Position numbers and translations under genes: made by a program. Shown here in pieces: positions 1 to 64,000 of a DNA stretch of 64,000 nucleotides. Location of the stretch: positions 1 to 64,000 of the forward strand of contig JABDMU010000075.1 of assembly GCA_013001285.1 (NCBI GenBank). Direction: 5' to 3'. The stretch comes from Flavobacteriaceae bacterium. Its GTDB lineage: Bacteria; Bacteroidota; Bacteroidia; Flavobacteriales; Flavobacteriaceae. The notes under the pieces are model-generated. The model was given only the letters and a program-made list of their open reading frames with translations. It had not been told where the DNA came from and did not search any database. The first letter of the stretch is position 1; each line of letters opens with the position of its first letter.

Positions 1-57
1 TGGAATTTAAAATATCCTTCAGATCATTTACCTGTTTTAGTATATCTAGATTTCTAA
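1..57 (+). CDS. Endonuclease/exonuclease/phosphatase-family protein, C-terminal end only
   Basis: The window opens inside a reading frame that ends at TAA 55-57. The last 18 residues are visible and contain PSDHLPVLVYLDF. The SDH-hydrophobic ending is the signature of the final catalytic strand and loop of the endonuclease/exonuclease/phosphatase (DNase I-like) fold, where the Asp-His pair is catalytic. The start and most of the protein lie outside, so substrate and localisation cannot be judged. The family call rests on this single motif. Confidence 0.55.
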   Translation, partial: WNLKYPSDHLPVLVYLDF

Positions 58-60
58 AAC

Positions 61-95
61 AAAAAAACCTTACTATTTCGTAAGGCCTTTTTATT
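61..95. terminator. Bidirectional intrinsic terminator
   Basis: Stem CCTTAC (68-73) pairs with GTAAGG (80-85) around a TATTTC loop, with an A-run on the left and a T-rich run on the right. It sits between the convergent upstream gene and ssb and can serve both. Confidence 0.75.
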
Positions 96-110
96 GAAAA
101 TACAATTAAT

Positions 111-443
111 TTATTTTCCGAGCATTAGCAATTCATTGCAAACAACTTCGGATACATATCTTTTTTCACCTTCTTTAGTTTCGTAAGATCTGTTAGTTAG
201 TTTACCTTCAATTGCTACCTCTTTTCCTTTGGTCACATATTTCTCAATAATTTCTGCTGTTTTTCCCCAGGCAACTATATTGTGCCATTGCGTATCAGTG
301 ACTTTTTCTCCACTGGCATTTTTATAATTCTCATTCGTGGCAATGGAAAATTTTGCAAGGGTTTTTCCTGATTCAAGATTGATGATCTCCGGATCGTTTC
401 CTAAGTTACCAATCAACTGTACTTTGTTTCTAAGCGTGTTCAT
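111..443 (-). CDS. ssb: Single-stranded DNA-binding protein, short form
   Basis: A 110-residue single OB-fold protein that binds ssDNA in replication, recombination or repair. Family features: the N-terminal strand NKVQLIGNLGNDPE, the central KFSIATNE strand, the TQWHNIVAWGKTAE segment with its conserved Trp and the GKLTNRSYETKEG hairpin. It stops directly after the last OB strand (NELLMLGK) and has no glycine-rich linker and no acidic DDDLPF-like tail, through which SSB recruits partners. It is therefore probably an accessory paralogue rather than the main replicative SSB. ATG start at 443; monocistronic, converging on the upstream gene. Confidence 0.93.
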   Translation of the reverse strand: MNTLRNKVQLIGNLGNDPEIINLESGKTLAKFSIATNENYKNASGEKVTDTQWHNIVAWGKTAEIIEKYVTKGKEVAIEGKLTNRSYETKEGEKRYVSEVVCNELLMLGK

Positions 444-550
444 AATTTAAATTTTTTGTGTTAAACAGTTAATACTATTGAACCTCCATGATTCAACAGG
501 ACAAATATCCGCCAGCTTCCAAATGATAGTCGGTAATTACACATTTAAAT

Positions 551-600
551 TCGTTTGTAAATGTTTGTAGTCGTTTGTAAACGAATAATTCGTATCTTTG
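551..600 (+). promoter_or_regulatory. Promoter with three in-phase GTTTGTA repeats
   Basis: A canonical Bacteroidota -7 box TATCTTTG lies at 593-600. Upstream are three copies of GTTTGTA at 10-bp spacing (551-560, 561-570, 571-580), and the last copy is half of an inverted repeat TCGTTT-GT-AAACGA (571-584). The TTTG at 574-577 could serve as the -33 element but its spacing of 15 is short. The repeats overlap the promoter and look like an operator; the regulator is unknown. Confidence 0.55.
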
Positions 601-618
601 CTTTTTAAACAAACCCTC

Positions 619-1143
619 ATGAATTATAGTATTGCAAAGGCTTTACCTATTTTAGAACGCACACCTGAAGTACTTTCAACATTGCTGATAGATTTAGACG
701 ACGACTGGATCTATTCTAATGAAGGCCCAGATACCTGGAGCCCATTCGATATTGTTGGCCATCTCATCCATGGCGAAATAACCGATTGGACCTCACGCTT
801 GAATATTATATTAAGCGAAGCCGATGATAAAACTTTCGAGCCTTTTGATCGATTTGCTCAATTTGAAACTTCAAAATTGAAAAACCTAAATCAATTATTA
901 GCTGAGTTCAAATCGCGTAGGGCAGAGAATATTAAGTATTTAAAATCCTTGAACATCACAAAAGATCAGTTTGATCTCAAAGCAGTACATCCTTCCTTGG
1001 GTGAAGTGACCATGAAAGAATTGCTTTCGACTTGGGTAGCTCATGATCTTGGACATATTGCGCAAATAGCACGTGTCATGGCAAAACAATACAAAGATGA
1101 AGTTGGACCTTGGCAAGAGTATATGCCTATTCTTAATCGGTGA
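619..1143 (+). CDS. DinB/YfiT-family putative metal-dependent enzyme
   Basis: A 174-residue four-helix-bundle protein of the DinB superfamily. The three metal-ligand positions are visible as DIVGHLIHGE near residue 45 and VAHDLGHIAQ near residue 145, the usual H...HxxxH pattern. Members include thiol-dependent S-transferases, but the substrate here is unknown. I chose ATG 619 because the in-frame TTG at 598 overlaps the -7 box at 593-600 and would lie upstream of transcription start. It heads a tight run of five genes (3 nt to the next) that includes two acetyltransferases and an arginase-like enzyme. Confidence 0.85.
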   Translation: MNYSIAKALPILERTPEVLSTLLIDLDDDWIYSNEGPDTWSPFDIVGHLIHGEITDWTSRLNIILSEADDKTFEPFDRFAQFETSKLKNLNQLLAEFKSRRAENIKYLKSLNITKDQFDLKAVHPSLGEVTMKELLSTWVAHDLGHIAQIARVMAKQYKDEVGPWQEYMPILNR

Positions 1144-1146
1144 ATC

Positions 1147-1677
1147 ATGGTTGACAAGGCTAGATTTCCTATTCTAAGATCTCAACGATTGGTCCTTAGA
1201 CGAATTCATGAGAATGATGCCAACAGTATATTTAAACTTAGAACTGATGCAGTTGTCAACACATTTATTCAACGGCCTCAAGGGCGTGCAGACAACAATG
1301 GCTTAGAATTTGTAAATCGAATACAATATGATCTATCAAAAAATAAGATCTACCATTGGGTTATTGTGTCTTCTGAATCATCTGAACTATTAGGTTCTAT
1401 TTGTTTGTGGAATTTCAATGTCGAAAAAACAATTGCCGAGGTTGGCTATGAACTGTTTCCGAAGTATTATGGACAAGGGATCATGTCTGAAGCCTTGACC
1501 GAAGTCATCGATTTTGGTTTTAGGCAATTGCAACTCACATCAATTGAAGCCTTTACGCATCGCGATAATGAAAGGTCGACCAAACTCTTGATAAAAAATG
1601 GTTTCGAGTTAAGTCCAAACAGAAGCGATGTTGATAATCTGAACAATATTATTTTTATAAAACAAAAGGCATGCTAA
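1147..1677 (+). CDS. GNAT-family N-acetyltransferase (RimJ/RimL type)
   Basis: A 176-residue acetyl-CoA-dependent N-acyltransferase. It begins with the typical ILRSQRLVLRRIHENDA segment of the Acetyltransf_3 group. The acetyl-CoA pyrophosphate loop is at about residues 110-120 (YYGQGIMSEAL), followed by a motif B region with NERSTKLLIKNGFEL. The substrate could be a ribosomal protein, another protein N-terminus or a small amine, and cannot be read from sequence. It starts 3 nt after the DinB gene, and its last 7 bases overlap the arginase-like gene, so the two are translationally linked. Confidence 0.88.
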   Translation: MVDKARFPILRSQRLVLRRIHENDANSIFKLRTDAVVNTFIQRPQGRADNNGLEFVNRIQYDLSKNKIYHWVIVSSESSELLGSICLWNFNVEKTIAEVGYELFPKYYGQGIMSEALTEVIDFGFRQLQLTSIEAFTHRDNERSTKLLIKNGFELSPNRSDVDNLNNIIFIKQKAC

Positions 1678-2462
1678 AATTATTAGGGGTTCCATATGAT
1701 CAAAATTCATCGTTCAAGCAAGGTTCTGCCTTAGCACCTGAACGAATGCGACTGATGGATATCGAAGGCTCTTCAAATCGGTTTTGTGAGCATGGCATCG
1801 AAATTAAACCTGATAAGAATTATGAAGATTTAGGTGATATTTTATTCCACACAGATGAACCTGAAGCCGTTTACCGACAGATAAGACAATCCATTAAAGA
1901 TCACCTTTCTTTAGAAGATAAAATTATTAGTATTGGCGGCGATCATTCTATTTCATATCCAATTATTGAAGCCTATTCAGAAATCTATAATGACTTACAT
2001 GTGCTTCATTTAGATGCACATGCTGACATCTATGAAAATTTTAAAGACAATCCTTATTCTCACGCCTCTCCTTTTGCACGCCTTTTAGAAAAAAACGTTT
2101 TAAAATCCCTGACTCAGGTAGGAATACGCACATTAACGATACATCAAAAAAGTCAAATTGAAAAATATAAGGTCAAGGTCGTTGAAATGAAGGATTTTAA
2201 TTTCGATTTTTTAAAGTCCTTGAAAGGACCTCTTTATATTTCACTGGACATCGATGTGTTGGATCCAGCCTTCGCTCCAGGTATTTCGCATCATGAACCT
2301 GGTGGCATGACCACAAGACAACTCATCAATATCATTAACCACATTAAGGTGCCTATTGTAGGGGCTGATATCGTCGAGGTTAATCCCAAAAGAGATATCA
2401 ATGATATGACCGCAATGGTGGCCTATAAATTATTTAAAGAATTAGCATCAAAAATGATATAA
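1671..2462 (+). CDS. Arginase/agmatinase/formimidoylglutamase-family ureohydrolase
   Basis: A 263-residue binuclear manganese hydrolase that would cleave a guanidino or formimino group. All metal-binding motifs are present: GGDHSISYP (about 82), DAHADIYENF (about 107) and SLDIDVLDPAFAPG (about 185), with EVNP near the C-terminus. Length is a little short of typical arginases (about 300). Substrate could be arginine, agmatine, formimidoylglutamate or another guanidino compound; a hut link is possible because urocanate hydratase is in the window, but the two are 38 kb apart. ATG 1671 overlaps the upstream GNAT stop by 7 bases. Confidence 0.88.
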   Translation: MLKLLGVPYDQNSSFKQGSALAPERMRLMDIEGSSNRFCEHGIEIKPDKNYEDLGDILFHTDEPEAVYRQIRQSIKDHLSLEDKIISIGGDHSISYPIIEAYSEIYNDLHVLHLDAHADIYENFKDNPYSHASPFARLLEKNVLKSLTQVGIRTLTIHQKSQIEKYKVKVVEMKDFNFDFLKSLKGPLYISLDIDVLDPAFAPGISHHEPGGMTTRQLINIINHIKVPIVGADIVEVNPKRDINDMTAMVAYKLFKELASKMI

Positions 2463-2464
2463 CA

Positions 2465-3016
2465 ATGAAAATATATATCGAAACAGATCGCTTAATTCTT
2501 AGAGAAATTTTACCAACTGATGTGGAAGGAATGTTTGAATTGGATTCAGATCCCTTAGTGCATAAATATCTTGGAAATCACCCGATATCCACTAAAGAAG
2601 AAGCGCATAAAATTATTGAATATATCAGAGAACAATATGACAAAAGAGGTGTCGGGCGTTGGGCAGCTATTGAAAAAGCTACAGGAGATTTTATTGGTTG
2701 GTCTGGATTAAAATTAAATATTGGTAAAAACGAGGAACTAAACGGATTTGATGAATTTTACGACATAGGTTACCGTTTGATACCTCGCTTTTGGGGCAGA
2801 GGATTTGCTACTGAATCTGCAATTGTAGCACTAGATTACGGATTTAAGGAATTGCATATAAATACCATTTATGGTGCTGCAGAAGTGGATAATATTGGTT
2901 CCAATAAGATTTTAAAAAAAATAGGTTTGAAGTTTGTGAACACCTTTTCTTTTGAAGATGGCTTAGCACACTGGTATGAATTAAAAAATGAAGATTATGC
3001 AAAAACAATGTCCTGA
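2465..3016 (+). CDS. GNAT-family N-acetyltransferase (RimJ/RimL type)
   Basis: A 183-residue acetyltransferase, the second GNAT in this run. It starts with ETDRLILREILPTDVEGM. The acetyl-CoA loop is RFWGRGFATESA near residue 110, followed by NIGSNKILKKIGLKFV, the motif B helix and strand. It begins 2 nt after the arginase-like stop and overlaps the next gene by 29 nt. The two GNATs share the family core but are not close copies. The substrate is not predictable. Confidence 0.88.
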   Translation: MKIYIETDRLILREILPTDVEGMFELDSDPLVHKYLGNHPISTKEEAHKIIEYIREQYDKRGVGRWAAIEKATGDFIGWSGLKLNIGKNEELNGFDEFYDIGYRLIPRFWGRGFATESAIVALDYGFKELHINTIYGAAEVDNIGSNKILKKIGLKFVNTFSFEDGLAHWYELKNEDYAKTMS

Positions 3017-3347
3017 ATGTGGCGATAAGATCGTTGGAAGAATCGATAAGAAATTTTGTAGCGACGGTTGCCGCAACGCATTTAACAATCGTGTTAATAA
3101 AGATTCAAAGAATTTAATTCGAAATGTGAATAATCGGTTGCGTAAAAACTATCGCATTCTTGAAGCCTTAAATCCAAATCAAAAAACTAAAATGTCTAGA
3201 GCCAAGCTTATAGAGAAGGGATTCGATTTTAATTATTTCACAAGTGTATATACGACCAAGGCTGGTAAAATATATTACTTTGTATATGATCAAGGCTATT
3301 TACCTTTAGAAAACGAATTTTATGCTCTTGTAAAACGCGAACGCTGA
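2988..3347 (+). CDS. Small zinc-ribbon protein, function unknown
   Basis: A 119-residue basic protein with an N-terminal four-cysteine zinc site: QCPECGDKI at about residues 7-15 and KFCSDGCRNAFNNR at about 22-35. The CPECG...FCSxxCRNAFNNR arrangement recurs in small Bacteroidota proteins of unknown role, and the basic region after it suits nucleic-acid binding. The C-terminal half has a small beta-rich part. Start is ATG 2988 or ATG 2997; both lie inside the preceding GNAT gene. It closes the five-gene run and converges on the CBS gene with a 1-nt gap and no visible terminator. Confidence 0.75.
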   Translation: MKIMQKQCPECGDKIVGRIDKKFCSDGCRNAFNNRVNKDSKNLIRNVNNRLRKNYRILEALNPNQKTKMSRAKLIEKGFDFNYFTSVYTTKAGKIYYFVYDQGYLPLENEFYALVKRER

Positions 3348-3348
3348 T

Positions 3349-3813
3349 TTATTTCCAGGTGTGACCCTTTAGGTCCATTGCTGCTTTAAGGATATCCTTT
3401 TGACTGATTTGTCCAACCAGCTTACCATTTTCCACTATCGGAAATCTTCGACGTTTAGCCGCTAAAAATTTACTTGCCGCATCAAAGACATTCATCTCGC
3501 CATCAATTGTATCAACATCTCTGACCATATGTTTTTCAACCGAATTATTCTCTAATGGCATATTGTAATAACGACTTTCACTTATTTGCTTGATACAGTC
3601 GCCTTCTGAAATGATCCCGATCAATTCATTTTTTTCATTGACAACAGGACCTCCCGAAATTCGATTTTTAATAAGCGTATCTATGACCTCTTCAACCGAT
3701 TGTTCAGGTGTAAAAGTGATCAACTTACGTGTCATAAAATCTTTTACTTTGATTGATGGATTTTCAGTAGATGCTTGTTCACGCCTGGAGCCTTGAAAAC
3801 TTTTTATTCCCAT
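3349..3813 (-). CDS. Tandem CBS-domain protein
   Basis: A 154-residue soluble protein made almost entirely of a CBS pair (Bateman module). The first repeat starts near VKDFMTRKLITFTPEQSVEEV and contains ISGGPVVNEKNELIGIISEGD; the second contains RFPIVENGKLVGQISQKDILKA near the C-terminus. Such modules bind adenosyl ligands such as AMP, ATP or c-di-AMP, and a free-standing one is usually a regulator of an unlinked partner. There is no catalytic or membrane domain. The gene stands alone, transcribed divergently from the M28 peptidase. Confidence 0.88.
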   Translation of the reverse strand: MGIKSFQGSRREQASTENPSIKVKDFMTRKLITFTPEQSVEEVIDTLIKNRISGGPVVNEKNELIGIISEGDCIKQISESRYYNMPLENNSVEKHMVRDVDTIDGEMNVFDAASKFLAAKRRRFPIVENGKLVGQISQKDILKAAMDLKGHTWK

Positions 3814-3936
3814 GATATTTCTTTTTAAAGGTTACTAAATATACTTATTTTAAGTTAGTTAGCCTAAAACCTTTTTTCATTACTCAAATTCATAAGTAAT
3901 TTGTGTATTTTTATAAACTAACTAACATTTCACATC

Positions 3937-6240
3937 ATGATAAGAAAAGCAATTGCCATTCTCCTATTAATTGCTGCATGTTTCTGGAGTTTTAACGCTT
4001 TAATGCCAAGCACCATTTCAGATTTAGATACCGATAAAAACGAATTTTCAACAACAAGAGCTTTAGTGCATTTAGAGGCTATAAGTCAAGAACCACATGG
4101 TTCTGGGACTTCTGCAAATGAAGCCGTTCGTAATTACATTGTTGAACAATTGGAAGCTCTTGGATTAAAGCCTGAAAAACAAGAAGGGTTTTCCTTAACC
4201 AAATGGGGTAATTTATCGAAACCCAAAAATATTTTAGCAAGAATCAAAGGCAGTGAACCAGGTAAGGCTTTGTTATTGCTTTCACATTATGATAGCGCGC
4301 CTCATTCGTCTTTTGGAGCCAGCGATGCGGGTTCTGGAGTTGTTACTATATTAGAAGGCCTTCGCGCATTTTTGAATGATGGTAAGATCCCAAAAAACGA
4401 TATTATTGTTTTGATTACCGATGCAGAAGAAGTCGGATTAAATGGTGCTGATTTATTTGTCAACCAACATCCTTGGGCAAAAGATGTCGGACTTGTTCTT
4501 AATTTCGAAGCTCGTGGAAGCGGAGGACCCAGTTATATGCTTATTGAAACGAATGGAGGGAATGCCAACTTGATCAAAGGTTTCGTAAAAGCCAATCCGC
4601 AATTTCCTGTATCTAATAGTTTAGCATATAGTATTTATAAAATGCTTCCAAACGATACCGATCTGACGCCAATTAGAGAAGATGGCGATATTGACGGTTT
4701 TAATTTCGCATTTATCGATGATCATTTCGATTACCATACAGCACTTGATAATTTCGAACGACTTGATAGAGAAACCCTAGAGCACCAGGGCAGTTATATC
4801 ATGCCATTGTTAAGTTATTTTTCTGAGGCCAATCTAAGCAATTTAAAAAGCGAAAATGATTACATTTATTTTAACGTGCCTTTATTTAAAACCGTTACCT
4901 ATCCGTATTCATGGATCTGGTCAATGCTAATTATTGCATTTGTTTTGTTTGCAATGCTCATTACTTTTGGGTTTAAAAAACGCCGTCTTAACCTCAATGA
5001 TATATTTAGAGGATTTATCCCTTACTTGGGTTCGATTTTAGCCAGCACGATCATAACCGTCGGGTTGTGGGCCTTATTTAGTAAGGTATTCTATCCCGAT
5101 TATTCCGAAATTTTACACGGTTTTACGTATAACGGACATAGCTACATTTCAGCATTTGTTTTTCTTGGACTTGCCATTTGTTTTTATATCTACAGCAGAT
5201 TTTATAAACCCGGAAGTACAGCTAATTTAATGATCGCACCAATTGTAATTTGGTTGATCCTATGCTTGATAATTGCTATAGAATTAAAGGGCGCAAGTTT
5301 CTTTATTATTCCAGTTTATTTTGCTTTACTGAGTTTGTTTGCTCTTATAAATCAGCGTAAACCTAGCTTGATCCTGATGGCCTTGATCTGTTTTCCATTA
5401 GTAATGATCATGAGCCCATTTGTTAAGATGTTTCCAGTTGGTTTAGGACTGGAAATGTTGCCAGTCAGTGTTATGCTGTTGGCATTGATGTTCGGATTTT
5501 TGATTTCTATTTTTGGATTTTTTAAACATAAACGACGATGGTCTTATCTATTGGCATTTGTTGCTTTTTGCCTGTTTGTAAAGGCACACCTTAATTCAGA
5601 TTTCAATGATGAGCAACCAAAGCCAAATAGTCTGGTGTATTTGCTAGATACCGATAGAACCGAGGCCAAATGGGCTACCTATGACACCCATCTTGATGAT
5701 TGGACCAAGAGTAAATTAGGGGAAGACCCTAATGATGCTAGTGAAATTGCTAATACCGTAATTGGAAGCAAATATAGGTCGGGCTTTACTTTTACTAGAG
5801 AAGCACCTATTAAAACCCTATTATATCCAGAGGTTGAAATATTTAAAGATTCCACATTTGATGATCTTAGACATGTTTCGGTTTATATAGAATCAAAACG
5901 TGTGGTTAACCGTTTAGAGATCTTTGCAAGTCCGCGGATGCGTTTTAAAAGTTTTAAAATAAATGGTGTAGAAGTTACAAAGGCCGACGCCGAAGGATAC
6001 GCATTTCAAGGAAGAACGAATAATAGGTTATTCACTTATACCGTAAGCGATAATGAGCCTCTTGTCATGAAATTTTCAATTCCGAAAGGACAAAGGACTG
6101 AGTTCATTTTATACGAATCCTCTAATGATTTACTGTCTAGCCGCCAATTTGATATTCCTGATCGCGAATCCTGGATGATTCCGAAACCTTTTGTTTTAAA
6201 TGATGCAGTTATTATTAAAAAAACAATTCGGATTGAATAA
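3937..6240 (+). CDS. M28-family zinc peptidase with C-terminal membrane domain
   Basis: A 767-residue membrane-anchored aminopeptidase-like protein. TM1 is at residues 5-25, followed by a periplasmic M28 domain with all metal ligands: SHYDSAPHSS and ASDAGSGV (about 118-135), TDAEEVGLNGAD (about 160), NFEARGSGG (about 190) and DHFDYHTALDNF (about 265). Residues 320-560 hold about eight membrane segments, and the last 200 form a soluble domain. This resembles the Fxna/ERMP1-like layout of bacterial M28 proteins. It probably trims peptides at the outer face of the inner membrane. It is divergent from the CBS gene, and its promoter was not resolved. Confidence 0.9.
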   Translation: MIRKAIAILLLIAACFWSFNALMPSTISDLDTDKNEFSTTRALVHLEAISQEPHGSGTSANEAVRNYIVEQLEALGLKPEKQEGFSLTKWGNLSKPKNILARIKGSEPGKALLLLSHYDSAPHSSFGASDAGSGVVTILEGLRAFLNDGKIPKNDIIVLITDAEEVGLNGADLFVNQHPWAKDVGLVLNFEARGSGGPSYMLIETNGGNANLIKGFVKANPQFPVSNSLAYSIYKMLPNDTDLTPIREDGDIDGFNFAFIDDHFDYHTALDNFERLDRETLEHQGSYIMPLLSYFSEANLSNLKSENDYIYFNVPLFKTVTYPYSWIWSMLIIAFVLFAMLITFGFKKRRLNLNDIFRGFIPYLGSILASTIITVGLWALFSKVFYPDYSEILHGFTYNGHSYISAFVFLGLAICFYIYSRFYKPGSTANLMIAPIVIWLILCLIIAIELKGASFFIIPVYFALLSLFALINQRKPSLILMALICFPLVMIMSPFVKMFPVGLGLEMLPVSVMLLALMFGFLISIFGFFKHKRRWSYLLAFVAFCLFVKAHLNSDFNDEQPKPNSLVYLLDTDRTEAKWATYDTHLDDWTKSKLGEDPNDASEIANTVIGSKYRSGFTFTREAPIKTLLYPEVEIFKDSTFDDLRHVSVYIESKRVVNRLEIFASPRMRFKSFKINGVEVTKADAEGYAFQGRTNNRLFTYTVSDNEPLVMKFSIPKGQRTEFILYESSNDLLSSRQFDIPDRESWMIPKPFVLNDAVIIKKTIRIE

Positions 6241-6313
6241 AATCATATTTGGCATTAGTATTGTTATATCCTAATTGATTAATTTTGACAAAATTTTTTA
6301 AGGAAGACATATT

Positions 6314-7012
6314 ATGAAAAAGTACATAGGAATTATTATTGTAGTATTTACATTTAGTGTTAATGCACAAAGCAATTCAGAATTATTGAAACATTATGAA
6401 GCGTACTACAAGCAAATGAAATCTCAGGGCGATGTTCAAGGCGTGATCAATGCACTAACACATTTAAATATTATTGAACCAAGTCAAGCAAGAAGAGATA
6501 CTTTGGCTGTGCTTTATATGAATGGCGGTCAACATATTCAGGCATTGAATACTGTTGGAATAGAACATGATCCATCTGCATCTGATATGGCAGTTGAAGT
6601 GAAGGCGGTTTGTCTTCAAGCATTAAATCAGCAGGAGCTCGCAATTAAAGAATTTGAAGAGTTATTTAAGCGTTCTCCAAACGCCTTGATCGCATACGAA
6701 TTGGCCGATCTAAAAATTCAAATTAATGATCTTGATGGCGCTAATGCCAACATTACATATGGATTGGCTAACTCTGACAATGAAATTATGCGTTCATTTT
6801 ATGAAGGTCAAACTCCTTATCAGGTGCCAATTAAAGCAGCATTTTTATATTTAAAAGGACTTGTAAAGTATAGAGAAGCTCCGAATACAAATATCGATGC
6901 AGCAATCGCAATTTTAGATGAAGCTCTTGCTGTTTCGCCAGAATTTAATTTGGCAAAAATTAGCAAGGATGCCTTAAATGCCCAAAGGAATACTACAAAA
7001 AAAGAGGATTAA
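6314..7012 (+). CDS. Exported TPR-like protein, function unknown
   Basis: A 232-residue protein with a signal peptide (MKKYIGIIIVVFTFSVNAQ, cut after NAQ). The rest is helical with degenerate TPR-type repeats, for example EAYYKQMKSQGDVQGVINAL, then LALNQQELAIKEFEEL-like and a final segment rich in A/L. It is probably a periplasmic scaffold; no catalytic residues were recognised. It lies 73 nt after the M28 gene on the same strand and is followed by a strong terminator shared with the convergent M13 peptidase. Confidence 0.7.
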   Translation: MKKYIGIIIVVFTFSVNAQSNSELLKHYEAYYKQMKSQGDVQGVINALTHLNIIEPSQARRDTLAVLYMNGGQHIQALNTVGIEHDPSASDMAVEVKAVCLQALNQQELAIKEFEELFKRSPNALIAYELADLKIQINDLDGANANITYGLANSDNEIMRSFYEGQTPYQVPIKAAFLYLKGLVKYREAPNTNIDAAIAILDEALAVSPEFNLAKISKDALNAQRNTTKKED

Positions 7013-7028
7013 ATATTTAGAAAGTTCA

Positions 7029-7063
7029 AAAAAAAAAGCAGCTCATAGAGCTGCTTTTTTTTT
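7029..7063. terminator. Bidirectional intrinsic terminator
   Basis: Stem GCAGCTC (7038-7044) / GAGCTGC (7048-7054) with A- and T-runs on either side. It lies between the convergent TPR and M13 peptidase genes. Confidence 0.9.
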
Positions 7064-7069
7064 ACGGTA

Positions 7070-9136
7070 TTACCAAATCCTTACACGTTGTTCAGGTGGT
7101 AGGTACATACCATCACCTTCTTTTATATCGAAGGCTTCGTAGAAGGCATCAATGTTTTTTAGAGGTTGAATAGCACGATTTAAACCAGGTGAATGTGGAT
7201 CTGTTTTAATTTGTGTTTCTAAGGCATCTTGCCTGATAAGGGTTCTCCATACAGTAGCCCATGACATGAAAAATCTTTGTTCAGCAGTGAATCCATCTAT
7301 ATCATCTGGTCTTCCATTTTCCTCAAAGAACAATTGAAGCCCATCATACGCACCTAATAGTCCGCCAAGGTCTCCAATATTCTCACCTAAAGTAAAGCGT
7401 CCATTAATAAATAAACTATCAGAAACTTCTATAGCTGAGTATTGATCTGCAAGTGCATCACCTCGTTTTTTAAATTCAGCGAGGTCTGATTCAGTCCACC
7501 AATTGATCAGGTTGCCATCACTATCAAATTGTGCACCTTGGTCATCGAAGGCGTGAGATATCTCATGACCAATTACGGCCCCAATACCACCATAATTTAC
7601 GGCTTCATCGGCTGTATAGTTATAAAAAGGTGGTTGCAATATTGCAGCAGGAAATACGATCTCATTATTAAATGGATTGAAATAAGCATTCACCATTTGA
7701 GGAGGCATACCCCATTCCTTTTTATCGACTGGCTGTCCGAGATCAGCTAAGTTTTCTTTTAGGTTCCAGTTAGCCAGCGCGAGCATATTTTCAGCATAAC
7801 CGTTTTCTTCTTTGATCATGAGCTCTGAATAATCTTTCCACTCGTCTGGATAAGCGATCTTTACTGTAAACTTATCTAATTTTTGCTTGGCTTTAGTTTT
7901 TGTTTCGTCACCCATCCAGTCCAGATTATCAATTCTTGTTTTAAAAGCAGTGATGACATTGGCGATCATTTTTTCAGCCTTTTCTTTCGCTTCCGGCGGG
8001 AATTTCGCATCTACATACAACTTTCCGATAGCTTCACCTACACGAGCAGTAACATTATCCATAGCTCTATCTTCGGCAGGGCGTTGGGTTTCTGTTCCTC
8101 GCAAGGTTTTACTATAAAAATCCCAGTTGGCTTTCTCAAGTTCCGTTGTTAAAAAACTAGCGGCACCATTTAGGGTGCTCCATTTCATAATTGTTTTAAC
8201 ATCGTCAATGCTTGTTGATGTCAGGACCTTCTGTAGTTCTTTCATGTATTTTAATTCAAGAACATAAACCGTGTCTAATTTTTGTTCAATACCAATATCA
8301 GAGATGAATTTACTCCAATTTACTGCTGGAGTCATTTCAGTCAATTGAGCTAAACTACGTGGGTTATTAAAATTACTGATGTCTCGACTTTGGGTTTTGT
8401 CTAATTGAGGTTCAGCCAATTTGGTTTCCAAGGCTAAGATCATTTTTGCAGCCGCTTCAGCGTCTTCTTCAGAATAATCAATATACTGCATCATTCTGGT
8501 GATATGATCAACATATTGTTGTCTACGTTCTTTAGATTTTTCATCTTTTAGCACATAATAATCTCTATCAGGTAATCCCAAACTACCTTGTGAGATATAC
8601 GGCGCATTGATACTACTGTCATTGAGATCTGGAAAAACTTGAAATCCGAAAAATGGTGAATCTACGCCAAGGGTCTTTGCATAAACCGTTTGCATATCGG
8701 CAATAGAATTGATACCATCAATGGCAGCAAGCATGGGTTTTAAGGGCTCTAATCCGGCCTCATTTCGTGCAACTGTATCTAATTCTGTTTCAAAAAGAAG
8801 AAGTGCCTTTTTTTGATCCGTCCCTTCAGCATAGGTGCCAAGTTCTTTTGCTGTTTTTACGATTTCTAAAACGTCATTTCGAGTTGATTTACGTAAAACG
8901 CCAAAACCTCCCCATCGCGATTCTTCTTCAGGAATTTTATTCGTTTTCATCCAATTGCCATTGACATAATTGTAGAAATCGTCTTTTGGATTTACCGTAG
9001 TATCCATATTCTCTAATACAATACCAGGTATTTTTTCAACCTCGGCCATTGCTTGTTTTTTATCGTCTTTACATGCCACAATACCTAAAAAGGTAATACA
9101 GGCTACAAGCAGAAATTTTTTAGTGTTGGAATTCAT
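7070..9136 (-). CDS. M13-family (neprilysin/PepO-like) metallopeptidase lipoprotein
   Basis: A 688-residue zinc endopeptidase exported as a lipoprotein (lipobox FLGIVAC at about residue 22). The C-terminal catalytic domain is intact: NAYFNPFNNEIVFPAAILQP, the zinc motif GAVIGHEISHAFD near residue 520, and ENIGDLGG carrying the third ligand near 580. The large helical N-terminal part forms the lid typical of M13. It should cut oligopeptides in the periplasm or at the cell surface. Length is normal and the ATG start precedes the signal peptide. Monocistronic, with terminators at both ends. Confidence 0.95.
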   Translation of the reverse strand: MNSNTKKFLLVACITFLGIVACKDDKKQAMAEVEKIPGIVLENMDTTVNPKDDFYNYVNGNWMKTNKIPEEESRWGGFGVLRKSTRNDVLEIVKTAKELGTYAEGTDQKKALLLFETELDTVARNEAGLEPLKPMLAAIDGINSIADMQTVYAKTLGVDSPFFGFQVFPDLNDSSINAPYISQGSLGLPDRDYYVLKDEKSKERRQQYVDHITRMMQYIDYSEEDAEAAAKMILALETKLAEPQLDKTQSRDISNFNNPRSLAQLTEMTPAVNWSKFISDIGIEQKLDTVYVLELKYMKELQKVLTSTSIDDVKTIMKWSTLNGAASFLTTELEKANWDFYSKTLRGTETQRPAEDRAMDNVTARVGEAIGKLYVDAKFPPEAKEKAEKMIANVITAFKTRIDNLDWMGDETKTKAKQKLDKFTVKIAYPDEWKDYSELMIKEENGYAENMLALANWNLKENLADLGQPVDKKEWGMPPQMVNAYFNPFNNEIVFPAAILQPPFYNYTADEAVNYGGIGAVIGHEISHAFDDQGAQFDSDGNLINWWTESDLAEFKKRGDALADQYSAIEVSDSLFINGRFTLGENIGDLGGLLGAYDGLQLFFEENGRPDDIDGFTAEQRFFMSWATVWRTLIRQDALETQIKTDPHSPGLNRAIQPLKNIDAFYEAFDIKEGDGMYLPPEQRVRIW

Positions 9137-9236
9137 TTTTTGATGTATTTATTATTGATACAATTTACTTATTATTTAGAAGCCTAAACATTGAGAAGGT
9201 TACATCTTAACAAAACATTAAGATAAATAATTACAG

Positions 9237-9268
9237 AAAAGCGGTTCAGAATTCCTGAACCGCTTTTA
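9237..9268. terminator. Intrinsic terminator
   Basis: A 13-bp stem (9237-9249 pairing with 9255-9267) whose core is GCGGTTCAG/CTGAACCGC, with A- and T-runs at its ends. It terminates the 9289-12669 gene, which reads leftwards. Confidence 0.9.
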
Positions 9269-9288
9269 ATTTTTAAAATAACTTCAAT

Positions 9289-12200
9289 TTAATTTAGGAT
9301 CAACTTTTTGGTTAATGATCGTCCGTCTGCATTAATATTCAAGAAATACAAACCAGATGCATGATTGCTCATATCTAATTCAAAAGTTGAGCGGGTAATG
9401 TTTGTATCTTTTAAAACAATTTTACCCATTATATCAGTTACGGTATAATTAAAATTAGTGACTTGTTTCAATTTGATGTTAAAAATATTGTTGGATGGAT
9501 TAGGGTAGATCAAAACATCATTTACAGAAAACTCCTCTGTACTTAAGGTTCCATCCACATAAAAATCATCCATGATGACCCCTTCAAAAGTGACCGATTG
9601 ATCTGAATGATATACCATTCGGAAAATAACATTTGGCTCATTAGTAAATGCATCAAGGTCATATGAATATTCCTTCATAACTGTATCTTGACCAGTCCAT
9701 TGTCCGCCAACACAGTTAAAACAGTTATTGCCCAAACCATCGCCAGCAATTCTTGAGCTGTTATACCAATTTGGATCATTAGCAGTTCCTAATAGAGACC
9801 AGCTGTCACCACCATCTAATGTATATTCTACATAGGCCAAATCCCAATCGAATTCTATTTCGAATGCCATATGAAATTTCAGTACGGGACCAACAATGGC
9901 GCTCAAATCATAACATTGCGACAATAAAAAGCCTTTTGTTAGATCGGGATGATTTCCAGCTAAATTTGTACCATAAACTTGAGTTCCTGATTGTGCTGTA
10001 TTTAAATCTGGCCCAGTTGGCACTCCGCGTTCCCATAATGGCGTTCCTCCACCTTCATTGAAAGAAATAAGCTCATCGGCCGGATCTTCAAAAGTATTGA
10101 TCAATTGTGCCACACCTGCATCATTTGTGAAGAAGGTGATGTCTGAATTATTATTATTTGGAAATGTGTCGTTTGTGATGTTCACTGAAACACTTAAACT
10201 ATGTTCACCACGAGGTAAACTAAGTGTAGTAAGATCGATTATTGTGGTTTCTTCAGATGCCAAGGTACCGTTCCATGTAAAGTTGGTATTGGCTCCACCA
10301 TCAATAGACCAAGTAACATCGATATCATTAATTACATTCTGGCCATTATTTTTTACGGTTATTTGAGGTGTAATATCACCGCAGGTAAAACTGTTTTGAG
10401 TAGGATCATTTACACTTACCAATCTTATATCATCTTGAGCGAGTTCGGTAGTTGCCAAATCACTTTGCCATATACCACGACCATAGGTTCCAGCAATGAT
10501 CTTTTCATCAATAACATTTATTGCGAGATCCGTCACTGCAACGTGAGGCAGATTGTTATCAAATTCCTCCCATACACCTACGTTATCATCGTATCTGTAA
10601 ACTCCTAGAGTTGTGCCTACATAAAGTGAGTTTAACGGATCGTTTTTTCTATGTTTAATTACCAGTTTGGTGATGTTTGGAAATGTTCCAGTAATATCTG
10701 TAAAGGTCAAACCACCGTCTACTGACTTTCTAATGTCACCATTAGATCCTGCGGTAGTAACATATACCACATCACTATCATTATTATTGACTTCAATAGA
10801 AGTAATATTAGTTGAAAATGCTTCTACATTGGTAAAAGTGACTCCTCTATCAGTACTTTTCCAAAGTACATTATTTATCCCTAGATATATGTTATCTGGA
10901 ACATTCGGGTCGATCTCTAATCGATCAATATCTTGTCCGAAATTCGTAGAAACCGCTGTAAACCCTTCAGAAGTTGAAAACCTGTACAAACGGGAATAAG
11001 CACCATAAACTTCACCTTCACTATTTACTGCTAATGGTGTGATCCAATTTCCGTTTTCTGGTCCGCCATAAGCTTGGCTTCCACTTTGACCGGAGTTATT
11101 TGATACAAAAAGGTTTTGTCCAAATTGCATGAATCCATAATACAAATTATCATTATTTGGATCGATAACACCTTCCATACCGTCACCACCATGATAATTG
11201 CTCCATTGATTAAAGTAACCAAAGCCACCATTATCTTGTGTGCCACCGGCAATTTTTGTGGCAGTCTGCTCAGAAACATCTATACGGTAAAACTGACTGA
11301 TCTCCATACCAACAGTATAATCGGTAAATGTTGTCCCACCATCAGTTGATTTGAAATAACCACCATCTGTTCCTGCATACAGTTCGTTATCATAAAATCT
11401 CAAGAAATGAATATCAGCATGCGTATATGAAGCATTTCGTTGGAACCAACTGTTAATTTGAACAAAAGAATTTCCGCCGTTAGTTGATTTCCATATATTT
11501 AAAACGCCAACGTAGATCTCGTTCTCATCGATATCAGAAACAGCTAGTGCAAGGTCAAACCAAGCTTGATTACTTTCAAAAATATTTGTTGCATTTGCAG
11601 TTTGCACAAATGTAGAACCACTGTTTGATGATTTATAAATACCTTGATAACCACTTCCAGTATCTGCACTTACTACGTAAACAACATTAGGATTTGCTGG
11701 TGTAACATCAATGACCAGTCGGCCGGAAGATGCAGGTAATCCTTGTGTTACGACACTAAAACTATCACCACCATTGGTTGATTTGTAAAAACTGCTGGAA
11801 GTTACTGTATATACTGTTTGAGGATCGCCAGGTTTAATTTTTACATCTCTTGTATTTTGGCCTGGCAGATTATTGCTCCAGGTATTACCAGCATTGGTGG
11901 TTTTCCAAAGACCGTTATTAGTCGAAACCCAAAGAATATTAGAATTGGTTGGGTGCATGTAAATGTCATTCATTCGTGTTGGGGAGTTGCTCGGATTTAA
12001 TCCAGTTTGCGCCCAAGTAGCACCACCATCAACAGATTTCCAAACACCGACACTATAAGAATCTCCTGCATCATCATCACCCGTTGCAATATAAACGGTT
12101 TGCGGATCGGAATGATCAACAACAATTCCTGAAACACCAATTTGAGGTAATTCATCATTGATCAGTGCTGTCCAGTTAAATCCAGAGTCAATAGATTTCC

Positions 12201-12669
12201 AGATCGCACCAGCCGGAGCGCCAGCATATAAAATGTTGGCGTTAGAAGGATCTTTAACGATCACATTCACACGACCAATATTTGCTGTTGAAGTTGATTG
12301 ATTTGTAAACGACGTTGGACCTAAGGATATCCAGTTACTTTCATCAATAAGTGGATCTCGTGTTGCACTTCGTGCTTCCTTTTCTAACCAAGTATTCCAG
12401 AGGTCAGTTGATGTAGGAATGAATCCATCTTCATCGATAAGATTTTCCCAAAATGCTTCCCATCTTTTAAATGGTTTGTAACCGCTTCCTTTTACATGAG
12501 GATCGCGTGTTTCCCAATAGGTATTGAAAGCATCAACAACATCTTGAAATTTCACTCTAGAAGTTCTGTTTTCAAGATCAAAACTTTCCATCCATGGAGC
12601 GTTTTGATTAAATTGTGCATTGGTAGAAAAAAAGGTACAAATAGCAATTAGTAGTAATAATTTTTTCAT
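9289..12669 (-). CDS. Secreted BNR/sortilin-repeat protein with T9SS type A sorting domain
   Basis: A 1126-residue protein with a signal peptide (MKKLLLLIAICTFFSTNAQ). Residues from about 110 to 740 carry at least ten BNR/Asp-box-like units (variants of SxDGGxTW, for example SVDGGATW, STNGGDSF and STDGGTTF), as in Vps10/sortilin-type beta-propellers. A CARDB-like beta-sandwich follows, then a jellyroll-like region near 880-1040. The last 75 residues are a type A T9SS C-terminal signal (DVLIYPNPSNNIFNIKL ... GLYFLNINADG ... KKLILN). It is exported across the outer membrane and anchored or released. The ligand is unknown; hydrolase activity is not implied, as Asp-boxes are structural. Confidence 0.92.
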   Translation of the reverse strand: MKKLLLLIAICTFFSTNAQFNQNAPWMESFDLENRTSRVKFQDVVDAFNTYWETRDPHVKGSGYKPFKRWEAFWENLIDEDGFIPTSTDLWNTWLEKEARSATRDPLIDESNWISLGPTSFTNQSTSTANIGRVNVIVKDPSNANILYAGAPAGAIWKSIDSGFNWTALINDELPQIGVSGIVVDHSDPQTVYIATGDDDAGDSYSVGVWKSVDGGATWAQTGLNPSNSPTRMNDIYMHPTNSNILWVSTNNGLWKTTNAGNTWSNNLPGQNTRDVKIKPGDPQTVYTVTSSSFYKSTNGGDSFSVVTQGLPASSGRLVIDVTPANPNVVYVVSADTGSGYQGIYKSSNSGSTFVQTANATNIFESNQAWFDLALAVSDIDENEIYVGVLNIWKSTNGGNSFVQINSWFQRNASYTHADIHFLRFYDNELYAGTDGGYFKSTDGGTTFTDYTVGMEISQFYRIDVSEQTATKIAGGTQDNGGFGYFNQWSNYHGGDGMEGVIDPNNDNLYYGFMQFGQNLFVSNNSGQSGSQAYGGPENGNWITPLAVNSEGEVYGAYSRLYRFSTSEGFTAVSTNFGQDIDRLEIDPNVPDNIYLGINNVLWKSTDRGVTFTNVEAFSTNITSIEVNNNDSDVVYVTTAGSNGDIRKSVDGGLTFTDITGTFPNITKLVIKHRKNDPLNSLYVGTTLGVYRYDDNVGVWEEFDNNLPHVAVTDLAINVIDEKIIAGTYGRGIWQSDLATTELAQDDIRLVSVNDPTQNSFTCGDITPQITVKNNGQNVINDIDVTWSIDGGANTNFTWNGTLASEETTIIDLTTLSLPRGEHSLSVSVNITNDTFPNNNNSDITFFTNDAGVAQLINTFEDPADELISFNEGGGTPLWERGVPTGPDLNTAQSGTQVYGTNLAGNHPDLTKGFLLSQCYDLSAIVGPVLKFHMAFEIEFDWDLAYVEYTLDGGDSWSLLGTANDPNWYNSSRIAGDGLGNNCFNCVGGQWTGQDTVMKEYSYDLDAFTNEPNVIFRMVYHSDQSVTFEGVIMDDFYVDGTLSTEEFSVNDVLIYPNPSNNIFNIKLKQVTNFNYTVTDIMGKIVLKDTNITRSTFELDMSNHASGLYFLNINADGRSLTKKLILN

Positions 12670-12688
12670 AAGAATTTTTTTTGATTTC

Positions 12689-12720
12689 CAAAAATAACTG
12701 ATTTTTTAAAAATTCAGCAA
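12689..12720 (-). promoter_or_regulatory. Promoter of the BNR/T9SS gene
   Basis: On the minus strand, TTG (12720-12718), a 21-nt spacer and TATTTTTG (12696-12689) match the Bacteroidota TTTG/TAnnTTTG consensus. The box ends 20 nt upstream of the ATG at 12669. Confidence 0.6.
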
Positions 12721-12782
12721 TAAAACCGCAAATTTTATATCAAAAATTATGATATTCTGAAAAAAATCTAATGAAAAACCAA

Positions 12783-13367
12783 TTAGAGGGGTCTCTTAAT
12801 TTTTTGAGCTTCCTTTTCTAAGGTCTTATTGATCTGAAAGATGAGATTTGTATGTGCTACAAGAACAGCTTTAATACTCTCAAGAAGTTCTTCCTTTTTT
12901 ACGTCGTTCAGATTGGCAGTACCTTCGAGTTTGTATAAGACCGTTTCCAAAGCGATCATCCTAACAACAATTGAAGGACGATCTAAGGATTCAGGAATTT
13001 CGTTCTTCAGATCATTAATAAAACTTAAAAGAATGGCCTTATCATCTTTAAAGAAGGATAGATTTGCTTTTTTTAAAAGTTCGATTTGCAAATTAAGTTC
13101 TTGAAATTTCTGCCAATCCTTTGTAGCTCGATCTGCGGCATTACTTAATACATACTCTGTATAATCAATAGTTTGAACGTCTTTAGATGTTAACTTAGTG
13201 CGCTCATATTGGCCCGCCTCTTCAAGGGATGAATCAGGTTCGATATCAGACTTGCATGAAAAAATGAGTACAACCAAGATTAAAGTAAACCATAATTTAT
13301 GTTCTAACTTATAATAGTGCATATCCATAACAACTGGAAATTTGTCAAATATATTGTTTTCTAACAT
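12783..13367 (-). CDS. Lipoprotein, function unknown
   Basis: Up to 194 residues. A lipoprotein signal WFTLILVVLIFSCKSD places the lipidated Cys near residue 38. The start is uncertain: ATG 13367 gives a long pre-region, whereas a good -7 box (TATATTTG, 13353-13346) lies inside that extension and favours ATG 13328 or 13322. The mature part is charged and mostly helical, with a coiled-coil-like C-terminus (FQINKTLEKEAQKIKR). No family recognised. Divergent from the threonine dehydrogenase gene. Confidence 0.7.
   Translation of the reverse strand: MLENNIFDKFPVVMDMHYYKLEHKLWFTLILVVLIFSCKSDIEPDSSLEEAGQYERTKLTSKDVQTIDYTEYVLSNAADRATKDWQKFQELNLQIELLKKANLSFFKDDKAILLSFINDLKNEIPESLDRPSIVVRMIALETVLYKLEGTANLNDVKKEELLESIKAVLVAHTNLIFQINKTLEKEAQKIKRPL
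13346..13353 (-). promoter_or_regulatory. -7 box, TATATTTG
   Basis: A perfect TAnnTTTG element on the minus strand. It would start transcription near 13340, which decides for an ATG at 13328 or 13322 in the lipoprotein gene. No convincing -33 element is seen. Confidence 0.45.
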
Positions 13368-13486
13368 TTGAACCGTGAGAATAACTCAATTTAAATTTTA
13401 ATAGATTTACATGATATTTTTTATTCATGATTCCTGAAATACCATTAAAATCTTTTTATTTTTGGCTCAAGATTAATATCGTTTAA

Positions 13487-14440
13487 ATGACTTCAAAGAC
13501 TTTGATTATTGGCGCATGTGGGCAAATTGGATCGGAACTGACCCGAGCCTTACGTGAAATACATGGTAAAGATCAAGTAATAGCGAGTGACATAAAGGAA
13601 AGTAACCCTGAAATTGTAGCTTCAGGACCATTTGAGATCATTGATGCCAAAGATTATGAGGAAATTAAACATTGTGTAGAAAAGTACAATGTGAAAACCA
13701 TATACCTAATGGCTGCTTTATTGAGCGCAACGGGAGAGAAATACCCAGAAAAGGCCTGGGATTTGAATATGACTACACTGTTCAATGTATTAAATCTTGC
13801 CAAAAACAAGGTCATTGAAACTGTTTTCTGGCCGTCAAGTATAGCTGTATTTGGGCCATCGACGCCAAAATCGAACACGCCACAGCACACCATTATGGAA
13901 CCTACAACTGTATACGGAATCACAAAACAGGTTGGTGAACGCTGGTGTGAGTATTATCATAAAAATTATGGGGTCGATGTTAGAAGTTTAAGATATCCTG
14001 GGATCATTAGCTGGAGAACAAAGCCAGGTGGAGGCACAACAGATTATGCTGTAGAGATCTATCATAAGGCCATTGAAGCGGGCAGTTATACTTGCTTTTT
14101 GTCTGAAAACACCTCTTTGCCTATGATGTATATGGATGATGCGGTACAAGCCACCTTACAATTAATGAACGCCAATAGTGCTGATTTGAGCATATGGTCT
14201 TCCTATAATTTGGCTGCAATTAGCTTTACGCCAGCAGAAATCGCCGATTCAATTAAGAAAATAATTCCAGATTTCAAAGTAGAATATGCTCCAGATTTTA
14301 GACAAAACATCGCAGATTCATGGCCAAATTCAATTGATGATTCATTAGCGAGAACCGATTGGAATTGGTCACATACCTTCAATTTAGACGCAATTACCCA
14401 AGAAATGCTTCAAAAATTAGATAAAAAAGCACTTATTTAA
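13487..14440 (+). CDS. L-threonine 3-dehydrogenase, GalE-like SDR type
   Basis: A 317-residue extended SDR enzyme. The NAD-binding motif is GACGQIGSEL at residues 9-18, and the catalytic Tyr and Lys are in VYGITKQVGE near 145, with the Ser in WPSSIAVFG. The active-site sequences SLRYPGIISWRTKPGGGTTDYAVEIYHKA match the GalE-like threonine dehydrogenases described from Flavobacterium and Cupriavidus, which oxidise L-threonine to 2-amino-3-ketobutyrate; a partner lyase (kbl) is not in the window. A general NAD-dependent epimerase is the alternative. It starts at ATG 13487 and is alone in its transcript. Confidence 0.87.
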   Translation: MTSKTLIIGACGQIGSELTRALREIHGKDQVIASDIKESNPEIVASGPFEIIDAKDYEEIKHCVEKYNVKTIYLMAALLSATGEKYPEKAWDLNMTTLFNVLNLAKNKVIETVFWPSSIAVFGPSTPKSNTPQHTIMEPTTVYGITKQVGERWCEYYHKNYGVDVRSLRYPGIISWRTKPGGGTTDYAVEIYHKAIEAGSYTCFLSENTSLPMMYMDDAVQATLQLMNANSADLSIWSSYNLAAISFTPAEIADSIKKIIPDFKVEYAPDFRQNIADSWPNSIDDSLARTDWNWSHTFNLDAITQEMLQKLDKKALI

Positions 14441-14515
14441 GCTGTTTTTTGGCGATATTTAAGAACAACTTAATGTATTACAACGAAAAAATTTAACATT
14501 TTATCGATAAAATAG

Positions 14516-14546
14516 TTGCATCTTATGTAGATAAGACTTACATTTG
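14516..14546 (+). promoter_or_regulatory. Promoter, TTG-N20-TACATTTG
   Basis: A -33 TTG at 14516-14518 and a perfect -7 box TACATTTG at 14539-14546, 29 nt before the ATG of the small lipoprotein gene. Confidence 0.7.
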
Positions 14547-14575
14547 ACCCAACATTTCATTTAAACCCCAATAAA

Positions 14576-14995
14576 ATGAAAAACCTACTAAGAGGCGTTA
14601 TATGCGTCATGTTATGTTCTACACTATATAATTGTTCTAGTGAACCACTAGAAGAATTTGATTCAGCAATTGTTTTGGAAGATCAGAATTCAAGTGAAGA
14701 TCTTGCAGCTTGTGTTGGGAACAACCCTGAAGCCCGTATTACGAATAACGGTACAGAGGCTATTGATCTTGATATTTTTGATATGAACGGCAACCTTTTA
14801 GGTTTTGTTCATAATTTGGCCCCAGGTGATACCTCTATATGGATATCATTTCCAACAGGAGAAACATTATTTGCAGTATCTCGAGATTCATTTGAAGACG
14901 AAAAAGTGATCTATACAATGAATACTTGTATGATATTTGATATGGAAGTGGAAAGCACGAATACGCTATCATCTGCTACACCACAATCAATTTAA
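14576..14995 (+). CDS. Small lipoprotein, function unknown
   Basis: A 139-residue protein. The signal ends in a lipobox-like CSTLYNCSS at about residue 20, so it is probably lipidated. The mature part is acidic, with a predicted beta-rich core (EARITNNGTEAIDLDIFDMNGNLLGFV) that resembles small immunoglobulin-like or carbohydrate-module folds, though no family is recognised. It has its own promoter and a strong terminator, and stands alone before the tRNA region. Confidence 0.7.
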   Translation: MKNLLRGVICVMLCSTLYNCSSEPLEEFDSAIVLEDQNSSEDLAACVGNNPEARITNNGTEAIDLDIFDMNGNLLGFVHNLAPGDTSIWISFPTGETLFAVSRDSFEDEKVIYTMNTCMIFDMEVESTNTLSSATPQSI

Positions 14996-15035
14996 TTAGA
15001 AACCATTCATTTTTACATAATTACTATAGCAAAAA

Positions 15036-15065
15036 AAGCCTGAACATTTGTTCAGGCTTTTTTAT
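15036..15065 (+). terminator. Intrinsic terminator
   Basis: Stem AAGCCTGAAC/GTTCAGGCTT (15036-15045 and 15050-15059), ATTT loop and a T-run. It ends the small lipoprotein transcript; the A-run on its left lets it work on both strands. Confidence 0.9.
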
Positions 15066-15121
15066 TGTATTTAATAATTATATTCGCTTAAAAAAGCGAG
15101 TTTTCTACATTCTAAAAAAAC

Positions 15122-15173
15122 AAAAAACCCACTCTTTCGAGTAGGTTTTGTGAGTTATGTGGTACCTCCAGGA
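15122..15173 (-). pseudogene. Truncated 3' end of a second tRNA-Phe with its own terminator
   Basis: Positions 15157-15173 are identical over 17 nt to 15336-15352, the acceptor arm and start of the T arm of the intact tRNA-Phe plus three flanking bases. As at the intact copy, a hairpin (AAACCCACTC/GAGTAGGTTT, 15125-15147) follows on the minus strand with a long T-run. Beyond the 14 tRNA-derived bases the sequence diverges, so the D arm, anticodon arm and 5' end are gone. This is a remnant of a tandem tRNA copy or of recombination at the tRNA 3' end. Confidence 0.6.
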
Positions 15174-15218
15174 TTAGTTCGCTTTGCTCATGTTCCTTTG
15201 ATCCCAAACCTGAAAATG

Positions 15219-15256
15219 CAAAACCCTACTGCTTTCAGCAGCAGGTTTGTTTTTTC
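15219..15256 (+). terminator. Imperfect terminator-like hairpin
   Basis: The arms CTGCT/AGCAG, extended by AAACC and GGTTT with a mismatch and a bulge, are followed by a T-run on the plus strand. It has no obvious gene to serve and probably came with the tRNA duplication. Confidence 0.45.
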
Positions 15257-15294
15257 ATCCCAGATTAGAAGAATAAACTCTTCTTACTGGTCTA

Positions 15295-15327
15295 AAAAAA
15301 TAAACCCACTCAAGTTGAGTGGGTTTT
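15295..15327 (-). terminator. Intrinsic terminator of tRNA-Phe
   Basis: Perfect 11-bp stem AAACCCACTCA/TGAGTGGGTTT (15302-15312 and 15316-15326) with a T-rich run on the minus strand, 12 nt beyond the tRNA 3' end. Confidence 0.85.
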
Positions 15328-15338
15328 TCGCTTTAATG

Positions 15339-15411
<73 letters not shown>

Positions 15412-15465
15412 TCCTTATGGTGACTTGCACCTTCTAACCCATAATGAATATGGCTTTAGAGGCTG

Positions 15466-15496
15466 CAAATATAGATGCATTTTTAATATTCCCAAA
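15466..15496 (-). promoter_or_regulatory. Promoter of tRNA-Phe
   Basis: On the minus strand, TTTG (15496-15493), a 19-nt spacer and TATATTTG (15473-15466) match the Bacteroidota consensus exactly. It would give a precursor with a leader of about 45-50 nt. Confidence 0.8.
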
Positions 15497-15546
15497 ACAA
15501 AATCTTTAAAAAATGGTTTTGTAAATTTACCACTTTTAAAAGACCT

Positions 15547-16275
15547 ATGAATTTAGTTATTGATGTTGGAAATACCCAAGTGAAATTGGCCATTTATTCA
15601 AAAGGGAGATTGATCAAGAAGGTCACCGATGCACAGAAAAATATTTCTGCAAGGGCATCTGAACTTATCCTATCATATCCATCTATATCAGCAGGAATAA
15701 TATCCTCTGTTGGAAAGGTGAATAAGCAACAACTTCAGCGATTAAAAAAAATAGTGCCATTGCATATTTTAAGTTCACGAACAGTTTTGCCTTTCAAAAA
15801 TAAATATAAAACCCCCTTAACATTGGGTGTTGATAGGATCGCACTTGTGAGCGCTTCAGCCGAAAAATATCCCGATTCAAATGTCCTAATCATCGATGCA
15901 GGTACATGTGTGACCTATGATTTTGTAAATTCCAAAAATGAATATCTCGGTGGTGCTATTTCTCCGGGGATAAGGACCCGCTATAAATCCTTAAATAATT
16001 TAACTGCAAACTTACCGTTATTAGAAACAAAACCCCCGCGTTCAATAATCGGGAATACCACAGCAAGTTCTATTCATTCTGGAGTTATTTTTGGAATTTT
16101 AAAGGAATTGGATGGCGTTATTGAAGAATATAAGAATGATCATCAAGATTTAACAGTTATTTTAACAGGTGGAGATGCGAAATTCTTGTCAAAACGATTA
16201 AAAAGTAGCATATTTGCGAACTCAAATTTTCTTTTAGAAGGTTTAAATTACATTTTAGAATTCAACATTAAATAA
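15547..16275 (+). CDS. coaX: Type III pantothenate kinase
   Basis: A 242-residue cytoplasmic enzyme that phosphorylates pantothenate, the first step of CoA synthesis. It has the ASKHA-fold motifs of CoaX: the N-terminal phosphate loop LVIDVGNTQVKLAIY, the pantothenate-binding LTLGVDRIALVSA near residue 95 and the catalytic VLIIDAGTCVTYDFV near 115, then GGAISPGIRTRYKSL and ILTGGDAK. Length is normal. It is the first gene of a tightly packed run and its stop overlaps the next ATG by one base (TAATG). Confidence 0.96.
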   Translation: MNLVIDVGNTQVKLAIYSKGRLIKKVTDAQKNISARASELILSYPSISAGIISSVGKVNKQQLQRLKKIVPLHILSSRTVLPFKNKYKTPLTLGVDRIALVSASAEKYPDSNVLIIDAGTCVTYDFVNSKNEYLGGAISPGIRTRYKSLNNLTANLPLLETKPPRSIIGNTTASSIHSGVIFGILKELDGVIEEYKNDHQDLTVILTGGDAKFLSKRLKSSIFANSNFLLEGLNYILEFNIK

Positions 16276-17597
16276 TGATAAAAAAACTGTGTTTAGTTTT
16301 TGTAGTGCTTTCTGCGTTAAACGTATATAGCCAAGAAGGGACAACCTCGCCATATTCATTTTATGGTATTGGAAGTTTGAAATTCAAAGGAACTGCCGAA
16401 AATAGAAGTATGGCAGGATTAAGTATTTACGCTGATAGTATTCATGTGAACTTAAAAAATCCCGCCACTTTTGCTGGAAATAATGTGAAAATTTCACCTT
16501 TTAATAATGAAAGCAGACCAGTAAAATTTACAGTCGGCGGTACACATTCAAGCACTAAATTAAAAACGAACGACGCTTCAGATAAGGCGAGTTCTACTAC
16601 GTTCAATTATTTGGCAATTTCTGTGCCAATGGGGAAAGCGGGCTTTACATTTGGCTTATTACCATATACGTCTGTAGGCTATCGTCTTGATGCAAAAGAA
16701 ATGCTCATGGATTCATTGGTCACTAAAAATAGATATCGAGGAGAAGGCGGCGTAAATAGAGCGTTCCTTGGTTTGGGATATCAACTTACCAAAGACCTTA
16801 GTATTGGTGCAGATGCGAGTTATAATTTTGGGAATATTCAAAATACAACTATTGAATTTCTTTATGACGATGAAGGTGAGCCGTTGCAATATCAAAGTAG
16901 AGAACAGAACAGATCAGATCTTAGTGGAATAAATTTTAATTTAGGGATTTACTATACACCAATGATCAATGAGAAATTAAAATTGTTTTCTGGGTTAACC
17001 TATTCCCCAAGTAGTGATCTGAAATCTCAAAATGAAAGAGTTTTTGCTACCATAGTTATCAATCCAAACACCGGACAAGAATTTGAAATTAATGAAATTG
17101 ATGCTGATCTTGAATCCGTGGGACTTGATAGAACCACGCTTAACTTGCCTTCAAAATTTAGTTTTGGCGTAGGAATTGGTAGAGAAAGAAGGTGGTTTTT
17201 GGGCGCTGAATACACATCGTTGAAAACTAGTGAGTTTTCTAATAGGATTTTTGACATAGAAAATGCTACCTTTGAGGATGCCTCAACATTTGCCTTCGGA
17301 GGTTTTTATATTCCTCAATACACATCTTTCAACAAGTATTGGAAACGAGTGGTTTACAGAGCTGGAGTTAGATTTGAGAATACAGGATTGAAGATAAATA
17401 ACGAATCTATTAATGAGTTTGGCATATCTTTTGGAGTAGGACTACCAGTTGGACGCATGTTTTCTAATGCTAACTTAGGGTTTGAAGTAGGTCAAAGAGG
17501 AACTACGAATCAAAATTTAGTACAAGAAAATTTTATAAATTTCCAACTCAGTCTGTCACTAAACGATAGATGGTTTGTAAAACGAAAATTTAACTAA
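16275..17597 (+). CDS. Outer-membrane beta-barrel protein (OmpP1/FadL-like)
   Basis: A 440-residue protein with a signal peptide (MIKKLCLVFVVLSALNVYSQ). The mature N-terminus TTSPYSFYGIGSLKFKG, the asparagine-poor hatch-like NPATFAG segment, and alternating beta strands to a terminal aromatic strand (FQLSLSLNDRWFVKRKF) fit the FadL/OmpP1-type or a related Bacteroidota barrel family. It may carry hydrophobic substrates or be structural. It is coupled to coaX by a TAATG overlap and lies 18 nt before a TPR gene; the same neighbours suggest envelope biogenesis. Confidence 0.8.
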   Translation: MIKKLCLVFVVLSALNVYSQEGTTSPYSFYGIGSLKFKGTAENRSMAGLSIYADSIHVNLKNPATFAGNNVKISPFNNESRPVKFTVGGTHSSTKLKTNDASDKASSTTFNYLAISVPMGKAGFTFGLLPYTSVGYRLDAKEMLMDSLVTKNRYRGEGGVNRAFLGLGYQLTKDLSIGADASYNFGNIQNTTIEFLYDDEGEPLQYQSREQNRSDLSGINFNLGIYYTPMINEKLKLFSGLTYSPSSDLKSQNERVFATIVINPNTGQEFEINEIDADLESVGLDRTTLNLPSKFSFGVGIGRERRWFLGAEYTSLKTSEFSNRIFDIENATFEDASTFAFGGFYIPQYTSFNKYWKRVVYRAGVRFENTGLKINNESINEFGISFGVGLPVGRMFSNANLGFEVGQRGTTNQNLVQENFINFQLSLSLNDRWFVKRKFN

Positions 17598-17615
17598 CAC
17601 ATTAAAACTTGAATT

Positions 17616-18998
17616 ATGAAGACGAAGATTACATTATTGATTGCAGTGGTTTGTTTAGCATTCAATTTTGGTGCTGCTCAAAGTAATGAGGAAGATATGA
17701 ATACGCTTTCCATATTTGTGGAGTATGCTAAAGCAAAAAATTATGATGCAGCATATCAACCATGGATGGAACTTAGACAAAGAAACCCTAGGTTTAATCG
17801 AGCCATTTATGTTTATGGTGAAGATATTCTCGAGGATAAAATTGAAAAGTCTCAAGGCTCTGAGAAAGTGACTTATCTGAATGACCTTGTAAAATTATGG
17901 GAAGAACGAGGCACTTATTTTGCAAATAAAACACCTAAAGGTGAATATATGGCCAAAGCGTGTCAATTAATGTATGATAATCGTAGTGCCTTAAAGAAAA
18001 CAGATGCCCAGTTGTATCAATGTTTTGATGAAGCCTACAAGGCAGATAAAAGTACTTTTACAAACCCAAAGAGTTTATATACTTATTTCTCATTAATGGT
18101 AGATCTTTATGACGCTGGTCAACAACCTGCTCAAGCCCTTTTCGATAAATATGATGATGTTTTTGAAAAAATTGAAGACGAGGTAAGTAACTATTCCGAC
18201 AACTTAAATAAGCTTGTGGCTAAAGAAGACGGCGGAACAGCATTAACAAGAAAAGAAAAGAGTTATAAAAAATACTATGAGAGTTACTTGAGTGCATATG
18301 ATCAAATCTCTGGAAGTATAGATAGTAAATTAGGTGAACGTGCAAACTGCGCCACTTTAATTCCATTATATAATAAAGACTTTGATCAAAATAATCAAAA
18401 TGCTGTTTGGTTGCAGAGAGCTGCTGGAAGAATGTCGGCCAAAGAATGCACAGATGATCCTTTATTTTTCAAATTGGTAAATGCATATCACAATTTAAGC
18501 CCTTCTGCAAACTCAGCTTATTATTTGGGGATTTTAAAAGATAAGGAAGGGAATTCAAGCGAAGCATTGAAATTTTATGAGCAAGCTTTAGGATTAGAAA
18601 CGGATAATTTCAAAAAATCAAAATTGTATGAGCGAATTGGCGATAAATTAAAAAATAAAGGAAGCTACGGAAAAGCAAGAAATTATTATTCACAAGCGCT
18701 TAATTTAAATCCATCTAATGGAAGACCTCACTTAAAGATTGCAGCTATGTATAACAGTAGTGCAAATAACTGCGGAACAGATAACTTTAGCAAGAGAGCT
18801 GTATTCTGGTTAGCTGCTCAAGAAGCGGCAAAAGCAGGACGAGTTGATCCAAATTTAAAAAGTGCAGCTGCTCAAACAGCAACAAGTTACAATGCTAAAG
18901 CACCCCAGAGATCCGAAATATTTTCAGGAGGTAGAGCTGGTGAAACCATAAGGGTTGGTTGCTGGATACAACGAAGTGTAAAAGTGCCTAATCTATAA
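17616..18998 (+). CDS. Exported TPR-repeat protein
   Basis: A 460-residue protein with a signal peptide (cut near NFGAAQ). The middle (about 60-260) is helical, and three clear TPR units lie near 295-380 (SAYYLGILKDKEGNSSEALKF, then YERIGDKLKNKGSYGKARNY and LKIAAMYNSSANNCGTDNFS). The last 25 residues are a basic, conserved-looking tail with GETIRVGCWIQRSVKV. It is probably a periplasmic scaffold working with its neighbours, the barrel protein and LptC. No catalytic site. Its stop overlaps the lptC start (TAATG). Confidence 0.8.
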   Translation: MKTKITLLIAVVCLAFNFGAAQSNEEDMNTLSIFVEYAKAKNYDAAYQPWMELRQRNPRFNRAIYVYGEDILEDKIEKSQGSEKVTYLNDLVKLWEERGTYFANKTPKGEYMAKACQLMYDNRSALKKTDAQLYQCFDEAYKADKSTFTNPKSLYTYFSLMVDLYDAGQQPAQALFDKYDDVFEKIEDEVSNYSDNLNKLVAKEDGGTALTRKEKSYKKYYESYLSAYDQISGSIDSKLGERANCATLIPLYNKDFDQNNQNAVWLQRAAGRMSAKECTDDPLFFKLVNAYHNLSPSANSAYYLGILKDKEGNSSEALKFYEQALGLETDNFKKSKLYERIGDKLKNKGSYGKARNYYSQALNLNPSNGRPHLKIAAMYNSSANNCGTDNFSKRAVFWLAAQEAAKAGRVDPNLKSAAAQTATSYNAKAPQRSEIFSGGRAGETIRVGCWIQRSVKVPNL

Positions 18999-19552
18999 TG
19001 ATTAGACTTAGATACAATATATTACTAAACCTAGTCACAGTTTTTACTGTGACTTTGTTTTTTTCATGTAAAAACAACTTTAAGGAGGTTCAGAATATTG
19101 GAATTTTAAGTAGTGAACCGCTAACGATAGCAGAAAATATTGTTACAAAATATACCGATTCAGCAAAATTGAAATCGGTTCTGGTTAGTTCAAAAATGCT
19201 CGATTTTTCAAATCGTGAGTTTGCTTTTTATGAATTTCCGGAAGGTGTTGATCTTACGCTTTATGATAAGGATAACAATAAAAGTAATGTCATTGCTGAT
19301 TATGCGATTGTTTATGACGAAACCGACCTTATAGATCTTCGCGGGAATGTGGTCTTACACACGCATCAAAAAGACACCTTGTTTGCAGAACAACTCTTTT
19401 ATGATCAAAAAAGACAATGGTTGTTTACCAACAAACCAGTGAAATTTAGAACCAATAATGAAATAATTGACGGTAACGGATTTGATTCAAATATGAATTT
19501 CTCAAATGCTTATGTTCTTGAAGTCCATGGGAAAATTTACATAGAAGAATAA
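18998..19552 (+). CDS. lptC: LPS export ABC transporter periplasmic protein LptC
   Basis: A 184-residue protein with an N-terminal lipoprotein-like signal (TLFFSCKNNF) instead of the simple TM anchor of Escherichia coli LptC, a common Bacteroidota form. The beta-jellyroll core is recognisable from VLVSSKMLDF ... YEFPEGVDLTLYDKDNNKSNVIADYAIVYDETDLIDLRGNVVLHT, the usual LptC pattern. It would take LPS from the LptB2FG extractor and pass it to LptA. Linked by a TAATG overlap to the TPR gene. Confidence 0.88.
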   Translation: MIRLRYNILLNLVTVFTVTLFFSCKNNFKEVQNIGILSSEPLTIAENIVTKYTDSAKLKSVLVSSKMLDFSNREFAFYEFPEGVDLTLYDKDNNKSNVIADYAIVYDETDLIDLRGNVVLHTHQKDTLFAEQLFYDQKRQWLFTNKPVKFRTNNEIIDGNGFDSNMNFSNAYVLEVHGKIYIEE

Positions 19553-19597
19553 TCACTATATTTACTTAACATCTAAAATGCTAAAAACCAAAAATTA

Positions 19598-19789
19598 ATG
19601 AAGCTCCTTAAGGTTTTACAATACGCATATCTTTTCTTTCTAGTCTTATTTATTTACGATGCATTCACTAGTTGGAATACAGATCGCAACCGTGCATATA
19701 TGTCTTTGTTCTTTGCAGCACTGGCATTATTCATGTTTTTTTTCAGGAAAAAGTTTAGAAAACGATTTGAAGATCGCGACAAATTATAA
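19598..19789 (+). CDS. Small membrane protein, function unknown
   Basis: A 63-residue protein with two membrane segments (about 6-22 and 34-50) joined by a short loop FTSWNTDRNRAYM, and a highly basic tail FRKKFRKRFEDRDKL that should face the cytoplasm. It lies between lptC (45 nt) and the CNNM/CBS gene (2 nt), so it is surely co-transcribed with them. No domain is recognised. Confidence 0.72.
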   Translation: MKLLKVLQYAYLFFLVLFIYDAFTSWNTDRNRAYMSLFFAALALFMFFFRKKFRKRFEDRDKL

Positions 19790-19791
19790 GC

Positions 19792-21081
19792 ATGAAGGCT
19801 GAATTCATTATCATTATTTTTAGTTTATTGTTTTCGGCGTTTTTTTCCGGCATGGAGATCGCCTATGTGTCTTCTAATAAAATTCACATTGAAATAGAAA
19901 AAAAGCAGGAAGGGTTTTTAGCTAAAATACTCACTAGACTGACCGCCAAACCATCCAAATTCATTGCCACCATGCTCATCGGTAATAATATTGCCTTGGT
20001 GATCTATGGCTTTTTCATGGGCGATGCTTTGGTCGCTTGGTTTCAAACCATGTTACCTTCATCGAGTGAATTGGTGAACTACCTTTTTACTGATTTAAGT
20101 TTGCTTACACAAACAATCATCTCCACATTGATCATTTTATTGACAGCCGAATTTTTACCGAAAGTATTTTTCCAAATATATTCAAATACATTATTAAAGT
20201 TATTGGCATTTCCTGCCTATGTGTTTTTTATCATTTTTTCTTGGATATCAGATGTTGTGATTTGGATCTCAGATTTTGTTCTTAAAAAGTTCTTTAAAAC
20301 AGATGGCGATGTCACCCAACTTGAATTCACAAAGGTCGAATTAGGTAATTATATCAGTGAACAAATGGAAGCTGTTCAAGAAGATGATGAGGTTGATAGT
20401 GAAATTCAAATCTTTCAAAATGCCCTAGAATTCTCTGATGTGAAATCGAGAGAGGTCATGGTGCCAAGAACCGAATTGATCGCTGTTGAAATTCATGATT
20501 CTATAAAAAACTTGAATGAGCTTTTTACATCCACTGGCTGTTCAAAAATCTTAGTTTATCGAGAAACGATTGACGATATTTTAGGATACGTGCATGCCTT
20601 CGATCTTTTTAAAAAGCCTAAAACAATACATTCTGTGATCATGCCTGTTGAATATGTTCCTGAAACCATGTTGGTTAATGATGTTCTTAATTTGCTTATC
20701 AAAAAACGAAAGAGTATTTCAGTAGTCTTAGATGAATATGGAGGTACATCAGGTATCATGACCGTTGAAGATATTGTTGAAGAATTATTTGGTGAAATTG
20801 AAGATGAGCATGATAGCATAGAACTCATTGAAGAAAAATTAAGCGATACCTCCTTTGAATTTTCAGCAAGATTAGAAGTCGACTACCTTAACGAAACCTA
20901 TAAGCTTAATCTTCCAGAGAATGAGAATTATGAAACTTTAGGTGGCTTGATCGTCAATAGTACCGAGGAAATTCCACAGCAAAACGAAAAGGTCAAGATC
21001 GATAATTTTTTGTTTACCATTTTGGAAGTCTCTAATACCAAAATTGATCTGGTATCCCTTGAAATCAAGGTTGACAACTAA
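19792..21081 (+). CDS. CNNM/CBS-domain hemolysin-family membrane protein (CorC/GldE-like)
   Basis: A 429-residue inner-membrane protein. The CNNM (DUF21) domain with four hydrophobic segments covers about 1-185 and includes FFSGMEIAYVSSNK. A CBS pair follows at about 205-330 (VMVPRTELIAV ... KSISVVLDEYGGTSGIMTVEDIVEELFGEIEDEHD), then a CorC/HlyC transporter-associated domain at about 345-425. The family covers magnesium or cobalt efflux and, in flavobacteria, GldE of the gliding apparatus. A gldD gene would be expected beside gldE and is not here, so general ion transport is preferred. Confidence 0.88.
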   Translation: MKAEFIIIIFSLLFSAFFSGMEIAYVSSNKIHIEIEKKQEGFLAKILTRLTAKPSKFIATMLIGNNIALVIYGFFMGDALVAWFQTMLPSSSELVNYLFTDLSLLTQTIISTLIILLTAEFLPKVFFQIYSNTLLKLLAFPAYVFFIIFSWISDVVIWISDFVLKKFFKTDGDVTQLEFTKVELGNYISEQMEAVQEDDEVDSEIQIFQNALEFSDVKSREVMVPRTELIAVEIHDSIKNLNELFTSTGCSKILVYRETIDDILGYVHAFDLFKKPKTIHSVIMPVEYVPETMLVNDVLNLLIKKRKSISVVLDEYGGTSGIMTVEDIVEELFGEIEDEHDSIELIEEKLSDTSFEFSARLEVDYLNETYKLNLPENENYETLGGLIVNSTEEIPQQNEKVKIDNFLFTILEVSNTKIDLVSLEIKVDN

Positions 21082-21180
21082 AAAACTCATAAAACTCAAT
21101 TTAATCCGTTGTTCTGCTTTTATGTTTTCATATAAAATGGTATTTTCGCACACTGTATTTTGTAAAAAAATAAACTTGAA

Positions 21181-23286
21181 ATGGCAATTTTAAATAAAAT
21201 AAGACAACGTTCACTTGTTTTGATCTTGGTTATAGCAATGGCATTATTCTCATTTGTCCTCGCTGACCTGTTCAAAGGTGGAGGAGGAGATGGTAAATCT
21301 GAAACTATTGTTGCAACTATAAATGGTGTTGATATCAAGCGTGATGATTTCATGCAAAAAGTTGAAAACATGCAACGTCAATTAGGACCTCAGGTTTCTA
21401 GTACTCAGGCAATGAATAGAGTTTGGGATCAAGAACTTCGTAAAGCAGTTATGGACGCCCAATATGAAAAAATAGGCATTTCTGTAGAACGCGAACAAAT
21501 GCGTGAATTGATCAAGCAAAATTTATCAAATTTTGAAGAATTTAAAAATGAAGCAGGGCTGTTCGATGAGAATAAACTTAATGAATTCATCGCTAATTTA
21601 AAGGCGATAGCTCCTGATCCAGCATTTTTAGGGTCCTCGCCAATTACTTATGATTCATGGACAACTTTTGAAAACGATATTGCGGCAGGTGGTAAATACA
21701 ATACCTATTTCAATATGGTGAAGGCTGGAGTAACAAGTACTTTGGCTGAAGGTCAAATGGAATACAAACTGGAAAACGACAAAGTTGACATCAAGTATGT
21801 TCAAATTCCTTATGCATCTATTCCAGATAGCTTGATTACTGTAACAAAATCTGATATTGCAGAATATGTAAATCGTAATTTAAGCAAGTACCAAGTTGAA
21901 GCATCACGTGATATTCAATATGTCGAATTTAAAGAAGAGCCCTCACCAGAAGATGGAGACGAAGTTAAAAGTAAGTTGGTCGAACTAGCTCAGAACCCAT
22001 TCTTCTCAGATATGGATGAGGTAGCTGATTTTGTGAACACTAATTCTGATATAAAATTCAATGATAATTTCTTATTTAAAGATAAATTGCCAGTAACGAT
22101 AGTAGATAGCCTCTTTCCAAAGGCTGTTGGAGAATCTTATGGTCCGTATAGACAAGATGATCTTTACGTGATCTCAAAGATCGTCGCTGAAAAACAAATG
22201 CCAGACTCGGTTAAGGTAAGACACATTCTTATTCCATTTGCAGGTGGTACTCGAGCAGCTGCAACTGTGACTAAAACTCCAGAGGAAGCCAAGAAGACAG
22301 CAGATAGCATTTTAAGAATTATCAAAAGCAGACGTGCAAAGTTTGTTGACTTGTTGGATCTATCCTCTGATAAAGTAAGTAATGAAAAGAATGGTGAGAT
22401 CGAATTCGATTATAATGCCGGTATGGCTCCAGAATTTAAAAATTTCTCTTTCGAAAATAAAAAAGGAGATATAGATGTTGTAAAAACTGATTTTGGATAT
22501 CATGTCATCGAGATCATGGAACAAAAGAATAGACAACGTGCTATAAAAATTGCCAATTTAGCTTTAGAAATAGAACCGTCTGAAGCTACTGTGGATCGCG
22601 TATTCAATGAAACGTCTAAATTCGAGATCGCAGTTGCAGATCGCGATTTCCAAGAAGTGGCAAAAGAAAATAACTACACCGTAAAGCCGGTAAGTAACAT
22701 TAAGGCTCTGGAAGAAAATATCCCAGGTCTAGGTCCACAACGCGCCATTGTAAGATGGGCATTTGAAGATGATACTGAGGTTGGTGATATAAGACGCTTT
22801 AATTTAGCTTCTGGTGGTTATGCCGTTGTTGTTGTATCAGAGATCAATAAAAAAGGTGTAATGAGTAACGAAAATGCCTCTATTACAGCTTTACCAGAAT
22901 TAAAAAAGGAAAAGAAGGCAGCACTTATTCGATCACGCATTTCAGCATCAACATTAGAAGAAATTGCTGCGAATCAAGGTCAGACAGTGAAAACAGCGGT
23001 AGGATTGACTATGAAAAACCCTACGTTATCTGGTGCAGGTCAAGAACCTAAGGTTGTTGGTGCCGCATTTGGTATTGCTGAAGGTACCACGTCGAAACCA
23101 ATAGATGGAAATAATGGTGTTTATATCATTCAAACTACCAAAGTGACTCCTGCTCCCGAATTGCCAAGTTATCAAGCCAATGCTTCACGATTGGCCTTAG
23201 CTAAGGCTAATGCTGCTGGAACATCATTATATAATGCTTTGAAAGAAGCAGCCGAAATAGAAGATAATAGAAAAGCGTTTTACTAA
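21181..23286 (+). CDS. Peptidylprolyl isomerase, SurA/PpiD type
   Basis: A 701-residue folding factor anchored by one N-terminal TM helix (about 12-30, LVLILVIAMALFSFVLADLF), with the rest periplasmic. A SurA_N-like chaperone region runs from about 40 to 200. The parvulin domain is near 340-450: DSVKVRHILIPF, then a degenerate central part and TDFGYHVIEIMEQ. A second, weaker parvulin-like region follows. The layout is that of PpiD, which helps outer-membrane proteins leave the translocon. It ends the coaX cluster; the 99-nt gap before it may hold its own promoter. Confidence 0.9.
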   Translation: MAILNKIRQRSLVLILVIAMALFSFVLADLFKGGGGDGKSETIVATINGVDIKRDDFMQKVENMQRQLGPQVSSTQAMNRVWDQELRKAVMDAQYEKIGISVEREQMRELIKQNLSNFEEFKNEAGLFDENKLNEFIANLKAIAPDPAFLGSSPITYDSWTTFENDIAAGGKYNTYFNMVKAGVTSTLAEGQMEYKLENDKVDIKYVQIPYASIPDSLITVTKSDIAEYVNRNLSKYQVEASRDIQYVEFKEEPSPEDGDEVKSKLVELAQNPFFSDMDEVADFVNTNSDIKFNDNFLFKDKLPVTIVDSLFPKAVGESYGPYRQDDLYVISKIVAEKQMPDSVKVRHILIPFAGGTRAAATVTKTPEEAKKTADSILRIIKSRRAKFVDLLDLSSDKVSNEKNGEIEFDYNAGMAPEFKNFSFENKKGDIDVVKTDFGYHVIEIMEQKNRQRAIKIANLALEIEPSEATVDRVFNETSKFEIAVADRDFQEVAKENNYTVKPVSNIKALEENIPGLGPQRAIVRWAFEDDTEVGDIRRFNLASGGYAVVVVSEINKKGVMSNENASITALPELKKEKKAALIRSRISASTLEEIAANQGQTVKTAVGLTMKNPTLSGAGQEPKVVGAAFGIAEGTTSKPIDGNNGVYIIQTTKVTPAPELPSYQANASRLALAKANAAGTSLYNALKEAAEIEDNRKAFY

Positions 23287-23305
23287 AAAACGTATGATAT
23301 AAAAT

Positions 23306-23335
23306 AAAAAGCTTCACACATGTGAAGCTTTTTTT
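23306..23335. terminator. Bidirectional intrinsic terminator
   Basis: Stem AAAAAGCTTCACA/TGTGAAGCTTTTT at 23306-23333. It separates the isomerase gene from the convergent GHMP kinase, whose stop codon touches the T-run. Confidence 0.9.
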
Positions 23336-24239
23336 ATAGGATCATATCACTATATGGTAGAATAACATCGAAGCCTTTGCTTCTGAAATAAGACCTAGGG
23401 TCATCAATAGATGCTGCCAGAATAAAATCCCCACCCCAAGCACCTAAGCTCTTAATAGAACCCTTAAAATCGCTAAAGTGAAGTGCTTTTATCGGACTTA
23501 TATTTAGTATCGAACTTAATAGTTTTTCATGAGCATCAATCAATGTCATAAAGCTTGAAAGATCTTTACAATCAATCCACTTATTAGTAATAACATTGAC
23601 TTCGGAAATTTGTTTTTGGTCAACTTGAAGTGTTTTATATTGGGAAATGGCATCTTGACTATTTTGTTTCTTATTTAAATACACAAAATAGAGATGCTCT
23701 TTAAAAATTGGATCAAAAGCTGTTGCACTAACAGTATGAGAAGACCCTTCCCTTTGATACACTAAAGGACCATCTTGATTTGCACAGGCAATATCATAAC
23801 CACTGCCGCCAAAAGTTAGTTCAAGTAGTTTATAAGGATTGACCTTTGCCCAAGCTGCAATATTATTAATTAGTGTAGATGATGAACCCAGCCCCCATGC
23901 TCTGGGGAATTCTAAAAGTGCCCTTGCATCACAGCCTTTCGCTATTCCTGCAAATTCAGGATTTAGTGAGTTTACGGCATTTAAAATTTGAACGAACCGC
24001 TCTAAAACGAGATCGTTTTTTACATCAGATTTAAATGCTCCATCTTCAATTTGAATTTCTGTCCTGAACCAAACCAAATTTTGATCATCAATGCTGGTCC
24101 AGTGTAATCCGTTGTGGTCATTAGATGCTATTTCTAATGATTGACCGCGTTTAGTAGGTACCGCAAGTGCCATTGCACCGTCAAGTACCACATATTCTCC
24201 AGTCAGGAGTAATTTGCCATGGCTGTAAAATTTTTGCAT
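23334..24239 (-). CDS. GYDIA-family GHMP kinase
   Basis: A 301-residue kinase of the GHMP superfamily named after its GYDIA motif (GGSGYDIACANQDGPLVY near residue 145). The ATP-binding motif PRAWGLGSSSTL is near 115 and the N-terminal GKLLLTGEYVVLDGAMALAVP matches mevalonate and phosphomevalonate kinases. It lies 3 nt after the HMG-CoA reductase gene on the same transcript, so a kinase step of the mevalonate route to isoprenoids is the likely role. Whether it acts on mevalonate or phosphomevalonate is undecided. Confidence 0.9.
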   Translation of the reverse strand: MQKFYSHGKLLLTGEYVVLDGAMALAVPTKRGQSLEIASNDHNGLHWTSIDDQNLVWFRTEIQIEDGAFKSDVKNDLVLERFVQILNAVNSLNPEFAGIAKGCDARALLEFPRAWGLGSSSTLINNIAAWAKVNPYKLLELTFGGSGYDIACANQDGPLVYQREGSSHTVSATAFDPIFKEHLYFVYLNKKQNSQDAISQYKTLQVDQKQISEVNVITNKWIDCKDLSSFMTLIDAHEKLLSSILNISPIKALHFSDFKGSIKSLGAWGGDFILAASIDDPRSYFRSKGFDVILPYSDMIL

Positions 24240-24242
24240 GGT

Positions 24243-25541
24243 CTAACTTCTAATGTTTTCAAGAGCTTCAACAACAGAATTGTGTGTGACTACATTGGTT
24301 TTGAAATGGCTAACCATTGCTTTTTTTTCAGAATCTGATGCTTCGAGCTCATTTAATATGTTCATCAAATGCATTTTCATATGACCTTGTTGAATGCCGG
24401 TTGTAATGAGAGAACTAATGGCAGCAAAATTTTGGGCCAGTCCAGCCACAGCCGTAATTTTCATTAATTCTACTGCCGTTGGATTCCCAAGCATTTGAAG
24501 GGCTATTTTTGCCAGTGGATGTAATCTCGTTAATCCTCCAACAGTTCCTAATGCTAGGGGTATTTCAATCCAAAATTTAAAAATGCCATCTTCTACCGTG
24601 GCATGTGTCAAACTTGAATAGCGACCGTTTCTGGCAGCGTAGGCATGTGCTCCAGCCTCAATGGCTCTAAAATCATTACCCGTAGCCAATACAACCGCAT
24701 CAATACCATTCATGATGCCTTTATTGTGAGTGACGGCTCGATAAGGTTCTATTTCAGCAATCTCAATGGCCCGAATGAATTTTTCGGCGAAAAGCTGAGG
24801 AGATAAACTCTCACCAACTTTTAATTCCTGAATCGGACAACTTACTTCTGCACGAACCAAACAATCAGGAACATAATTAGAAAGTATACTCATTATGATC
24901 TCAACAGAACCTAAGGATGGATCAACCTCACGTTTAAAGGTCTTTGCAAATTGCTCAAGACAAGAATTGATAAAATTCGCTCCCATTGCATCCTTAGTTT
25001 TAAAACTCGCATGTAATTGGAAATAATTAGGAATGCTATCGGATTTATCTATGAGATCTATAGCAACGATTCCACCACCTCTGGCTTCCATATTTTGTGT
25101 GATGGATCTTGCTTCTGAGATCAAATTGCCCTTGATACTCTCAAATTTTGAGTTTAATTTTTCGACATCGCCATCAAATGTAAAATGAACTTGACCAGTC
25201 TTTACCGTTGCAATCACTTCGGCCTTAAAGCCGCCACGTTTCAACCAAAATTTGGCCGCCTTACTTGCTGCTGCAATTACAGAACTTTCTTCAATGGCCA
25301 TGGGAATAACGAAGAGTTCACCATCGATTAAAAAATTAGGAGCAATTCCAAAAGGAAGGTAAAAATTAGTGATCGTATTTTCAATGAATTCATCATGCAA
25401 TTGCTGTAAGCGTTCATTCGAATTCCAATATTGTTTAATGATGTTTTCTGCCACATCACTATTTTCAAAATAGGTCTTAATGATCCACTCGATTTTTTGG
25501 TTTTTTGAGAGTTTGGAAAATCCGGAAATAGACTTCGACAT
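24243..25541 (-). CDS. mvaA: Hydroxymethylglutaryl-CoA reductase, class II
   Basis: A 432-residue cytoplasmic enzyme that reduces HMG-CoA to mevalonate, or runs in reverse. Class II motifs: EESSVIAAASKAAKFW with the catalytic Glu near residue 83, ARGGGIVAIDL, DAMGANFINSCLEQ for dinucleotide binding, THNKGIMNGIDAVVLATGNDFRAIEAGAHAYAA split over about 265-295, and the catalytic His in the C-terminal GHMKMHL region. With a mevalonate-type GHMP kinase next door it is probably biosynthetic despite the usual degradative label. I use ATG 25541; the TTG just before it is an unlikely start. Confidence 0.94.
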   Translation of the reverse strand: MSKSISGFSKLSKNQKIEWIIKTYFENSDVAENIIKQYWNSNERLQQLHDEFIENTITNFYLPFGIAPNFLIDGELFVIPMAIEESSVIAAASKAAKFWLKRGGFKAEVIATVKTGQVHFTFDGDVEKLNSKFESIKGNLISEARSITQNMEARGGGIVAIDLIDKSDSIPNYFQLHASFKTKDAMGANFINSCLEQFAKTFKREVDPSLGSVEIIMSILSNYVPDCLVRAEVSCPIQELKVGESLSPQLFAEKFIRAIEIAEIEPYRAVTHNKGIMNGIDAVVLATGNDFRAIEAGAHAYAARNGRYSSLTHATVEDGIFKFWIEIPLALGTVGGLTRLHPLAKIALQMLGNPTAVELMKITAVAGLAQNFAAISSLITTGIQQGHMKMHLMNILNELEASDSEKKAMVSHFKTNVVTHNSVVEALENIRS

Positions 25542-25562
25542 CAATTATTCGTTTTAAGATTA

Positions 25563-25570
25563 CAAAGATA
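25563..25570 (-). promoter_or_regulatory. -7 box, TATCTTTG, of the mevalonate pair
   Basis: A perfect TAnnTTTG element on the minus strand, 21 nt upstream of the HMG-CoA reductase ATG. No -33 element stands out. Confidence 0.55.
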
Positions 25571-25690
25571 CTATTCTGGTATAAATATTGTGCGTATTGC
25601 AACCATATTGCTGATTTAACTGTTAATAATAACGGTTTTTTGCATTATTTTTAGTAAACTTGACAACATTTTGAATAAAAATTATACGAA

Positions 25691-25935
25691 ATGCCAAGAC
25701 TGAATATTGTAGCAATACTCTTCTTTATATGATGCGGATAATTGATGCATTAATCCAAACTAATAATCAGTTTGATCCAGGTATCCTTCCTGATCGAAGT
25801 CATAGTATTTATGTTATAAATACGCTCCTTAATCGCCATTTAAAAATGACCAACTTCATCAATGATAGATTAGGCGATGATATTAAATCACCCCAAACTC
25901 AAAAGAACGAATTGAAAGAACAAAAGATAAACTAA
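25691..25935 (+). pseudogene. Remnant of an S9-family (DPP IV-like) peptidase gene
   Basis: ATG 25691 opens a signal-peptide-like stretch, MPRLNIVAILFFI, that hits TGA at 25730. From 25729, in another frame, 68 residues match the extreme C-terminus of dipeptidyl peptidase IV-like S9 enzymes: ALIQTNNQFDPGILPDRSHSIY, then NTLLNRHLKMTNFINDRLG. In intact enzymes this reads roughly ALIKANKQFD...YPDxNHSIxGGNTRxHLYxKMTxFI, and the His is catalytic. The glycines after the His are lost, as are the Ser and Asp and some 600 residues between. I read this as an internal deletion that joined the two ends of the gene. Two peptide importers follow. Confidence 0.72.
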
Positions 25936-25961
25936 CTAAATACAAATTAATAAAACAACCA

Positions 25962-27515
25962 ATGACAGATTCAACATCACTCAATCAGAAAACCCTTTTC
26001 GGGCATCCAATTGGACTATATATTTTATTTCTTACCGAAATGTGGGAGCGCTTCTCGTATTATGGAATGCGTGCAATTTTGGTACTTTATCTCGTTGCAG
26101 AAACCGCTGCAGATAATCCAGGGTTAGGATGGGCTAATGATAGTGCGATCGCACTTTATGGCTGGTATACCATGTTTGTTTATGTGGCCTCAATTCCTGG
26201 AGGAATTATTGCCGATAAATTAATTGGTCAGCGTAAATCAGTATTTGTAGGAGGGCTACTTCTTGTTGCAGGACATAGCATTTTGGCCGTTGAAGAAATG
26301 TGGGCTTTTTATACCGGTTTAGTGCTCATTGTTATGGGTGTAGGTATGTTAAAGCCAAATATTTCAACGATGGTAGGTGGGTTATATCCTAAAAATGAAC
26401 AGAATAGAAGAGATATGGGATTCTATATCTTTTATATGGGAATTAATCTAGGTGCCGCGGCAGCAGCTTTAATTGTGGGATATGTTGGTGAGGAATATGG
26501 CTGGCATTATGGTTTTGGATTGGCTGGAATTGGAATGGCTCTTGGCCAATTAACATATTGGTACGGTCAGAAATATTTAAAACATGTTGGTAATCTTGTT
26601 GAAGATACACGATCGGAAGAAGAGAAAAAGGAAAGCAGTAATCTATTGGTTTCTATTTTTAACCATACCAACTCGATCATCGGATTTACAATAATGGTAT
26701 TGGCCGGAGCAGCGGTTTGGTATTTTGCCGGTTCCTGGTCATACGGACTTCTGATCATTGGCTTAGCATTTGCTGTTGGTGTTGGAATCGTTGTTTATAA
26801 TGACGGTAATAAGGTTGAAAAGGATAGAATCTTAGTTACTTATTTATCCTTCTTGATCATTATCATTTTTTGGGGAGCTTTTGAGCAGGCAGGTGGATTA
26901 ATGAATTTATATGCGGCTCAAAAAACGGATTTAACCATAGGTAGTTTTGAAGTTAAAGCTAGTTGGTTCCAATCGGTTAATGCAATTTTCATATTAATAT
27001 TTGCAACTATCGTTGGAAGTATTTGGGTGTGGTGGAAAAACAGAGGTAAAGAATCATCATCCCTATTTAAAATGGCTATTGGTGTCATTATTATGGGTTG
27101 GGGATTTTTCTTTATGAGTGCCGCTTCTATGCAACACGAAAGCGCTGGACAATCGGCAATGTACTGGTTGGTTTTAGCATATCTATTTCATACAATTGGT
27201 GAACTTTGTGCATCTCCAGTTGCTCTTTCATTTATTACAAAATTAGCTCCAGAGCGATGGATGGCCTTTATGATGGGAGCCTATTTTGCTGCTACTGGAT
27301 TAGGAAATAAAGTGGCGGGACTTTTAGGTGAATCAGCTTCAGATGTTGGTGACTTTGCGATATTTACAGGAATAGCCATTTTCTGTACCGTATTCGGTAT
27401 TCTTGTTATTTTAATTTTAAAGCCATTAAAACGTCTTACTCATGGTGCTGAAGAACGTGAAGGCACAAATAATGATGAAGCCGAAGGTTTTGAACTTGCT
27501 GACGCTAATAACTAA
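25962..27515 (+). CDS. POT-family peptide MFS transporter
   Basis: A 517-residue proton-coupled di-/tripeptide importer of the inner membrane with about 14 predicted TM segments. The POT signatures are present: ERFSYYGMRAILVLYL near residue 30 (the ExxERFxYYG motif, here TEMWERFSYYG), the GGIIADKLIGQRKSVFVGG loop near 85, and FYMGINLGAAAAALIVG near 165. The C-terminal half has FWGAFEQAGGLMNLYA with the conserved EQ. It lies 26 nt after the broken peptidase gene and 17 nt before a second POT gene, so the two importers share a transcript. Confidence 0.94.
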   Translation: MTDSTSLNQKTLFGHPIGLYILFLTEMWERFSYYGMRAILVLYLVAETAADNPGLGWANDSAIALYGWYTMFVYVASIPGGIIADKLIGQRKSVFVGGLLLVAGHSILAVEEMWAFYTGLVLIVMGVGMLKPNISTMVGGLYPKNEQNRRDMGFYIFYMGINLGAAAAALIVGYVGEEYGWHYGFGLAGIGMALGQLTYWYGQKYLKHVGNLVEDTRSEEEKKESSNLLVSIFNHTNSIIGFTIMVLAGAAVWYFAGSWSYGLLIIGLAFAVGVGIVVYNDGNKVEKDRILVTYLSFLIIIIFWGAFEQAGGLMNLYAAQKTDLTIGSFEVKASWFQSVNAIFILIFATIVGSIWVWWKNRGKESSSLFKMAIGVIIMGWGFFFMSAASMQHESAGQSAMYWLVLAYLFHTIGELCASPVALSFITKLAPERWMAFMMGAYFAATGLGNKVAGLLGESASDVGDFAIFTGIAIFCTVFGILVILILKPLKRLTHGAEEREGTNNDEAEGFELADANN

Positions 27516-27532
27516 TCCTAAAACATAGCATT

Positions 27533-29344
27533 ATGAGTACGAATTCAACTGATCAATTTTTTGAAAACCCAGTTTTAGGACATCCCTCAGGATTGTTTGT
27601 GTTATTCTTTACCGAAATGTGGGAACGTTTTTCCTATTATGGAATGCGAGCGCTTTTGGTGCTGTTCTTTACAGCATCACTAATGGATGAAGGCTGGGGA
27701 TGGCCAAGAGAACATGCCATGGCCTTATTCGGGACCTACACAGGATTGGTCTATCTGTCTACTATGTTAGGAGGATATTTTGCCGATAAAATCATCGGGT
27801 ATCGCTATGCAGTAGCTATAGGTGCCTTACTGATGACCCTTGGTCACGCCTGTATGGCATTAGAAACCCAATTTTTCATTTATACTGGGCTAACCTTATT
27901 GGTTTTTGGTAGTGGTTTCTTTAAACCAAATATGACTTCCATTATTTCTGAAATGTATAAAAACCATGAGCATAAAAAAGATGGTGCTTTTACAATCTTT
28001 TATATGGGCGTAAATGCAGGAGCTTTTCTCGGTATTTTATTATGTGGTTATTTAGGTGAGAAAGTAGGTTGGAGCATAGGTTTTGGTCTTGCCGGAATCT
28101 TTATGTTGTTTGGCCTGTTACAATTTTGGTTTTCACAAAAAATATTTGGAAATATAGGACTTAAACCAACCGCAGAATCCAAAGCTGCGAGTTTGGAAAA
28201 TGATACAGACAAGCGCAATCCATTTACAAAATGGCAATTGGGTGCAATCGTGATTTCAAGTATTCTAGGATTATTATGGTTACTTAATTCACCTGCTTCA
28301 AAAATATCTGATGGCGCTTTTAATATTTTCGATTTTAATGTCGGTAGTTTAGGCGGAAATGATTTTGTCATTTTATTAGCTCTGGGACTATTCATTGTTC
28401 TACTGGTACATCGCCTCACTTTATATTCGAAAATTACCAGAGATAAGATGATCGCTATTGCGTTTTTCTCATTCTTCATCATATTTTTCTGGGCTGTTTT
28501 TGAGCAAGCACCAGGAACTTTGACCATATTTGCGAGCGACTATACAAATCGAGTTTTAACGGGGAATGCCAGTTTGATATACCTCATTGTAAACTCATTA
28601 ATAACAGTTGTGCCTTTAATTTTAATAAATTGGGTGTTACTTCAACTTTTTAAAAGAACATTTAAAAGTTACACCCTTGCCAATACCATACTTGGGACAA
28701 GTTTTGTCATCATTTGGATTATCACGCTTTGGATGCTAACGAACGATTGGTACCAAGCTGGGCATTTAACATTATCTGACGGATTTAGAGAATTTTTGAT
28801 GATTGAACAAAGTACGATGCCATTAACAGAAGTTCCAGCCTCTTGGTTTGGAATTCTAAACTCATTATTTATTATCATATTTGCCCCATTGTTTTCAAAA
28901 TGGTGGGAAAGCAAATACAACCCTTCTGCCAATGTTAAGTACGGAATAGGGTTTGGTTTGTTGGCCTTAGGTATGGCCTGCGTTGCTTTTGGGGCTGGAG
29001 GTATTGAAGCCGGCGCTAAGACGGCATCTGTAAGTATGATATGGTTAATTTTGGTGTATTTGTTTCATACATTGGGAGAATTATGCATATCACCAGTGGC
29101 CTTATCTTTGGTAAGTAAATTGTCACCGGCGCGTATGATCGCTTTCATGTTTGGCGTCTATTATTTAGCTGTAGCTATAGGTATGAAGGTTGCAGGAATG
29201 TTTGGTGAAAACGTCGACCGTATTGCAGATGAAAACGGAATTAGTTACTTTTTCTGGATGTTGACCATAATTTCATTGGTACTTGCCGTATTTGCAATAG
29301 TCATGCAGCCTGTCATCAAAAAACTGATGCATGGTGTCAGATAA
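27533..29344 (+). CDS. POT-family peptide MFS transporter
   Basis: A 603-residue paralogue of the preceding transporter, about 85 residues longer because of extra loop and TM sequence in the second half (about 350-450). The key motifs are intact: TEMWERFSYYGMRALLVLFF, GGYFADKIIGYRYAVAIG, FYMGVNAGAFLGILLCGYLG and FWAVFEQAPGTLTIFA. It should import short peptides with protons; separate copies probably differ in peptide preference. It ends at a strong terminator. Confidence 0.94.
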   Translation: MSTNSTDQFFENPVLGHPSGLFVLFFTEMWERFSYYGMRALLVLFFTASLMDEGWGWPREHAMALFGTYTGLVYLSTMLGGYFADKIIGYRYAVAIGALLMTLGHACMALETQFFIYTGLTLLVFGSGFFKPNMTSIISEMYKNHEHKKDGAFTIFYMGVNAGAFLGILLCGYLGEKVGWSIGFGLAGIFMLFGLLQFWFSQKIFGNIGLKPTAESKAASLENDTDKRNPFTKWQLGAIVISSILGLLWLLNSPASKISDGAFNIFDFNVGSLGGNDFVILLALGLFIVLLVHRLTLYSKITRDKMIAIAFFSFFIIFFWAVFEQAPGTLTIFASDYTNRVLTGNASLIYLIVNSLITVVPLILINWVLLQLFKRTFKSYTLANTILGTSFVIIWIITLWMLTNDWYQAGHLTLSDGFREFLMIEQSTMPLTEVPASWFGILNSLFIIIFAPLFSKWWESKYNPSANVKYGIGFGLLALGMACVAFGAGGIEAGAKTASVSMIWLILVYLFHTLGELCISPVALSLVSKLSPARMIAFMFGVYYLAVAIGMKVAGMFGENVDRIADENGISYFFWMLTIISLVLAVFAIVMQPVIKKLMHGVR

Positions 29345-29368
29345 CGAGAAAAACGTTAAAAATAACGC

Positions 29369-29398
29369 AAAACGCTCCTATTTTGGGGCGTTTTTTAT
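29369..29398 (+). terminator. Intrinsic terminator
   Basis: Stem AAAACGCTCC (29369-29378) / GGGGCGTTTT (29385-29394), including one G-T pair, with a T-run. It follows the second POT gene. Confidence 0.88.
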
Positions 29399-29447
29399 AT
29401 TTTAGGAACACTTTTTGCTCTAATATTAAGCAATTAGAATAAAATCT

Positions 29448-30002
29448 ATGATCATGAAAAAGATAGTTGCCATATGCGTTTTATTGGTTTTTTCAATGAA
29501 TGCCATTGCTCAAGAGATCAACTGGGTCACTTTAGAAGAGGCTGTTGAACTTCAGAAAAAGAAACCAAAGAAAATAATTATGGATGTTTACACCAAATGG
29601 TGTGGGCCATGTAAGATGCTTGATAAAAATACCTTTCAAAATAAAGATGTGGTAGAGTATATCAATAAACATTATTATGCTGTGAAGTTCAATGCCGAAG
29701 GCAATGAAGAGATCACCTTTAAAGGGGCAAATTTTTCTAATCCTAATTATGATCCTGCAAAGGCAAATAGAAGAAATAGTCCGCATGAATTAACACGCCA
29801 TTTTAATGTTAGAGCTTACCCTACAATTATATTCTTAGATGAGAATCTTGAATTTTTGGCACCAATTAAAGGCTATAAGAATCCGCAGCAACTGGAATTA
29901 TATTTAAAATTGTTTAAAAATAATGATCACAAAGCCCTCACAACCCAAGAGGCTTTTAATGAATATTATACAGCTTTTAAACCTGAGTTTGCTGGCGAAT
30001 AA
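29448..30002 (+). CDS. Exported thioredoxin-family protein
   Basis: Up to 184 residues with a signal peptide (MKKIVAICVLLVFSMNAIAQ) and a thioredoxin-like fold. The redox motif is TKWCGPCKMLDKN near residue 50 and the cis-Pro region is VRAYPTIIFLDENLEF near 125. An insertion between them (NFSNPNYDPAKANRRNSPHELTR) is typical of the DUF255/thioredoxin_7-like exported group. It would reduce or isomerise disulfides in the periplasm. ATG 29448 or 29454 can start it; the second gives the standard MKK start. Convergent with comEC, 5 nt apart. Confidence 0.88.
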   Translation: MIMKKIVAICVLLVFSMNAIAQEINWVTLEEAVELQKKKPKKIIMDVYTKWCGPCKMLDKNTFQNKDVVEYINKHYYAVKFNAEGNEEITFKGANFSNPNYDPAKANRRNSPHELTRHFNVRAYPTIIFLDENLEFLAPIKGYKNPQQLELYLKLFKNNDHKALTTQEAFNEYYTAFKPEFAGE

Positions 30003-30007
30003 TAAAA

Positions 30008-32026
30008 TTAATATCTAGTGATAAAAGCTCCCTTTTTTCCAGTTTGGTGAAAAGGGATTTTTTTTAATTGACAAGTTTGTGCCCAACGGTCTTGATAGCT
30101 TCTATAATTACTCCCGTCACTAATAATAAGTTTAGGATTGATCGAATCAATCATTCGACTTAAATTTATTTTGGGTGAATTTCGAAGTAAAATAAGGTCA
30201 GGTTTGAACGTCTTAGTACCATAAACTCCTAAACTGTCTATGATTAATATTTTAAGGTCATTTATCAGATATAGATCTCTTAATGTATCCGTTTTTATGA
30301 CTTGAATATCTTCTCCTACCTTATACGTCTCTAATAACGATTGCTCAAATACTATTGAATCCTGGAGATTGCTGTGAATTTCTAAGTTGTTTTTTTCCTT
30401 TATTCCAATTACTGAATATCTGCTTTTATGAAAGACGATAAAGGCGTTGTGATACTTGTTGCAGGATATAAAAAGTAAGTAACATTGGTAGAAGATAATT
30501 GAAAGCAGTATTAATCTTATTATTACTGCTGTTTTTTTTGAGATCAATAGGATGAAAAGTGATATCATCACATAACTGAATAGCACTTGGGAAAGGTCGA
30601 AAGATATATTTTGAAAAACAAAGGCTTCTTGTTCTGAGATCCATGCAACAAAGGTGTTAAGCAATTCAATAATATATGAATATAACATCGCCAGCCATTC
30701 AGGGAGGCTATTAAAAAATGACAAAGTGAGAACCAAAAGCCCAATGCCAAGAATCGATCCCAAACATGGAATGATGACCAAATTCGAAAGAAAAAACAAT
30801 CCAGGAAATTGATGAAAATAAAAAAGGCTTAGTGGTAAAACACCAATTTGAGCCGCTAAGGTCACTGTGAAAATACGCCAATAGAAATTGATGATTTTTA
30901 GTTTAGGATGCCATATTTTTCTTAGCATTGGTTCAAGGGTCACTATAGACAGCACCGCTACATAACTCAATTGAAAGCCAACATCATACAAATAGTTTGG
31001 GTTAAACAATAGCAGCAAAAAAGCTGAAATTGCTAGAGTATTATAAACATTAGTTGGACGTTTCATTTGCATGGCGATCGCAAATAAACTAAACATGGTA
31101 ACGGCTCTAACAACCGAGGCTGAGAGTCCAGCTATAATCGAATAGGACCAGATCAAAATCAAAATTATGGCTACCTTAAGAGTATTGCCATATGTAATAA
31201 ACTCTAGTGGTTTGAGTATGTATTGAAGGATAAGCAATATCAAACCAACATGCAGTCCCGAAATTGCTAAAATATGAATGGCTCCTGCTTGTGCATAGCG
31301 CTCGTATTCTTCCTGGGATAATTCTTGCCGTTGACCTAAAAGCAATGCGTTAATGATGGCTAATTCTTCGCTTGAGAACTGGTGTTTTTTTAAATGGGTT
31401 TGAATCCGCTCTCGTAATTGGGCTGCGTAACTAAATACAGATCTTACCTGATTTTCTATTAAATACAATTGATCTGATGCTACTGTTAATTGGTGATAAA
31501 TATATTGGCGTTCCATATAGGAAGCATAATCGAACTGATAGGGATTTAAAGGCGCATTTATTTTTTGAAACTTAACCGCACTGAAATACCTCTGACCAAC
31601 TTTTGGATGATTTTGAAGCGAATCTTTAGATATATTCAATAAACATAAGCCTTTTACCCGTTTTCCGTTAAAACTGTGAATTGATATCACATATTTATCA
31701 TGAAATCGGCTTGGTTTTAATTCCTCTCTAATTGAGAAAGTAACGTCATAAGATGTATTTGTTGGGGATACAAAACTGTTTAGATAATGCAGTTTATGAT
31801 ATTTTTGTTCGTGAAGTGAAAATGACAATAGTCCAATTATAACCGTGGCAACACATAGGTATACACCAAGTAAATTGTGCAAATGAAATACGTTCTTTAA
31901 TAAGAAATTGAGTCCTATAAAAAGTAAAAGAAGACCAACCGATAAAAGAACAAGATCATCCTGATTAATGTGAAAAAATTGACCTAACCATATACCAATA
32001 ATGAGATAAATAGTTAATTTGATCAT
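30008..32026 (-). CDS. comEC: ComEC/Rec2-family DNA internalisation protein
   Basis: A 672-residue polytopic inner-membrane protein. A soluble OB-like domain (DUF4131, about 90-190) follows the first TM helices. The Competence core begins near LLLGQRQELSQEEYERYAQAGAIHILAISGLHVGLI at about 230-265, with about eight TM helices to residue 510. The C-terminal part (about 530-672) is a reduced version of the metallo-beta-lactamase-like domain without clear HxHxDH ligands. In competent species it is the ssDNA channel. I choose ATG 32026; the ORF could extend to GTG 32047. Confidence 0.9.
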   Translation of the reverse strand: MIKLTIYLIIGIWLGQFFHINQDDLVLLSVGLLLLFIGLNFLLKNVFHLHNLLGVYLCVATVIIGLLSFSLHEQKYHKLHYLNSFVSPTNTSYDVTFSIREELKPSRFHDKYVISIHSFNGKRVKGLCLLNISKDSLQNHPKVGQRYFSAVKFQKINAPLNPYQFDYASYMERQYIYHQLTVASDQLYLIENQVRSVFSYAAQLRERIQTHLKKHQFSSEELAIINALLLGQRQELSQEEYERYAQAGAIHILAISGLHVGLILLILQYILKPLEFITYGNTLKVAIILILIWSYSIIAGLSASVVRAVTMFSLFAIAMQMKRPTNVYNTLAISAFLLLLFNPNYLYDVGFQLSYVAVLSIVTLEPMLRKIWHPKLKIINFYWRIFTVTLAAQIGVLPLSLFYFHQFPGLFFLSNLVIIPCLGSILGIGLLVLTLSFFNSLPEWLAMLYSYIIELLNTFVAWISEQEAFVFQNISFDLSQVLFSYVMISLFILLISKKTAVIIRLILLSIIFYQCYLLFISCNKYHNAFIVFHKSRYSVIGIKEKNNLEIHSNLQDSIVFEQSLLETYKVGEDIQVIKTDTLRDLYLINDLKILIIDSLGVYGTKTFKPDLILLRNSPKINLSRMIDSINPKLIISDGSNYRSYQDRWAQTCQLKKIPFHQTGKKGAFITRY
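30030..30065 (+). terminator. Terminator of the thioredoxin gene, inside the end of comEC
   Basis: Stem CCCTTTT (30030-30036) / AAAAGGG (30050-30056) with a T-run to 30065, which terminates rightward transcription. It lies wholly in the last codons of the convergent comEC. Confidence 0.7.
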
Positions 32027-32090
32027 TGCGTAATTAAGCGTCTTCACATATTACAGAGTAAATATTCTACAATGCAATATAGTAAATATT

Positions 32091-32588
32091 CTATAAAACG
32101 CGTCTAGCCTGTACGAAGGCTAAATACCAATATCGTTCAGAAAGTTTAGATGTGATCACACCCTTACTTGTGGTTGAATGAATGAACTCGACAGTTTCAT
32201 CTTTGATGTCGGTGACAATACCTACATGATTCACTTTTCTACTGTTCTTTTTGGTTGCAAAAAATAGGAGGTCACCTTTACTCACCTGTTTAAGATCGAT
32301 CCAATCGCCAGAAGTTGAAAGTGCATTTGTCGTTCTAGGTAAAGCAATGTCTTCCGATTTAAACGCTGTGACAACCAAGCCTGAGCAATCCATGCCTTTT
32401 TTTGAAGAGCCGCCATATCGGTAGCGCACACCTTCAAAGGCTTGAGCGGTTTCAATGATTGTGGCCACGGTATTATTTTCAAACTGAATTTTCTCCTTCT
32501 CTTTCTTGGTCACGACAGTAGTTCGCTTAGACGATTTGCATGACGAAAAGCACAATAAGGTAATTAAGATCAGGGTTATAAATCTCAT
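32091..32588 (-). CDS. NlpC/P60 (C40) cell-wall peptidase lipoprotein
   Basis: A 165-residue lipoprotein (lipobox LLCFSSCKSS at about residue 17) with an NlpC/P60 domain that cleaves peptidoglycan stem peptides. The catalytic Cys is in KKGMDCSGLVVTAF near residue 68, the His is in NHVGIVTDI near 120 and the third polar residue is the following FIHSTTS. It also has the RYRYGGSS segment before the Cys. Length fits small Spr/NlpC-like lipoproteins. It reads leftwards, 20 nt after lpxB. Confidence 0.92.
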   Translation of the reverse strand: MRFITLILITLLCFSSCKSSKRTTVVTKKEKEKIQFENNTVATIIETAQAFEGVRYRYGGSSKKGMDCSGLVVTAFKSEDIALPRTTNALSTSGDWIDLKQVSKGDLLFFATKKNSRKVNHVGIVTDIKDETVEFIHSTTSKGVITSKLSERYWYLAFVQARRVL

Positions 32589-32608
32589 TTTATTCGTAAG
32601 TAGTTCTG

Positions 32609-33724
32609 CTAATTTAGAGAATTATAAATAGATTCTGCAACTTTTTTACTTGCACCTTTACCACCAAGTTTCTTTTCTAACTCATAATAGTTCATAAAAA
32701 ACTTGGTCCGTTCGTAGTCGTCAAGAATAATATCGAGCTCTTTTTTTAATCTTTTGGTGCTGCATTCGTTTTGAATTAATTCGGTTACAACTTCCTTATC
32801 CATGATCAGATTTACCAATGAAATAAATTTGATGTTTTTAACCAATCGTTTTCCAATTTGGTAGGACATCCAACTGCCTTTATAACATACCACTTGAGGC
32901 ACCTTAAATAATGCGGTTTCTAAGGTTGCTGTTCCTGAAGTGACAAGGGCGGCATAGGAAACACTGAGTAGGTCATAGGTCCGATTACTTATAAATTTAA
33001 CGTTATGGTTTATCGTAAATTGCTCATAAAATTGCTCATCTTGACCAGGTGCACCTGCAATAACAAACTGATAGCCCGGAACATCTTGGATTGCACTAAG
33101 CATAACTGAAAGCATTTTTTTTATTTCCTGTTTTCGGCTACCAGGTAATAAGGCAATAATTGGTTTTTCATTGAGCTCATGTTCTGATCTGAATTCATAT
33201 TCATCAACCTGATCTCTATTTGCAATGGCGTCAATTAACGGATGCCCAACAAAATGTACAGGATAATTGTGCTTGTCTTCATAGAATTCCTTTTCAAAGG
33301 GAAGAATCACATACATGGAATCGATATCTCTTTTGATATCCTTGATCCTGTTTTCTTTCCAAGCCCAGATCTGAGGTGAGATATAATAGTAAGTTTTAAA
33401 TCCTTTTAACTTGGCCCATTTAGCAATGCGTAAATTAAAACCGGGATAATCAATAAAAATGATACAGTCTGGTTGGAATGCGGAAATGTCCTTTTTACAA
33501 AACGACAGGTTTTTAGTAATCGTTCTCAGGTTCAAAACCACTTCTAAAAATCCCATAAAGGCAAGGTCTCGATAGTGTTTTACTAAGGTGTCACTAACAG
33601 ATTGCATGAGATCGCCACCCCAGAATCTAAATTCAGCATTAACATCCTTTTCAAGAATGGCCTTCATTAAATTGGAACCATGCAGATCACCTGATGCTTC
33701 TCCAGCTATAATGTAATATTTCAC
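32609..33724 (-). CDS. lpxB: Lipid-A-disaccharide synthase
   Basis: A 371-residue GT19 glycosyltransferase that joins UDP-diacylglucosamine and lipid X to make the lipid A disaccharide on the inner face of the inner membrane. Family signatures: YYIIAGEASGDLHGS at the N-terminus, FIDYPGFNLRIAKWAK near 95, YYISPQIWAWKENR near 120, LPGSRKQEI near 195 and SGTATLETALFKVPQVVCYK near 265. The start codon is GTG at 33724. It is followed by an NlpC lipoprotein and preceded by a small membrane protein at 3 nt. Confidence 0.96.
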   Translation of the reverse strand: MKYYIIAGEASGDLHGSNLMKAILEKDVNAEFRFWGGDLMQSVSDTLVKHYRDLAFMGFLEVVLNLRTITKNLSFCKKDISAFQPDCIIFIDYPGFNLRIAKWAKLKGFKTYYYISPQIWAWKENRIKDIKRDIDSMYVILPFEKEFYEDKHNYPVHFVGHPLIDAIANRDQVDEYEFRSEHELNEKPIIALLPGSRKQEIKKMLSVMLSAIQDVPGYQFVIAGAPGQDEQFYEQFTINHNVKFISNRTYDLLSVSYAALVTSGTATLETALFKVPQVVCYKGSWMSYQIGKRLVKNIKFISLVNLIMDKEVVTELIQNECSTKRLKKELDIILDDYERTKFFMNYYELEKKLGGKGASKKVAESIYNSLN

Positions 33725-33727
33725 TAG

Positions 33728-34009
33728 CTATAAGTTAATAACAAATGTAAAAATAGCGATCAAAAGCGTCGCAAGCAAAACGCCGCGCGCTCTATAATCT
33801 TGTTTCTTTTTTATGAAGATAAAAAATGCGATCAAATTAAAAATTGCACCTAAACTCACCAATTTTCCTAGAAATCCTTCGGTTTGGGCTGCTCGAATAA
33901 CCGTAGAAAAATCATCACCGTTTCCCAATATAAGCGTGGCAACAAAAAGACCTAAAACATTGGCAATAATACCAACGGCAAGTCCAATAAACACTTCTTT
34001 TTTAATCAT
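33728..34009 (-). CDS. Small membrane protein between surE and lpxB
   Basis: A 93-residue protein with three predicted TM helices (about 5-27, 45-65 and 74-92), joined by a loop with GNGDDFSTVIRAAQTEGF and a basic KKKQDYRARG turn. No known domain. It overlaps the end of surE by 8 nt and lies 3 nt before lpxB, so it is part of a surE-lpxB operon. A role in lipid A or membrane homeostasis is only suggested by position. Confidence 0.8.
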   Translation of the reverse strand: MIKKEVFIGLAVGIIANVLGLFVATLILGNGDDFSTVIRAAQTEGFLGKLVSLGAIFNLIAFFIFIKKKQDYRARGVLLATLLIAIFTFVINL

Positions 34010-34772
34010 TTAATGACCAAGAATTTAAATTTTGAATGCAATGATGAGCCGTAAGATCAAATTGTACAGGAACTACCGAAGTAAATCCATTTTTTAAGGC
34101 CCATTCATCAGTATCTTCCCCTTTGTCTAAATTAACAAATTTTCCCGAAAGCCAATAGTAATTTTTTCCATTCGGATTTTGACGCTTATCAAATACTTCC
34201 GACCAATTTCCTTTAGCCTGTCTACAAATTTTAATGCCTTTAATTTTTTCAACATTTGGAAAATTTACGTTAAGAACAACATCCTTAGGTAAACCGTGTT
34301 TCAATACATTTTGAGAGATGACCTTGACATGTTTTTCAACAGTTTTAAAGTTGGCTTCCCAGCTATAATCACATAATGAAAATCCAATAGCAGGAATGCC
34401 TTCTATACCAGCTTCAATCGCAGCACTCATGGTACCAGAATAAATAACGTTAATCGACGAATTTGAACCATGATTGATTCCTGAAACGCAAAGATCAGGG
34501 ACACGTTTTAAAATTTCATGCTTCGCTAATTTCACGCAATCGGCAGGAGTTCCGGAGGTACTATATTCAATTTGCGGACCATCATCAACCTGTTCTTGCC
34601 TAACATGTAAAGTGGCATCTACTGTAATGGCATGACCCATACCACTTTGAGGACTATCAGGAGCCACTACAACCACCTCACCAAGCGTATTCATGATCTT
34701 TATTAGCGTTCGAATCCCTGGAGCGGTTAATCCATCGTCATTTGTGACTAGAATGAGCGGTTTATCAGCCAT
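34002..34772 (-). CDS. surE: 5'/3'-nucleotidase SurE
   Basis: A 256-residue metal-dependent phosphatase that removes phosphate from nucleoside monophosphates in stress and stationary phase. Signatures: ILVTNDDGLTAPGIRTL near the N-terminus (metal Asp-Asp), VVAPDSPQSGMGHAIT, YSTSGTPADCVKLA and CVSGINHGSNSSINVIYSGT. I place the start at ATG 34772 because the in-frame TTG at 34796 overlaps the -7 box at 34801-34794. First gene of the surE-small protein-lpxB-NlpC run. Confidence 0.96.
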   Translation of the reverse strand: MADKPLILVTNDDGLTAPGIRTLIKIMNTLGEVVVVAPDSPQSGMGHAITVDATLHVRQEQVDDGPQIEYSTSGTPADCVKLAKHEILKRVPDLCVSGINHGSNSSINVIYSGTMSAAIEAGIEGIPAIGFSLCDYSWEANFKTVEKHVKVISQNVLKHGLPKDVVLNVNFPNVEKIKGIKICRQAKGNWSEVFDKRQNPNGKNYYWLSGKFVNLDKGEDTDEWALKNGFTSVVPVQFDLTAHHCIQNLNSWSLND

Positions 34773-34793
34773 TTTTTGTGGTGTTTTCACTAG

Positions 34794-34801
34794 CAAAAGT
34801 A
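34794..34801 (-). promoter_or_regulatory. -7 box, TACTTTTG, of surE
   Basis: A perfect TAnnTTTG element on the minus strand, 21 nt upstream of ATG 34772. It rules out the upstream TTG start. Confidence 0.55.
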
Positions 34802-34861
34802 ACTAAATTGAACTATAAATTGGTATTTTATCGTGTTTAACAAAAAATTAGTACCATAACT

Positions 34862-34869
34862 TAACTTTG
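34862..34869 (+). promoter_or_regulatory. -7 box, TAACTTTG, of the processing protease gene
   Basis: A perfect TAnnTTTG element, 59 nt upstream of ATG 34929. The -33 region is weak (TTTA near 34836). Confidence 0.5.
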
Positions 34870-34928
34870 GCATAATATTTTCTTTAATTTAGTTGCAAAT
34901 AATTGCTGAACATACTAAGAGCTTAATA

Positions 34929-37106
34929 ATGAAAAGGAATATTAATATTTTGATGCTTACCCTACTTCTGGCGTTTGCATCCTGTAGTTTCACAACCAAG
35001 ACTTTTGAAGATAATGATAAAGATAAATTGCTCATCCAACTCATTACCTACGTGCTGGAGCAAGGACATTTCGATCCTAAATCAATGGATGATAACTTCT
35101 CTGAAGGGGTTTATAAAGATTACCTAAATCAGTTAGATCCATTCAAGCGCTATTTTCATGAATCAGATATTCGCGAGTTTGAAAAGTATAAAGATGAGAT
35201 CGATAATCAGTTGATGAATTATGACCTGAGCTTTTTTAATTTGACACATGAGCGCTTATTAAAACGCATTGAAGAGTCAAAAGCAATATATAAGGAAGTG
35301 CTTGAAACGCCATTCGATTTCTCTATTAAAGAAGATTACACCACCGATTATGATAAATTGGATTATGTAAAGAATAAAAAACAATTAAAAGAACGCTGGA
35401 GAAAACAGCTTAAATTCTCTAGTATTGCGAATTTTCATGATCTGAAATTAGATCAAGAGCAGTATCAAGAAAATTTGAAAAAAATGAGTGCTGCTGAGCG
35501 TGAAAAGGCGTTAAATCCCGATAATGAATTTGTGGTAAGATCTGAGGCTGAATTAGAGAAAGAAGCTAGAGAAGCAACTCTAAGATCGCTTGACGAACTT
35601 TATGATTTCATTGATGACAGACAGCGAAAAGATTGGTTTTCTGTTTATGTGAATGCAGTTGTTGAAGAATTCGATCCACACACATTTTATTTTGCTCCAG
35701 AGGATAAAGACAGATTTGATGTGGCCATTTCAGGAAATTATCGCGGGATTGGTGCTAGACTTCAGAAAAAGATGGATAACATCATTGTGAATGAAGTGAT
35801 CTCGGGAGGTCCTGCTTGGCGCCAAAATAAATTAGAAGTTGGTGATCAAATTTTAAAGGTCAGACAAGAAAATGAAGAAAAAGCGATCAGTATTGTAGGT
35901 ATGCGATTAGATGATGCTGTTAAATTGATCAAGGGTCCAGAAGGCACAGAAGTTATCCTGACCCTGAAAAAAGTAGACGGTACCATTGAAGATCTTGCCA
36001 TTATGCGTGATATTGTTGAATTGGAAGAAACATATGCCAAATCATCTGTTGTAAAGAAAGATGGAAAAACCTTCGGGGTGATTAATTTGCCTAAGTTTTA
36101 TGTCGACTTTACAGACTATAATAATAGAAATGCAGCAAGTGACATTAAGGTAGAGATCGAGCGCCTTAAGGATCAAGGTATGGAAGGTCTAGTCTTAGAC
36201 CTCAGAAATAATGGTGGAGGATCTTTAAAAACGGTTGTCGATATGGCTGGGTTATTCATAAAGGAAGGTCCGGTTGTGCAGGTACGTACTACTGGCGAAC
36301 CAAAAGAAATATTGGCGGATAAAGATAAATCAATAGTTTGGGATGGACCACTCGTTATTTTAGTGAATGAATTATCAGCATCAGCTTCTGAAATATTAGC
36401 GGCGGCAATGCAAGATTATAAACGAGCTATTGTTATTGGTAGTAAACAAACCTATGGAAAAGGAACCGTTCAAAATGTACTTGATCTAAACCGGATGGTA
36501 AGGAATAATACTAATGGCGATATGGGGGCTTTGAAATTTACAACTCAAAAATTTTACCGAATAAATGGTGGTTCAACACAGCTCGAAGGTGTAAAGAGTG
36601 ACGTCATTGTTCCAGATCGTTATAGCTATATCGATATTGGTGAACGCGATCAAGAAAACCCATTGCCTTGGGATCAAATTGAAGCGGTGAATTATGATCT
36701 ATGGAGTAATTACTTCGATTATGATACCACCATTCAAAAAAGTAAAGAGCGCATGGACAGCAGCGAACAATTAAAATTAATTGATGCTAATGCCAAATGG
36801 ATTAAAACCATACGCGATCAGAATGAGTTCTCATTAAAATATGATGAATATAAAGCACGGCTTGACCTGAATGAAGAAGAAGCTAAACGTTTTGAAAAAC
36901 TGTCAGATTATACTACCAATTTGACTTTTGAATCATTGCCTTATGAAGTTGCCTTGATGGAAAAAGATTCCGTTTTAAAAATGAAACGCCAGCGATGGCA
37001 TCAAAACCTGAGTAAGGATGTGTATATGGAAGAGGCATTGAATGTGCTTAATGATCTTAAAATGACATACGGGATAAAGACCAAAGTGGCTGCCGTTAAG
37101 GATTAA
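34929..37106 (+). CDS. Carboxy-terminal processing protease (Prc/Tsp, S41A) lipoprotein
   Basis: A 725-residue periplasmic serine protease, lipidated at LAFASCSF (Cys near residue 20). The N-terminal helical domain (about 25-220) resembles Tsp. A PDZ domain lies near 230-330 (GNYRGIGARLQKK ... VISGGPAWRQNKLEVGDQI). The S41 catalytic part shows GLVLDLRNNGGGSLKTVVDMAGLF, then VNELSASASEILAAAMQDY with the nucleophile Ser and YGKGTVQNVLDL with the Lys. It trims or degrades envelope proteins. ATG 34929 is chosen; an in-frame TTG lies at 34893. 7 nt before an ABC permease. Confidence 0.95.
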   Translation: MKRNINILMLTLLLAFASCSFTTKTFEDNDKDKLLIQLITYVLEQGHFDPKSMDDNFSEGVYKDYLNQLDPFKRYFHESDIREFEKYKDEIDNQLMNYDLSFFNLTHERLLKRIEESKAIYKEVLETPFDFSIKEDYTTDYDKLDYVKNKKQLKERWRKQLKFSSIANFHDLKLDQEQYQENLKKMSAAEREKALNPDNEFVVRSEAELEKEAREATLRSLDELYDFIDDRQRKDWFSVYVNAVVEEFDPHTFYFAPEDKDRFDVAISGNYRGIGARLQKKMDNIIVNEVISGGPAWRQNKLEVGDQILKVRQENEEKAISIVGMRLDDAVKLIKGPEGTEVILTLKKVDGTIEDLAIMRDIVELEETYAKSSVVKKDGKTFGVINLPKFYVDFTDYNNRNAASDIKVEIERLKDQGMEGLVLDLRNNGGGSLKTVVDMAGLFIKEGPVVQVRTTGEPKEILADKDKSIVWDGPLVILVNELSASASEILAAAMQDYKRAIVIGSKQTYGKGTVQNVLDLNRMVRNNTNGDMGALKFTTQKFYRINGGSTQLEGVKSDVIVPDRYSYIDIGERDQENPLPWDQIEAVNYDLWSNYFDYDTTIQKSKERMDSSEQLKLIDANAKWIKTIRDQNEFSLKYDEYKARLDLNEEEAKRFEKLSDYTTNLTFESLPYEVALMEKDSVLKMKRQRWHQNLSKDVYMEEALNVLNDLKMTYGIKTKVAAVKD

Positions 37107-37113
37107 AAAATAA

Positions 37114-38211
37114 ATGACAAAAACCAAAAATTCATTATCTGGTTTAGCGCTCCAAAATTTCAAAAAGAGTTTTTGGGGCGTTTTTAGTTTTTGGTTTATT
37201 GTATTGGTTGGTTTTATTTCAGTTTTCGCCTATGTGATCGCGCCAGACAACTCGCAGTACGCCAACCAAATGCATTTATCAATTCATTCAAAAGCACCAG
37301 GATTTGAAGTTCAAATGCTAACTTTACCTTTGTCTACAGGTGTTCAACCTCCTCAAAATTGGTTGGATAGGGTTTTCTTCGGAAAGAAAAATTTAGAGAC
37401 TGAAATTCCGATTTCTAGTTTTCAGGTTAGTGATGACGGAAACCAATTGGTATATGTTGAATATGCGTCTGATGGGCTGACAGGTATGACAAAAACTATC
37501 GATTTAAATGGTGCCCATCCTAAAGATCTTGTCAAAGAAAAAAAGTTTCTTTTTGGAACTGATAAATATGGACGAGATCTTCTAAGTAGAATTTTAGTTG
37601 GTGCAAGAATCTCTTTCTTTATAGGTTTTGTAGCGGTATTTATTTCTCTATTGATCGGTATTCTACTGGGAAGTCTAGCAGGATATTATGGCGGGAAGGT
37701 AGATACTATCATCATGTGGATTATAAACGTGACCTGGTCCATCCCAACCTTACTTTTGGTCATTGCCATAACCTTGGCATTGGGCAAAGGTTTTTGGCAG
37801 GTATTTATTGCCGTAGGATTGACCATGTGGGTTGAAGTAGCGCGTGTGGTACGCGGACAAATTATAAGTACAAAAGAACAGCAATACGTCACTGCGGCAA
37901 GAGCATTAGGTTTTGGAGATACTAGAATCATTGTCAAGCACATTTTACCTAATATTTTAGCACCAGTCATTGTGATCTCAGCTGCTAATTTTGCAGCAGC
38001 CATTCTTATTGAAAGTGGCCTAAGTTTTCTTGGAATAGGGGCACAACCACCAATGGCAAGTTGGGGTGCTATGATTAAGGACCATTATAATTATATTATT
38101 TTAGGAAAACCGTATTTAGCCATAATTCCTGGACTTTGTATTATGAGTTTGGTCATGGCTTTTATGATGATAGGAAATACCTTAAGGGATGCCCTTGATG
38201 TGAAAAATTAA
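37114..38211 (+). CDS. Opp/Dpp-type ABC transporter permease (OppC-like)
   Basis: A 365-residue permease of a peptide or nickel-type importer. N-terminal TM at about 22-45, then a periplasmic loop of roughly 100 residues that is longer than in E. coli DppC. The FLFGTDKYGRDLLSRILVGARIS segment opens the BPD_transp_1 core with five TM helices, and the EAA loop is EQQYVTAARALGFGDTRIIVKHILPNILAPV split around residues 255-285. No OppB, ATPase or binding protein lies nearby, so partners must be encoded elsewhere. Probably co-transcribed with the processing protease. Confidence 0.9.
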   Translation: MTKTKNSLSGLALQNFKKSFWGVFSFWFIVLVGFISVFAYVIAPDNSQYANQMHLSIHSKAPGFEVQMLTLPLSTGVQPPQNWLDRVFFGKKNLETEIPISSFQVSDDGNQLVYVEYASDGLTGMTKTIDLNGAHPKDLVKEKKFLFGTDKYGRDLLSRILVGARISFFIGFVAVFISLLIGILLGSLAGYYGGKVDTIIMWIINVTWSIPTLLLVIAITLALGKGFWQVFIAVGLTMWVEVARVVRGQIISTKEQQYVTAARALGFGDTRIIVKHILPNILAPVIVISAANFAAAILIESGLSFLGIGAQPPMASWGAMIKDHYNYIILGKPYLAIIPGLCIMSLVMAFMMIGNTLRDALDVKN

Positions 38212-38212
38212 T

Positions 38213-39019
38213 ATGAAAAGAAAAACGATATACTCAATTATAGCAATTCTTATTCTAGTAGGAATTTATGGTTATAATTATTATTTAGATCATAAGGTTC
38301 AGCAAAGCCTTTATGATCAAGGTGCAGCTACCAAAACCGATACGAACACGTTCTTTTTACCGACAAGTACCACAGGACAGATCATTCATCATGATGGTTA
38401 TTCATTGTCTTATCACGAAGCTTACGAACAAGCCGAGTGGGTAGCCTATGAGCTAAAAGCATCCCATGTTACATCCAGTAATTTTAAGCGACCATATTTT
38501 GAAGTTGATAAAGCGGTGAAAACCAAATCGGCACATTGGAAGAATTATAAAAAATCAGGTTATACACGGGGTCATTTATGCCCTGCTGGCGATAGGAAGT
38601 ACAGTAAAGAAGCGCATGACGAGACTTTTTTAACCAGTAATATCAGTCCGCAATCTGGTGATTTCAATGGTGGCGTATGGAATCGATTAGAGCAAAAAGT
38701 ACGCTATTGGGCCAAACGAAACGATGGTGTATTTGTTGTGACTGGAGGCGTCTTAAAAAAAGGCCTTCCAACAATAGGTGATGAGCGAGTTGCTATACCT
38801 TCACATTTCTATAAAATACTTGTTAATTATAACAATGGCGACCCCAAAATGTTAGCCTTTTTAATACCTCATAAAGATTCAAAAAAGCCGCTTTATAGTT
38901 TCGTGGTATCCACAGACAGTATAGAAGCTCTGACTGGAATTGATTTCTTCCCACAATTAGAAGATACTATTGAAGATGAGTTAGAAGCGTCGTCTAATTA
39001 TAAGAATTGGAGTTTCTAA
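38213..39019 (+). CDS. Membrane-anchored DNA/RNA non-specific endonuclease
   Basis: A 268-residue nuclease of the beta-beta-alpha-Me type (NUC family). One N-terminal TM or uncleaved signal (about 5-25) places it in the periplasm. The catalytic motif is YTRGHLCPAGDRK near residue 120 (the DRGH-type motif with T in place of D, as in many relatives), with the metal Asn near NISPQSGDFNGGVWNRLE at about 145. It could degrade incoming DNA or scavenge nucleotides. ATG 38213, one base after the permease stop. Confidence 0.92.
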   Translation: MKRKTIYSIIAILILVGIYGYNYYLDHKVQQSLYDQGAATKTDTNTFFLPTSTTGQIIHHDGYSLSYHEAYEQAEWVAYELKASHVTSSNFKRPYFEVDKAVKTKSAHWKNYKKSGYTRGHLCPAGDRKYSKEAHDETFLTSNISPQSGDFNGGVWNRLEQKVRYWAKRNDGVFVVTGGVLKKGLPTIGDERVAIPSHFYKILVNYNNGDPKMLAFLIPHKDSKKPLYSFVVSTDSIEALTGIDFFPQLEDTIEDELEASSNYKNWSF

Positions 39020-39050
39020 AAAAAAAACGACTCAATTTGAGTCGCTTAAT
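39020..39050. terminator. Intrinsic terminator
   Basis: Stem CGACTC/GAGTCG within 39028-39044, preceded by a long A-run and followed by CTTAATTTT. It best serves the leftward DUF4136 gene, and is also possible for the nuclease gene. Confidence 0.7.
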
Positions 39051-39053
39051 TTT

Positions 39054-39596
39054 CTAATTTTCTATACCAGGTGGGTATTTTTCCATGATCCTCATCACAA
39101 ATTCTTTGATACGTTCTTCCTTTTTACTCATGCTTTGTGAAAGATATCCACGTCCTACACCTTGCCATACCAATTCCCTTTTTGAAGCGTCTATGAGGTC
39201 GATATATAAAGAGCCTTCTGTGGAGGTACTTACATGACCAAAGCCGCCTCCCCAGTACCATGGACTCCAGCCCCAGCCATAGCCGAAGCCGCCCCAGCCG
39301 TTGTTATAAACGTTTAATTTTTCTCTTGATTTGGTAAAAATACTTACCAAAAGGTCTGGGTTTTCTGATTTGGTAAATCCTTTGGCTAATAATTCGGCTT
39401 CAATAGCACGAAGAATCCTGCGTTTGTCAAGGTCGCTAATTTCAGCCTTATCAATTCCTGTTTTGTAAAAAGCAAATGTCTTGTAAGCATTAAAATCTGC
39501 CTGTTTGTCGTAGTCTGTGGCTACACGAACCGATACACACGAAGTGATCAATACGGTGAATACCAAAACCATCGCGGTTGTTAATAGTTTTTTCAT
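39054..39596 (-). CDS. DUF4136 lipoprotein
   Basis: A 180-residue lipoprotein with lipobox VLITSCVSV (Cys near residue 20). It has the DUF4136 pattern: VRVATDYDKQADFNAYKTFAFYK at the N-terminus, DLDKRRILRAIEAELLAKGFTKSENPDLLVSIF in the middle and LYIDLIDASKRELVWQGVGRG near the end. A Gly/Trp/Tyr-rich insertion (NNGWGGFGYGWGWSPWYWGG) lies near residue 105, common in this family. Function is unknown. It stands 22 nt after the urocanate hydratase gene on the same strand. Confidence 0.9.
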   Translation of the reverse strand: MKKLLTTAMVLVFTVLITSCVSVRVATDYDKQADFNAYKTFAFYKTGIDKAEISDLDKRRILRAIEAELLAKGFTKSENPDLLVSIFTKSREKLNVYNNGWGGFGYGWGWSPWYWGGGFGHVSTSTEGSLYIDLIDASKRELVWQGVGRGYLSQSMSKKEERIKEFVMRIMEKYPPGIEN

Positions 39597-39617
39597 AGCT
39601 TTTGTATTAATGGTTAT

Positions 39618-41783
39618 TTAGGTGTTAAATAATTTTTCATCTACACTATTTGGAAGGGTTACCTTTAAATTAGGTTCGGCCTCCATGGCGCGTTCAATAG
39701 CAAATATTGCTTCTTCATTTCTTGCCCAACTTCGTCTTGCAATACCGTTATTAACGTCCCAGAATAACATCGATTTCAGACGTCTTTCTGCGTCACTAGT
39801 ACCATCAAGAACCATACCAAATCCGCCATTTATAACTTCACCCCATCCTACGCCACCACCATTATGAATGCTCACCCAGGTGGCACCGCGAAAGCTATCA
39901 CCAATAACATTGTGAATGGCCATATCTGCTGTGAATTGCGATCCGTCATAAATATTGCTGGTTTCTCTGTATGGAGAATCAGTTCCAGACACGTCATGAT
40001 GGTCGCGTCCAAGGATTACGTAACCTATTTCACCGGCATGTATAGCATCATTGAAAGCTTTTGCAATCTTCATACGCCCTTCAGCATTTGCATATAAAAT
40101 TCGAGCCTGAGATCCTACTACAAGATTGTTGTCCTGAGCGCCTTTGATCCATTTTATGTTATCGGCCATTTGCTGTTGAATTTCTCTAGGCGAATTTTCT
40201 TTGATCTCCTCAAGCACTTTACAAGCAATGGCATCTGTTTTTACCAGATCTTCGGCATCACCTGAAGCGCAGACCCATCTAAATGGCCCAAATCCATAAT
40301 CGAAACACATTGGTCCCATGATATCCTGAACATAACTTGGGTATTTGAAATCGATACCATTTTCCGCCATAACATCGGCTCCTGCTCTAGAAGCTTCCAA
40401 AAGGAAGGCATTACCATAATCAAAAAAATAGGTGCCGCTAGCGGTATGTTTATTTATTGCTTCGGCATGTCGTCTTAAGCCTTCCCGAACTTTTTCTTTA
40501 AATAGTTTAGGGTTGTTTGCCATCATCTCATTCGCTTCTTTAAATGAAAGTCCGACCGGATAATAACCACCAGCCCATGGATTGTGCAATGAGGTTTGAT
40601 CAGAGCCAAGATCGATGTAAATATTTTCAGTAGCAAAAGCTTCCCATAGGTCAACCACATTACCATGATAGGCTATGGAAACAACTTCATTTTGTGTTTG
40701 TGCAATTTTAACTCGGTCTACCAGTGCATTGATATGTGAATAGACTTCATCAACCCAACCTTGCGAATGTCTTGTTTGAACGGCTTTTTCATTTACCTCG
40801 GCACAAACTGTAATGCATCCAGCTATATTACCGGCTTTTGGTTGTGCGCCACTCATGCCGCCTAATCCTGCAGTTACAAATAATTTGCCCTTTGGTGACG
40901 TGTTGATTTTTCTAAAACCATTCAAAACGGTAATGGTTGTGCCGTGAACGATGCCCTGTGGACCAATATACATGTAGCTGCCTGCAGTCATTTGACCATA
41001 CTGAGTAACGCCTAAAGCATTGTATTTTTCCCAGTCATCTTGCTTCGAATAATTGGGGATCATCATCCCGTTAGTAACCACTACTCGAGGCGCATCTTTA
41101 TGTGAAGGAAATAACCCAAGTGGATGCCCCGAATACATGACCAAAGTTTGTTCTTCGGTCATTTCGGCCAAATATTTCATGGTTAGTCTGTATTGCGCCC
41201 AGTTTTGAAATACGGCCCCATTCCCACCATAGGTAATCAATTCATGGGGGTGTTGTGCTACGACATGATCTAGATTGTTTTGAATCATTAACATGATAGC
41301 TGCAGCCTGTTTTGATCTTGCGGGATACTCATCTATAGGGCGGGCATACATTTTATAATCTGGTCGGAACCTATACATATAGATTCGTCCGAAGGTCTCT
41401 AATTCATATTTAAATTCACTTAGTAATTCTTCATGATGAGTCGCGTCAAAATAGCGCAAGGCATTTTTTAAGGCCAATTTTTTCTCTTCTGAAGTTAATA
41501 TGTCCTTACGTTTTGGAGCATGACTTACTTCTGGATCAAAAGGTTTAATTAAAGGTAAATCAGAAGGAATGCCTTCCAAGATTTGATCTTTAAAAGTCAT
41601 AGTCGAAGTTTGCATTTTGTGTTGTTTTAAACTTGTTGAATTTTTATTAAAACCATATGGACAATGCCTGCAATTGCTTTCACAACAATAACCTCGTTTA
41701 AGTAGGTATTGCTCAGTAAAGACCCTGTATCCTTCGGGCGATAAATAAAAATCTCCTTTTTCAATCGGGACAATTTTCTTCAT
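39618..41783 (-). CDS. hutU: Urocanate hydratase with N-terminal DUF5522 domain fused in frame
   Basis: A 721-residue frame. Residues 57-721 are urocanate hydratase, the second step of histidine breakdown, with YGGNGAVFQNWAQYRLTMK, AGLGGMSGAQPKAGNIAG for NAD binding, and the catalytic region FRWVCASGDAEDLVKTD. Residues 1-56 are a DUF5522 domain: GDFYLSPEGYRVFTEQYLLK then RGYCCESNCRHCPYGF. DUF5522 is normally a free small protein, and hutU normally starts at the equivalent of Met57 (ATG 41615). A TAA at 41629-41627, in the +1 frame, lies where the first gene should stop. So this is either a true fusion or two genes merged by a 1-nt indel. Confidence 0.9.
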   Translation of the reverse strand: MKKIVPIEKGDFYLSPEGYRVFTEQYLLKRGYCCESNCRHCPYGFNKNSTSLKQHKMQTSTMTFKDQILEGIPSDLPLIKPFDPEVSHAPKRKDILTSEEKKLALKNALRYFDATHHEELLSEFKYELETFGRIYMYRFRPDYKMYARPIDEYPARSKQAAAIMLMIQNNLDHVVAQHPHELITYGGNGAVFQNWAQYRLTMKYLAEMTEEQTLVMYSGHPLGLFPSHKDAPRVVVTNGMMIPNYSKQDDWEKYNALGVTQYGQMTAGSYMYIGPQGIVHGTTITVLNGFRKINTSPKGKLFVTAGLGGMSGAQPKAGNIAGCITVCAEVNEKAVQTRHSQGWVDEVYSHINALVDRVKIAQTQNEVVSIAYHGNVVDLWEAFATENIYIDLGSDQTSLHNPWAGGYYPVGLSFKEANEMMANNPKLFKEKVREGLRRHAEAINKHTASGTYFFDYGNAFLLEASRAGADVMAENGIDFKYPSYVQDIMGPMCFDYGFGPFRWVCASGDAEDLVKTDAIACKVLEEIKENSPREIQQQMADNIKWIKGAQDNNLVVGSQARILYANAEGRMKIAKAFNDAIHAGEIGYVILGRDHHDVSGTDSPYRETSNIYDGSQFTADMAIHNVIGDSFRGATWVSIHNGGGVGWGEVINGGFGMVLDGTSDAERRLKSMLFWDVNNGIARRSWARNEEAIFAIERAMEAEPNLKVTLPNSVDEKLFNT

Positions 41784-41789
41784 ATATTA

Positions 41790-41797
41790 CAAAGATA
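41790..41797 (-). promoter_or_regulatory. -7 box, TATCTTTG, immediately upstream of the DUF5522-hutU frame
   Basis: A perfect TAnnTTTG element ending 6 nt before the ATG at 41783, so the transcript would be leaderless or nearly so. No -33 element was found. Confidence 0.45.
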
Positions 41798-41820
41798 ATG
41801 TAAATTGGATTGATTTTTGA

Positions 41821-42156
41821 ATGACAATAATGATGATTTTAGTACTCAAATATTTAATCCCAAAAGGTTACATCGGACTTACGGTCTTTCCATTTATTTT
41901 CATTAAGAACGGAGGTTTAAAAACGAATGCATCGCTAATTAATCATGAGAAGATCCATTTACAACAACAACTCGAATTATTGATCATTCCTTTTTTCATT
42001 CTCTATGGTTTAGATTTTATTATTGGCCTGATATACTATCGTAATTGGCATTTGGCATATAAAAACATTATTTTTGAACGTGAAGCCTATGCAAAAGAAA
42101 AAGACCTAGATTATTTAAAATCTAGGCCTTTTTGGGCATTTTCAAAATACGTTTAG
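41821..42156 (+). CDS. Small membrane protein with HExxH motif
   Basis: A 111-residue protein with two hydrophobic segments (about 5-28 and 53-73). Between them lies LINHEKIHLQQQLELL, a zincin-type HExxH, and after the second is FEREAYAKEKDL, where the Glu could be a third ligand as in gluzincins. It looks like a minimal membrane metallopeptidase or metal-binding protein; I know of no characterised member. A terminator hairpin lies inside its last codons (42105-42133). ATG 41821 or one of the next two Met codons starts it. Confidence 0.72.
   Translation: MTIMMILVLKYLIPKGYIGLTVFPFIFIKNGGLKTNASLINHEKIHLQQQLELLIIPFFILYGLDFIIGLIYYRNWHLAYKNIIFEREAYAKEKDLDYLKSRPFWAFSKYV
42098..42133. terminator. 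Terminator hairpin inside the coding end of the HExxH gene
   Basis: Perfect 8-bp stem CCTAGATT (42105-42112) / AATCTAGG (42119-42126). Rightwards it is followed by CCTTTTT and leftwards by TCTTTTTCTTTT. It can end the convergent T9SS gene, but rightward termination would stop about 20 nt short of the HExxH gene's stop codon. Confidence 0.7.
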
Positions 42157-42160
42157 TGCA

Positions 42161-45100
42161 CTACTGAACCACTTTTTTGATTTTATATTTGCCGTTGCTT
42201 AAAGTTGCCTTTACGATATAGGCGCTTTTCGATAGTTGTAAATTATTAAGGGTTTGTTGTTGCGAGTTCACATCTTTCAGATCAATGATCACACGTCCAA
42301 TAATATCATAAATAATTATAGATTCTATAGGCAAACTACCAGAGGATACATGAATACCCTGTTGATCACCTCGTATAATAAGATCTGAATTATCTGTAAT
42401 TTCGTCAGTTCCAAGTGCTTCATTAGTATATCTTAAAACAAATCGGTCATCAAAGGTACCTGCTTCAGAAGTAAAGCCATAAGGCGAAACTCTTAAATCA
42501 TGAATCACATCACTGTAAGTATCTTCAAGATATATTGCTTGCTGCGCATCTGAGAATAATCCATCTACCGAATTTATTGCAATTCGATAAGTTTCATTTA
42601 CAGGCACAGTAAATCCAATTGGCACCAGATCCTCTTCAACAAATGGAATTGGTCGTCCTTGAATAGACATTTTCTTTTCAACTGCCAAGGAGTAAAAACT
42701 AATAGGAGTGCCAGGATATTCATAACCATCATATAGTCGGTCGTCATCTAGTGTCGCACCTTCAATATAACCTACTAATAAAGATGTTGCAAAATCATCT
42801 GGAGTAATGAGATCTAACCAAATTCGATGACGTTCAATGTCGTTATTATAAGGATTACTTCCAGGAGGACCATAAAAAATACTGTTAGTATTGCTTGCAC
42901 TTCGCATACTGTTGTTAAAAGTAATGGTCTCAGATTGGGTACCGGTATCTAACATCAATACGAAGAAGGCCTGACCAGCAGCTAAATTACCATTAAATCC
43001 AGGAGGATTCGGTCCCGTCCAGTTATTATCGATATAATCATTAGGATTGTAATTATAAACAAAATCCTGATAGAACGGACTATTCTCAGTATTACTTGGT
43101 GGATTTTGATGAGTCCATAAATAAATAGTGCCATCAATTGTATTGTTTGCAGGATTCGTTATAAAATCTGAATAGGAAACAGCTGAAGGAAATGGATTTC
43201 CTACCAGGTTCCAGTTATCATCCTGAGCCGTTACCATGGTATCACCCGGTCCAATATAATCAGCTCCAGTATAAGTACCTCGCTCGATCGATCTTGTGAT
43301 AACTCCATTTCTTGCTGTACCAACAAATAAAGGTGTATCTGCTGTTGGTGTACCCGCAATATCTCTAATAATGTAGCCTTTTCCAGGTAACATTGGATTA
43401 TCATTTGAATTCAACCATTGTCCATAATTATTAGCAACAGTAGGATCCCATTCCCAAATAAGGCCAGGATTAGATCCTGGAGAAACAAGCTGAACATTTT
43501 GTCCATCAACTGGCGATGACCAATACACATAATCTTGAGGGCCGACACCTGTTACGGTTCGTTCCATTCTAATATCTCCTGAATTGCTAAACGTATCATC
43601 AATTTGAACCAAACTACCTCCTGATCTTATTAAAAAGGTTCCGCCTGCGTTAACAACAACATCTTCAGTTACGGTAAGCACTTTGTCAGAAGCGATCTCG
43701 AGCGATGCACTTGGCCTAACAGTAAGGTTAAGACATTCACCAGGTGTTGGTGGTGTAGGAGCACCTGGATAGGTTAATATCGGACTAGGTATTACATTAT
43801 TAATGATCACACAATCAGCGGCGGTTGGTACAATTCCAGTATTCCAGTTACCTGGAGTATACCAATTTGAAGTACCAGCACCTGCGGTCCATTCTGTACA
43901 AGTGGTACAGTTTGAAATCACATAATCTGCTTGAGTTCTCGGGCCTCCACCTGGGCATCCGGCCCAGAAAGAAGTTGTTCCTGCGGTATTGGTGTCAGTT
44001 AGGCCTGATCCAGCAACTCCAACAGGATCAAATACAGCTCCAGAGCCAATAGCAGTGCCACCTGTTGCTGTTGTATACCATTCTACATCAACAGTTGTTG
44101 TTGATACATTCCAAGTAAAAGGTCCTGTATGTGTAATGTTTCCAAAACTGAATATTGTTGTATATAGTCTGTAATTTACCCCAGCAGTTAAATTGGCGGT
44201 GATCTGAGGATCTAAAGCAGGTCCATCATCATCATCACCTGCTACCCATCCAGCACTACAAATACCAGGGGTAAAACCGATATCCTGATTCACAATATAA
44301 CCCATACCATCAAAGTATGGAGATGGTGTATCCATTGCAAAAACATAAGTTCCACTTACTGTTACAGTAAAATCATGAAAGGTATAATTCGAGGTTTGAG
44401 GATCGAATGAACAAGCATCACCACTTTGAATAAAGATCTCTGGTCTTGAGGCAACGGAATCGGTTGCAGCATTTAAAGCACCAGCAATAGCCCCTCCAAA
44501 TGGAACCGTCGTTCCTGCAGAGGTACAAGTGATATCTGTAGTTAAAGGTTCGCTTGGATCCCCTACACAAATGCTCACCCCGTTGGTTCCTACAATGGTT
44601 GTTGTCACACATAGTCCAAATGAACCATTATTATTATTTCCGTATTCCCACATTCTTACATATAAGATTTCTCCTGGCGTTTGACCAGTTAATGTAATCG
44701 AAGACATTAAACCGTTCGCACTGCTGTCATCATCACATTGAATGAGCGTTAGCGCGCCACAGGTTCCAGAATAAACTGCCATTCCGCTATCAGTCACAGT
44801 TCCAGTTTGAGAATCGATGATAAGATCTCCAGAAGGTGGAACTTCCACATAAAACCAAAGATCGCCACCTTGATAGTTAGCACATCCAGGATTTGCTACA
44901 CCACTATCACTAGCTGCTGCATTATTATAAGTAGTGTAATTGCAAGTAACATCTGGAATCAATTCAATAGCACCAACACAAGCATCATTTGGTGGTGGAG
45001 GTGGAGGTGAACCGATACAGATATCAAAAGAAGAAGTTTGTCCTGAACTAGCTGTCCAAGAATATACTTGAACAAAATATGTATTACCAATTGTTAATCC

Positions 45101-46951
45101 AGATAATGAGCTTGAATTTGGATCTGAACACAGCAATGCAGGTCCGGTAATTGATCCACAAGGGCCATCATAAATGGCGTGATATAGATCTGTTGTACCA
45201 CCTGTGATATTATAAAGATCAATCGTATGCGATGTAGACGTCGCTGTAAATTCAAACCAAACATCGTCATCATCAGTTCCAAAGCAAGCACTCGCAACAA
45301 TACCTGTATTGGTAGCATATTCTATTGTCCCCGAAGAAAAATTAGTACAGCTTTGATCAGGGTTTGGTGTCACTACAGTGGCCGTACAAGGCTCATCATT
45401 TGGCGGCGGCGGCGGTGGTGTGCCTATACAAATATCAAAATCTGTTGTTTGACCTGCAGTGCCTGTCCAAGAATACACCTGAACATAATAGGTGTTACCA
45501 ATGGTCAATCCGCTGACCAAACTTGAATTTGGATCAGAACACACAAGAGCAGCACCAGGAGCGGCACAGCTTCCGGCATAAACAGCATGATAAAGATCTG
45601 TAGTTCCGTTCACAATATTAATAAGATCAACTGTATGTGTTGTTGCTGTTGCTTGAAATTCGAACCATACGTCATCATCTGAGGTTCCTCCACAAGCATC
45701 TGCTCCTGGAGAATTTGTTGCAAACTCGATAGACCCTGATCCGAAAACGGTACAAGACAGATCAGAATTGGTTCCGATCACAGTGGCTGCAGCACATTCA
45801 TCATTAGGTGGAGGTGTCACGGGGCTACATGATCTTGATATCGTAAAATCTCCAGTTGTGGTATTTCCGTTAGCATAATGAGCAATATAAACATAGTAAG
45901 TTGTCGCATTAACTGTGATAAATGTATAGGATTCTATACCTCCAGATAAAGCAGAATCTTCACAAGTGATGTTTGTTAGGGTGCCACAATTTCCTGAGAC
46001 AACGGCCATTTCATGGTCATATCCCGGAGCTGCATCTACAGTTATCGTTGTTTGATCGCCATCGCCAACAAAGGTATACCAAACACCATAATTACCTATA
46101 CTGCATCCATTGCTAGTAGCGATATCAGATGTGCCAATCGTAGTGCCGGCAAGATTCGTTGTTCCACATGGCAGAGCTGTGGCATTCGCACAAAGGTCGT
46201 TAGCAACTGTTCCAGCGGTTGTGAATGTTCCCGAAGGGGACCAGGAGCTAAAATTTCCAGAGCCGCAATCACTTCTAACAAATACATAATATGTGGTGCT
46301 TGGAGCTAAGCCTCCAACATTCGCAGTAAGGGCTGTTGTTGCTGTACCAGCTCCTCCAGGAGCTACATTAACCGTAGAAACTACATATTCATATCCTGTT
46401 GAAGGAACGGGAGTAGCTGCATTCCAATTTATGGTTGCAGAATTTGATGTTATGGCTGTTGTTGCTGTTAAAGTTGGTGGATTGCAAACTACAGGAGTAT
46501 TATAAACACAAATTTCACCATTCAAGTTTGTGTCACTACCACTTCGTTCAACCCTAACTCTATATCGTATACCTATAGTGGTTGCATACACAATTGTTTC
46601 GACAACCCCAACACCACCGGTATCTGAACAAGCGATACTTCCCATAGCTGCATTACATGCACCTGTAAAAAGGGTTAAAATTCCATCCCCTAATGTTGGT
46701 GAATAATTAATAGTTGTAGAATTACTTGTTGCATCAAACCATCCCCATATATCATCAACCGAAGTTTCACCACACGATGCACCAGTTGCATCCCAGTAAT
46801 TCGAATTACTGCCATTATTCCATGTTTGGTATACACAACTCGCTCCAACAGTGATTTCTCCTCCATTGTTATCATCACAACCATTTCGTTGTGAAAATAT
46901 AGGGGAGCTAACAAATATTATAAAAACTAATAAAAGTAATTTTCTTATCAT
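42161..46951 (-). CDS. Giant modular T9SS-secreted protein (FN3, pre-peptidase-like repeats)
   Basis: A 1596-residue protein with a signal peptide (cut near SSPIFSQ). An N-terminal beta-sandwich is followed by an FN3 domain at about 155-245 (PPTLTATTAITSNSATINWN ... SWSPSGTFTTAG). Then come four related PPC-like modules at about 250-790, each opening with N-D-x-C or PPPPPPND and ending in ...DICIG or similar; modules two and three are near copies. Later regions hold a GEVxx-like beta-helix piece and an ice-cream-cone region found in such proteins. The C-terminus is a T9SS type A-like sorting signal ending KIKKVVQ. It is probably a cell-surface adhesin. Substrate unknown. Confidence 0.9.
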   Translation of the reverse strand: MIRKLLLLVFIIFVSSPIFSQRNGCDDNNGGEITVGASCVYQTWNNGSNSNYWDATGASCGETSVDDIWGWFDATSNSTTINYSPTLGDGILTLFTGACNAAMGSIACSDTGGVGVVETIVYATTIGIRYRVRVERSGSDTNLNGEICVYNTPVVCNPPTLTATTAITSNSATINWNAATPVPSTGYEYVVSTVNVAPGGAGTATTALTANVGGLAPSTTYYVFVRSDCGSGNFSSWSPSGTFTTAGTVANDLCANATALPCGTTNLAGTTIGTSDIATSNGCSIGNYGVWYTFVGDGDQTTITVDAAPGYDHEMAVVSGNCGTLTNITCEDSALSGGIESYTFITVNATTYYVYIAHYANGNTTTGDFTISRSCSPVTPPPNDECAAATVIGTNSDLSCTVFGSGSIEFATNSPGADACGGTSDDDVWFEFQATATTHTVDLINIVNGTTDLYHAVYAGSCAAPGAALVCSDPNSSLVSGLTIGNTYYVQVYSWTGTAGQTTDFDICIGTPPPPPPNDEPCTATVVTPNPDQSCTNFSSGTIEYATNTGIVASACFGTDDDDVWFEFTATSTSHTIDLYNITGGTTDLYHAIYDGPCGSITGPALLCSDPNSSSLSGLTIGNTYFVQVYSWTASSGQTSSFDICIGSPPPPPPNDACVGAIELIPDVTCNYTTYNNAAASDSGVANPGCANYQGGDLWFYVEVPPSGDLIIDSQTGTVTDSGMAVYSGTCGALTLIQCDDDSSANGLMSSITLTGQTPGEILYVRMWEYGNNNNGSFGLCVTTTIVGTNGVSICVGDPSEPLTTDITCTSAGTTVPFGGAIAGALNAATDSVASRPEIFIQSGDACSFDPQTSNYTFHDFTVTVSGTYVFAMDTPSPYFDGMGYIVNQDIGFTPGICSAGWVAGDDDDGPALDPQITANLTAGVNYRLYTTIFSFGNITHTGPFTWNVSTTTVDVEWYTTATGGTAIGSGAVFDPVGVAGSGLTDTNTAGTTSFWAGCPGGGPRTQADYVISNCTTCTEWTAGAGTSNWYTPGNWNTGIVPTAADCVIINNVIPSPILTYPGAPTPPTPGECLNLTVRPSASLEIASDKVLTVTEDVVVNAGGTFLIRSGGSLVQIDDTFSNSGDIRMERTVTGVGPQDYVYWSSPVDGQNVQLVSPGSNPGLIWEWDPTVANNYGQWLNSNDNPMLPGKGYIIRDIAGTPTADTPLFVGTARNGVITRSIERGTYTGADYIGPGDTMVTAQDDNWNLVGNPFPSAVSYSDFITNPANNTIDGTIYLWTHQNPPSNTENSPFYQDFVYNYNPNDYIDNNWTGPNPPGFNGNLAAGQAFFVLMLDTGTQSETITFNNSMRSASNTNSIFYGPPGSNPYNNDIERHRIWLDLITPDDFATSLLVGYIEGATLDDDRLYDGYEYPGTPISFYSLAVEKKMSIQGRPIPFVEEDLVPIGFTVPVNETYRIAINSVDGLFSDAQQAIYLEDTYSDVIHDLRVSPYGFTSEAGTFDDRFVLRYTNEALGTDEITDNSDLIIRGDQQGIHVSSGSLPIESIIIYDIIGRVIIDLKDVNSQQQTLNNLQLSKSAYIVKATLSNGKYKIKKVVQ

Positions 46952-47209
46952 ATCATGTATCTTAGGGATGAAATAAGGTTCAACTTTATTTCATACAAAA
47001 ACACCATAGATAAGCAGTATCCAGTTCAGATTGTGGTTAATTTATGCCGAGATTGCTATTATAAATGACATAAATTATTGGGTGCGAGTAAAATAACAAA
47101 TAAATGTCAGTATTTACAATTATTAAGACATATATTTTTAACATCTTATTAAGTTTAATTTACGCAGTTTTGTTAAAATATTGAGAATTAATAATCGATA
47201 TTCAATAAA
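46952..47209. other. Divergent intergenic region, 258 bp
   Basis: An AT-rich gap between the T9SS giant and the ACC deaminase-like gene. I see no small gene and no tRNA. A near-match to the -7 box (TGTTTTTG on the minus strand, about 46995-47005) may drive the giant gene. Confidence 0.4.
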
Positions 47210-48103
47210 ATGAACCTGAATACAGACTTAAGCAACATTCATATTAAAAACAATTTATGGATTAAACCAGAATACTTAAGCCATGAATTTATCTCAGGAA
47301 ACAAGCTAAGAAAACTTAAGTACAACCTTATTGAAGCAAAGGCCGATGGCTTTACCAAATTACTCACTTTTGGAGGTGCTTATTCCAATCATATTGTGGC
47401 GGTTGCAGCTGCAGGTAAGTTGGAAGGCTTTGAAACCATTGGGATCATTCGTGGAAAAGAGATCGAAAACAATCAAGAAACAAATCACACCCTAACATTG
47501 GCAAAAAAGTTCGGGATGCGATTAAAATTTATAAGTCGAGATCTATATAGAGAAAAAACCTCAGATACATTTATCAAATCCTTAAAGGAAGAATTTAAAG
47601 ATTTTTATTTACTTCCTGAAGGAGGGACGAATAGGTTGGCCGTGCGAGGTTGTGCTGAGATATTGACTCGTAACGATGCCGAATTCGATGTTATTTGTTG
47701 CCCTGTGGGTACTGGTGGTACTCTGGCTGGCTTGATAAATTCAAGTCATGTCCATCAAAACATACTGGGTTTTTCTGCTCTTAAAGGTGATTTTTTAAAA
47801 TCAGAAGTACAACGCTATACCGAAAAATCAAATTGGGAATTGAAAACCGATTACCATTTTGGCGGATATGCTAAAATAAATCGAGAACTTATCAGTTTTA
47901 TTAATCGGTTTAAATTAGATTTTGATATACCTTTGGATCCAGTTTATAATGGAAAAATGATGTATGGTATTATGGACCTTTTAAAAAAAGGTCATATTTC
48001 CGAAAATAAAAAGATTTTGGCCATTCATACAGGAGGATTGCAAGGAATTGCAGGAATGAATCAAAAATTAAAATCTAAAAGTTGGCCAATTATAATTGAC
48101 TAA
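47210..48103 (+). CDS. PLP-dependent ACC deaminase/D-cysteine desulfhydrase-family enzyme
   Basis: A 297-residue fold-type II PLP enzyme. The PLP lysine is in SGNKLRKLKYNL near residue 30-36, the following LLTFGGAYSNHIVAVAAAG binds the substrate carboxylate, and the phosphate loop is PVGTGGTLAGLI near 170. It lacks some 40 residues relative to typical ACC deaminases (about 340) and more likely acts on D-cysteine or another D-amino acid than on ACC. It overlaps nothing and is followed at one nt by the glucosaminidase lipoprotein gene. Confidence 0.87.
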   Translation: MNLNTDLSNIHIKNNLWIKPEYLSHEFISGNKLRKLKYNLIEAKADGFTKLLTFGGAYSNHIVAVAAAGKLEGFETIGIIRGKEIENNQETNHTLTLAKKFGMRLKFISRDLYREKTSDTFIKSLKEEFKDFYLLPEGGTNRLAVRGCAEILTRNDAEFDVICCPVGTGGTLAGLINSSHVHQNILGFSALKGDFLKSEVQRYTEKSNWELKTDYHFGGYAKINRELISFINRFKLDFDIPLDPVYNGKMMYGIMDLLKKGHISENKKILAIHTGGLQGIAGMNQKLKSKSWPIIID

Positions 48104-48104
48104 T

Positions 48105-48896
48105 ATGAAGAACATAGCCCTTAGTTTCCTCATTGTGATTTTAGCAACAGGATGCGGATCGCGAAAAAAAATTGTTACAAAAAAATCAGAATCTTCTGAT
48201 CGCGTAGAAACGGTTGAATCGACGCCAACTTCTGATAATAATGAGACCCAAGATAATGACATCCCGAAGGTTTTAGCAAAAAATGCCACCACAGCATATA
48301 TCGAAATGTACAAGCCTATCGCTATCGCCGAAATGAATACCTATGGTATTCCGGCAAGTATTACTCTAGCACAAGGCATTCTTGAATCTGGTTCAGGTCG
48401 TGGGCGTTTAGCCATTGAAGCTAATAACCATTTTGGCATTAAATGCCATGACTGGGTAGGAGATCGCATTTTTCATGACGACGATAGGTCACAGGAATGT
48501 TTCAGGAAGTATTCAGAAGCTTCTAAGTCGTTTAGAGATCACTCCGAGTTTTTAGTGAATCGAAAACGCTACGCCAAATTATTTCAGTTAAAACGCTCTG
48601 ATTATAAGGGTTGGGCGAAAGAATTACGAAAGGCTGGATATGCTACCGATAGGAAGTATCCAGAAAAACTGATCTCACTTATTGAGAGGTTTGAACTCTA
48701 TAAATATGACAATTTTAATAATCATCAAAATGCCGAAATTGTAGCGCCAGATGAGCACGTCGTTGTGAAAGGTGACACCTTGTATTCCATCTCTAAACGG
48801 TACAATGTTCCCATTGAATATATCAAAAAATTAAACGGATTACAATCAAATGCGATTGCCCTTGGTCAGGTGCTCTATCTTAGATATAAGGAATAA
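48105..48896 (+). CDS. Glucosaminidase (GH73) lipoprotein with LysM
   Basis: A 263-residue lipoprotein (lipobox LIVILATGCGS) that should cut the glycan strands of peptidoglycan. The glucosaminidase domain is at about 65-205: IPASITLAQGILESGSGRGRLA carries the catalytic Glu, followed by NNHFGIKCHDW, FRDHSEFL and ELRKAGYATDRKYPEKLI. A LysM domain at about 215-262 (VVVKGDTLYSISKRYNVPIE) binds peptidoglycan. I start at ATG 48105; the in-frame TTG at 48096 overlaps the upstream stop. Confidence 0.94.
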   Translation: MKNIALSFLIVILATGCGSRKKIVTKKSESSDRVETVESTPTSDNNETQDNDIPKVLAKNATTAYIEMYKPIAIAEMNTYGIPASITLAQGILESGSGRGRLAIEANNHFGIKCHDWVGDRIFHDDDRSQECFRKYSEASKSFRDHSEFLVNRKRYAKLFQLKRSDYKGWAKELRKAGYATDRKYPEKLISLIERFELYKYDNFNNHQNAEIVAPDEHVVVKGDTLYSISKRYNVPIEYIKKLNGLQSNAIALGQVLYLRYKE

Positions 48897-48922
48897 AAAA
48901 TCCCTCGAAAATTCGAAGGATT
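48895..48922 (-). terminator. Intrinsic terminator
   Basis: Imperfect stem TCCCTCG/CGAAGGA (48901-48919 region) with a T-run on the minus strand. It ends the Spy-like gene cluster that reads leftwards. Confidence 0.6.
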
Positions 48923-48944
48923 GGTATATTATAGACCTTGAAAA

Positions 48945-49310
48945 TTACTCGTCTTTCGGATTGGTTTTTAATTTGCTTAAATAATCTCCATAAGCTTGAA
49001 ATTGCTCTTCGTTTAGAATTTGAAGCATTTTTGATTTAAAGTTCATATCGATCTTTGCTAATAATTGATCGGCTTCTTTTTCATCTAATTTAGTGCTGGT
49101 GGTAATATCCAAATACGATTTTTGTTTGGCATATATTGTTCTCGAGATCATGGCCGTTTGATCATCATTCAAACCAAGGATCTTTTGTAAATCCTGAGAT
49201 TGAATTCTCGCCATTTCATCAATTGTTTTATATTTCTCTTGCGCTTCTACACTTTGAACACCTATAATTAAGCCGAAAGCAAAAAGGCACATTGTAATTA
49301 TTTTTTTCAT
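48945..49310 (-). CDS. Small exported Spy/CpxP-like protein
   Basis: A 121-residue protein with a signal peptide (MKKIITMCLFAFGLIIGVQS, cut before VEAQE). The mature part is all-helical and charged: MARIQSQDLQKILGLNDDQ, then LDEKEADQLLAKIDMNFKSKMLQILNEEQFQAY. The LNEEQF(Q/E)xY ending recurs in its two upstream neighbours and is typical of Spy/CpxP-like LTXXQ proteins, which bind unfolded proteins or metals in the periplasm. First identified by position and pattern, not by a named domain. 24 nt after the next gene. Confidence 0.75.
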   Translation of the reverse strand: MKKIITMCLFAFGLIIGVQSVEAQEKYKTIDEMARIQSQDLQKILGLNDDQTAMISRTIYAKQKSYLDITTSTKLDEKEADQLLAKIDMNFKSKMLQILNEEQFQAYGDYLSKLKTNPKDE

Positions 49311-49334
49311 AGTTTAAGTTTTAAATTCTGATAG

Positions 49335-49673
49335 TTATTGTTTTTCTAAATATAAGAACAGTTCATATTGTTCTTCGGTTAGGATGATATTTAAATTATC
49401 ACATAAGGATGCATACACTTTTTTCTTTTCGTCATCTAAAGTATCTAGAGAATTTGATTCTAAAGCACGTATATGCGCCAGTTGTCTCTCATAGAGTTTA
49501 TAAGCATCAAATACTTTATTCTCTTGGTCAGTATTGAATTTGATCTGTTTTTTTAAGGAAGCTGTACTTTCAAATGCAGCTTTATTGATCTCAATTGCAT
49601 TTTGCCCCCAACTTGATTGCACACCAAAAATAAAGGTCATAAATACAAAAATAGAAACGCAAATTTTCTTCAT
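49335..49673 (-). CDS. Small exported Spy/CpxP-like protein
   Basis: A 112-residue protein with a signal peptide (MKKICVSIFVFMTFIFGVQS) and a helical, charged mature part that ends with LCDNLNIILTEEQYELFLYLEK. The ILTEEQY pattern corresponds to the LTxEQ element of its neighbours. I use ATG 49673; a GTG at 49685 is also in frame. It is probably co-transcribed with 48945-49310. Downstream of the nearby 17-bp motif AATCGGCATAAAAAAAG. Confidence 0.72.
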   Translation of the reverse strand: MKKICVSIFVFMTFIFGVQSSWGQNAIEINKAAFESTASLKKQIKFNTDQENKVFDAYKLYERQLAHIRALESNSLDTLDDEKKKVYASLCDNLNIILTEEQYELFLYLEKQ

Positions 49674-49724
49674 AACAACTACCACGCTCTTAACGATGGA
49701 CTAAAATACTAATTTTTACTAAAT

Positions 49725-49741
49725 AATCGGCATAAAAAAAG
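49725..49741. repeat. 17-bp shared element, copy 1
   Basis: AATCGGCATAAAAAAAG, identical to 50349-50365. Each copy stands at the 5' side of a Spy-like gene, next to the terminator of the gene before it on the minus strand. Confidence 0.5.
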
Positions 49742-49765
49742 CATTGCAATACAGCAATGCTTTTT
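49734..49765. terminator. Intrinsic terminator
   Basis: Stem GCATTGC/GCAATGC (49741-49747 and 49754-49760) with A- and T-runs. It ends the 49794-50261 gene. Confidence 0.85.
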
Positions 49766-49793
49766 AAAAACTAACCAATCCAATCAATATCGA

Positions 49794-50261
49794 TCATTTA
49801 GACCGATGTTTTCTATGTTTTCTCTTATGAGCTTGTCTAGCGCTGCGTTTTTTATGACCACGTTCCCACTTTTCAAACTGATTTTGATCTAAAATTCGTT
49901 GCATTTCCTTTTTATGAGCGATCTGTTCATCCAACCGTTCGTTCAAGAATTTAAGTTTATTCTCTTGAGACGGTTTTTCGTTTTCCTTTTGTTTACGAGT
50001 TTTTTCTCTTTCGGAGCGTTTTTGCTTTCTTTTCTCTGCATTTTTTAGATTGATATCAAAGATTTTCTTCTGTTGCGCCTCAGTGAGGTTAAGATCCAGT
50101 GTCATTTTTTTAGTTTGTAACTCCGCTGCTTGATCTGGAGTTAACGCTTTCATCATGTCTTCTTTTTCTTGCCCTTCAGGACCGCGATGCCTTGGACCTT
50201 CCTCTTGTGCAATAGAAGGGTAAGCTACCAAGACCATTATTAGTATCAATATTTTTTTCAT
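49794..50261 (-). CDS. Exported, highly basic Spy/CpxP-like protein
   Basis: A 155-residue protein with a signal peptide (MKKILILIMVLVAYPSIAQ). The mature part starts EEGPRHRGPEGQ, has ALTPDQAAELQTKKMTLDLNLTEAQQKKIF (LTxxQ element), a Lys/Arg/Glu-rich helix, then IAHKKEMQRILDQNQFEKWE. It ends in a very basic His/Lys/Arg tail (KKRSARQAHKRKHRKHRSK), which would suit metal or anionic polymer binding. I use ATG 50261; an upstream in-frame Met would put 22 unlikely residues before the signal. Confidence 0.8.
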   Translation of the reverse strand: MKKILILIMVLVAYPSIAQEEGPRHRGPEGQEKEDMMKALTPDQAAELQTKKMTLDLNLTEAQQKKIFDINLKNAEKRKQKRSEREKTRKQKENEKPSQENKLKFLNERLDEQIAHKKEMQRILDQNQFEKWERGHKKRSARQAHKRKHRKHRSK

Positions 50262-50348
50262 AACATTTTTTTTAATTGTTTTCAAGTTTAAGACCATTAG
50301 AAAGCTGTTTGGTTTAATTTGAAACACAAGTTTAACGTCCTATTAACA

Positions 50349-50365
50349 AATCGGCATAAAAAAAG
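50349..50365. repeat. 17-bp shared element, copy 2
   Basis: AATCGGCATAAAAAAAG, identical to 49725-49741. It lies about 90 nt upstream of the basic Spy-like gene. Confidence 0.5.
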
Positions 50366-50390
50366 GCTTCAACGAATTGAAGCCTTCTAA
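50360..50390. terminator. Intrinsic terminator
   Basis: Stem AAGGCTTCAA/TTGAAGCCTT (50363-50372 and 50377-50386), loop CGAA. It ends the metalloprotease gene on the minus strand with a T-run to its left. Confidence 0.88.
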
Positions 50391-50410
50391 ATATTTATTA
50401 AATTATTATT

Positions 50411-52903
50411 TTACTTAGGTTCTAATATGAGTTTAATACGTTCAGAAGCATCCTGTAAATGAATTCTACTCATGGTATCTCCTGTTCTTCCAATTGCGGC
50501 ATTTATTCTGCGTCTGAGTGAATTTAGCTCTGCTCTTACTACAGCTCGTATATCAGACTGACTGGTATTGACCGCAGTAGATTTTACGTAAGCACTGCCT
50601 CGGCGTTTTGCTTGATTTTTTGCCGTCATTAAATAGGCCAAACGATCAATATGGGCACGTTGCAAATTTCTACGATACGTATCAATAGAACTACCTCTGC
50701 GCAACTCGCTCCAAACACCATTACTTAAATCAGACATCATGGTGCTTAATTTATAGGCGCTATTTCCATTTAATGCTTCATTTTCAATCATACGGGCCAT
50801 CTTACCCAGACTTAATATGGTTGTCAATCCACGTTCTTGCAAGGCGCGAACACGCTCTACAGATCCAGAATATTCAATACGACCAAAAATATCTTTGTCA
50901 ATTAGCCATTCTGGAGTTTTAAATATGCGGTCATTCATCCATACCATTGCATTTTTTTGATGGTCTTTTGGAACATGGGTGTACACAGCACCAGCTTGAT
51001 CAGCTGTTTTATAATGTTCATACACACCACCTACATTATTGGCAACGTGACCCATATAACGTCTGAACTGAGAGATCACATGACCATACATTTCGCCTAA
51101 GTCATCGTAATCTTCTCCAGCTTTGGTGGTCCATGAAATGAGATTAGGAACAATACGTTTTAAATTGGCAATTCCATAATCACTTGCTAACATGGCATTA
51201 TCGCCCAGATCTTCGGTTTGAGAACTTGGATCCACAACATCACCCCCGGCCTGTTGATGACCAAATCTATACATTGGATCGCCTGCATGTTCTAGGATCC
51301 AGCTATTCAAGATTGGTTTTTCATCTTCAGCCTTTTCTACATTTAATATTGGTCTGTATCCCCAACGTATGGCATGCTTATCATAAACCCCAATATTAGG
51401 CATTAAGGCAACACCTTCGTCGCCTGGTTGTGCAATATAATTGAAACGCGCATAGTCCATTATGGAAGGCGCAGTTCCATATTTCTGAGTAAATTCAGCA
51501 CTTCTAAGATCTTCAACTTTATAGGCGCAACTAGAGCCCATATTATGAGGTAAACCGAGCGTATGTCCAACTTCGTGGGCCGATACAAATCGGATTAATC
51601 TTCCCATAACTTCATCCTTAAATTCAGGGCTTCTTGCCTCAGGATTAATAGCCGCTGTCTGAACAAAGAACCAACCACGTAATAAGGACATCACATTATG
51701 ATACCAGTTAATATCACTTTCAAGGATCTCTCCACTTCGTGGATCACTGACATGAGGGCCGTTGGCATTAGGTATTGGAGAAGCCAAATAGCGTACAACT
51801 GAATAGCGTACGTCCTCGGGGCTCCATTCTGGATCTTCTTCTGGTGAAGGCGGATCCTTTGCTATAATGGCATCTTTGAATCCTGCTGCCTCAAAAGCAA
51901 CTTGCCAGTCTTCAATGCCTTGTTTGATATATTTACGCCATTTTACTGGTGTTGCACGATCGATATAATAAATGATTTGTTTTTTTGGAACTACAAGCTC
52001 ACCGCGATTAAATTTAGCACGATCCTCGTCACGTACTTCAAGTCGCCATCTGTCGAGGTAAGTCACAGTTTTACTACGTTGATCTTCTAACCCGTAATCG
52101 GTTTGTCCTCTGGCAAACCATCCTACACGTTCATCAAAATAACGGCGTTTCATTTGCTCTTTTGGTAATAAGATCATCGAGTTATTGATCTCTAATGAAA
52201 TCGTTCCTGTACTAGCATTTGATGGTGGGGCACCAGCTGCATAAGTTTTTACATGCCGCGCTTCTATATTTAAAGGGTAACTTTTAATAGATTCGATATA
52301 GGATTTATTAGCTTCCAAACGTGTGACCTTATACCCTTTTCTTCTAAAATTATTTAGACCAAGTGCTTTGACATCTTTTTCGAATAATTCGGTGACATCA
52401 ATAACAGTACTTGTCGAATCTTTACTAAAAGCTTTTATTGGAAATGTGTAAAGAACAGGTTCAAAATTAGAGTTAATTACCGCTTCGCTTACTGGAAGTG
52501 AATCGGCAGCATATACTTGGTGTGATACGACACGAAGTACTACTTTTTTATCTTTCTTTTCCCAACGTAATACTTGTGTGTTTTGTTTACCTCCTCCAAA
52601 TCCAATGCCTGAGGCTGTTTTAGAAATACGAGTCACCATCAGCATTTCTCTGTCAAATAATGTATCAGGGATCTCATACATAAATTTGGCATCGATCTTA
52701 TGAACTTTAAAAAGGCCAGCATCGGTTTTGGCGTCTTTTGTTATGACTTTACTATAAGGTTGAATGTCCCCTTTTTTTGGTTTTGGTTTTGAAGCAGCTG
52801 TTTTTTTTGCTGCTTCGGCCTCCTTAGCTTTTTTAGTTGTAGTACAAGAAGAGACCACAAGAATTAGTGCTAGTAAAAGCACTTTGAGTGTAGAATTTTT
52901 CAA
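50411..52903 (-). CDS. Zinc metalloprotease lipoprotein (DUF5117/DUF5118/DUF4953 type)
   Basis: An 830-residue lipoprotein with lipobox LVVSSCTT near residue 20 and a Lys-rich linker. The order is DUF5118-like, DUF5117 (about 90-280) and a DUF4953 zincin with HEVGHTLGLPHNMGSS, an extended metzincin-like HExxHxxGxxH motif. The end is a helical bundle. It probably digests proteins outside the inner membrane. The open frame goes back to ATG 52981, but that adds 26 residues before a standard signal peptide, so I prefer TTG 52903. Confidence 0.9.
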   Translation of the reverse strand: MKNSTLKVLLLALILVVSSCTTTKKAKEAEAAKKTAASKPKPKKGDIQPYSKVITKDAKTDAGLFKVHKIDAKFMYEIPDTLFDREMLMVTRISKTASGIGFGGGKQNTQVLRWEKKDKKVVLRVVSHQVYAADSLPVSEAVINSNFEPVLYTFPIKAFSKDSTSTVIDVTELFEKDVKALGLNNFRRKGYKVTRLEANKSYIESIKSYPLNIEARHVKTYAAGAPPSNASTGTISLEINNSMILLPKEQMKRRYFDERVGWFARGQTDYGLEDQRSKTVTYLDRWRLEVRDEDRAKFNRGELVVPKKQIIYYIDRATPVKWRKYIKQGIEDWQVAFEAAGFKDAIIAKDPPSPEEDPEWSPEDVRYSVVRYLASPIPNANGPHVSDPRSGEILESDINWYHNVMSLLRGWFFVQTAAINPEARSPEFKDEVMGRLIRFVSAHEVGHTLGLPHNMGSSCAYKVEDLRSAEFTQKYGTAPSIMDYARFNYIAQPGDEGVALMPNIGVYDKHAIRWGYRPILNVEKAEDEKPILNSWILEHAGDPMYRFGHQQAGGDVVDPSSQTEDLGDNAMLASDYGIANLKRIVPNLISWTTKAGEDYDDLGEMYGHVISQFRRYMGHVANNVGGVYEHYKTADQAGAVYTHVPKDHQKNAMVWMNDRIFKTPEWLIDKDIFGRIEYSGSVERVRALQERGLTTILSLGKMARMIENEALNGNSAYKLSTMMSDLSNGVWSELRRGSSIDTYRRNLQRAHIDRLAYLMTAKNQAKRRGSAYVKSTAVNTSQSDIRAVVRAELNSLRRRINAAIGRTGDTMSRIHLQDASERIKLILEPK

Positions 52904-53022
52904 TGGAATAAAGTTTTGATTATGCCCGTGAAAATAAGAATAACCAATAAAACAGAAGTAAGAAAATGAAAAATTATTCATTTTTTAACGAAAGAAGCAT
53001 AACAAATCAGTGAAAAATCACA

Positions 53023-54261
53023 CTACAGTCCGTTCAAATATGATTGAATGAGTTCAAATCCTTCGGCATGGATAAATGTTGTACCAATGTAGGGCATACT
53101 AAAGCCTTGTTGATAGGTTTGCATGCGATTGATAATACTGAAACGCTGCGTATAGATATTGGTGTCGTCAAATGGTGTTTCCCAGAGTAAACGCAAAGAC
53201 GATTGCGTTTCGCAAAACCCACCATCTGAGTGACAGTGCGCACAGTTTACATCGAAGTAAGCACGAGAACGCTCTTCTCTAGAATAAGATGTGTTTTCCC
53301 AATCGGGTAATTGTTCAATTGATGACACATCTGAAATACCGGTTAAGTATTGCATATCGATCAGATTTTGAAGCTGATCGTTCATATTCATGGTTCTTAA
53401 TTTTGGCCCAATTGGTGTTTCATTTCCAGCATTGCTATGACAAGTAAAACAGTCTGAGGCAGAAGGGATCACATAATCAACATTTTTTGTTTCGCCATCT
53501 TCATCAATGAAGCTGATTGGAACCAAGGCAGATTCTGTCGTCAATACAGCTTCAGTTTGAGCCACATTCCATGTATAATTTCCCAATTCCCATTCGTTAT
53601 TAGTTTTGATAAGAACTCGTGTTTCAATAATGGTTCGCCCTAAAGACTCATCACGATCATCCTCATTGTAATAAAATGTTTTCGCGATCAAGGTGCCGTT
53701 AGGAAACTCCGGAAATCCGTTATCTATAAAGTGCATGCTCGTATCTGGAGGTAGAGCAATTAATCGTTGTTTGTGAGCATAATCTGTAAATAATGGCGTG
53801 ACCAGATCATATTCAAATGTGTAAATAGAAGGAATCAGATCAGCAAGATCTCCCGAAAATATATTGAGATCAGAAAGATTAGCTAAGAATTGTGGATTCA
53901 CCAATGGCGGAAGCGTATTAAAACTAAACACCTGAGACTGCATACTTAAATTTGAAACACTACAAACCGACTGCAGGTAGACATCATAACTTGTATTTGC
54001 ATCTAAGCCTGATAATGAAATGTTGTTTGTATTTATATTTACGATTGTTCCTGTCCCTATTGAAAAACCCGATAAACCATATTCAATTACGAAAGTTGCT
54101 GATGCATTGGCGTCATCCCAAGTTAGAACAGCGGTATTTTGAGTGATTGAAGTTGCTTGGATATTGGTAGGTTCTGAACAAATTGGTACGGTAACATCGT
54201 CATCTTTTTTACAAGAAACCAGAATGAATACACTTAAGATAAAGGGCAGTAAATTTTTCAT
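53023..54261 (-). CDS. Diheme cytochrome-like lipoprotein with FN3 domain (SO2930/TIGR03806-like)
   Basis: A 412-residue lipoprotein (lipobox FILVSCKKD). An FN3 domain lies at about 28-115 (PTNIQATSITQNTAVLTWDD ... SFNTLPP). The rest resembles the SO2930 family of diheme c-type proteins: PPDTSMHFIDNGFPEFPNGT, then two heme-binding motifs, CFTCH near 280 and CAHCH near 355. It might shuttle electrons at the cell surface. Covalent heme needs both CxxCH motifs, and both are intact. The FN3 addition seems unusual. Monocistronic. Confidence 0.85.
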   Translation of the reverse strand: MKNLLPFILSVFILVSCKKDDDVTVPICSEPTNIQATSITQNTAVLTWDDANASATFVIEYGLSGFSIGTGTIVNINTNNISLSGLDANTSYDVYLQSVCSVSNLSMQSQVFSFNTLPPLVNPQFLANLSDLNIFSGDLADLIPSIYTFEYDLVTPLFTDYAHKQRLIALPPDTSMHFIDNGFPEFPNGTLIAKTFYYNEDDRDESLGRTIIETRVLIKTNNEWELGNYTWNVAQTEAVLTTESALVPISFIDEDGETKNVDYVIPSASDCFTCHSNAGNETPIGPKLRTMNMNDQLQNLIDMQYLTGISDVSSIEQLPDWENTSYSREERSRAYFDVNCAHCHSDGGFCETQSSLRLLWETPFDDTNIYTQRFSIINRMQTYQQGFSMPYIGTTFIHAEGFELIQSYLNGL

Positions 54262-54407
54262 TTTCTTTTTTGACTAATAGCGAGTATAAATCTAGTAAAA
54301 ATTGATTTACAGTAGGTTATAATTTCGATATAACTCCTCTTTTTTGCTTTCAAAGGTTAGTAGCATCTATTTTTTATATTTCATATATTGTCTTAAATAT
54401 CTTATAA

Positions 54408-55286
54408 ATGCCATATTGGGTTCAAGTTCTATTGTTCATTTTAGCCATATACATTGTGGTAAGTGTGGCGCTGTACTATTTACAAGATTATTTGTTATTC
54501 AAACCTGAAAAACTTCCGGAGGACTTTCAGTTCTATTATGACAATCAAGAAACCATGGAATATAATATGGAGACGCGAGATGGTGCAGTTATAAATGCTG
54601 TTCGGTTCCTTCCGAAAGGCGAATCAAAAGGCGTTATTCTTTATCTAAAAGGCAACTCTAAAAGTATAAAAGGCTGGGGAAAATTTGCAGTTGATTTCAC
54701 GCGACATGATTTTAATGTGGTTATGGTGGATTATCGCGGATTTGGGAAAAGTACAGGAAGGCGTTCTCAAAAAGCCATAAAAAGAGACCTCCAGGAGGTT
54801 TACAATAAATTAAAAGAACAAACCACCGAAGATCGTATCATCTTATATGGACGTTCATTAGGTTCTGGTTTTGCTGCCAAATTGGCTTCGATGAACAATC
54901 CGAAAATGCTCATATTAGATGCGCCTTATTACAGTTTAACAAAGGTGACAGCACGCTATATGCCGTTTATGCCTTTATCGTTATTGATGAAATACCCATT
55001 ACCTACTTACAAATGGTTAAAGTACGTGCAATGTCCAATTCATATCATCCATGGGACTGATGACAAGCTCATTCCGTATAAATCAAGTGTAAAATTATCA
55101 CAGGTCAACCCAAAGTTAACGCGATTACATACCATAATTGGTGGCGGTCATAAAAACCTAAATAATTTTGAATCGTATCATAAAATCTTAGGTGAGATCA
55201 TCAATTCAGAACCCAAAGATATTGACTTGTCATCAACCAGTATAAAAGTCAATCATAGTGCAAAACATAACAAAACGAAGGCTTAA
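54408..55286 (+). CDS. Membrane-anchored alpha/beta hydrolase
   Basis: A 292-residue protein anchored by an N-terminal TM helix (about 5-27), with an alpha/beta-hydrolase fold like the BEM46/ABHD13 group. The nucleophile elbow is YGRSLGSGF near 148, the acid is in HGTDDKLIPY near 215 and the His in GGGHKNLN near 245. The oxyanion motif HGN of the family is KGN here (LYLKGNSKSIKGWG). Natural substrate is unknown. It overlaps the next hydrolase by 29 nt. Confidence 0.88.
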   Translation: MPYWVQVLLFILAIYIVVSVALYYLQDYLLFKPEKLPEDFQFYYDNQETMEYNMETRDGAVINAVRFLPKGESKGVILYLKGNSKSIKGWGKFAVDFTRHDFNVVMVDYRGFGKSTGRRSQKAIKRDLQEVYNKLKEQTTEDRIILYGRSLGSGFAAKLASMNNPKMLILDAPYYSLTKVTARYMPFMPLSLLMKYPLPTYKWLKYVQCPIHIIHGTDDKLIPYKSSVKLSQVNPKLTRLHTIIGGGHKNLNNFESYHKILGEIINSEPKDIDLSSTSIKVNHSAKHNKTKA

Positions 55287-56073
55287 ACGCAGTGCTATTG
55301 TCATTGTGTTATTATATATCATGATTGGATCGATCTTATATTTTCTTCAAGAACAGTTTTTATTTCATCCCACGACGATGCCTCAAGATTATGTGTTTAA
55401 TTTCGAGCATCAGTTTGAGGAAGTATTTTTAGAAACTTCGGAAGATGCTGTTATAAATGCACTTCATTTTCAGGTTGACCAACCAGAAGGTGTGATCTTA
55501 TATTTTCATGGAAATGCTAGAAATCTGAAACGTTGGGGGCGAATTGTTCAGTATTTTGTGGATATGAATTTTGATGTCTTTGTGATGGATTATCGTGGCT
55601 ATGGAAAAAGTACAGGTCCGTTGAGCGAAGCTGCTTTTTATGAAGATGCACGTGCTTGTTATAATTATGTTTTGCAGCGCTATGCCGAAGAAGATATAAC
55701 TGTTTATGGTCGCTCATTAGGATCGGCAATGGCTTCAAAAGTGGCCTCAGAAAACCAGCCGAAGCGTCTCATTTTGGAAGCACCTTTTTATAGTGTTATT
55801 GATGTTGCCCAGCGTCGTGTTCCCATTTATCCGGCCGACAAATTGTTACACTTTTCATTTCCTAATAATGAGCATCTAAAAAACGTAAATTGTCCCATCA
55901 CTATCTTTCATGGCACCGACGACTATGTTGTGCCTTTTTCGTCTGGAAAAAAATTAGCCGATGAGTTTTCAGATCATAAAATGGAGCTGGTGACCATAGA
56001 AGGTGGTGGGCACAGTAATTTAAAGCGCTTCGATGCCTTTAAATCGGCTATGCAACGCATCCTAAAAAATTAA
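55258..56073 (+). CDS. Membrane-anchored alpha/beta hydrolase, tandem paralogue
   Basis: A 271-residue paralogue of the preceding gene with the same plan: TM helix (about 13-30), oxyanion FHGNARNLKRWG, nucleophile YGRSLGSAMA, acid HGTDDYVVPF and His GGGHSNLKRF. It keeps HGN, unlike its partner. It starts at GTG 55258 inside the end of the first gene, so translation is coupled. It ends 12 nt inside the end of the convergent SLC13 gene (56062). Confidence 0.88.
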   Translation: MQNITKRRLKRSAIVIVLLYIMIGSILYFLQEQFLFHPTTMPQDYVFNFEHQFEEVFLETSEDAVINALHFQVDQPEGVILYFHGNARNLKRWGRIVQYFVDMNFDVFVMDYRGYGKSTGPLSEAAFYEDARACYNYVLQRYAEEDITVYGRSLGSAMASKVASENQPKRLILEAPFYSVIDVAQRRVPIYPADKLLHFSFPNNEHLKNVNCPITIFHGTDDYVVPFSSGKKLADEFSDHKMELVTIEGGGHSNLKRFDAFKSAMQRILKN

Positions 56074-57492
56074 AGGAAGAACAAACTGAAACATAAGAAT
56101 AAGCAGTGCAACCGCAATAAGATTTAATATAATACCTACGCGTGCCATTTGATGTATTTTGATATGACCACTGGCAAAAACAATAGCGTTCGGTGGTGTT
56201 GCCATGGGTAGCATAAAAGCACAACTGCTGGCAATGGTCACTGGAATCAAAACATATAGCAATGGTACTTCAAGTCCTATGGCAATACCTGCCACAACTG
56301 GCGCAAGCACCGCAACTAAGGCCACATTACTCATAAGCTCGGTCATGAAGAGCATTAATACAATGAGCAAGGCTACAGTGAACAAAATGCTGATCTCGCT
56401 GGTTGCTATGGCTGAAGCAACCACATCCACAATTCCTGACGCCGACATACCTTTTGCTAAAGCTAGGCCACCTCCAAAAAGTATAAGAATTCCCCATGGT
56501 AGATTTCTTGTGTCTGGCCAGGAAATGATAAATTCATTTCGCCTTATGCTAAATGGAACAGCAAATAAAGAAATTGCAGCTATCATACTAATTATGGTAT
56601 CGCTAAGTGCCAATCCCGGTAATAGTTTATTGATCAAGGTTCGGAAGATCCATAGGAAGATGGCAATGGCAAAAATGAGCATCACTCGTTTTTCCTTTTG
56701 GGAGGTAGGACCTAATTTGGCCAATTCCTCATGGATGACTTCACCAGAAGTGCCAAACTGAATGCCTTTAGTAGGAAAAAATAATTTGACCATCACAAAA
56801 TAGATAATGGTGATCATGATGATAGAAAAAGGCAAGCCAATGACCATCCATTTCAAGAAGGACACTTCAATATTATATTCGTTTTCAAGCAAACCTATCA
56901 ACACCGAATTTGGTGGCGTTCCTATGACCGTTGCTATGCCTCCTGCGTTTGCCGAAAAGGCAATGCCGAGCATGACACTGAGTGAAAAATTCTTGTCTTG
57001 TTTGGTAAATCCGTCGGCATCAGCAATAAGAAGTTTGATCACAGACATTGCAATTGGTAACATTACAACAGTGCTCGCTGTGTTGCTTATCCACATGCTT
57101 AAAAACCCTGTGGCAATCATAAAGCCAAGTACCACCTTATTAGCTGTGGTACCTGTAAATTTTATGATGGTCAAAGCTATGCGTTTGTGGAGATTAACTT
57201 TTTCAAGAGCAAGTGCAAGGACAAAACCACCAAAGAACAACCAAATGATCGGGCTGCCATAATTTGCCCCAACGTCTTCTATTGGTAAAACTTTTAAAAG
57301 CGGAAATAGAATCAAGGGAAGTAGGGCTGTCACGGAAATTGATACTGTTTCGGTGATCCACCATATGACCATCCATAAAGCCACAGCAATGACGTTGTCA
57401 CCCATGTCTGAGATCAGATCGAAAGGTAATAACTGAATGATAGTAAAAACCAGTGGACCTAAAATAAGTCCTATTTGTTTAGACAATGGCAT
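56062..57492 (-). CDS. SLC13/DASS-family sodium:dicarboxylate-type permease
   Basis: A 476-residue inner-membrane carrier with about 12 TM segments, of the divalent anion:sodium symporter family. Signatures: ITETVSISVTALLPLILFPL, SNTASTVVMLPIAMSV with the SNT motif near 138 and the second repeat's SNVALVAVLAPVVAG (SNxA/T) near 385. Substrates are usually succinate, malate or citrate. Its last 12 bases overlap those of the hydrolase gene on the other strand. Confidence 0.93.
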   Translation of the reverse strand: MPLSKQIGLILGPLVFTIIQLLPFDLISDMGDNVIAVALWMVIWWITETVSISVTALLPLILFPLLKVLPIEDVGANYGSPIIWLFFGGFVLALALEKVNLHKRIALTIIKFTGTTANKVVLGFMIATGFLSMWISNTASTVVMLPIAMSVIKLLIADADGFTKQDKNFSLSVMLGIAFSANAGGIATVIGTPPNSVLIGLLENEYNIEVSFLKWMVIGLPFSIIMITIIYFVMVKLFFPTKGIQFGTSGEVIHEELAKLGPTSQKEKRVMLIFAIAIFLWIFRTLINKLLPGLALSDTIISMIAAISLFAVPFSIRRNEFIISWPDTRNLPWGILILFGGGLALAKGMSASGIVDVVASAIATSEISILFTVALLIVLMLFMTELMSNVALVAVLAPVVAGIAIGLEVPLLYVLIPVTIASSCAFMLPMATPPNAIVFASGHIKIHQMARVGIILNLIAVALLILMFQFVLPLIF

Positions 57493-57768
57493 ACGTTACG
57501 AATATATCATTTTCTTTTTATTCGTAGATGCTGGTTTGAAGAGAGATTACTCCGCTTCGCTCGTAATGACTATTTGGTTGTCAGTACGAGGCAAATTTTG
57601 ACGAAGCAGTCGCCCGTAAAAACCGTTTTTAACACTCAAATGATGAGGTGATTCTTAATATTATGATAAAGTGTTTAAGAAATTGTTAAATCGGTCTTAA
57701 CGTATGTAACTTTTTGAGGTATTCGTAGTCTATTAAACAAAGATATTAAACAATAAAAACAACCAAAA
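57493..57768. other. Intergenic region, 276 bp, with a REP-like palindrome
   Basis: No gene is seen. The left part holds the repeat listed separately (57543-57613), and the right part is the AT-rich leader of the acidic exported protein gene. Confidence 0.5.
57543..57613. repeat. REP-like imperfect palindrome
   Basis: The left arm 57543-57570 (GAGATTACTCCGCTTCGCTC then GTAATGAC) is roughly inverted in 57580-57613 (GTCAGTACGAG ... GACGAAGCAGTCGCCC). This GTCATTACGAG...GAAGC...ATCTC type is a dispersed intergenic repeat in many Bacteroidota. It is GC-richer than its surroundings. Confidence 0.6.
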
Positions 57769-58191
57769 ATGAAAAAAATATTTATAGTATTATTTGCCTG
57801 GTTTGCCTTAGGTGCAAACGCAAATGCAGAAACAGTGGGAGACCCCTTATCAGATTATTTTGCGCTTGAAATTGAGCGTTTAGAATTAGAGCAGGATTTG
57901 TTCGGAATAAAAGAACAAAAAGAAATCGTCAGTGTGGCAGCTATTGCGACTTATGAAGTTGAAGAAGAAGTAGAATTTAATTTTAATACAATTGAACATT
58001 TGCCTGAAGGATTCAACCCAAAAGCCGGAATGACGGAAATTGATTGGAATTCGGTAGAGTTAAACGAATTGGAAGAAGAAATTGAATTAGATTTTGATAC
58101 CAAGGACTATTTGCCAGAAAATTTCAATCCGTTTCAAGGTATGAATTGCCCTGAAAGTAAAGTAATATCGTCTATATTTAAGATAAAATAA
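57769..58191 (+). CDS. Exported acidic protein with LPE-FNP-GM repeats
   Basis: A 140-residue protein with a signal peptide (MKKIFIVLFAWFALGANANA). The mature part is very acidic. Two repeats of about 40 residues are clear: EEEVEFNFNTIEHLPEGFNP then KAGM, and EEEIELDFDTKDYLPENFNP then FQGM. The family of short flavobacterial proteins with LPxxFNPxxG motifs is common but uncharacterised. It may bind a surface or partner through the repeats. Monocistronic, with a terminator 60 nt after. Confidence 0.75.
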   Translation: MKKIFIVLFAWFALGANANAETVGDPLSDYFALEIERLELEQDLFGIKEQKEIVSVAAIATYEVEEEVEFNFNTIEHLPEGFNPKAGMTEIDWNSVELNELEEEIELDFDTKDYLPENFNPFQGMNCPESKVISSIFKIK

Positions 58192-58245
58192 TCCTCATGA
58201 GATAAGATATTCTCTTTGATAGACAAGTTAGTTGAATTAGTATGT

Positions 58246-58280
58246 AAAGGCCAAGATTTTAGAATTTTGGCCTTTATATT
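58246..58280 (+). terminator. Intrinsic terminator
   Basis: Stem AAAGGCCAA (58246-58254) / TTGGCCTTT (58267-58275), A/T-rich loop and weak T-rich tail. It follows the acidic repeat protein. Confidence 0.65.
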
Positions 58281-58374
58281 TTGGCTTATTTAGTTGATAA
58301 CTAAGTGCTTATTCATCAAATATCAATGTAAATATTTCGTATCTTAATTGTTATTCACAAATAAATTCTTAATC

Positions 58375-58695
58375 ATGAGGTTATTAGTTAATGTTACCTG
58401 CCCTATTGAGCCTTTTAACAGCCTTGTCCGTAACGGTACTGCCGGAGCGGTCATTGAACGCTGTATGGATGAGATTAAACCCGATCAGGTTTATTTTTCT
58501 GAGCATAATGGTAATCGTGGTTGCACCATGATTGTCAATGTTAAAGATGAATCGGAGATTCCCCGGATCGCTGAACCCTGGTTTCTAAATTTTAATGCCA
58601 GCTGCGAATTTCGGATTGCGATGACTCAGGAAGATCTGATGAGGGCTAACTTGTCTCAATACGCCGAAAAATCGACTGAAGCACAGTTGAATTAG
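58375..58695 (+). CDS. Small conserved cytoplasmic protein, function unknown
   Basis: A 106-residue protein without signal peptide. It reads MRLLVNVTCPIEPFNSLVRN, then AGAVIERCMDEIKPDQVYFSEHNGNRGC, AEPWFLNFNASCEFRIAMTQEDL. This has the look of a ferredoxin-like alpha+beta dimer (similar to small proteins labelled DUF3303 or loosely panthothenate synthetase in databases), an assignment I hold weakly. ATG 58375 is used; the open frame extends to a TTG at 58348. Confidence 0.75.
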   Translation: MRLLVNVTCPIEPFNSLVRNGTAGAVIERCMDEIKPDQVYFSEHNGNRGCTMIVNVKDESEIPRIAEPWFLNFNASCEFRIAMTQEDLMRANLSQYAEKSTEAQLN

Positions 58696-58707
58696 TGCGA
58701 AAAAATT

Positions 58708-58742
58708 AAGCTTAAAACCAGCTTCTCAAGCTGGTTTTTTTA
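58708..58742 (+). terminator. Intrinsic terminator
   Basis: Stem AAACCAGCTT/AAGCTGGTTT around 58717-58738 with a T-run. It ends the small conserved gene. Confidence 0.85.
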
Positions 58743-58784
58743 TTCTTCTTTTAATCTTGATATCACTTTATCCACATGTTTTGT

Positions 58785-59090
58785 CTAAAAATTTTGCATA
58801 AACTTTAAGACAAAACGCAGTGTTCGGGTTTTTGGTGCATGTATGAGTTCGGAATGTTGTACTGCTAAGCAGTTAATTCTAGGAATGGCTTCTTGATTAT
58901 GGTTTTCGCTTAAGGACCAAAGGAGATTTGCTGAATCCCAAGAGTAATCACGGGATTTTCGCATGCTAAAATCGATGTTCTTTTCATCTTTATTTTTTCC
59001 CAGCCAATCCATAAAAACATGGAGCTGTTCCTAGACTTGCTCTATATTGGTAGCACGTGGTATGATATTAAAGGTAGAGGAATGAATATT
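58785..59090 (-). pseudogene. Possible remnant of a broken gene
   Basis: An open stretch of 75 residues (58785-59012) continues upstream in the same frame, across TAG at 59033-59031, into sequence coding STFNIIPRATNIEQV. Thus the same frame is protein-like on both sides of the stop. The C-terminal end HAPKTRTLRFVLKFMQNF looks like real protein. I could not identify a family. It has no clear promoter and is flanked by other genes' ends, so it is probably decayed. Confidence 0.3.
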
Positions 59091-59095
59091 ATATA

Positions 59096-59329
59096 CTATT
59101 GTGTTTTTATGGTAATAATAAAAACAATCATGACAATCATTATGGCTAATAATATCATATAAAAAGTGACATTATTATTAGCTTTTTTAACCTCAAGTTG
59201 CAATCCTTTCAGCCGTTTTTGGTCATCTTCTTGTTTCATTTTATTGAAGATATCCATACGTTTCTGATTAGACATCGCAATAAAAATAACAATGAACGCC
59301 ACCAGAATGAGTCCGAGGTAAATCATCAT
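59096..59329 (-). CDS. Small two-helix membrane protein
   Basis: A 77-residue protein with TM helices at about 2-19 and 55-73, joined by a charged amphipathic segment (NQKRMDIFNKMKQEDDQKRL). No family recognised. Start is ATG 59329 or the adjacent ATG 59326. It could be a holin-like, stress or regulatory membrane peptide, but nothing decides this. Confidence 0.55.
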   Translation of the reverse strand: MMIYLGLILVAFIVIFIAMSNQKRMDIFNKMKQEDDQKRLKGLQLEVKKANNNVTFYMILLAIMIVMIVFIITIKTQ

Positions 59330-59427
59330 AAATGTATTTAAACTTAGAGGGATTGCTAAGTAAACTAAAGATAAAAAAAAATGAATTAAAATTCTAGCGC
59401 TAAAGAATTAATTATCAATAAAATGCA

Positions 59428-59823
59428 TTAATGTGAAGTGAATTTCTTAATGCTATTATGTTGTTCATCAACAAGATGAAATATGACAGGTTGGTTTTTA
59501 AAGAGGTCTCGAGAAAGTTTACGTGGATAAGAAGAATAGTTACTCGTATCCTTTTCGGTTTTGACCACACGTTTGATAATAAAGCCATGTTCATTTTTAT
59601 CAAGGTAAAGAACACACGGTTCAGCGTTTTTTCCTAAAGACAAATAAGCTCCTAATTGCTGAGCTTGTGCTTGAGTGACACTAAAGGTATAATACACAGT
59701 AATTTCATTGACTTGCTCATTTTGGAGCTCTTCATCACAACCATAAAAAAATAAGAGCAAACAACAACCAAATAGGATTTTGGTTTGAAATCTAAATGGA
59801 TTTATTTTTAGAATCGACGTCAT
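59428..59823 (-). CDS. Lipoprotein, function unknown
   Basis: A 131-residue protein. A basic N-terminus and hydrophobic stretch end in LLLFFYGCDEEL, a lipobox with Cys near residue 28. The mature part reads EITVYYTFSVTQAQAQQLGAYLSLG and VLYLDKNEHGFIIKRVVK, with mixed alpha and beta character. No family. It overlaps the end of the next gene upstream (59792) by 32 nt, so the two are translated from one message. Confidence 0.62.
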   Translation of the reverse strand: MTSILKINPFRFQTKILFGCCLLLFFYGCDEELQNEQVNEITVYYTFSVTQAQAQQLGAYLSLGKNAEPCVLYLDKNEHGFIIKRVVKTEKDTSNYSSYPRKLSRDLFKNQPVIFHLVDEQHNSIKKFTSH

Positions 59824-60232
59824 GTTCTAAATGTTCAAGCATGTATCCCATTTCAAAAGCAGAATACGGCAAGTTTAATAAGGTCAAGGCTTGTTCTAAG
59901 GTTGAACAATATTCATATTCAAAGCCTTTTTCACGCAACTGTTGATGATATAAATGAATGATGGCTGTATTAGCCGAATTGCTTATTAAATGTACATTAA
60001 AATATTTGGATTTGACATGTTGCTCTCTAAATTTGACCAAGGCGTCTAATTCTTTGTAGCAAGATTCTAGGTTGATCTCGGTAACATCAGATAAAACTTT
60101 TTTGATCTGTTTAAATTCGGGAATTTTTAAAATCATGTTAAATTGATCTTTATAATCTTGAAAAGACCAAGAACCAGAATATTTCATCACAAGAAGTCCT
60201 GTCTCCTTATAAAATTGAAATTTTATTACCAT
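59792..60232 (-). CDS. STAS/SpoIIAA-like protein
   Basis: A 146-residue soluble protein with the beginning of an SpoIIAA-like fold: FYKETGLLVMKYSGSWSFQDY near 7-27, then VLSDVTEINLE and FNVHLISNSANTAIIHLYH. This pattern (WSxxDY, DVxxI) is common in flavobacterial STAS-like proteins that bind partners or lipids. The conserved phospho-Ser of anti-anti-sigma factors is not seen. Its 3' end overlaps the lipoprotein gene by 32 nt. Confidence 0.65.
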   Translation of the reverse strand: MVIKFQFYKETGLLVMKYSGSWSFQDYKDQFNMILKIPEFKQIKKVLSDVTEINLESCYKELDALVKFREQHVKSKYFNVHLISNSANTAIIHLYHQQLREKGFEYEYCSTLEQALTLLNLPYSAFEMGYMLEHLEHDVDSKNKSI

Positions 60233-60486
60233 AGATCGTAATTAATTCATGTGTATCCTTAATGAATTGCTATTCAAGAGGGCATATTATACTTTCTGTT
60301 GTTCTTTCTTAGAGGGATTACTAAGAGCTAGGAAGATAGAAAAATAATGTAACTAAAAAAAAGGAGCAAGCCTAAAAATAGGTTTACATTTAGACTTAAA
60401 CTATTACAATAAAATTGCAAAATGCTCTTAAAAAGATAATTAAGTAATAAGAATATGTGAAGCCGATATTTACAATTAAAATAACT
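60233..60486. other. Intergenic region, 254 bp
   Basis: AT-rich, between the STAS-like gene (reading left) and the end of lysS (also reading left). I see no gene, hairpin terminator or clear promoter. Confidence 0.4.
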
Positions 60487-62181
60487 TTAATCTTTCAATT
60501 CCACGATCAAGCTATCATCAGTTTTAATCACCTTTGTGAGTCCGTGTTTGGCTAAGCCTTTCATGCCTTTATCCCATCCTTTATTGCTCAATCCAGCTTG
60601 TTCCTTAAGATCGGAAAGGGTCATGGATTTTTGAGATTTAAGGATCTCAAAGATGGCTTTTTCATTATCACTTAAATCAATTTTCTTTTGTTCTGGTTTC
60701 ATCTGAGGGAAGAACAAGACATCTTGAATACTAGCACTATCGGTCATGAACATTGTAAGGCGATCGATCCCAATCCCAATCCCTGATGTAGGAGGCATAC
60801 CGTATTCTAAGGCACGCAAGAAATCCTGATCGATGAACATAGCTTCGTCATCACCCTTTTCACTTAATTTCAATTGATCTTCAAAGCGTTCACGCTGATC
60901 AATAGGATCATTCAACTCGCTGTAGGCATTGGCCAATTCTTTTCCGTTGACCATCAGTTCAAAGCGTTCGGTAAGGCCTGGTTTGCTTCGGTGCTTTTTA
61001 GTTAGCGGACTCATTTCAACAGGGTAATCTATGATAAAAGTTGGCTGTACATAATGCGCTTCGCATTTCTCGCCAAAGATCTCATCAATAAGTTTTCCTT
61101 TACCCATGGTGTCATCCACCTCAAGGCCTAAGCTTTTGGCGATGTCTCGAATATCATCTTCCGATTTGCCATTCAGATCATGACCTGTATGTTCATTAAT
61201 CGCATCTAAAATACCAATGCGTTTATATGGCGCTTTAAAATCGATAGTCTTATCGCCAAGCGTTACCTGAGTGCGTCCATGCAATTCAATAGCGATCTTT
61301 TCTAATAAAGCTTCGGTGGTATCCATCATCCAGTTGTAGTCTTTATAGGCCACATACAATTCCATAACGGTGAACTCCGGATTATGGGTTCGGTCCATAC
61401 CTTCATTTCTAAAATCCTTTGAAAACTCGTATACACCATCAAATCCACCAACGATAAGTCGTTTTAAATAGAGCTCGTTTGCGATTCGTAAATACAATGG
61501 CATGTTCAATGCATTATGATGCGTCATAAATGGACGTGCTGCAGCACCTCCTGGAATGGGTTGTAAGATTGGCGTTTCTACTTCTAAGAAATCCATATCA
61601 TTGTAGAACTTACGAATGGCATTCATGATCTTGGTACGCTTGATAAATACGTCCTTGACATGTGGATTTACGACCAGATCAACATAACGTCTTCGGTAGC
61701 GCTGTTCAGGATCGGTAAAGGCATCATGAATGACACCATCGGCATCTGTTCGCGGTTGAGGTAACGGTCTCAGGGCCTTACTTAGAAGGGTAAAATCTTT
61801 TACCATCACGGTTTGTTCACCAACCTGTGTGGTAAACAACTCGCCTTCGATCCCAATAAAATCGCCTATATCCAAAAGCTTTTTATAGAGCTCGTTATAT
61901 TTTGATTTGTCCTCATCCGGACAGATCTCGTCGCGATTAAAATAGACTTGAATACGACCTTCACTATCTTGTAATTCGGCAAAGGAAGCCTTTCCTTGAA
62001 TACGTCGCGTCATTAAACGTCCAGCAATGACCACCTGTTTACCTTCTTCAAAAGTTGCTTTAACCTGTTTACTGGTATGGCTTACAGGGTACAATTCTGC
62101 AGGATAAGGATCAATGCCTAGGGCACGAATACTTTGAAGTTTTTCACGTCTGACGAGTTCTTGCTCTGATAATTGCGACAT
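60487..62181 (-). CDS. lysS: Lysyl-tRNA synthetase, class II
   Basis: A 564-residue class IIb synthetase that charges tRNA-Lys. The OB-fold anticodon-binding domain lies at about 40-170 (VVIAGRLMTRRIQGKASFAELQ). The catalytic core follows: motif 1 (RTKIMNAIRKFYNDMDFLEVETP), motif 2 (DFRNEGMDRTHNPEFTVME) and motif 3 (GIGIGIDRLTMFM). About 60 residues beyond motif 3 form a winged-helix-like C-terminal extension (NEKAIFEILKSQKSMTLSDL). ATG 62181 is chosen; an in-frame TTG at 62241 would add 20 residues. Confidence 0.96.
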   Translation of the reverse strand: MSQLSEQELVRREKLQSIRALGIDPYPAELYPVSHTSKQVKATFEEGKQVVIAGRLMTRRIQGKASFAELQDSEGRIQVYFNRDEICPDEDKSKYNELYKKLLDIGDFIGIEGELFTTQVGEQTVMVKDFTLLSKALRPLPQPRTDADGVIHDAFTDPEQRYRRRYVDLVVNPHVKDVFIKRTKIMNAIRKFYNDMDFLEVETPILQPIPGGAAARPFMTHHNALNMPLYLRIANELYLKRLIVGGFDGVYEFSKDFRNEGMDRTHNPEFTVMELYVAYKDYNWMMDTTEALLEKIAIELHGRTQVTLGDKTIDFKAPYKRIGILDAINEHTGHDLNGKSEDDIRDIAKSLGLEVDDTMGKGKLIDEIFGEKCEAHYVQPTFIIDYPVEMSPLTKKHRSKPGLTERFELMVNGKELANAYSELNDPIDQRERFEDQLKLSEKGDDEAMFIDQDFLRALEYGMPPTSGIGIGIDRLTMFMTDSASIQDVLFFPQMKPEQKKIDLSDNEKAIFEILKSQKSMTLSDLKEQAGLSNKGWDKGMKGLAKHGLTKVIKTDDSLIVELKD

Positions 62182-62321
62182 TGTCTTGAAAGGTTCTTGA
62201 ATTAAGGGTTCAAAGATAATTACATTTCTTGAGGAATTCAATTTCTAATTAGATAAAACCCCATCTGTAACAAATCTACTAGGGTTGCGTCATACAAGTA
62301 CATCAATTAATAATTATCAAC

Positions 62322-62480
62322 ATGAGTATTTGGCGCGTTTTATTAGCGATCTTCTTTCCACCATTATCTGTCCTTGACAAAGGTTGTGGTTCAATTTTTA
62401 TTGTTTTCCTATTATGGCTTTGTGGTTGGGTGCCGGGCGTTATTGCCGCATTGGTCATTCTTAACAATCCTGAGCGCTAA
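62322..62480 (+). CDS. YqaE/Pmp3-family membrane protein
   Basis: A 52-residue protein starting at ATG 62322 with two TM helices. It reads MSIWRVLLAIFFPPLSVLDK, GCGSIFIVFLLWLCGWVPG and VIAALVILNNPER. The FFPPLSV, GCG and GWVPGVIAAL elements are diagnostic of the YqaE/Pmp3 (UPF0057) family, which adjusts membrane potential under salt or cold stress in yeast and plants. It is divergent from lysS, 140 nt from its ATG. Confidence 0.9.
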   Translation: MSIWRVLLAIFFPPLSVLDKGCGSIFIVFLLWLCGWVPGVIAALVILNNPER

Positions 62481-62529
62481 TGGGCTTTTAGTCTTTATTT
62501 AATAGTGTCTTCGTATTGATCATAAAGTG

Positions 62530-62537
62530 TATATTTG
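62530..62537 (+). promoter_or_regulatory. -7 box, TATATTTG
   Basis: A perfect TAnnTTTG element, 23 nt before ATG 62561 of the lipoprotein gene. No good -33 element. Confidence 0.5.
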
Positions 62538-62560
62538 TCCTTCACTTTAAATAATTTGGA

Positions 62561-63397
62561 ATGAAACGATTTTGGACTCTTATTATTACGGTTATTATTA
62601 TGAGTTTTAATAGCTGTGCCGTAAAAGAACGGCTGGTTTTTAATGAAGATGGTAGCGGGACCTTTCTCGTTACATATGATATGTCACAGATCATGAGCCA
62701 GATGGGTGATGCCTTTCAAGATATTGGACCTGAAGATGACAAGGAAGACGATGAAGATTCAACAGAGATCAAAGAGAAAAAACCCAATACGGTTATTGAC
62801 TCCATCATTTATTTTAAAGACATCTTCGAACAGTATAAGGACAGTATCGCTCAAATGACCGATAAGGAACGTTATGAAATGGAAACCTTAAAGGACATGT
62901 ACATGACCATGAAGATGAATGAAGAACTGAAGATGTTTAACTATGGTATTGGCCTTGAATTTAAAAAGGTGGAAGACTTAAAGGATATTCAAGAACGTGT
63001 TGAAAAGGCCAAATCTTTTAATGAGCAAGGCGAACAATTAGACATGATGAAAGAAGGGTCGCCAATGGGAAAATACATGGGTGATGGTGATCAAAAGGTC
63101 GATTATTATTTTACCGAAACTAGCTTTTCACGAGTGACTACTATGCCTGAAAAGGCGGTTGATGACACTTTGGATTTGAATGACAATCCAGAAGAAGGTG
63201 ACGATAGTTTTTCTGAAGAATTGGAAGGCTCTTTTTATAGTGTGGAGATCACGTTTCCGAAGCGAATTAAATCGACTTCAGTTAAAGACGCCCTGATATC
63301 TGAAGATGGAAAAACAGTAAGTTATAAAGTGAACTGGGCCGACTACCTAAAAGATCCTAAATTATTAGATATATCAGTTGAATTTGAAAATGAATAA
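62561..63397 (+). CDS. Lipoprotein, LppM-like, function unknown
   Basis: A 278-residue protein with lipobox IMSFNSCAV (Cys near residue 19). The mature part begins KERLVFNEDGSGTFLVTYDMSQIM, a beta-hairpin that resembles the start of LppM-type lipoproteins, and includes a very acidic helical stretch (PEDDKEDDEDSTEIKEKK). It is rich in Met and Asp/Glu. It overlaps lipB by 8 nt, so the two share a transcript. Substrate unknown. Confidence 0.75.
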   Translation: MKRFWTLIITVIIMSFNSCAVKERLVFNEDGSGTFLVTYDMSQIMSQMGDAFQDIGPEDDKEDDEDSTEIKEKKPNTVIDSIIYFKDIFEQYKDSIAQMTDKERYEMETLKDMYMTMKMNEELKMFNYGIGLEFKKVEDLKDIQERVEKAKSFNEQGEQLDMMKEGSPMGKYMGDGDQKVDYYFTETSFSRVTTMPEKAVDDTLDLNDNPEEGDDSFSEELEGSFYSVEITFPKRIKSTSVKDALISEDGKTVSYKVNWADYLKDPKLLDISVEFENE

Positions 63398-64000
63398 GAC
63401 CGTAGACATACAAGATCTTGGACTAAAAGATTACAGAGAATCTTGGGACTATCAAGAACAGCTTTTTAAAGGTATTGTTGAAACCAAGATCAAGAATAGG
63501 CGAGAAGACGCAGGATTGGAAACACCAAATTATTTTTTGTTTGTTGAACATCCTCATGTTTATACTTTAGGAAAAAGCGGCGATATATCTAATTTGCTTG
63601 TTGATGAAGCACAATTGAAAGAAAAAAACGCCACTTTTTATAAGGTGAATCGAGGTGGTGATATCACCTATCACGGACCTGGTCAAATTGTAGGCTATCC
63701 AATTTTAGATCTTGATAATTTCTTTACTGATATACATAAGTACTTACGCTTTTTGGAAGAAATGATCATTCTTACGCTCGCCGAATATGGTATGAAGGCA
63801 GAACGCAGTCCAGGCGAAACAGGAGTCTGGTTGGATGTGGGTACGCCATTTGCCAGAAAGATCTGTGCCATGGGAGTGCGCGCAAGCCGTTGGGTAACTA
63901 TGCACGGTTTTGCACTTAATGTCAATGCCAATTTGGGCTATTTTGATCTAATGATTCCATGTGGTATAAAAGGCAAAGCAGTAACGTCTTTAAACGTGGA
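63390..64000 (+). CDS. lipB: Octanoyl-[ACP]:protein octanoyltransferase, 3' end outside window
   Basis: The first 203 residues of LipB, which moves octanoate from acyl carrier protein to lipoyl domains. The family features are HPHVYTLGKSGDISNLL near 53, the signature RGGDITYHGPGQIVGYPI near 92, and GVRASRWVTMHGFALNV then LMIPCGIKGKAVTSLN, which holds the catalytic Cys and the Lys. It starts at ATG 63390 inside the preceding gene. The frame stays open to the end of the window. Confidence 0.95.
   Translation, partial: MNKTVDIQDLGLKDYRESWDYQEQLFKGIVETKIKNRREDAGLETPNYFLFVEHPHVYTLGKSGDISNLLVDEAQLKEKNATFYKVNRGGDITYHGPGQIVGYPILDLDNFFTDIHKYLRFLEEMIILTLAEYGMKAERSPGETGVWLDVGTPFARKICAMGVRASRWVTMHGFALNVNANLGYFDLMIPCGIKGKAVTSLNV

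Follow-up and report, generated by a model that had tools for sequence, protein, structure and literature searches.

According to a review, ends of transcription are often found within a neighbouring gene's coding sequence (PMC7154746). Bidirectional terminators shared by convergent genes are known from B. cereus (PMC5381666) and Rickettsia (PMC3027695), as is the compensatory evolution of such terminators, and E. coli arfA and B. subtilis brfA are cases of in-frame terminators (PMC8012679). In the lambda tR2 system, an engineered E. coli reporter, a terminator reached full efficiency only when it lay more than 27 nt past the stop codon, and ribosomes repressed terminators placed late in coding regions, where a terminator retained 40% of its efficiency (PMC4824070).

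We analysed a hairpin in a 64,000-nt stretch of Flavobacteriaceae DNA (the window). It lies in the coding end of a gene for a small protein with an HExxH motif (the HExxH gene), opposite a convergent gene for a T9SS-secreted surface protein (the T9SS gene). An earlier note on this DNA had suggested that rightward termination at the hairpin makes expression of the HExxH gene depend on tmRNA, as for arfA, and had named a simple terminator shared with the T9SS gene as the alternative. The alternative is the one that gained support, in a strand-biased, coding-embedded and family-wide form: the hairpin is very probably an intrinsic terminator that is embedded antisense in the HExxH coding end and belongs to the convergent gene read leftward (here the T9SS gene).

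Judged by its sequence, the HExxH/T9SS case operates as the bidirectional terminators of convergent pairs do and falls outside the arfA/brfA group. As in the former (PMC5381666, PMC3027695), an A-tract, a GC stem and a T-tract appear to serve at least one of two tail-to-tail genes, and the stem evolves by compensatory and G·U changes; unlike in those terminators, it sits wholly within a coding sequence, shows a one-strand bias and seems to have altered codons and residues of its host gene. With arfA and brfA (PMC8012679) it shares a terminator-like hairpin shortly before a stop codon, so that nonstop mRNA is possible. However, there the sense mRNA is targeted and the tail is disposable, whereas here the antisense RNA appears to be selected and the tail is conserved; the ArfA tail is unstable and hydrophobic, while that of the HExxH protein is confidently folded in a predicted model. 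The E. coli mscL/arfA pair (PMC10070815) is similar in that one gene's 3' UTR extends over the 3' coding end of its convergent partner, and each strand has stem-loops. For mscL/arfA, antisense regulation is reported, whereas the hairpin described here accompanies whichever of several unrelated genes lies opposite.

A search of open-licence PMC papers found no report of a terminator embedded in the HExxH gene. The locus is a clean example from nature of a protein tail encoded on one strand where the other would carry the neighbour's transcription stop.

The hairpin and the two genes

The hairpin is built on a 36-nt palindrome in the window sequence, with A5 on the left, T5 on the right and a 6-nt loop (Table 1). 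It covers the HExxH-gene codons for EKDLDYLKSRPFW and lies entirely within that coding sequence rather than between the two convergent stop codons, which are only 4 nt apart. The perfect 8-bp stem reported in the earlier note is exact (42105-42112 paired with 42119-42126 on the plus strand). Of the T-runs that the note placed on both sides, the right one stands (42129-42133, followed by GGG, serving a plus-strand transcript), but the left one is an A-run on the plus strand (42098-42102), i.e., a U-tract for a leftward transcript. The distance to the HExxH stop codon, given there as about 20 nt, holds for the outer stem; from the 8-bp stem it is 27 nt.

Table 1. Features of the HExxH/T9SS locus, in window coordinates
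Feature	Position	Strand	Basis
Host gene, 111-aa HExxH protein (HEKIHLQQQLE...FEREAY)	41821-42156	+	ORF, alignment, predicted structure
Putative leftward terminator U-tract TTTTTCTTTTGC, which overlaps the outer A-U pairs of the stem	42086-42102	-	Sequence; U-tail scores in relatives
Putative leftward terminator hairpin, 15-bp stem 42133-42119 with 42112-42098, loop 42113-42118	42098-42133	-	Folding, covariation, conservation with a close convergent neighbour
Less stable rightward form: stem of 8 bp at 42105-42126, A42104·C42127 mismatch, T5 42129-42133 then GGG	42105-42133	+	Scan, folding
Spacer from T9SS stop codon to stem, 27 nt	42134-42160	-	Sequence; spacing in relatives
T9SS-secreted surface protein gene, convergent; its transcript is proposed to end at the hairpin	42161-46951	-	ORF, domain matches

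The two strands do not fold equally. On the plus strand, six further pairs lie beyond the A·C mismatch, giving a fold of -13.0 kcal/mol (z -5.9); on the minus strand the same mismatch is a G·U pair, so the 15-bp stem runs without a break and reaches -17.9 kcal/mol (z -7.2). For neither strand did any of 200 shuffles fold equally well. A terminator-pattern scan called the hairpin on both strands, with 8 pairs on the plus strand and 15 on the minus, and the leftward reading has the sequence features of a terminator: a stable GC-containing hairpin, a U-tract directly 3' of it and the stop-to-stem spacing. Terminator-like sites are not rare locally (10 per 9 kb vs 5.7 +/- 2.7 in shuffles), and what goes beyond chance is the strength and conservation of this hairpin, rather than its mere presence.

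The small HExxH ORF is a real gene, with relatives in 144 of the 199 family-mates that were searched (each genus represented by one genome) and in 38 named loci. In an alignment of 26 of the proteins, HExxH, Q49/Q50 and E52 are invariant and FExEAY is nearly so. The AlphaFold2 model has a mean pLDDT of 92.8 (89-94 in the C-terminal blocks), and its last predicted helix (residues 106-110) lies past the hairpin codons. Pfam, NCBIfam and PDB sequences, rescue factors included, gave no above-threshold match, and Foldseek with the model returned nothing at E <= 10. BlaR1 (M56) was the sole structural match, a weak one (VIA-align Z 3.3 and 2.7), and PF05569 was touched by one of the 26 members (E 0.017), so kinship with BlaR1/M56 is a lead only. 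The T9SS gene matches a T9SS-associated galactose-binding-like domain and fibronectin III and, weakly, T9SS sorting tails.

Neighbour arrangement in relatives

We compared the hairpin among relatives of the HExxH gene with different downstream neighbours. The sample comprised 158 loci, of which 150 gave a tblastn match; after removal of L033, L067 and L068, 147 remained for the counts; some 40 weaker, partial or second-copy places lie outside it. For each locus, the same 39 nt were taken via the protein alignment and scored at 14 fixed pairs, without a hairpin search, and a hairpin was called when at least 10 of the 14 were Watson-Crick in the fixed register. Two further genera were treated as separate genus sets, whose counts omit L187, L189 and L190 (no motif) as well as L163 and L191-L193, which repeat loci already in the sample. 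Copies of the gene broken by stop codons were seen at L067, L068 and L187/L189 (G009, G005, G228).

The next ORF is co-directional at 108 of the 147 loci, often overlapping, and convergent at the other 39. When a convergent stop lies within 45 nt, the hairpin is present at 25 of 30 loci, so the conservation in homologues that the earlier note asked about is there. By comparison, it is present at 0 of 9 loci whose convergent gene lies farther off; for co-directional neighbours the count is 3 of 86 when the gene is close and 0 of 22 when it is distant (> 60 nt). It is missing from all 31 loci with a distant downstream neighbour, although each of them has the HExxH gene. Set against the 3 of 117 other loci, the close-convergent count gives a Fisher value of 4e-20, for rows that are not independent. 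In the genus sets, 24 of 25 close-convergent loci have at least 10 pairs and all 25 have at least 9, whereas three co-directional loci of one of these genera (one of them a second copy) have 8, 4 and 4 pairs and no hairpin (0/3).

Because the protein tree (96 columns) is poorly resolved, locus counts over-state independence. Supported branches force only 2 changes of hairpin state, and an independent-pairs test had only 3 pairs on such branches, with a mean of 1.8 in the same direction, 0.0 in the opposite direction and 1.2 showing no difference.

There are exceptions on both sides. L078, L132 and L106 have the hairpin despite a co-directional neighbour; at L078 and L132 it is intact, perhaps as a relic of a neighbour change. 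Among close-convergent loci, no hairpin was found at L018 and L066, L127 has 9 pairs plus a minus-strand hairpin, and at L151 a hairpin straddles the stop codon. L122 has another in-CDS hairpin (1475-1512, CGCCCAA/TTGGGCG plus a T-run) 10 nt before the stop codon with a convergent gene opposite, apparently an independent solution.

In a family scan of ten neighbour proteins (nine of the 39 convergent and one of the 108 co-directional), the opposite genes belonged to no single family: they included T9SS-tailed proteins, an S74-chaperone-tailed protein and several without a family match. The one co-directional neighbour scanned (L069) is a PLP-dependent D-cysteine desulfhydrase/ACC-deaminase-like enzyme. 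With opposite genes of several families, the pattern across these sequences indicates that the hairpin goes with the end of the HExxH gene but needs a gene opposite. The distance from the neighbour's stop codon to the core stem is also narrow: 22-34 nt at 47 of 51 loci (37, 45, 57 and 74 at the remainder), with a minimum of 22 and a median of 29 nt in 26 family loci and 28 nt in 25 genus loci. These medians match the requirement for more than 27 nt in the E. coli test system (PMC4824070).

Strand bias and coding constraints

A G·U pair in the RNA of one strand corresponds to an A·C mismatch in that of the other. This signature can tell which RNA selection sees, and the same test is applicable to any hairpin in coding DNA, suspected arfA-like genes included. 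Non-Watson-Crick core pairs at close-convergent loci are A·C on the plus strand in 40 cases and G·T in 4; the genus sets give 44 vs 1 and the co-directional loci 147 vs 101 (Fisher 2.7e-5). Since the co-directional loci also lean towards A·C, part of the bias is coding background. Counted per locus, A·C outnumbers G·T by 24:1 at close-convergent loci (5 ties), 23:0 in the genus sets (2 ties) and 47:25 at co-directional loci (39 ties).

Stability points the same way: among 26 relatives, the minus strand has the more stable core in 23 and the higher U-tail score in 22. Covariation was assessed on 53 distinct rows, all close-convergent loci, with or without hairpin. On the minus strand 92.7% of cells are paired and 11 of the 14 pairs have changed on both sides, exceeding 500 of 500 shuffles and all slid controls. 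Plus-strand pairing, conditional on the minus-strand stem, gives mixed results and no consistent extra selection. Together, the pair bias and the greater minus-strand stability indicate that the minus-strand RNA is the one under selection, with the relatedness of the loci as a caveat here too.

The hairpin is accompanied by rare codons and particular residues in the HExxH protein (GAC CTN ... S-AGG-S/P). Comparing close-convergent with co-directional loci, Arg is encoded by AGG at 25/30 vs 9/108, Asp by GAC at 23/24 vs 8/47 and Leu by CTN at 24/26 vs 29/72; that Arg is followed by Ser or Pro at 26/30 vs 36/108 and preceded by Ser at 17/30 vs 11/108. When the codons were synonymously recoded with local codon usage, minus-strand pairing stood out (p < 0.01) at 23 of the 30 close-convergent loci; the co-directional and far-convergent groups gave 3 of 108 and 0 of 9, respectively. 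The plus strand tested alone gave p < 0.01 in 18 of 30, and since both stems are nearly the same DNA, this codon test cannot separate the strands. From these enrichments and the recoding result, we infer that the neighbour's terminator has left its mark on the codons and apparently on the amino acids too, which suggests that terminator needs can dictate an adjacent protein's codons and even its residues.

Past the hairpin, loci with close-convergent and with co-directional neighbours share one pattern, F..F..Y-hydrophobic: Phe occurs five residues after the Arg in 90% and 93%, and Tyr/Phe eight residues after it in 100% (n=30) and 94%, respectively. Within one genus (19 loci), pN/pS is 0.57 after the hairpin, 0.32 upstream and 0.19 in the hairpin codons, values indicating that constraint after the hairpin is relaxed, yet present. 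Since these residues are conserved and, in the model, folded, the full-length HExxH protein is evidently made, and this counts against an obligate nonstop product.

Explanations and frequency in the genome

If the hairpin is the leftward terminator, its position could follow from spacing. A terminator would need some 25-30 nt past the stop codon to clear the last ribosome, and with only 4 nt between the stops, the only room for it would be the final codons of the opposite gene. Leftward RNA polymerase would halt in the U-tract near 42098. Rightward polymerase would mostly read through and full-length HExxH protein would result, because the mRNA-strand stem has the A·C break and a trailing ribosome would still be translating across it. 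The lambda tR2 translation-repressed terminators could explain both the leftward spacing of ~28 nt and the possible rightward read-through; the ribosome-coupling step in Flavobacteriaceae is drawn by analogy with that E. coli reporter (PMC4824070). The C-terminal codons of the HExxH gene would have adapted to the embedded terminator. An extension, which as a whole we think unlikely, is that the site acts like a valve open in one direction: a single 36-bp stretch would end leftward transcription and let translated rightward transcription through, owing to the A·C/G·U strand asymmetry and a masking ribosome, with nonstop messages going to trans-translation only when HExxH translation lags. As the valve would be encoded by the HExxH gene and serve unrelated surface-protein genes opposite, the end of the gene would also offer swapped-in neighbours a docking site already in place, the cost being that part of the HExxH protein sequence is fixed.

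The nearest rival is a truly bidirectional terminator, in which a sizeable share of HExxH messages also end within the coding sequence and the nonstop mRNAs are cleared by trans-translation as a tolerated cost. It overlaps the leftward-terminator reading and differs solely in the amount of rightward termination; we consider it possible, if somewhat doubtful. The A-tract, stem and T-tract are symmetrical, the plus-strand hairpin is itself fair (-13.0 kcal/mol, z -5.9, T5 run), the median plus-strand core in relatives is -6.8 kcal/mol, and no other rightward terminator-like site lies within 200 nt past the focal HExxH stop. The 40% efficiency held by a late-coding terminator in the test system (PMC4824070) also fits. 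A tmRNA gene was found in the genome, so nonstop messages, if produced, could be handled. Yet the plus-strand core is the weaker one in 23 of 26 relatives and is nearly abolished (weaker than -3 kcal/mol) in five of the 26: L076 (-0.4), L044 (-1.4), L079, L133 and L072; the lack of consistent extra selection on plus-strand pairing, given the minus-strand stem, also speaks against it.

The same plus-strand hairpin before the sense stop codon, and the same tmRNA gene, could serve an arfA/brfA-like switch, in which the HExxH mRNA is made nonstop and protein accumulates only when tmRNA is overwhelmed; E. coli arfA is also tail-to-tail with its neighbour, mscL (PMC10070815). This role, proposed in the earlier note, now looks very improbable. 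The hairpin is found at 0 of 31 loci where the same gene has a distant downstream neighbour, it is the minus strand that is kept paired while the plus-strand hairpin is nearly broken in 5 of 26 relatives, the C-terminus past the hairpin is conserved and folded in the model, and the protein matches no named family in the databases searched, rescue factors included. The case is a caution that not every in-frame terminator means nonstop regulation. About as improbable is a minus-strand hairpin that does not end transcription but chiefly shields the 3' end of the neighbour's mRNA, or serves as an RNase III site following read-through: the U-tract directly past the stem and the distance of 22-34 nt from the stop codon at 47 of 51 loci are both terminator-like. 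It is hardly credible that the palindrome is a coding by-product, arising by chance from the codons of the conserved motif EKDLDYLKSRxFW. Homologues conserve this region well and its F/W codons supply a T-run for free, but synonymous recoding is beaten (p < 0.01) at 23 of 30 close-convergent loci vs 3 of 108 co-directional loci in the same protein family, and the strong enrichment of AGG, GAC and CTN is confined to loci with a close convergent neighbour.

How common such terminators are was surveyed in 414 kb of the same genome, the window included (355 ORFs); the ORF calls were crude, and some of the tight convergent pairs may be artefacts of them. Antisense terminators were found in the final 90 nt of 5 ORFs and sense terminators in that of 2, with the HExxH gene among each. 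In-CDS terminators occur at 2 of 31 convergent pairs with a gap of at most 28 nt (the HExxH/T9SS pair and 30002/30007), whereas all 12 pairs with a gap of 32-126 nt have a terminator inside the gap. In-CDS placement is therefore uncommon, but not unique. Most of the 31 tight pairs sampled had no detectable terminator, so one is not obligatory there.

At the other in-CDS pair (30002-30067), the stops are 5 nt apart and a rightward terminator-like hairpin (dG -13.4) lies in the opposite coding sequence, 30007-32047; the HExxH/T9SS layout may thus have another example here. The usual intergenic placement is seen at 39025-39047, where a strong terminator lies in the 34 nt that separate the convergent ORFs 38213-39019 and 39054-39596. 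Finally, 39618-41783 on the minus strand is a single ORF combining an N-terminal DUF5522 with a full urocanase, either a fusion or an ORF whose start is set too far upstream.
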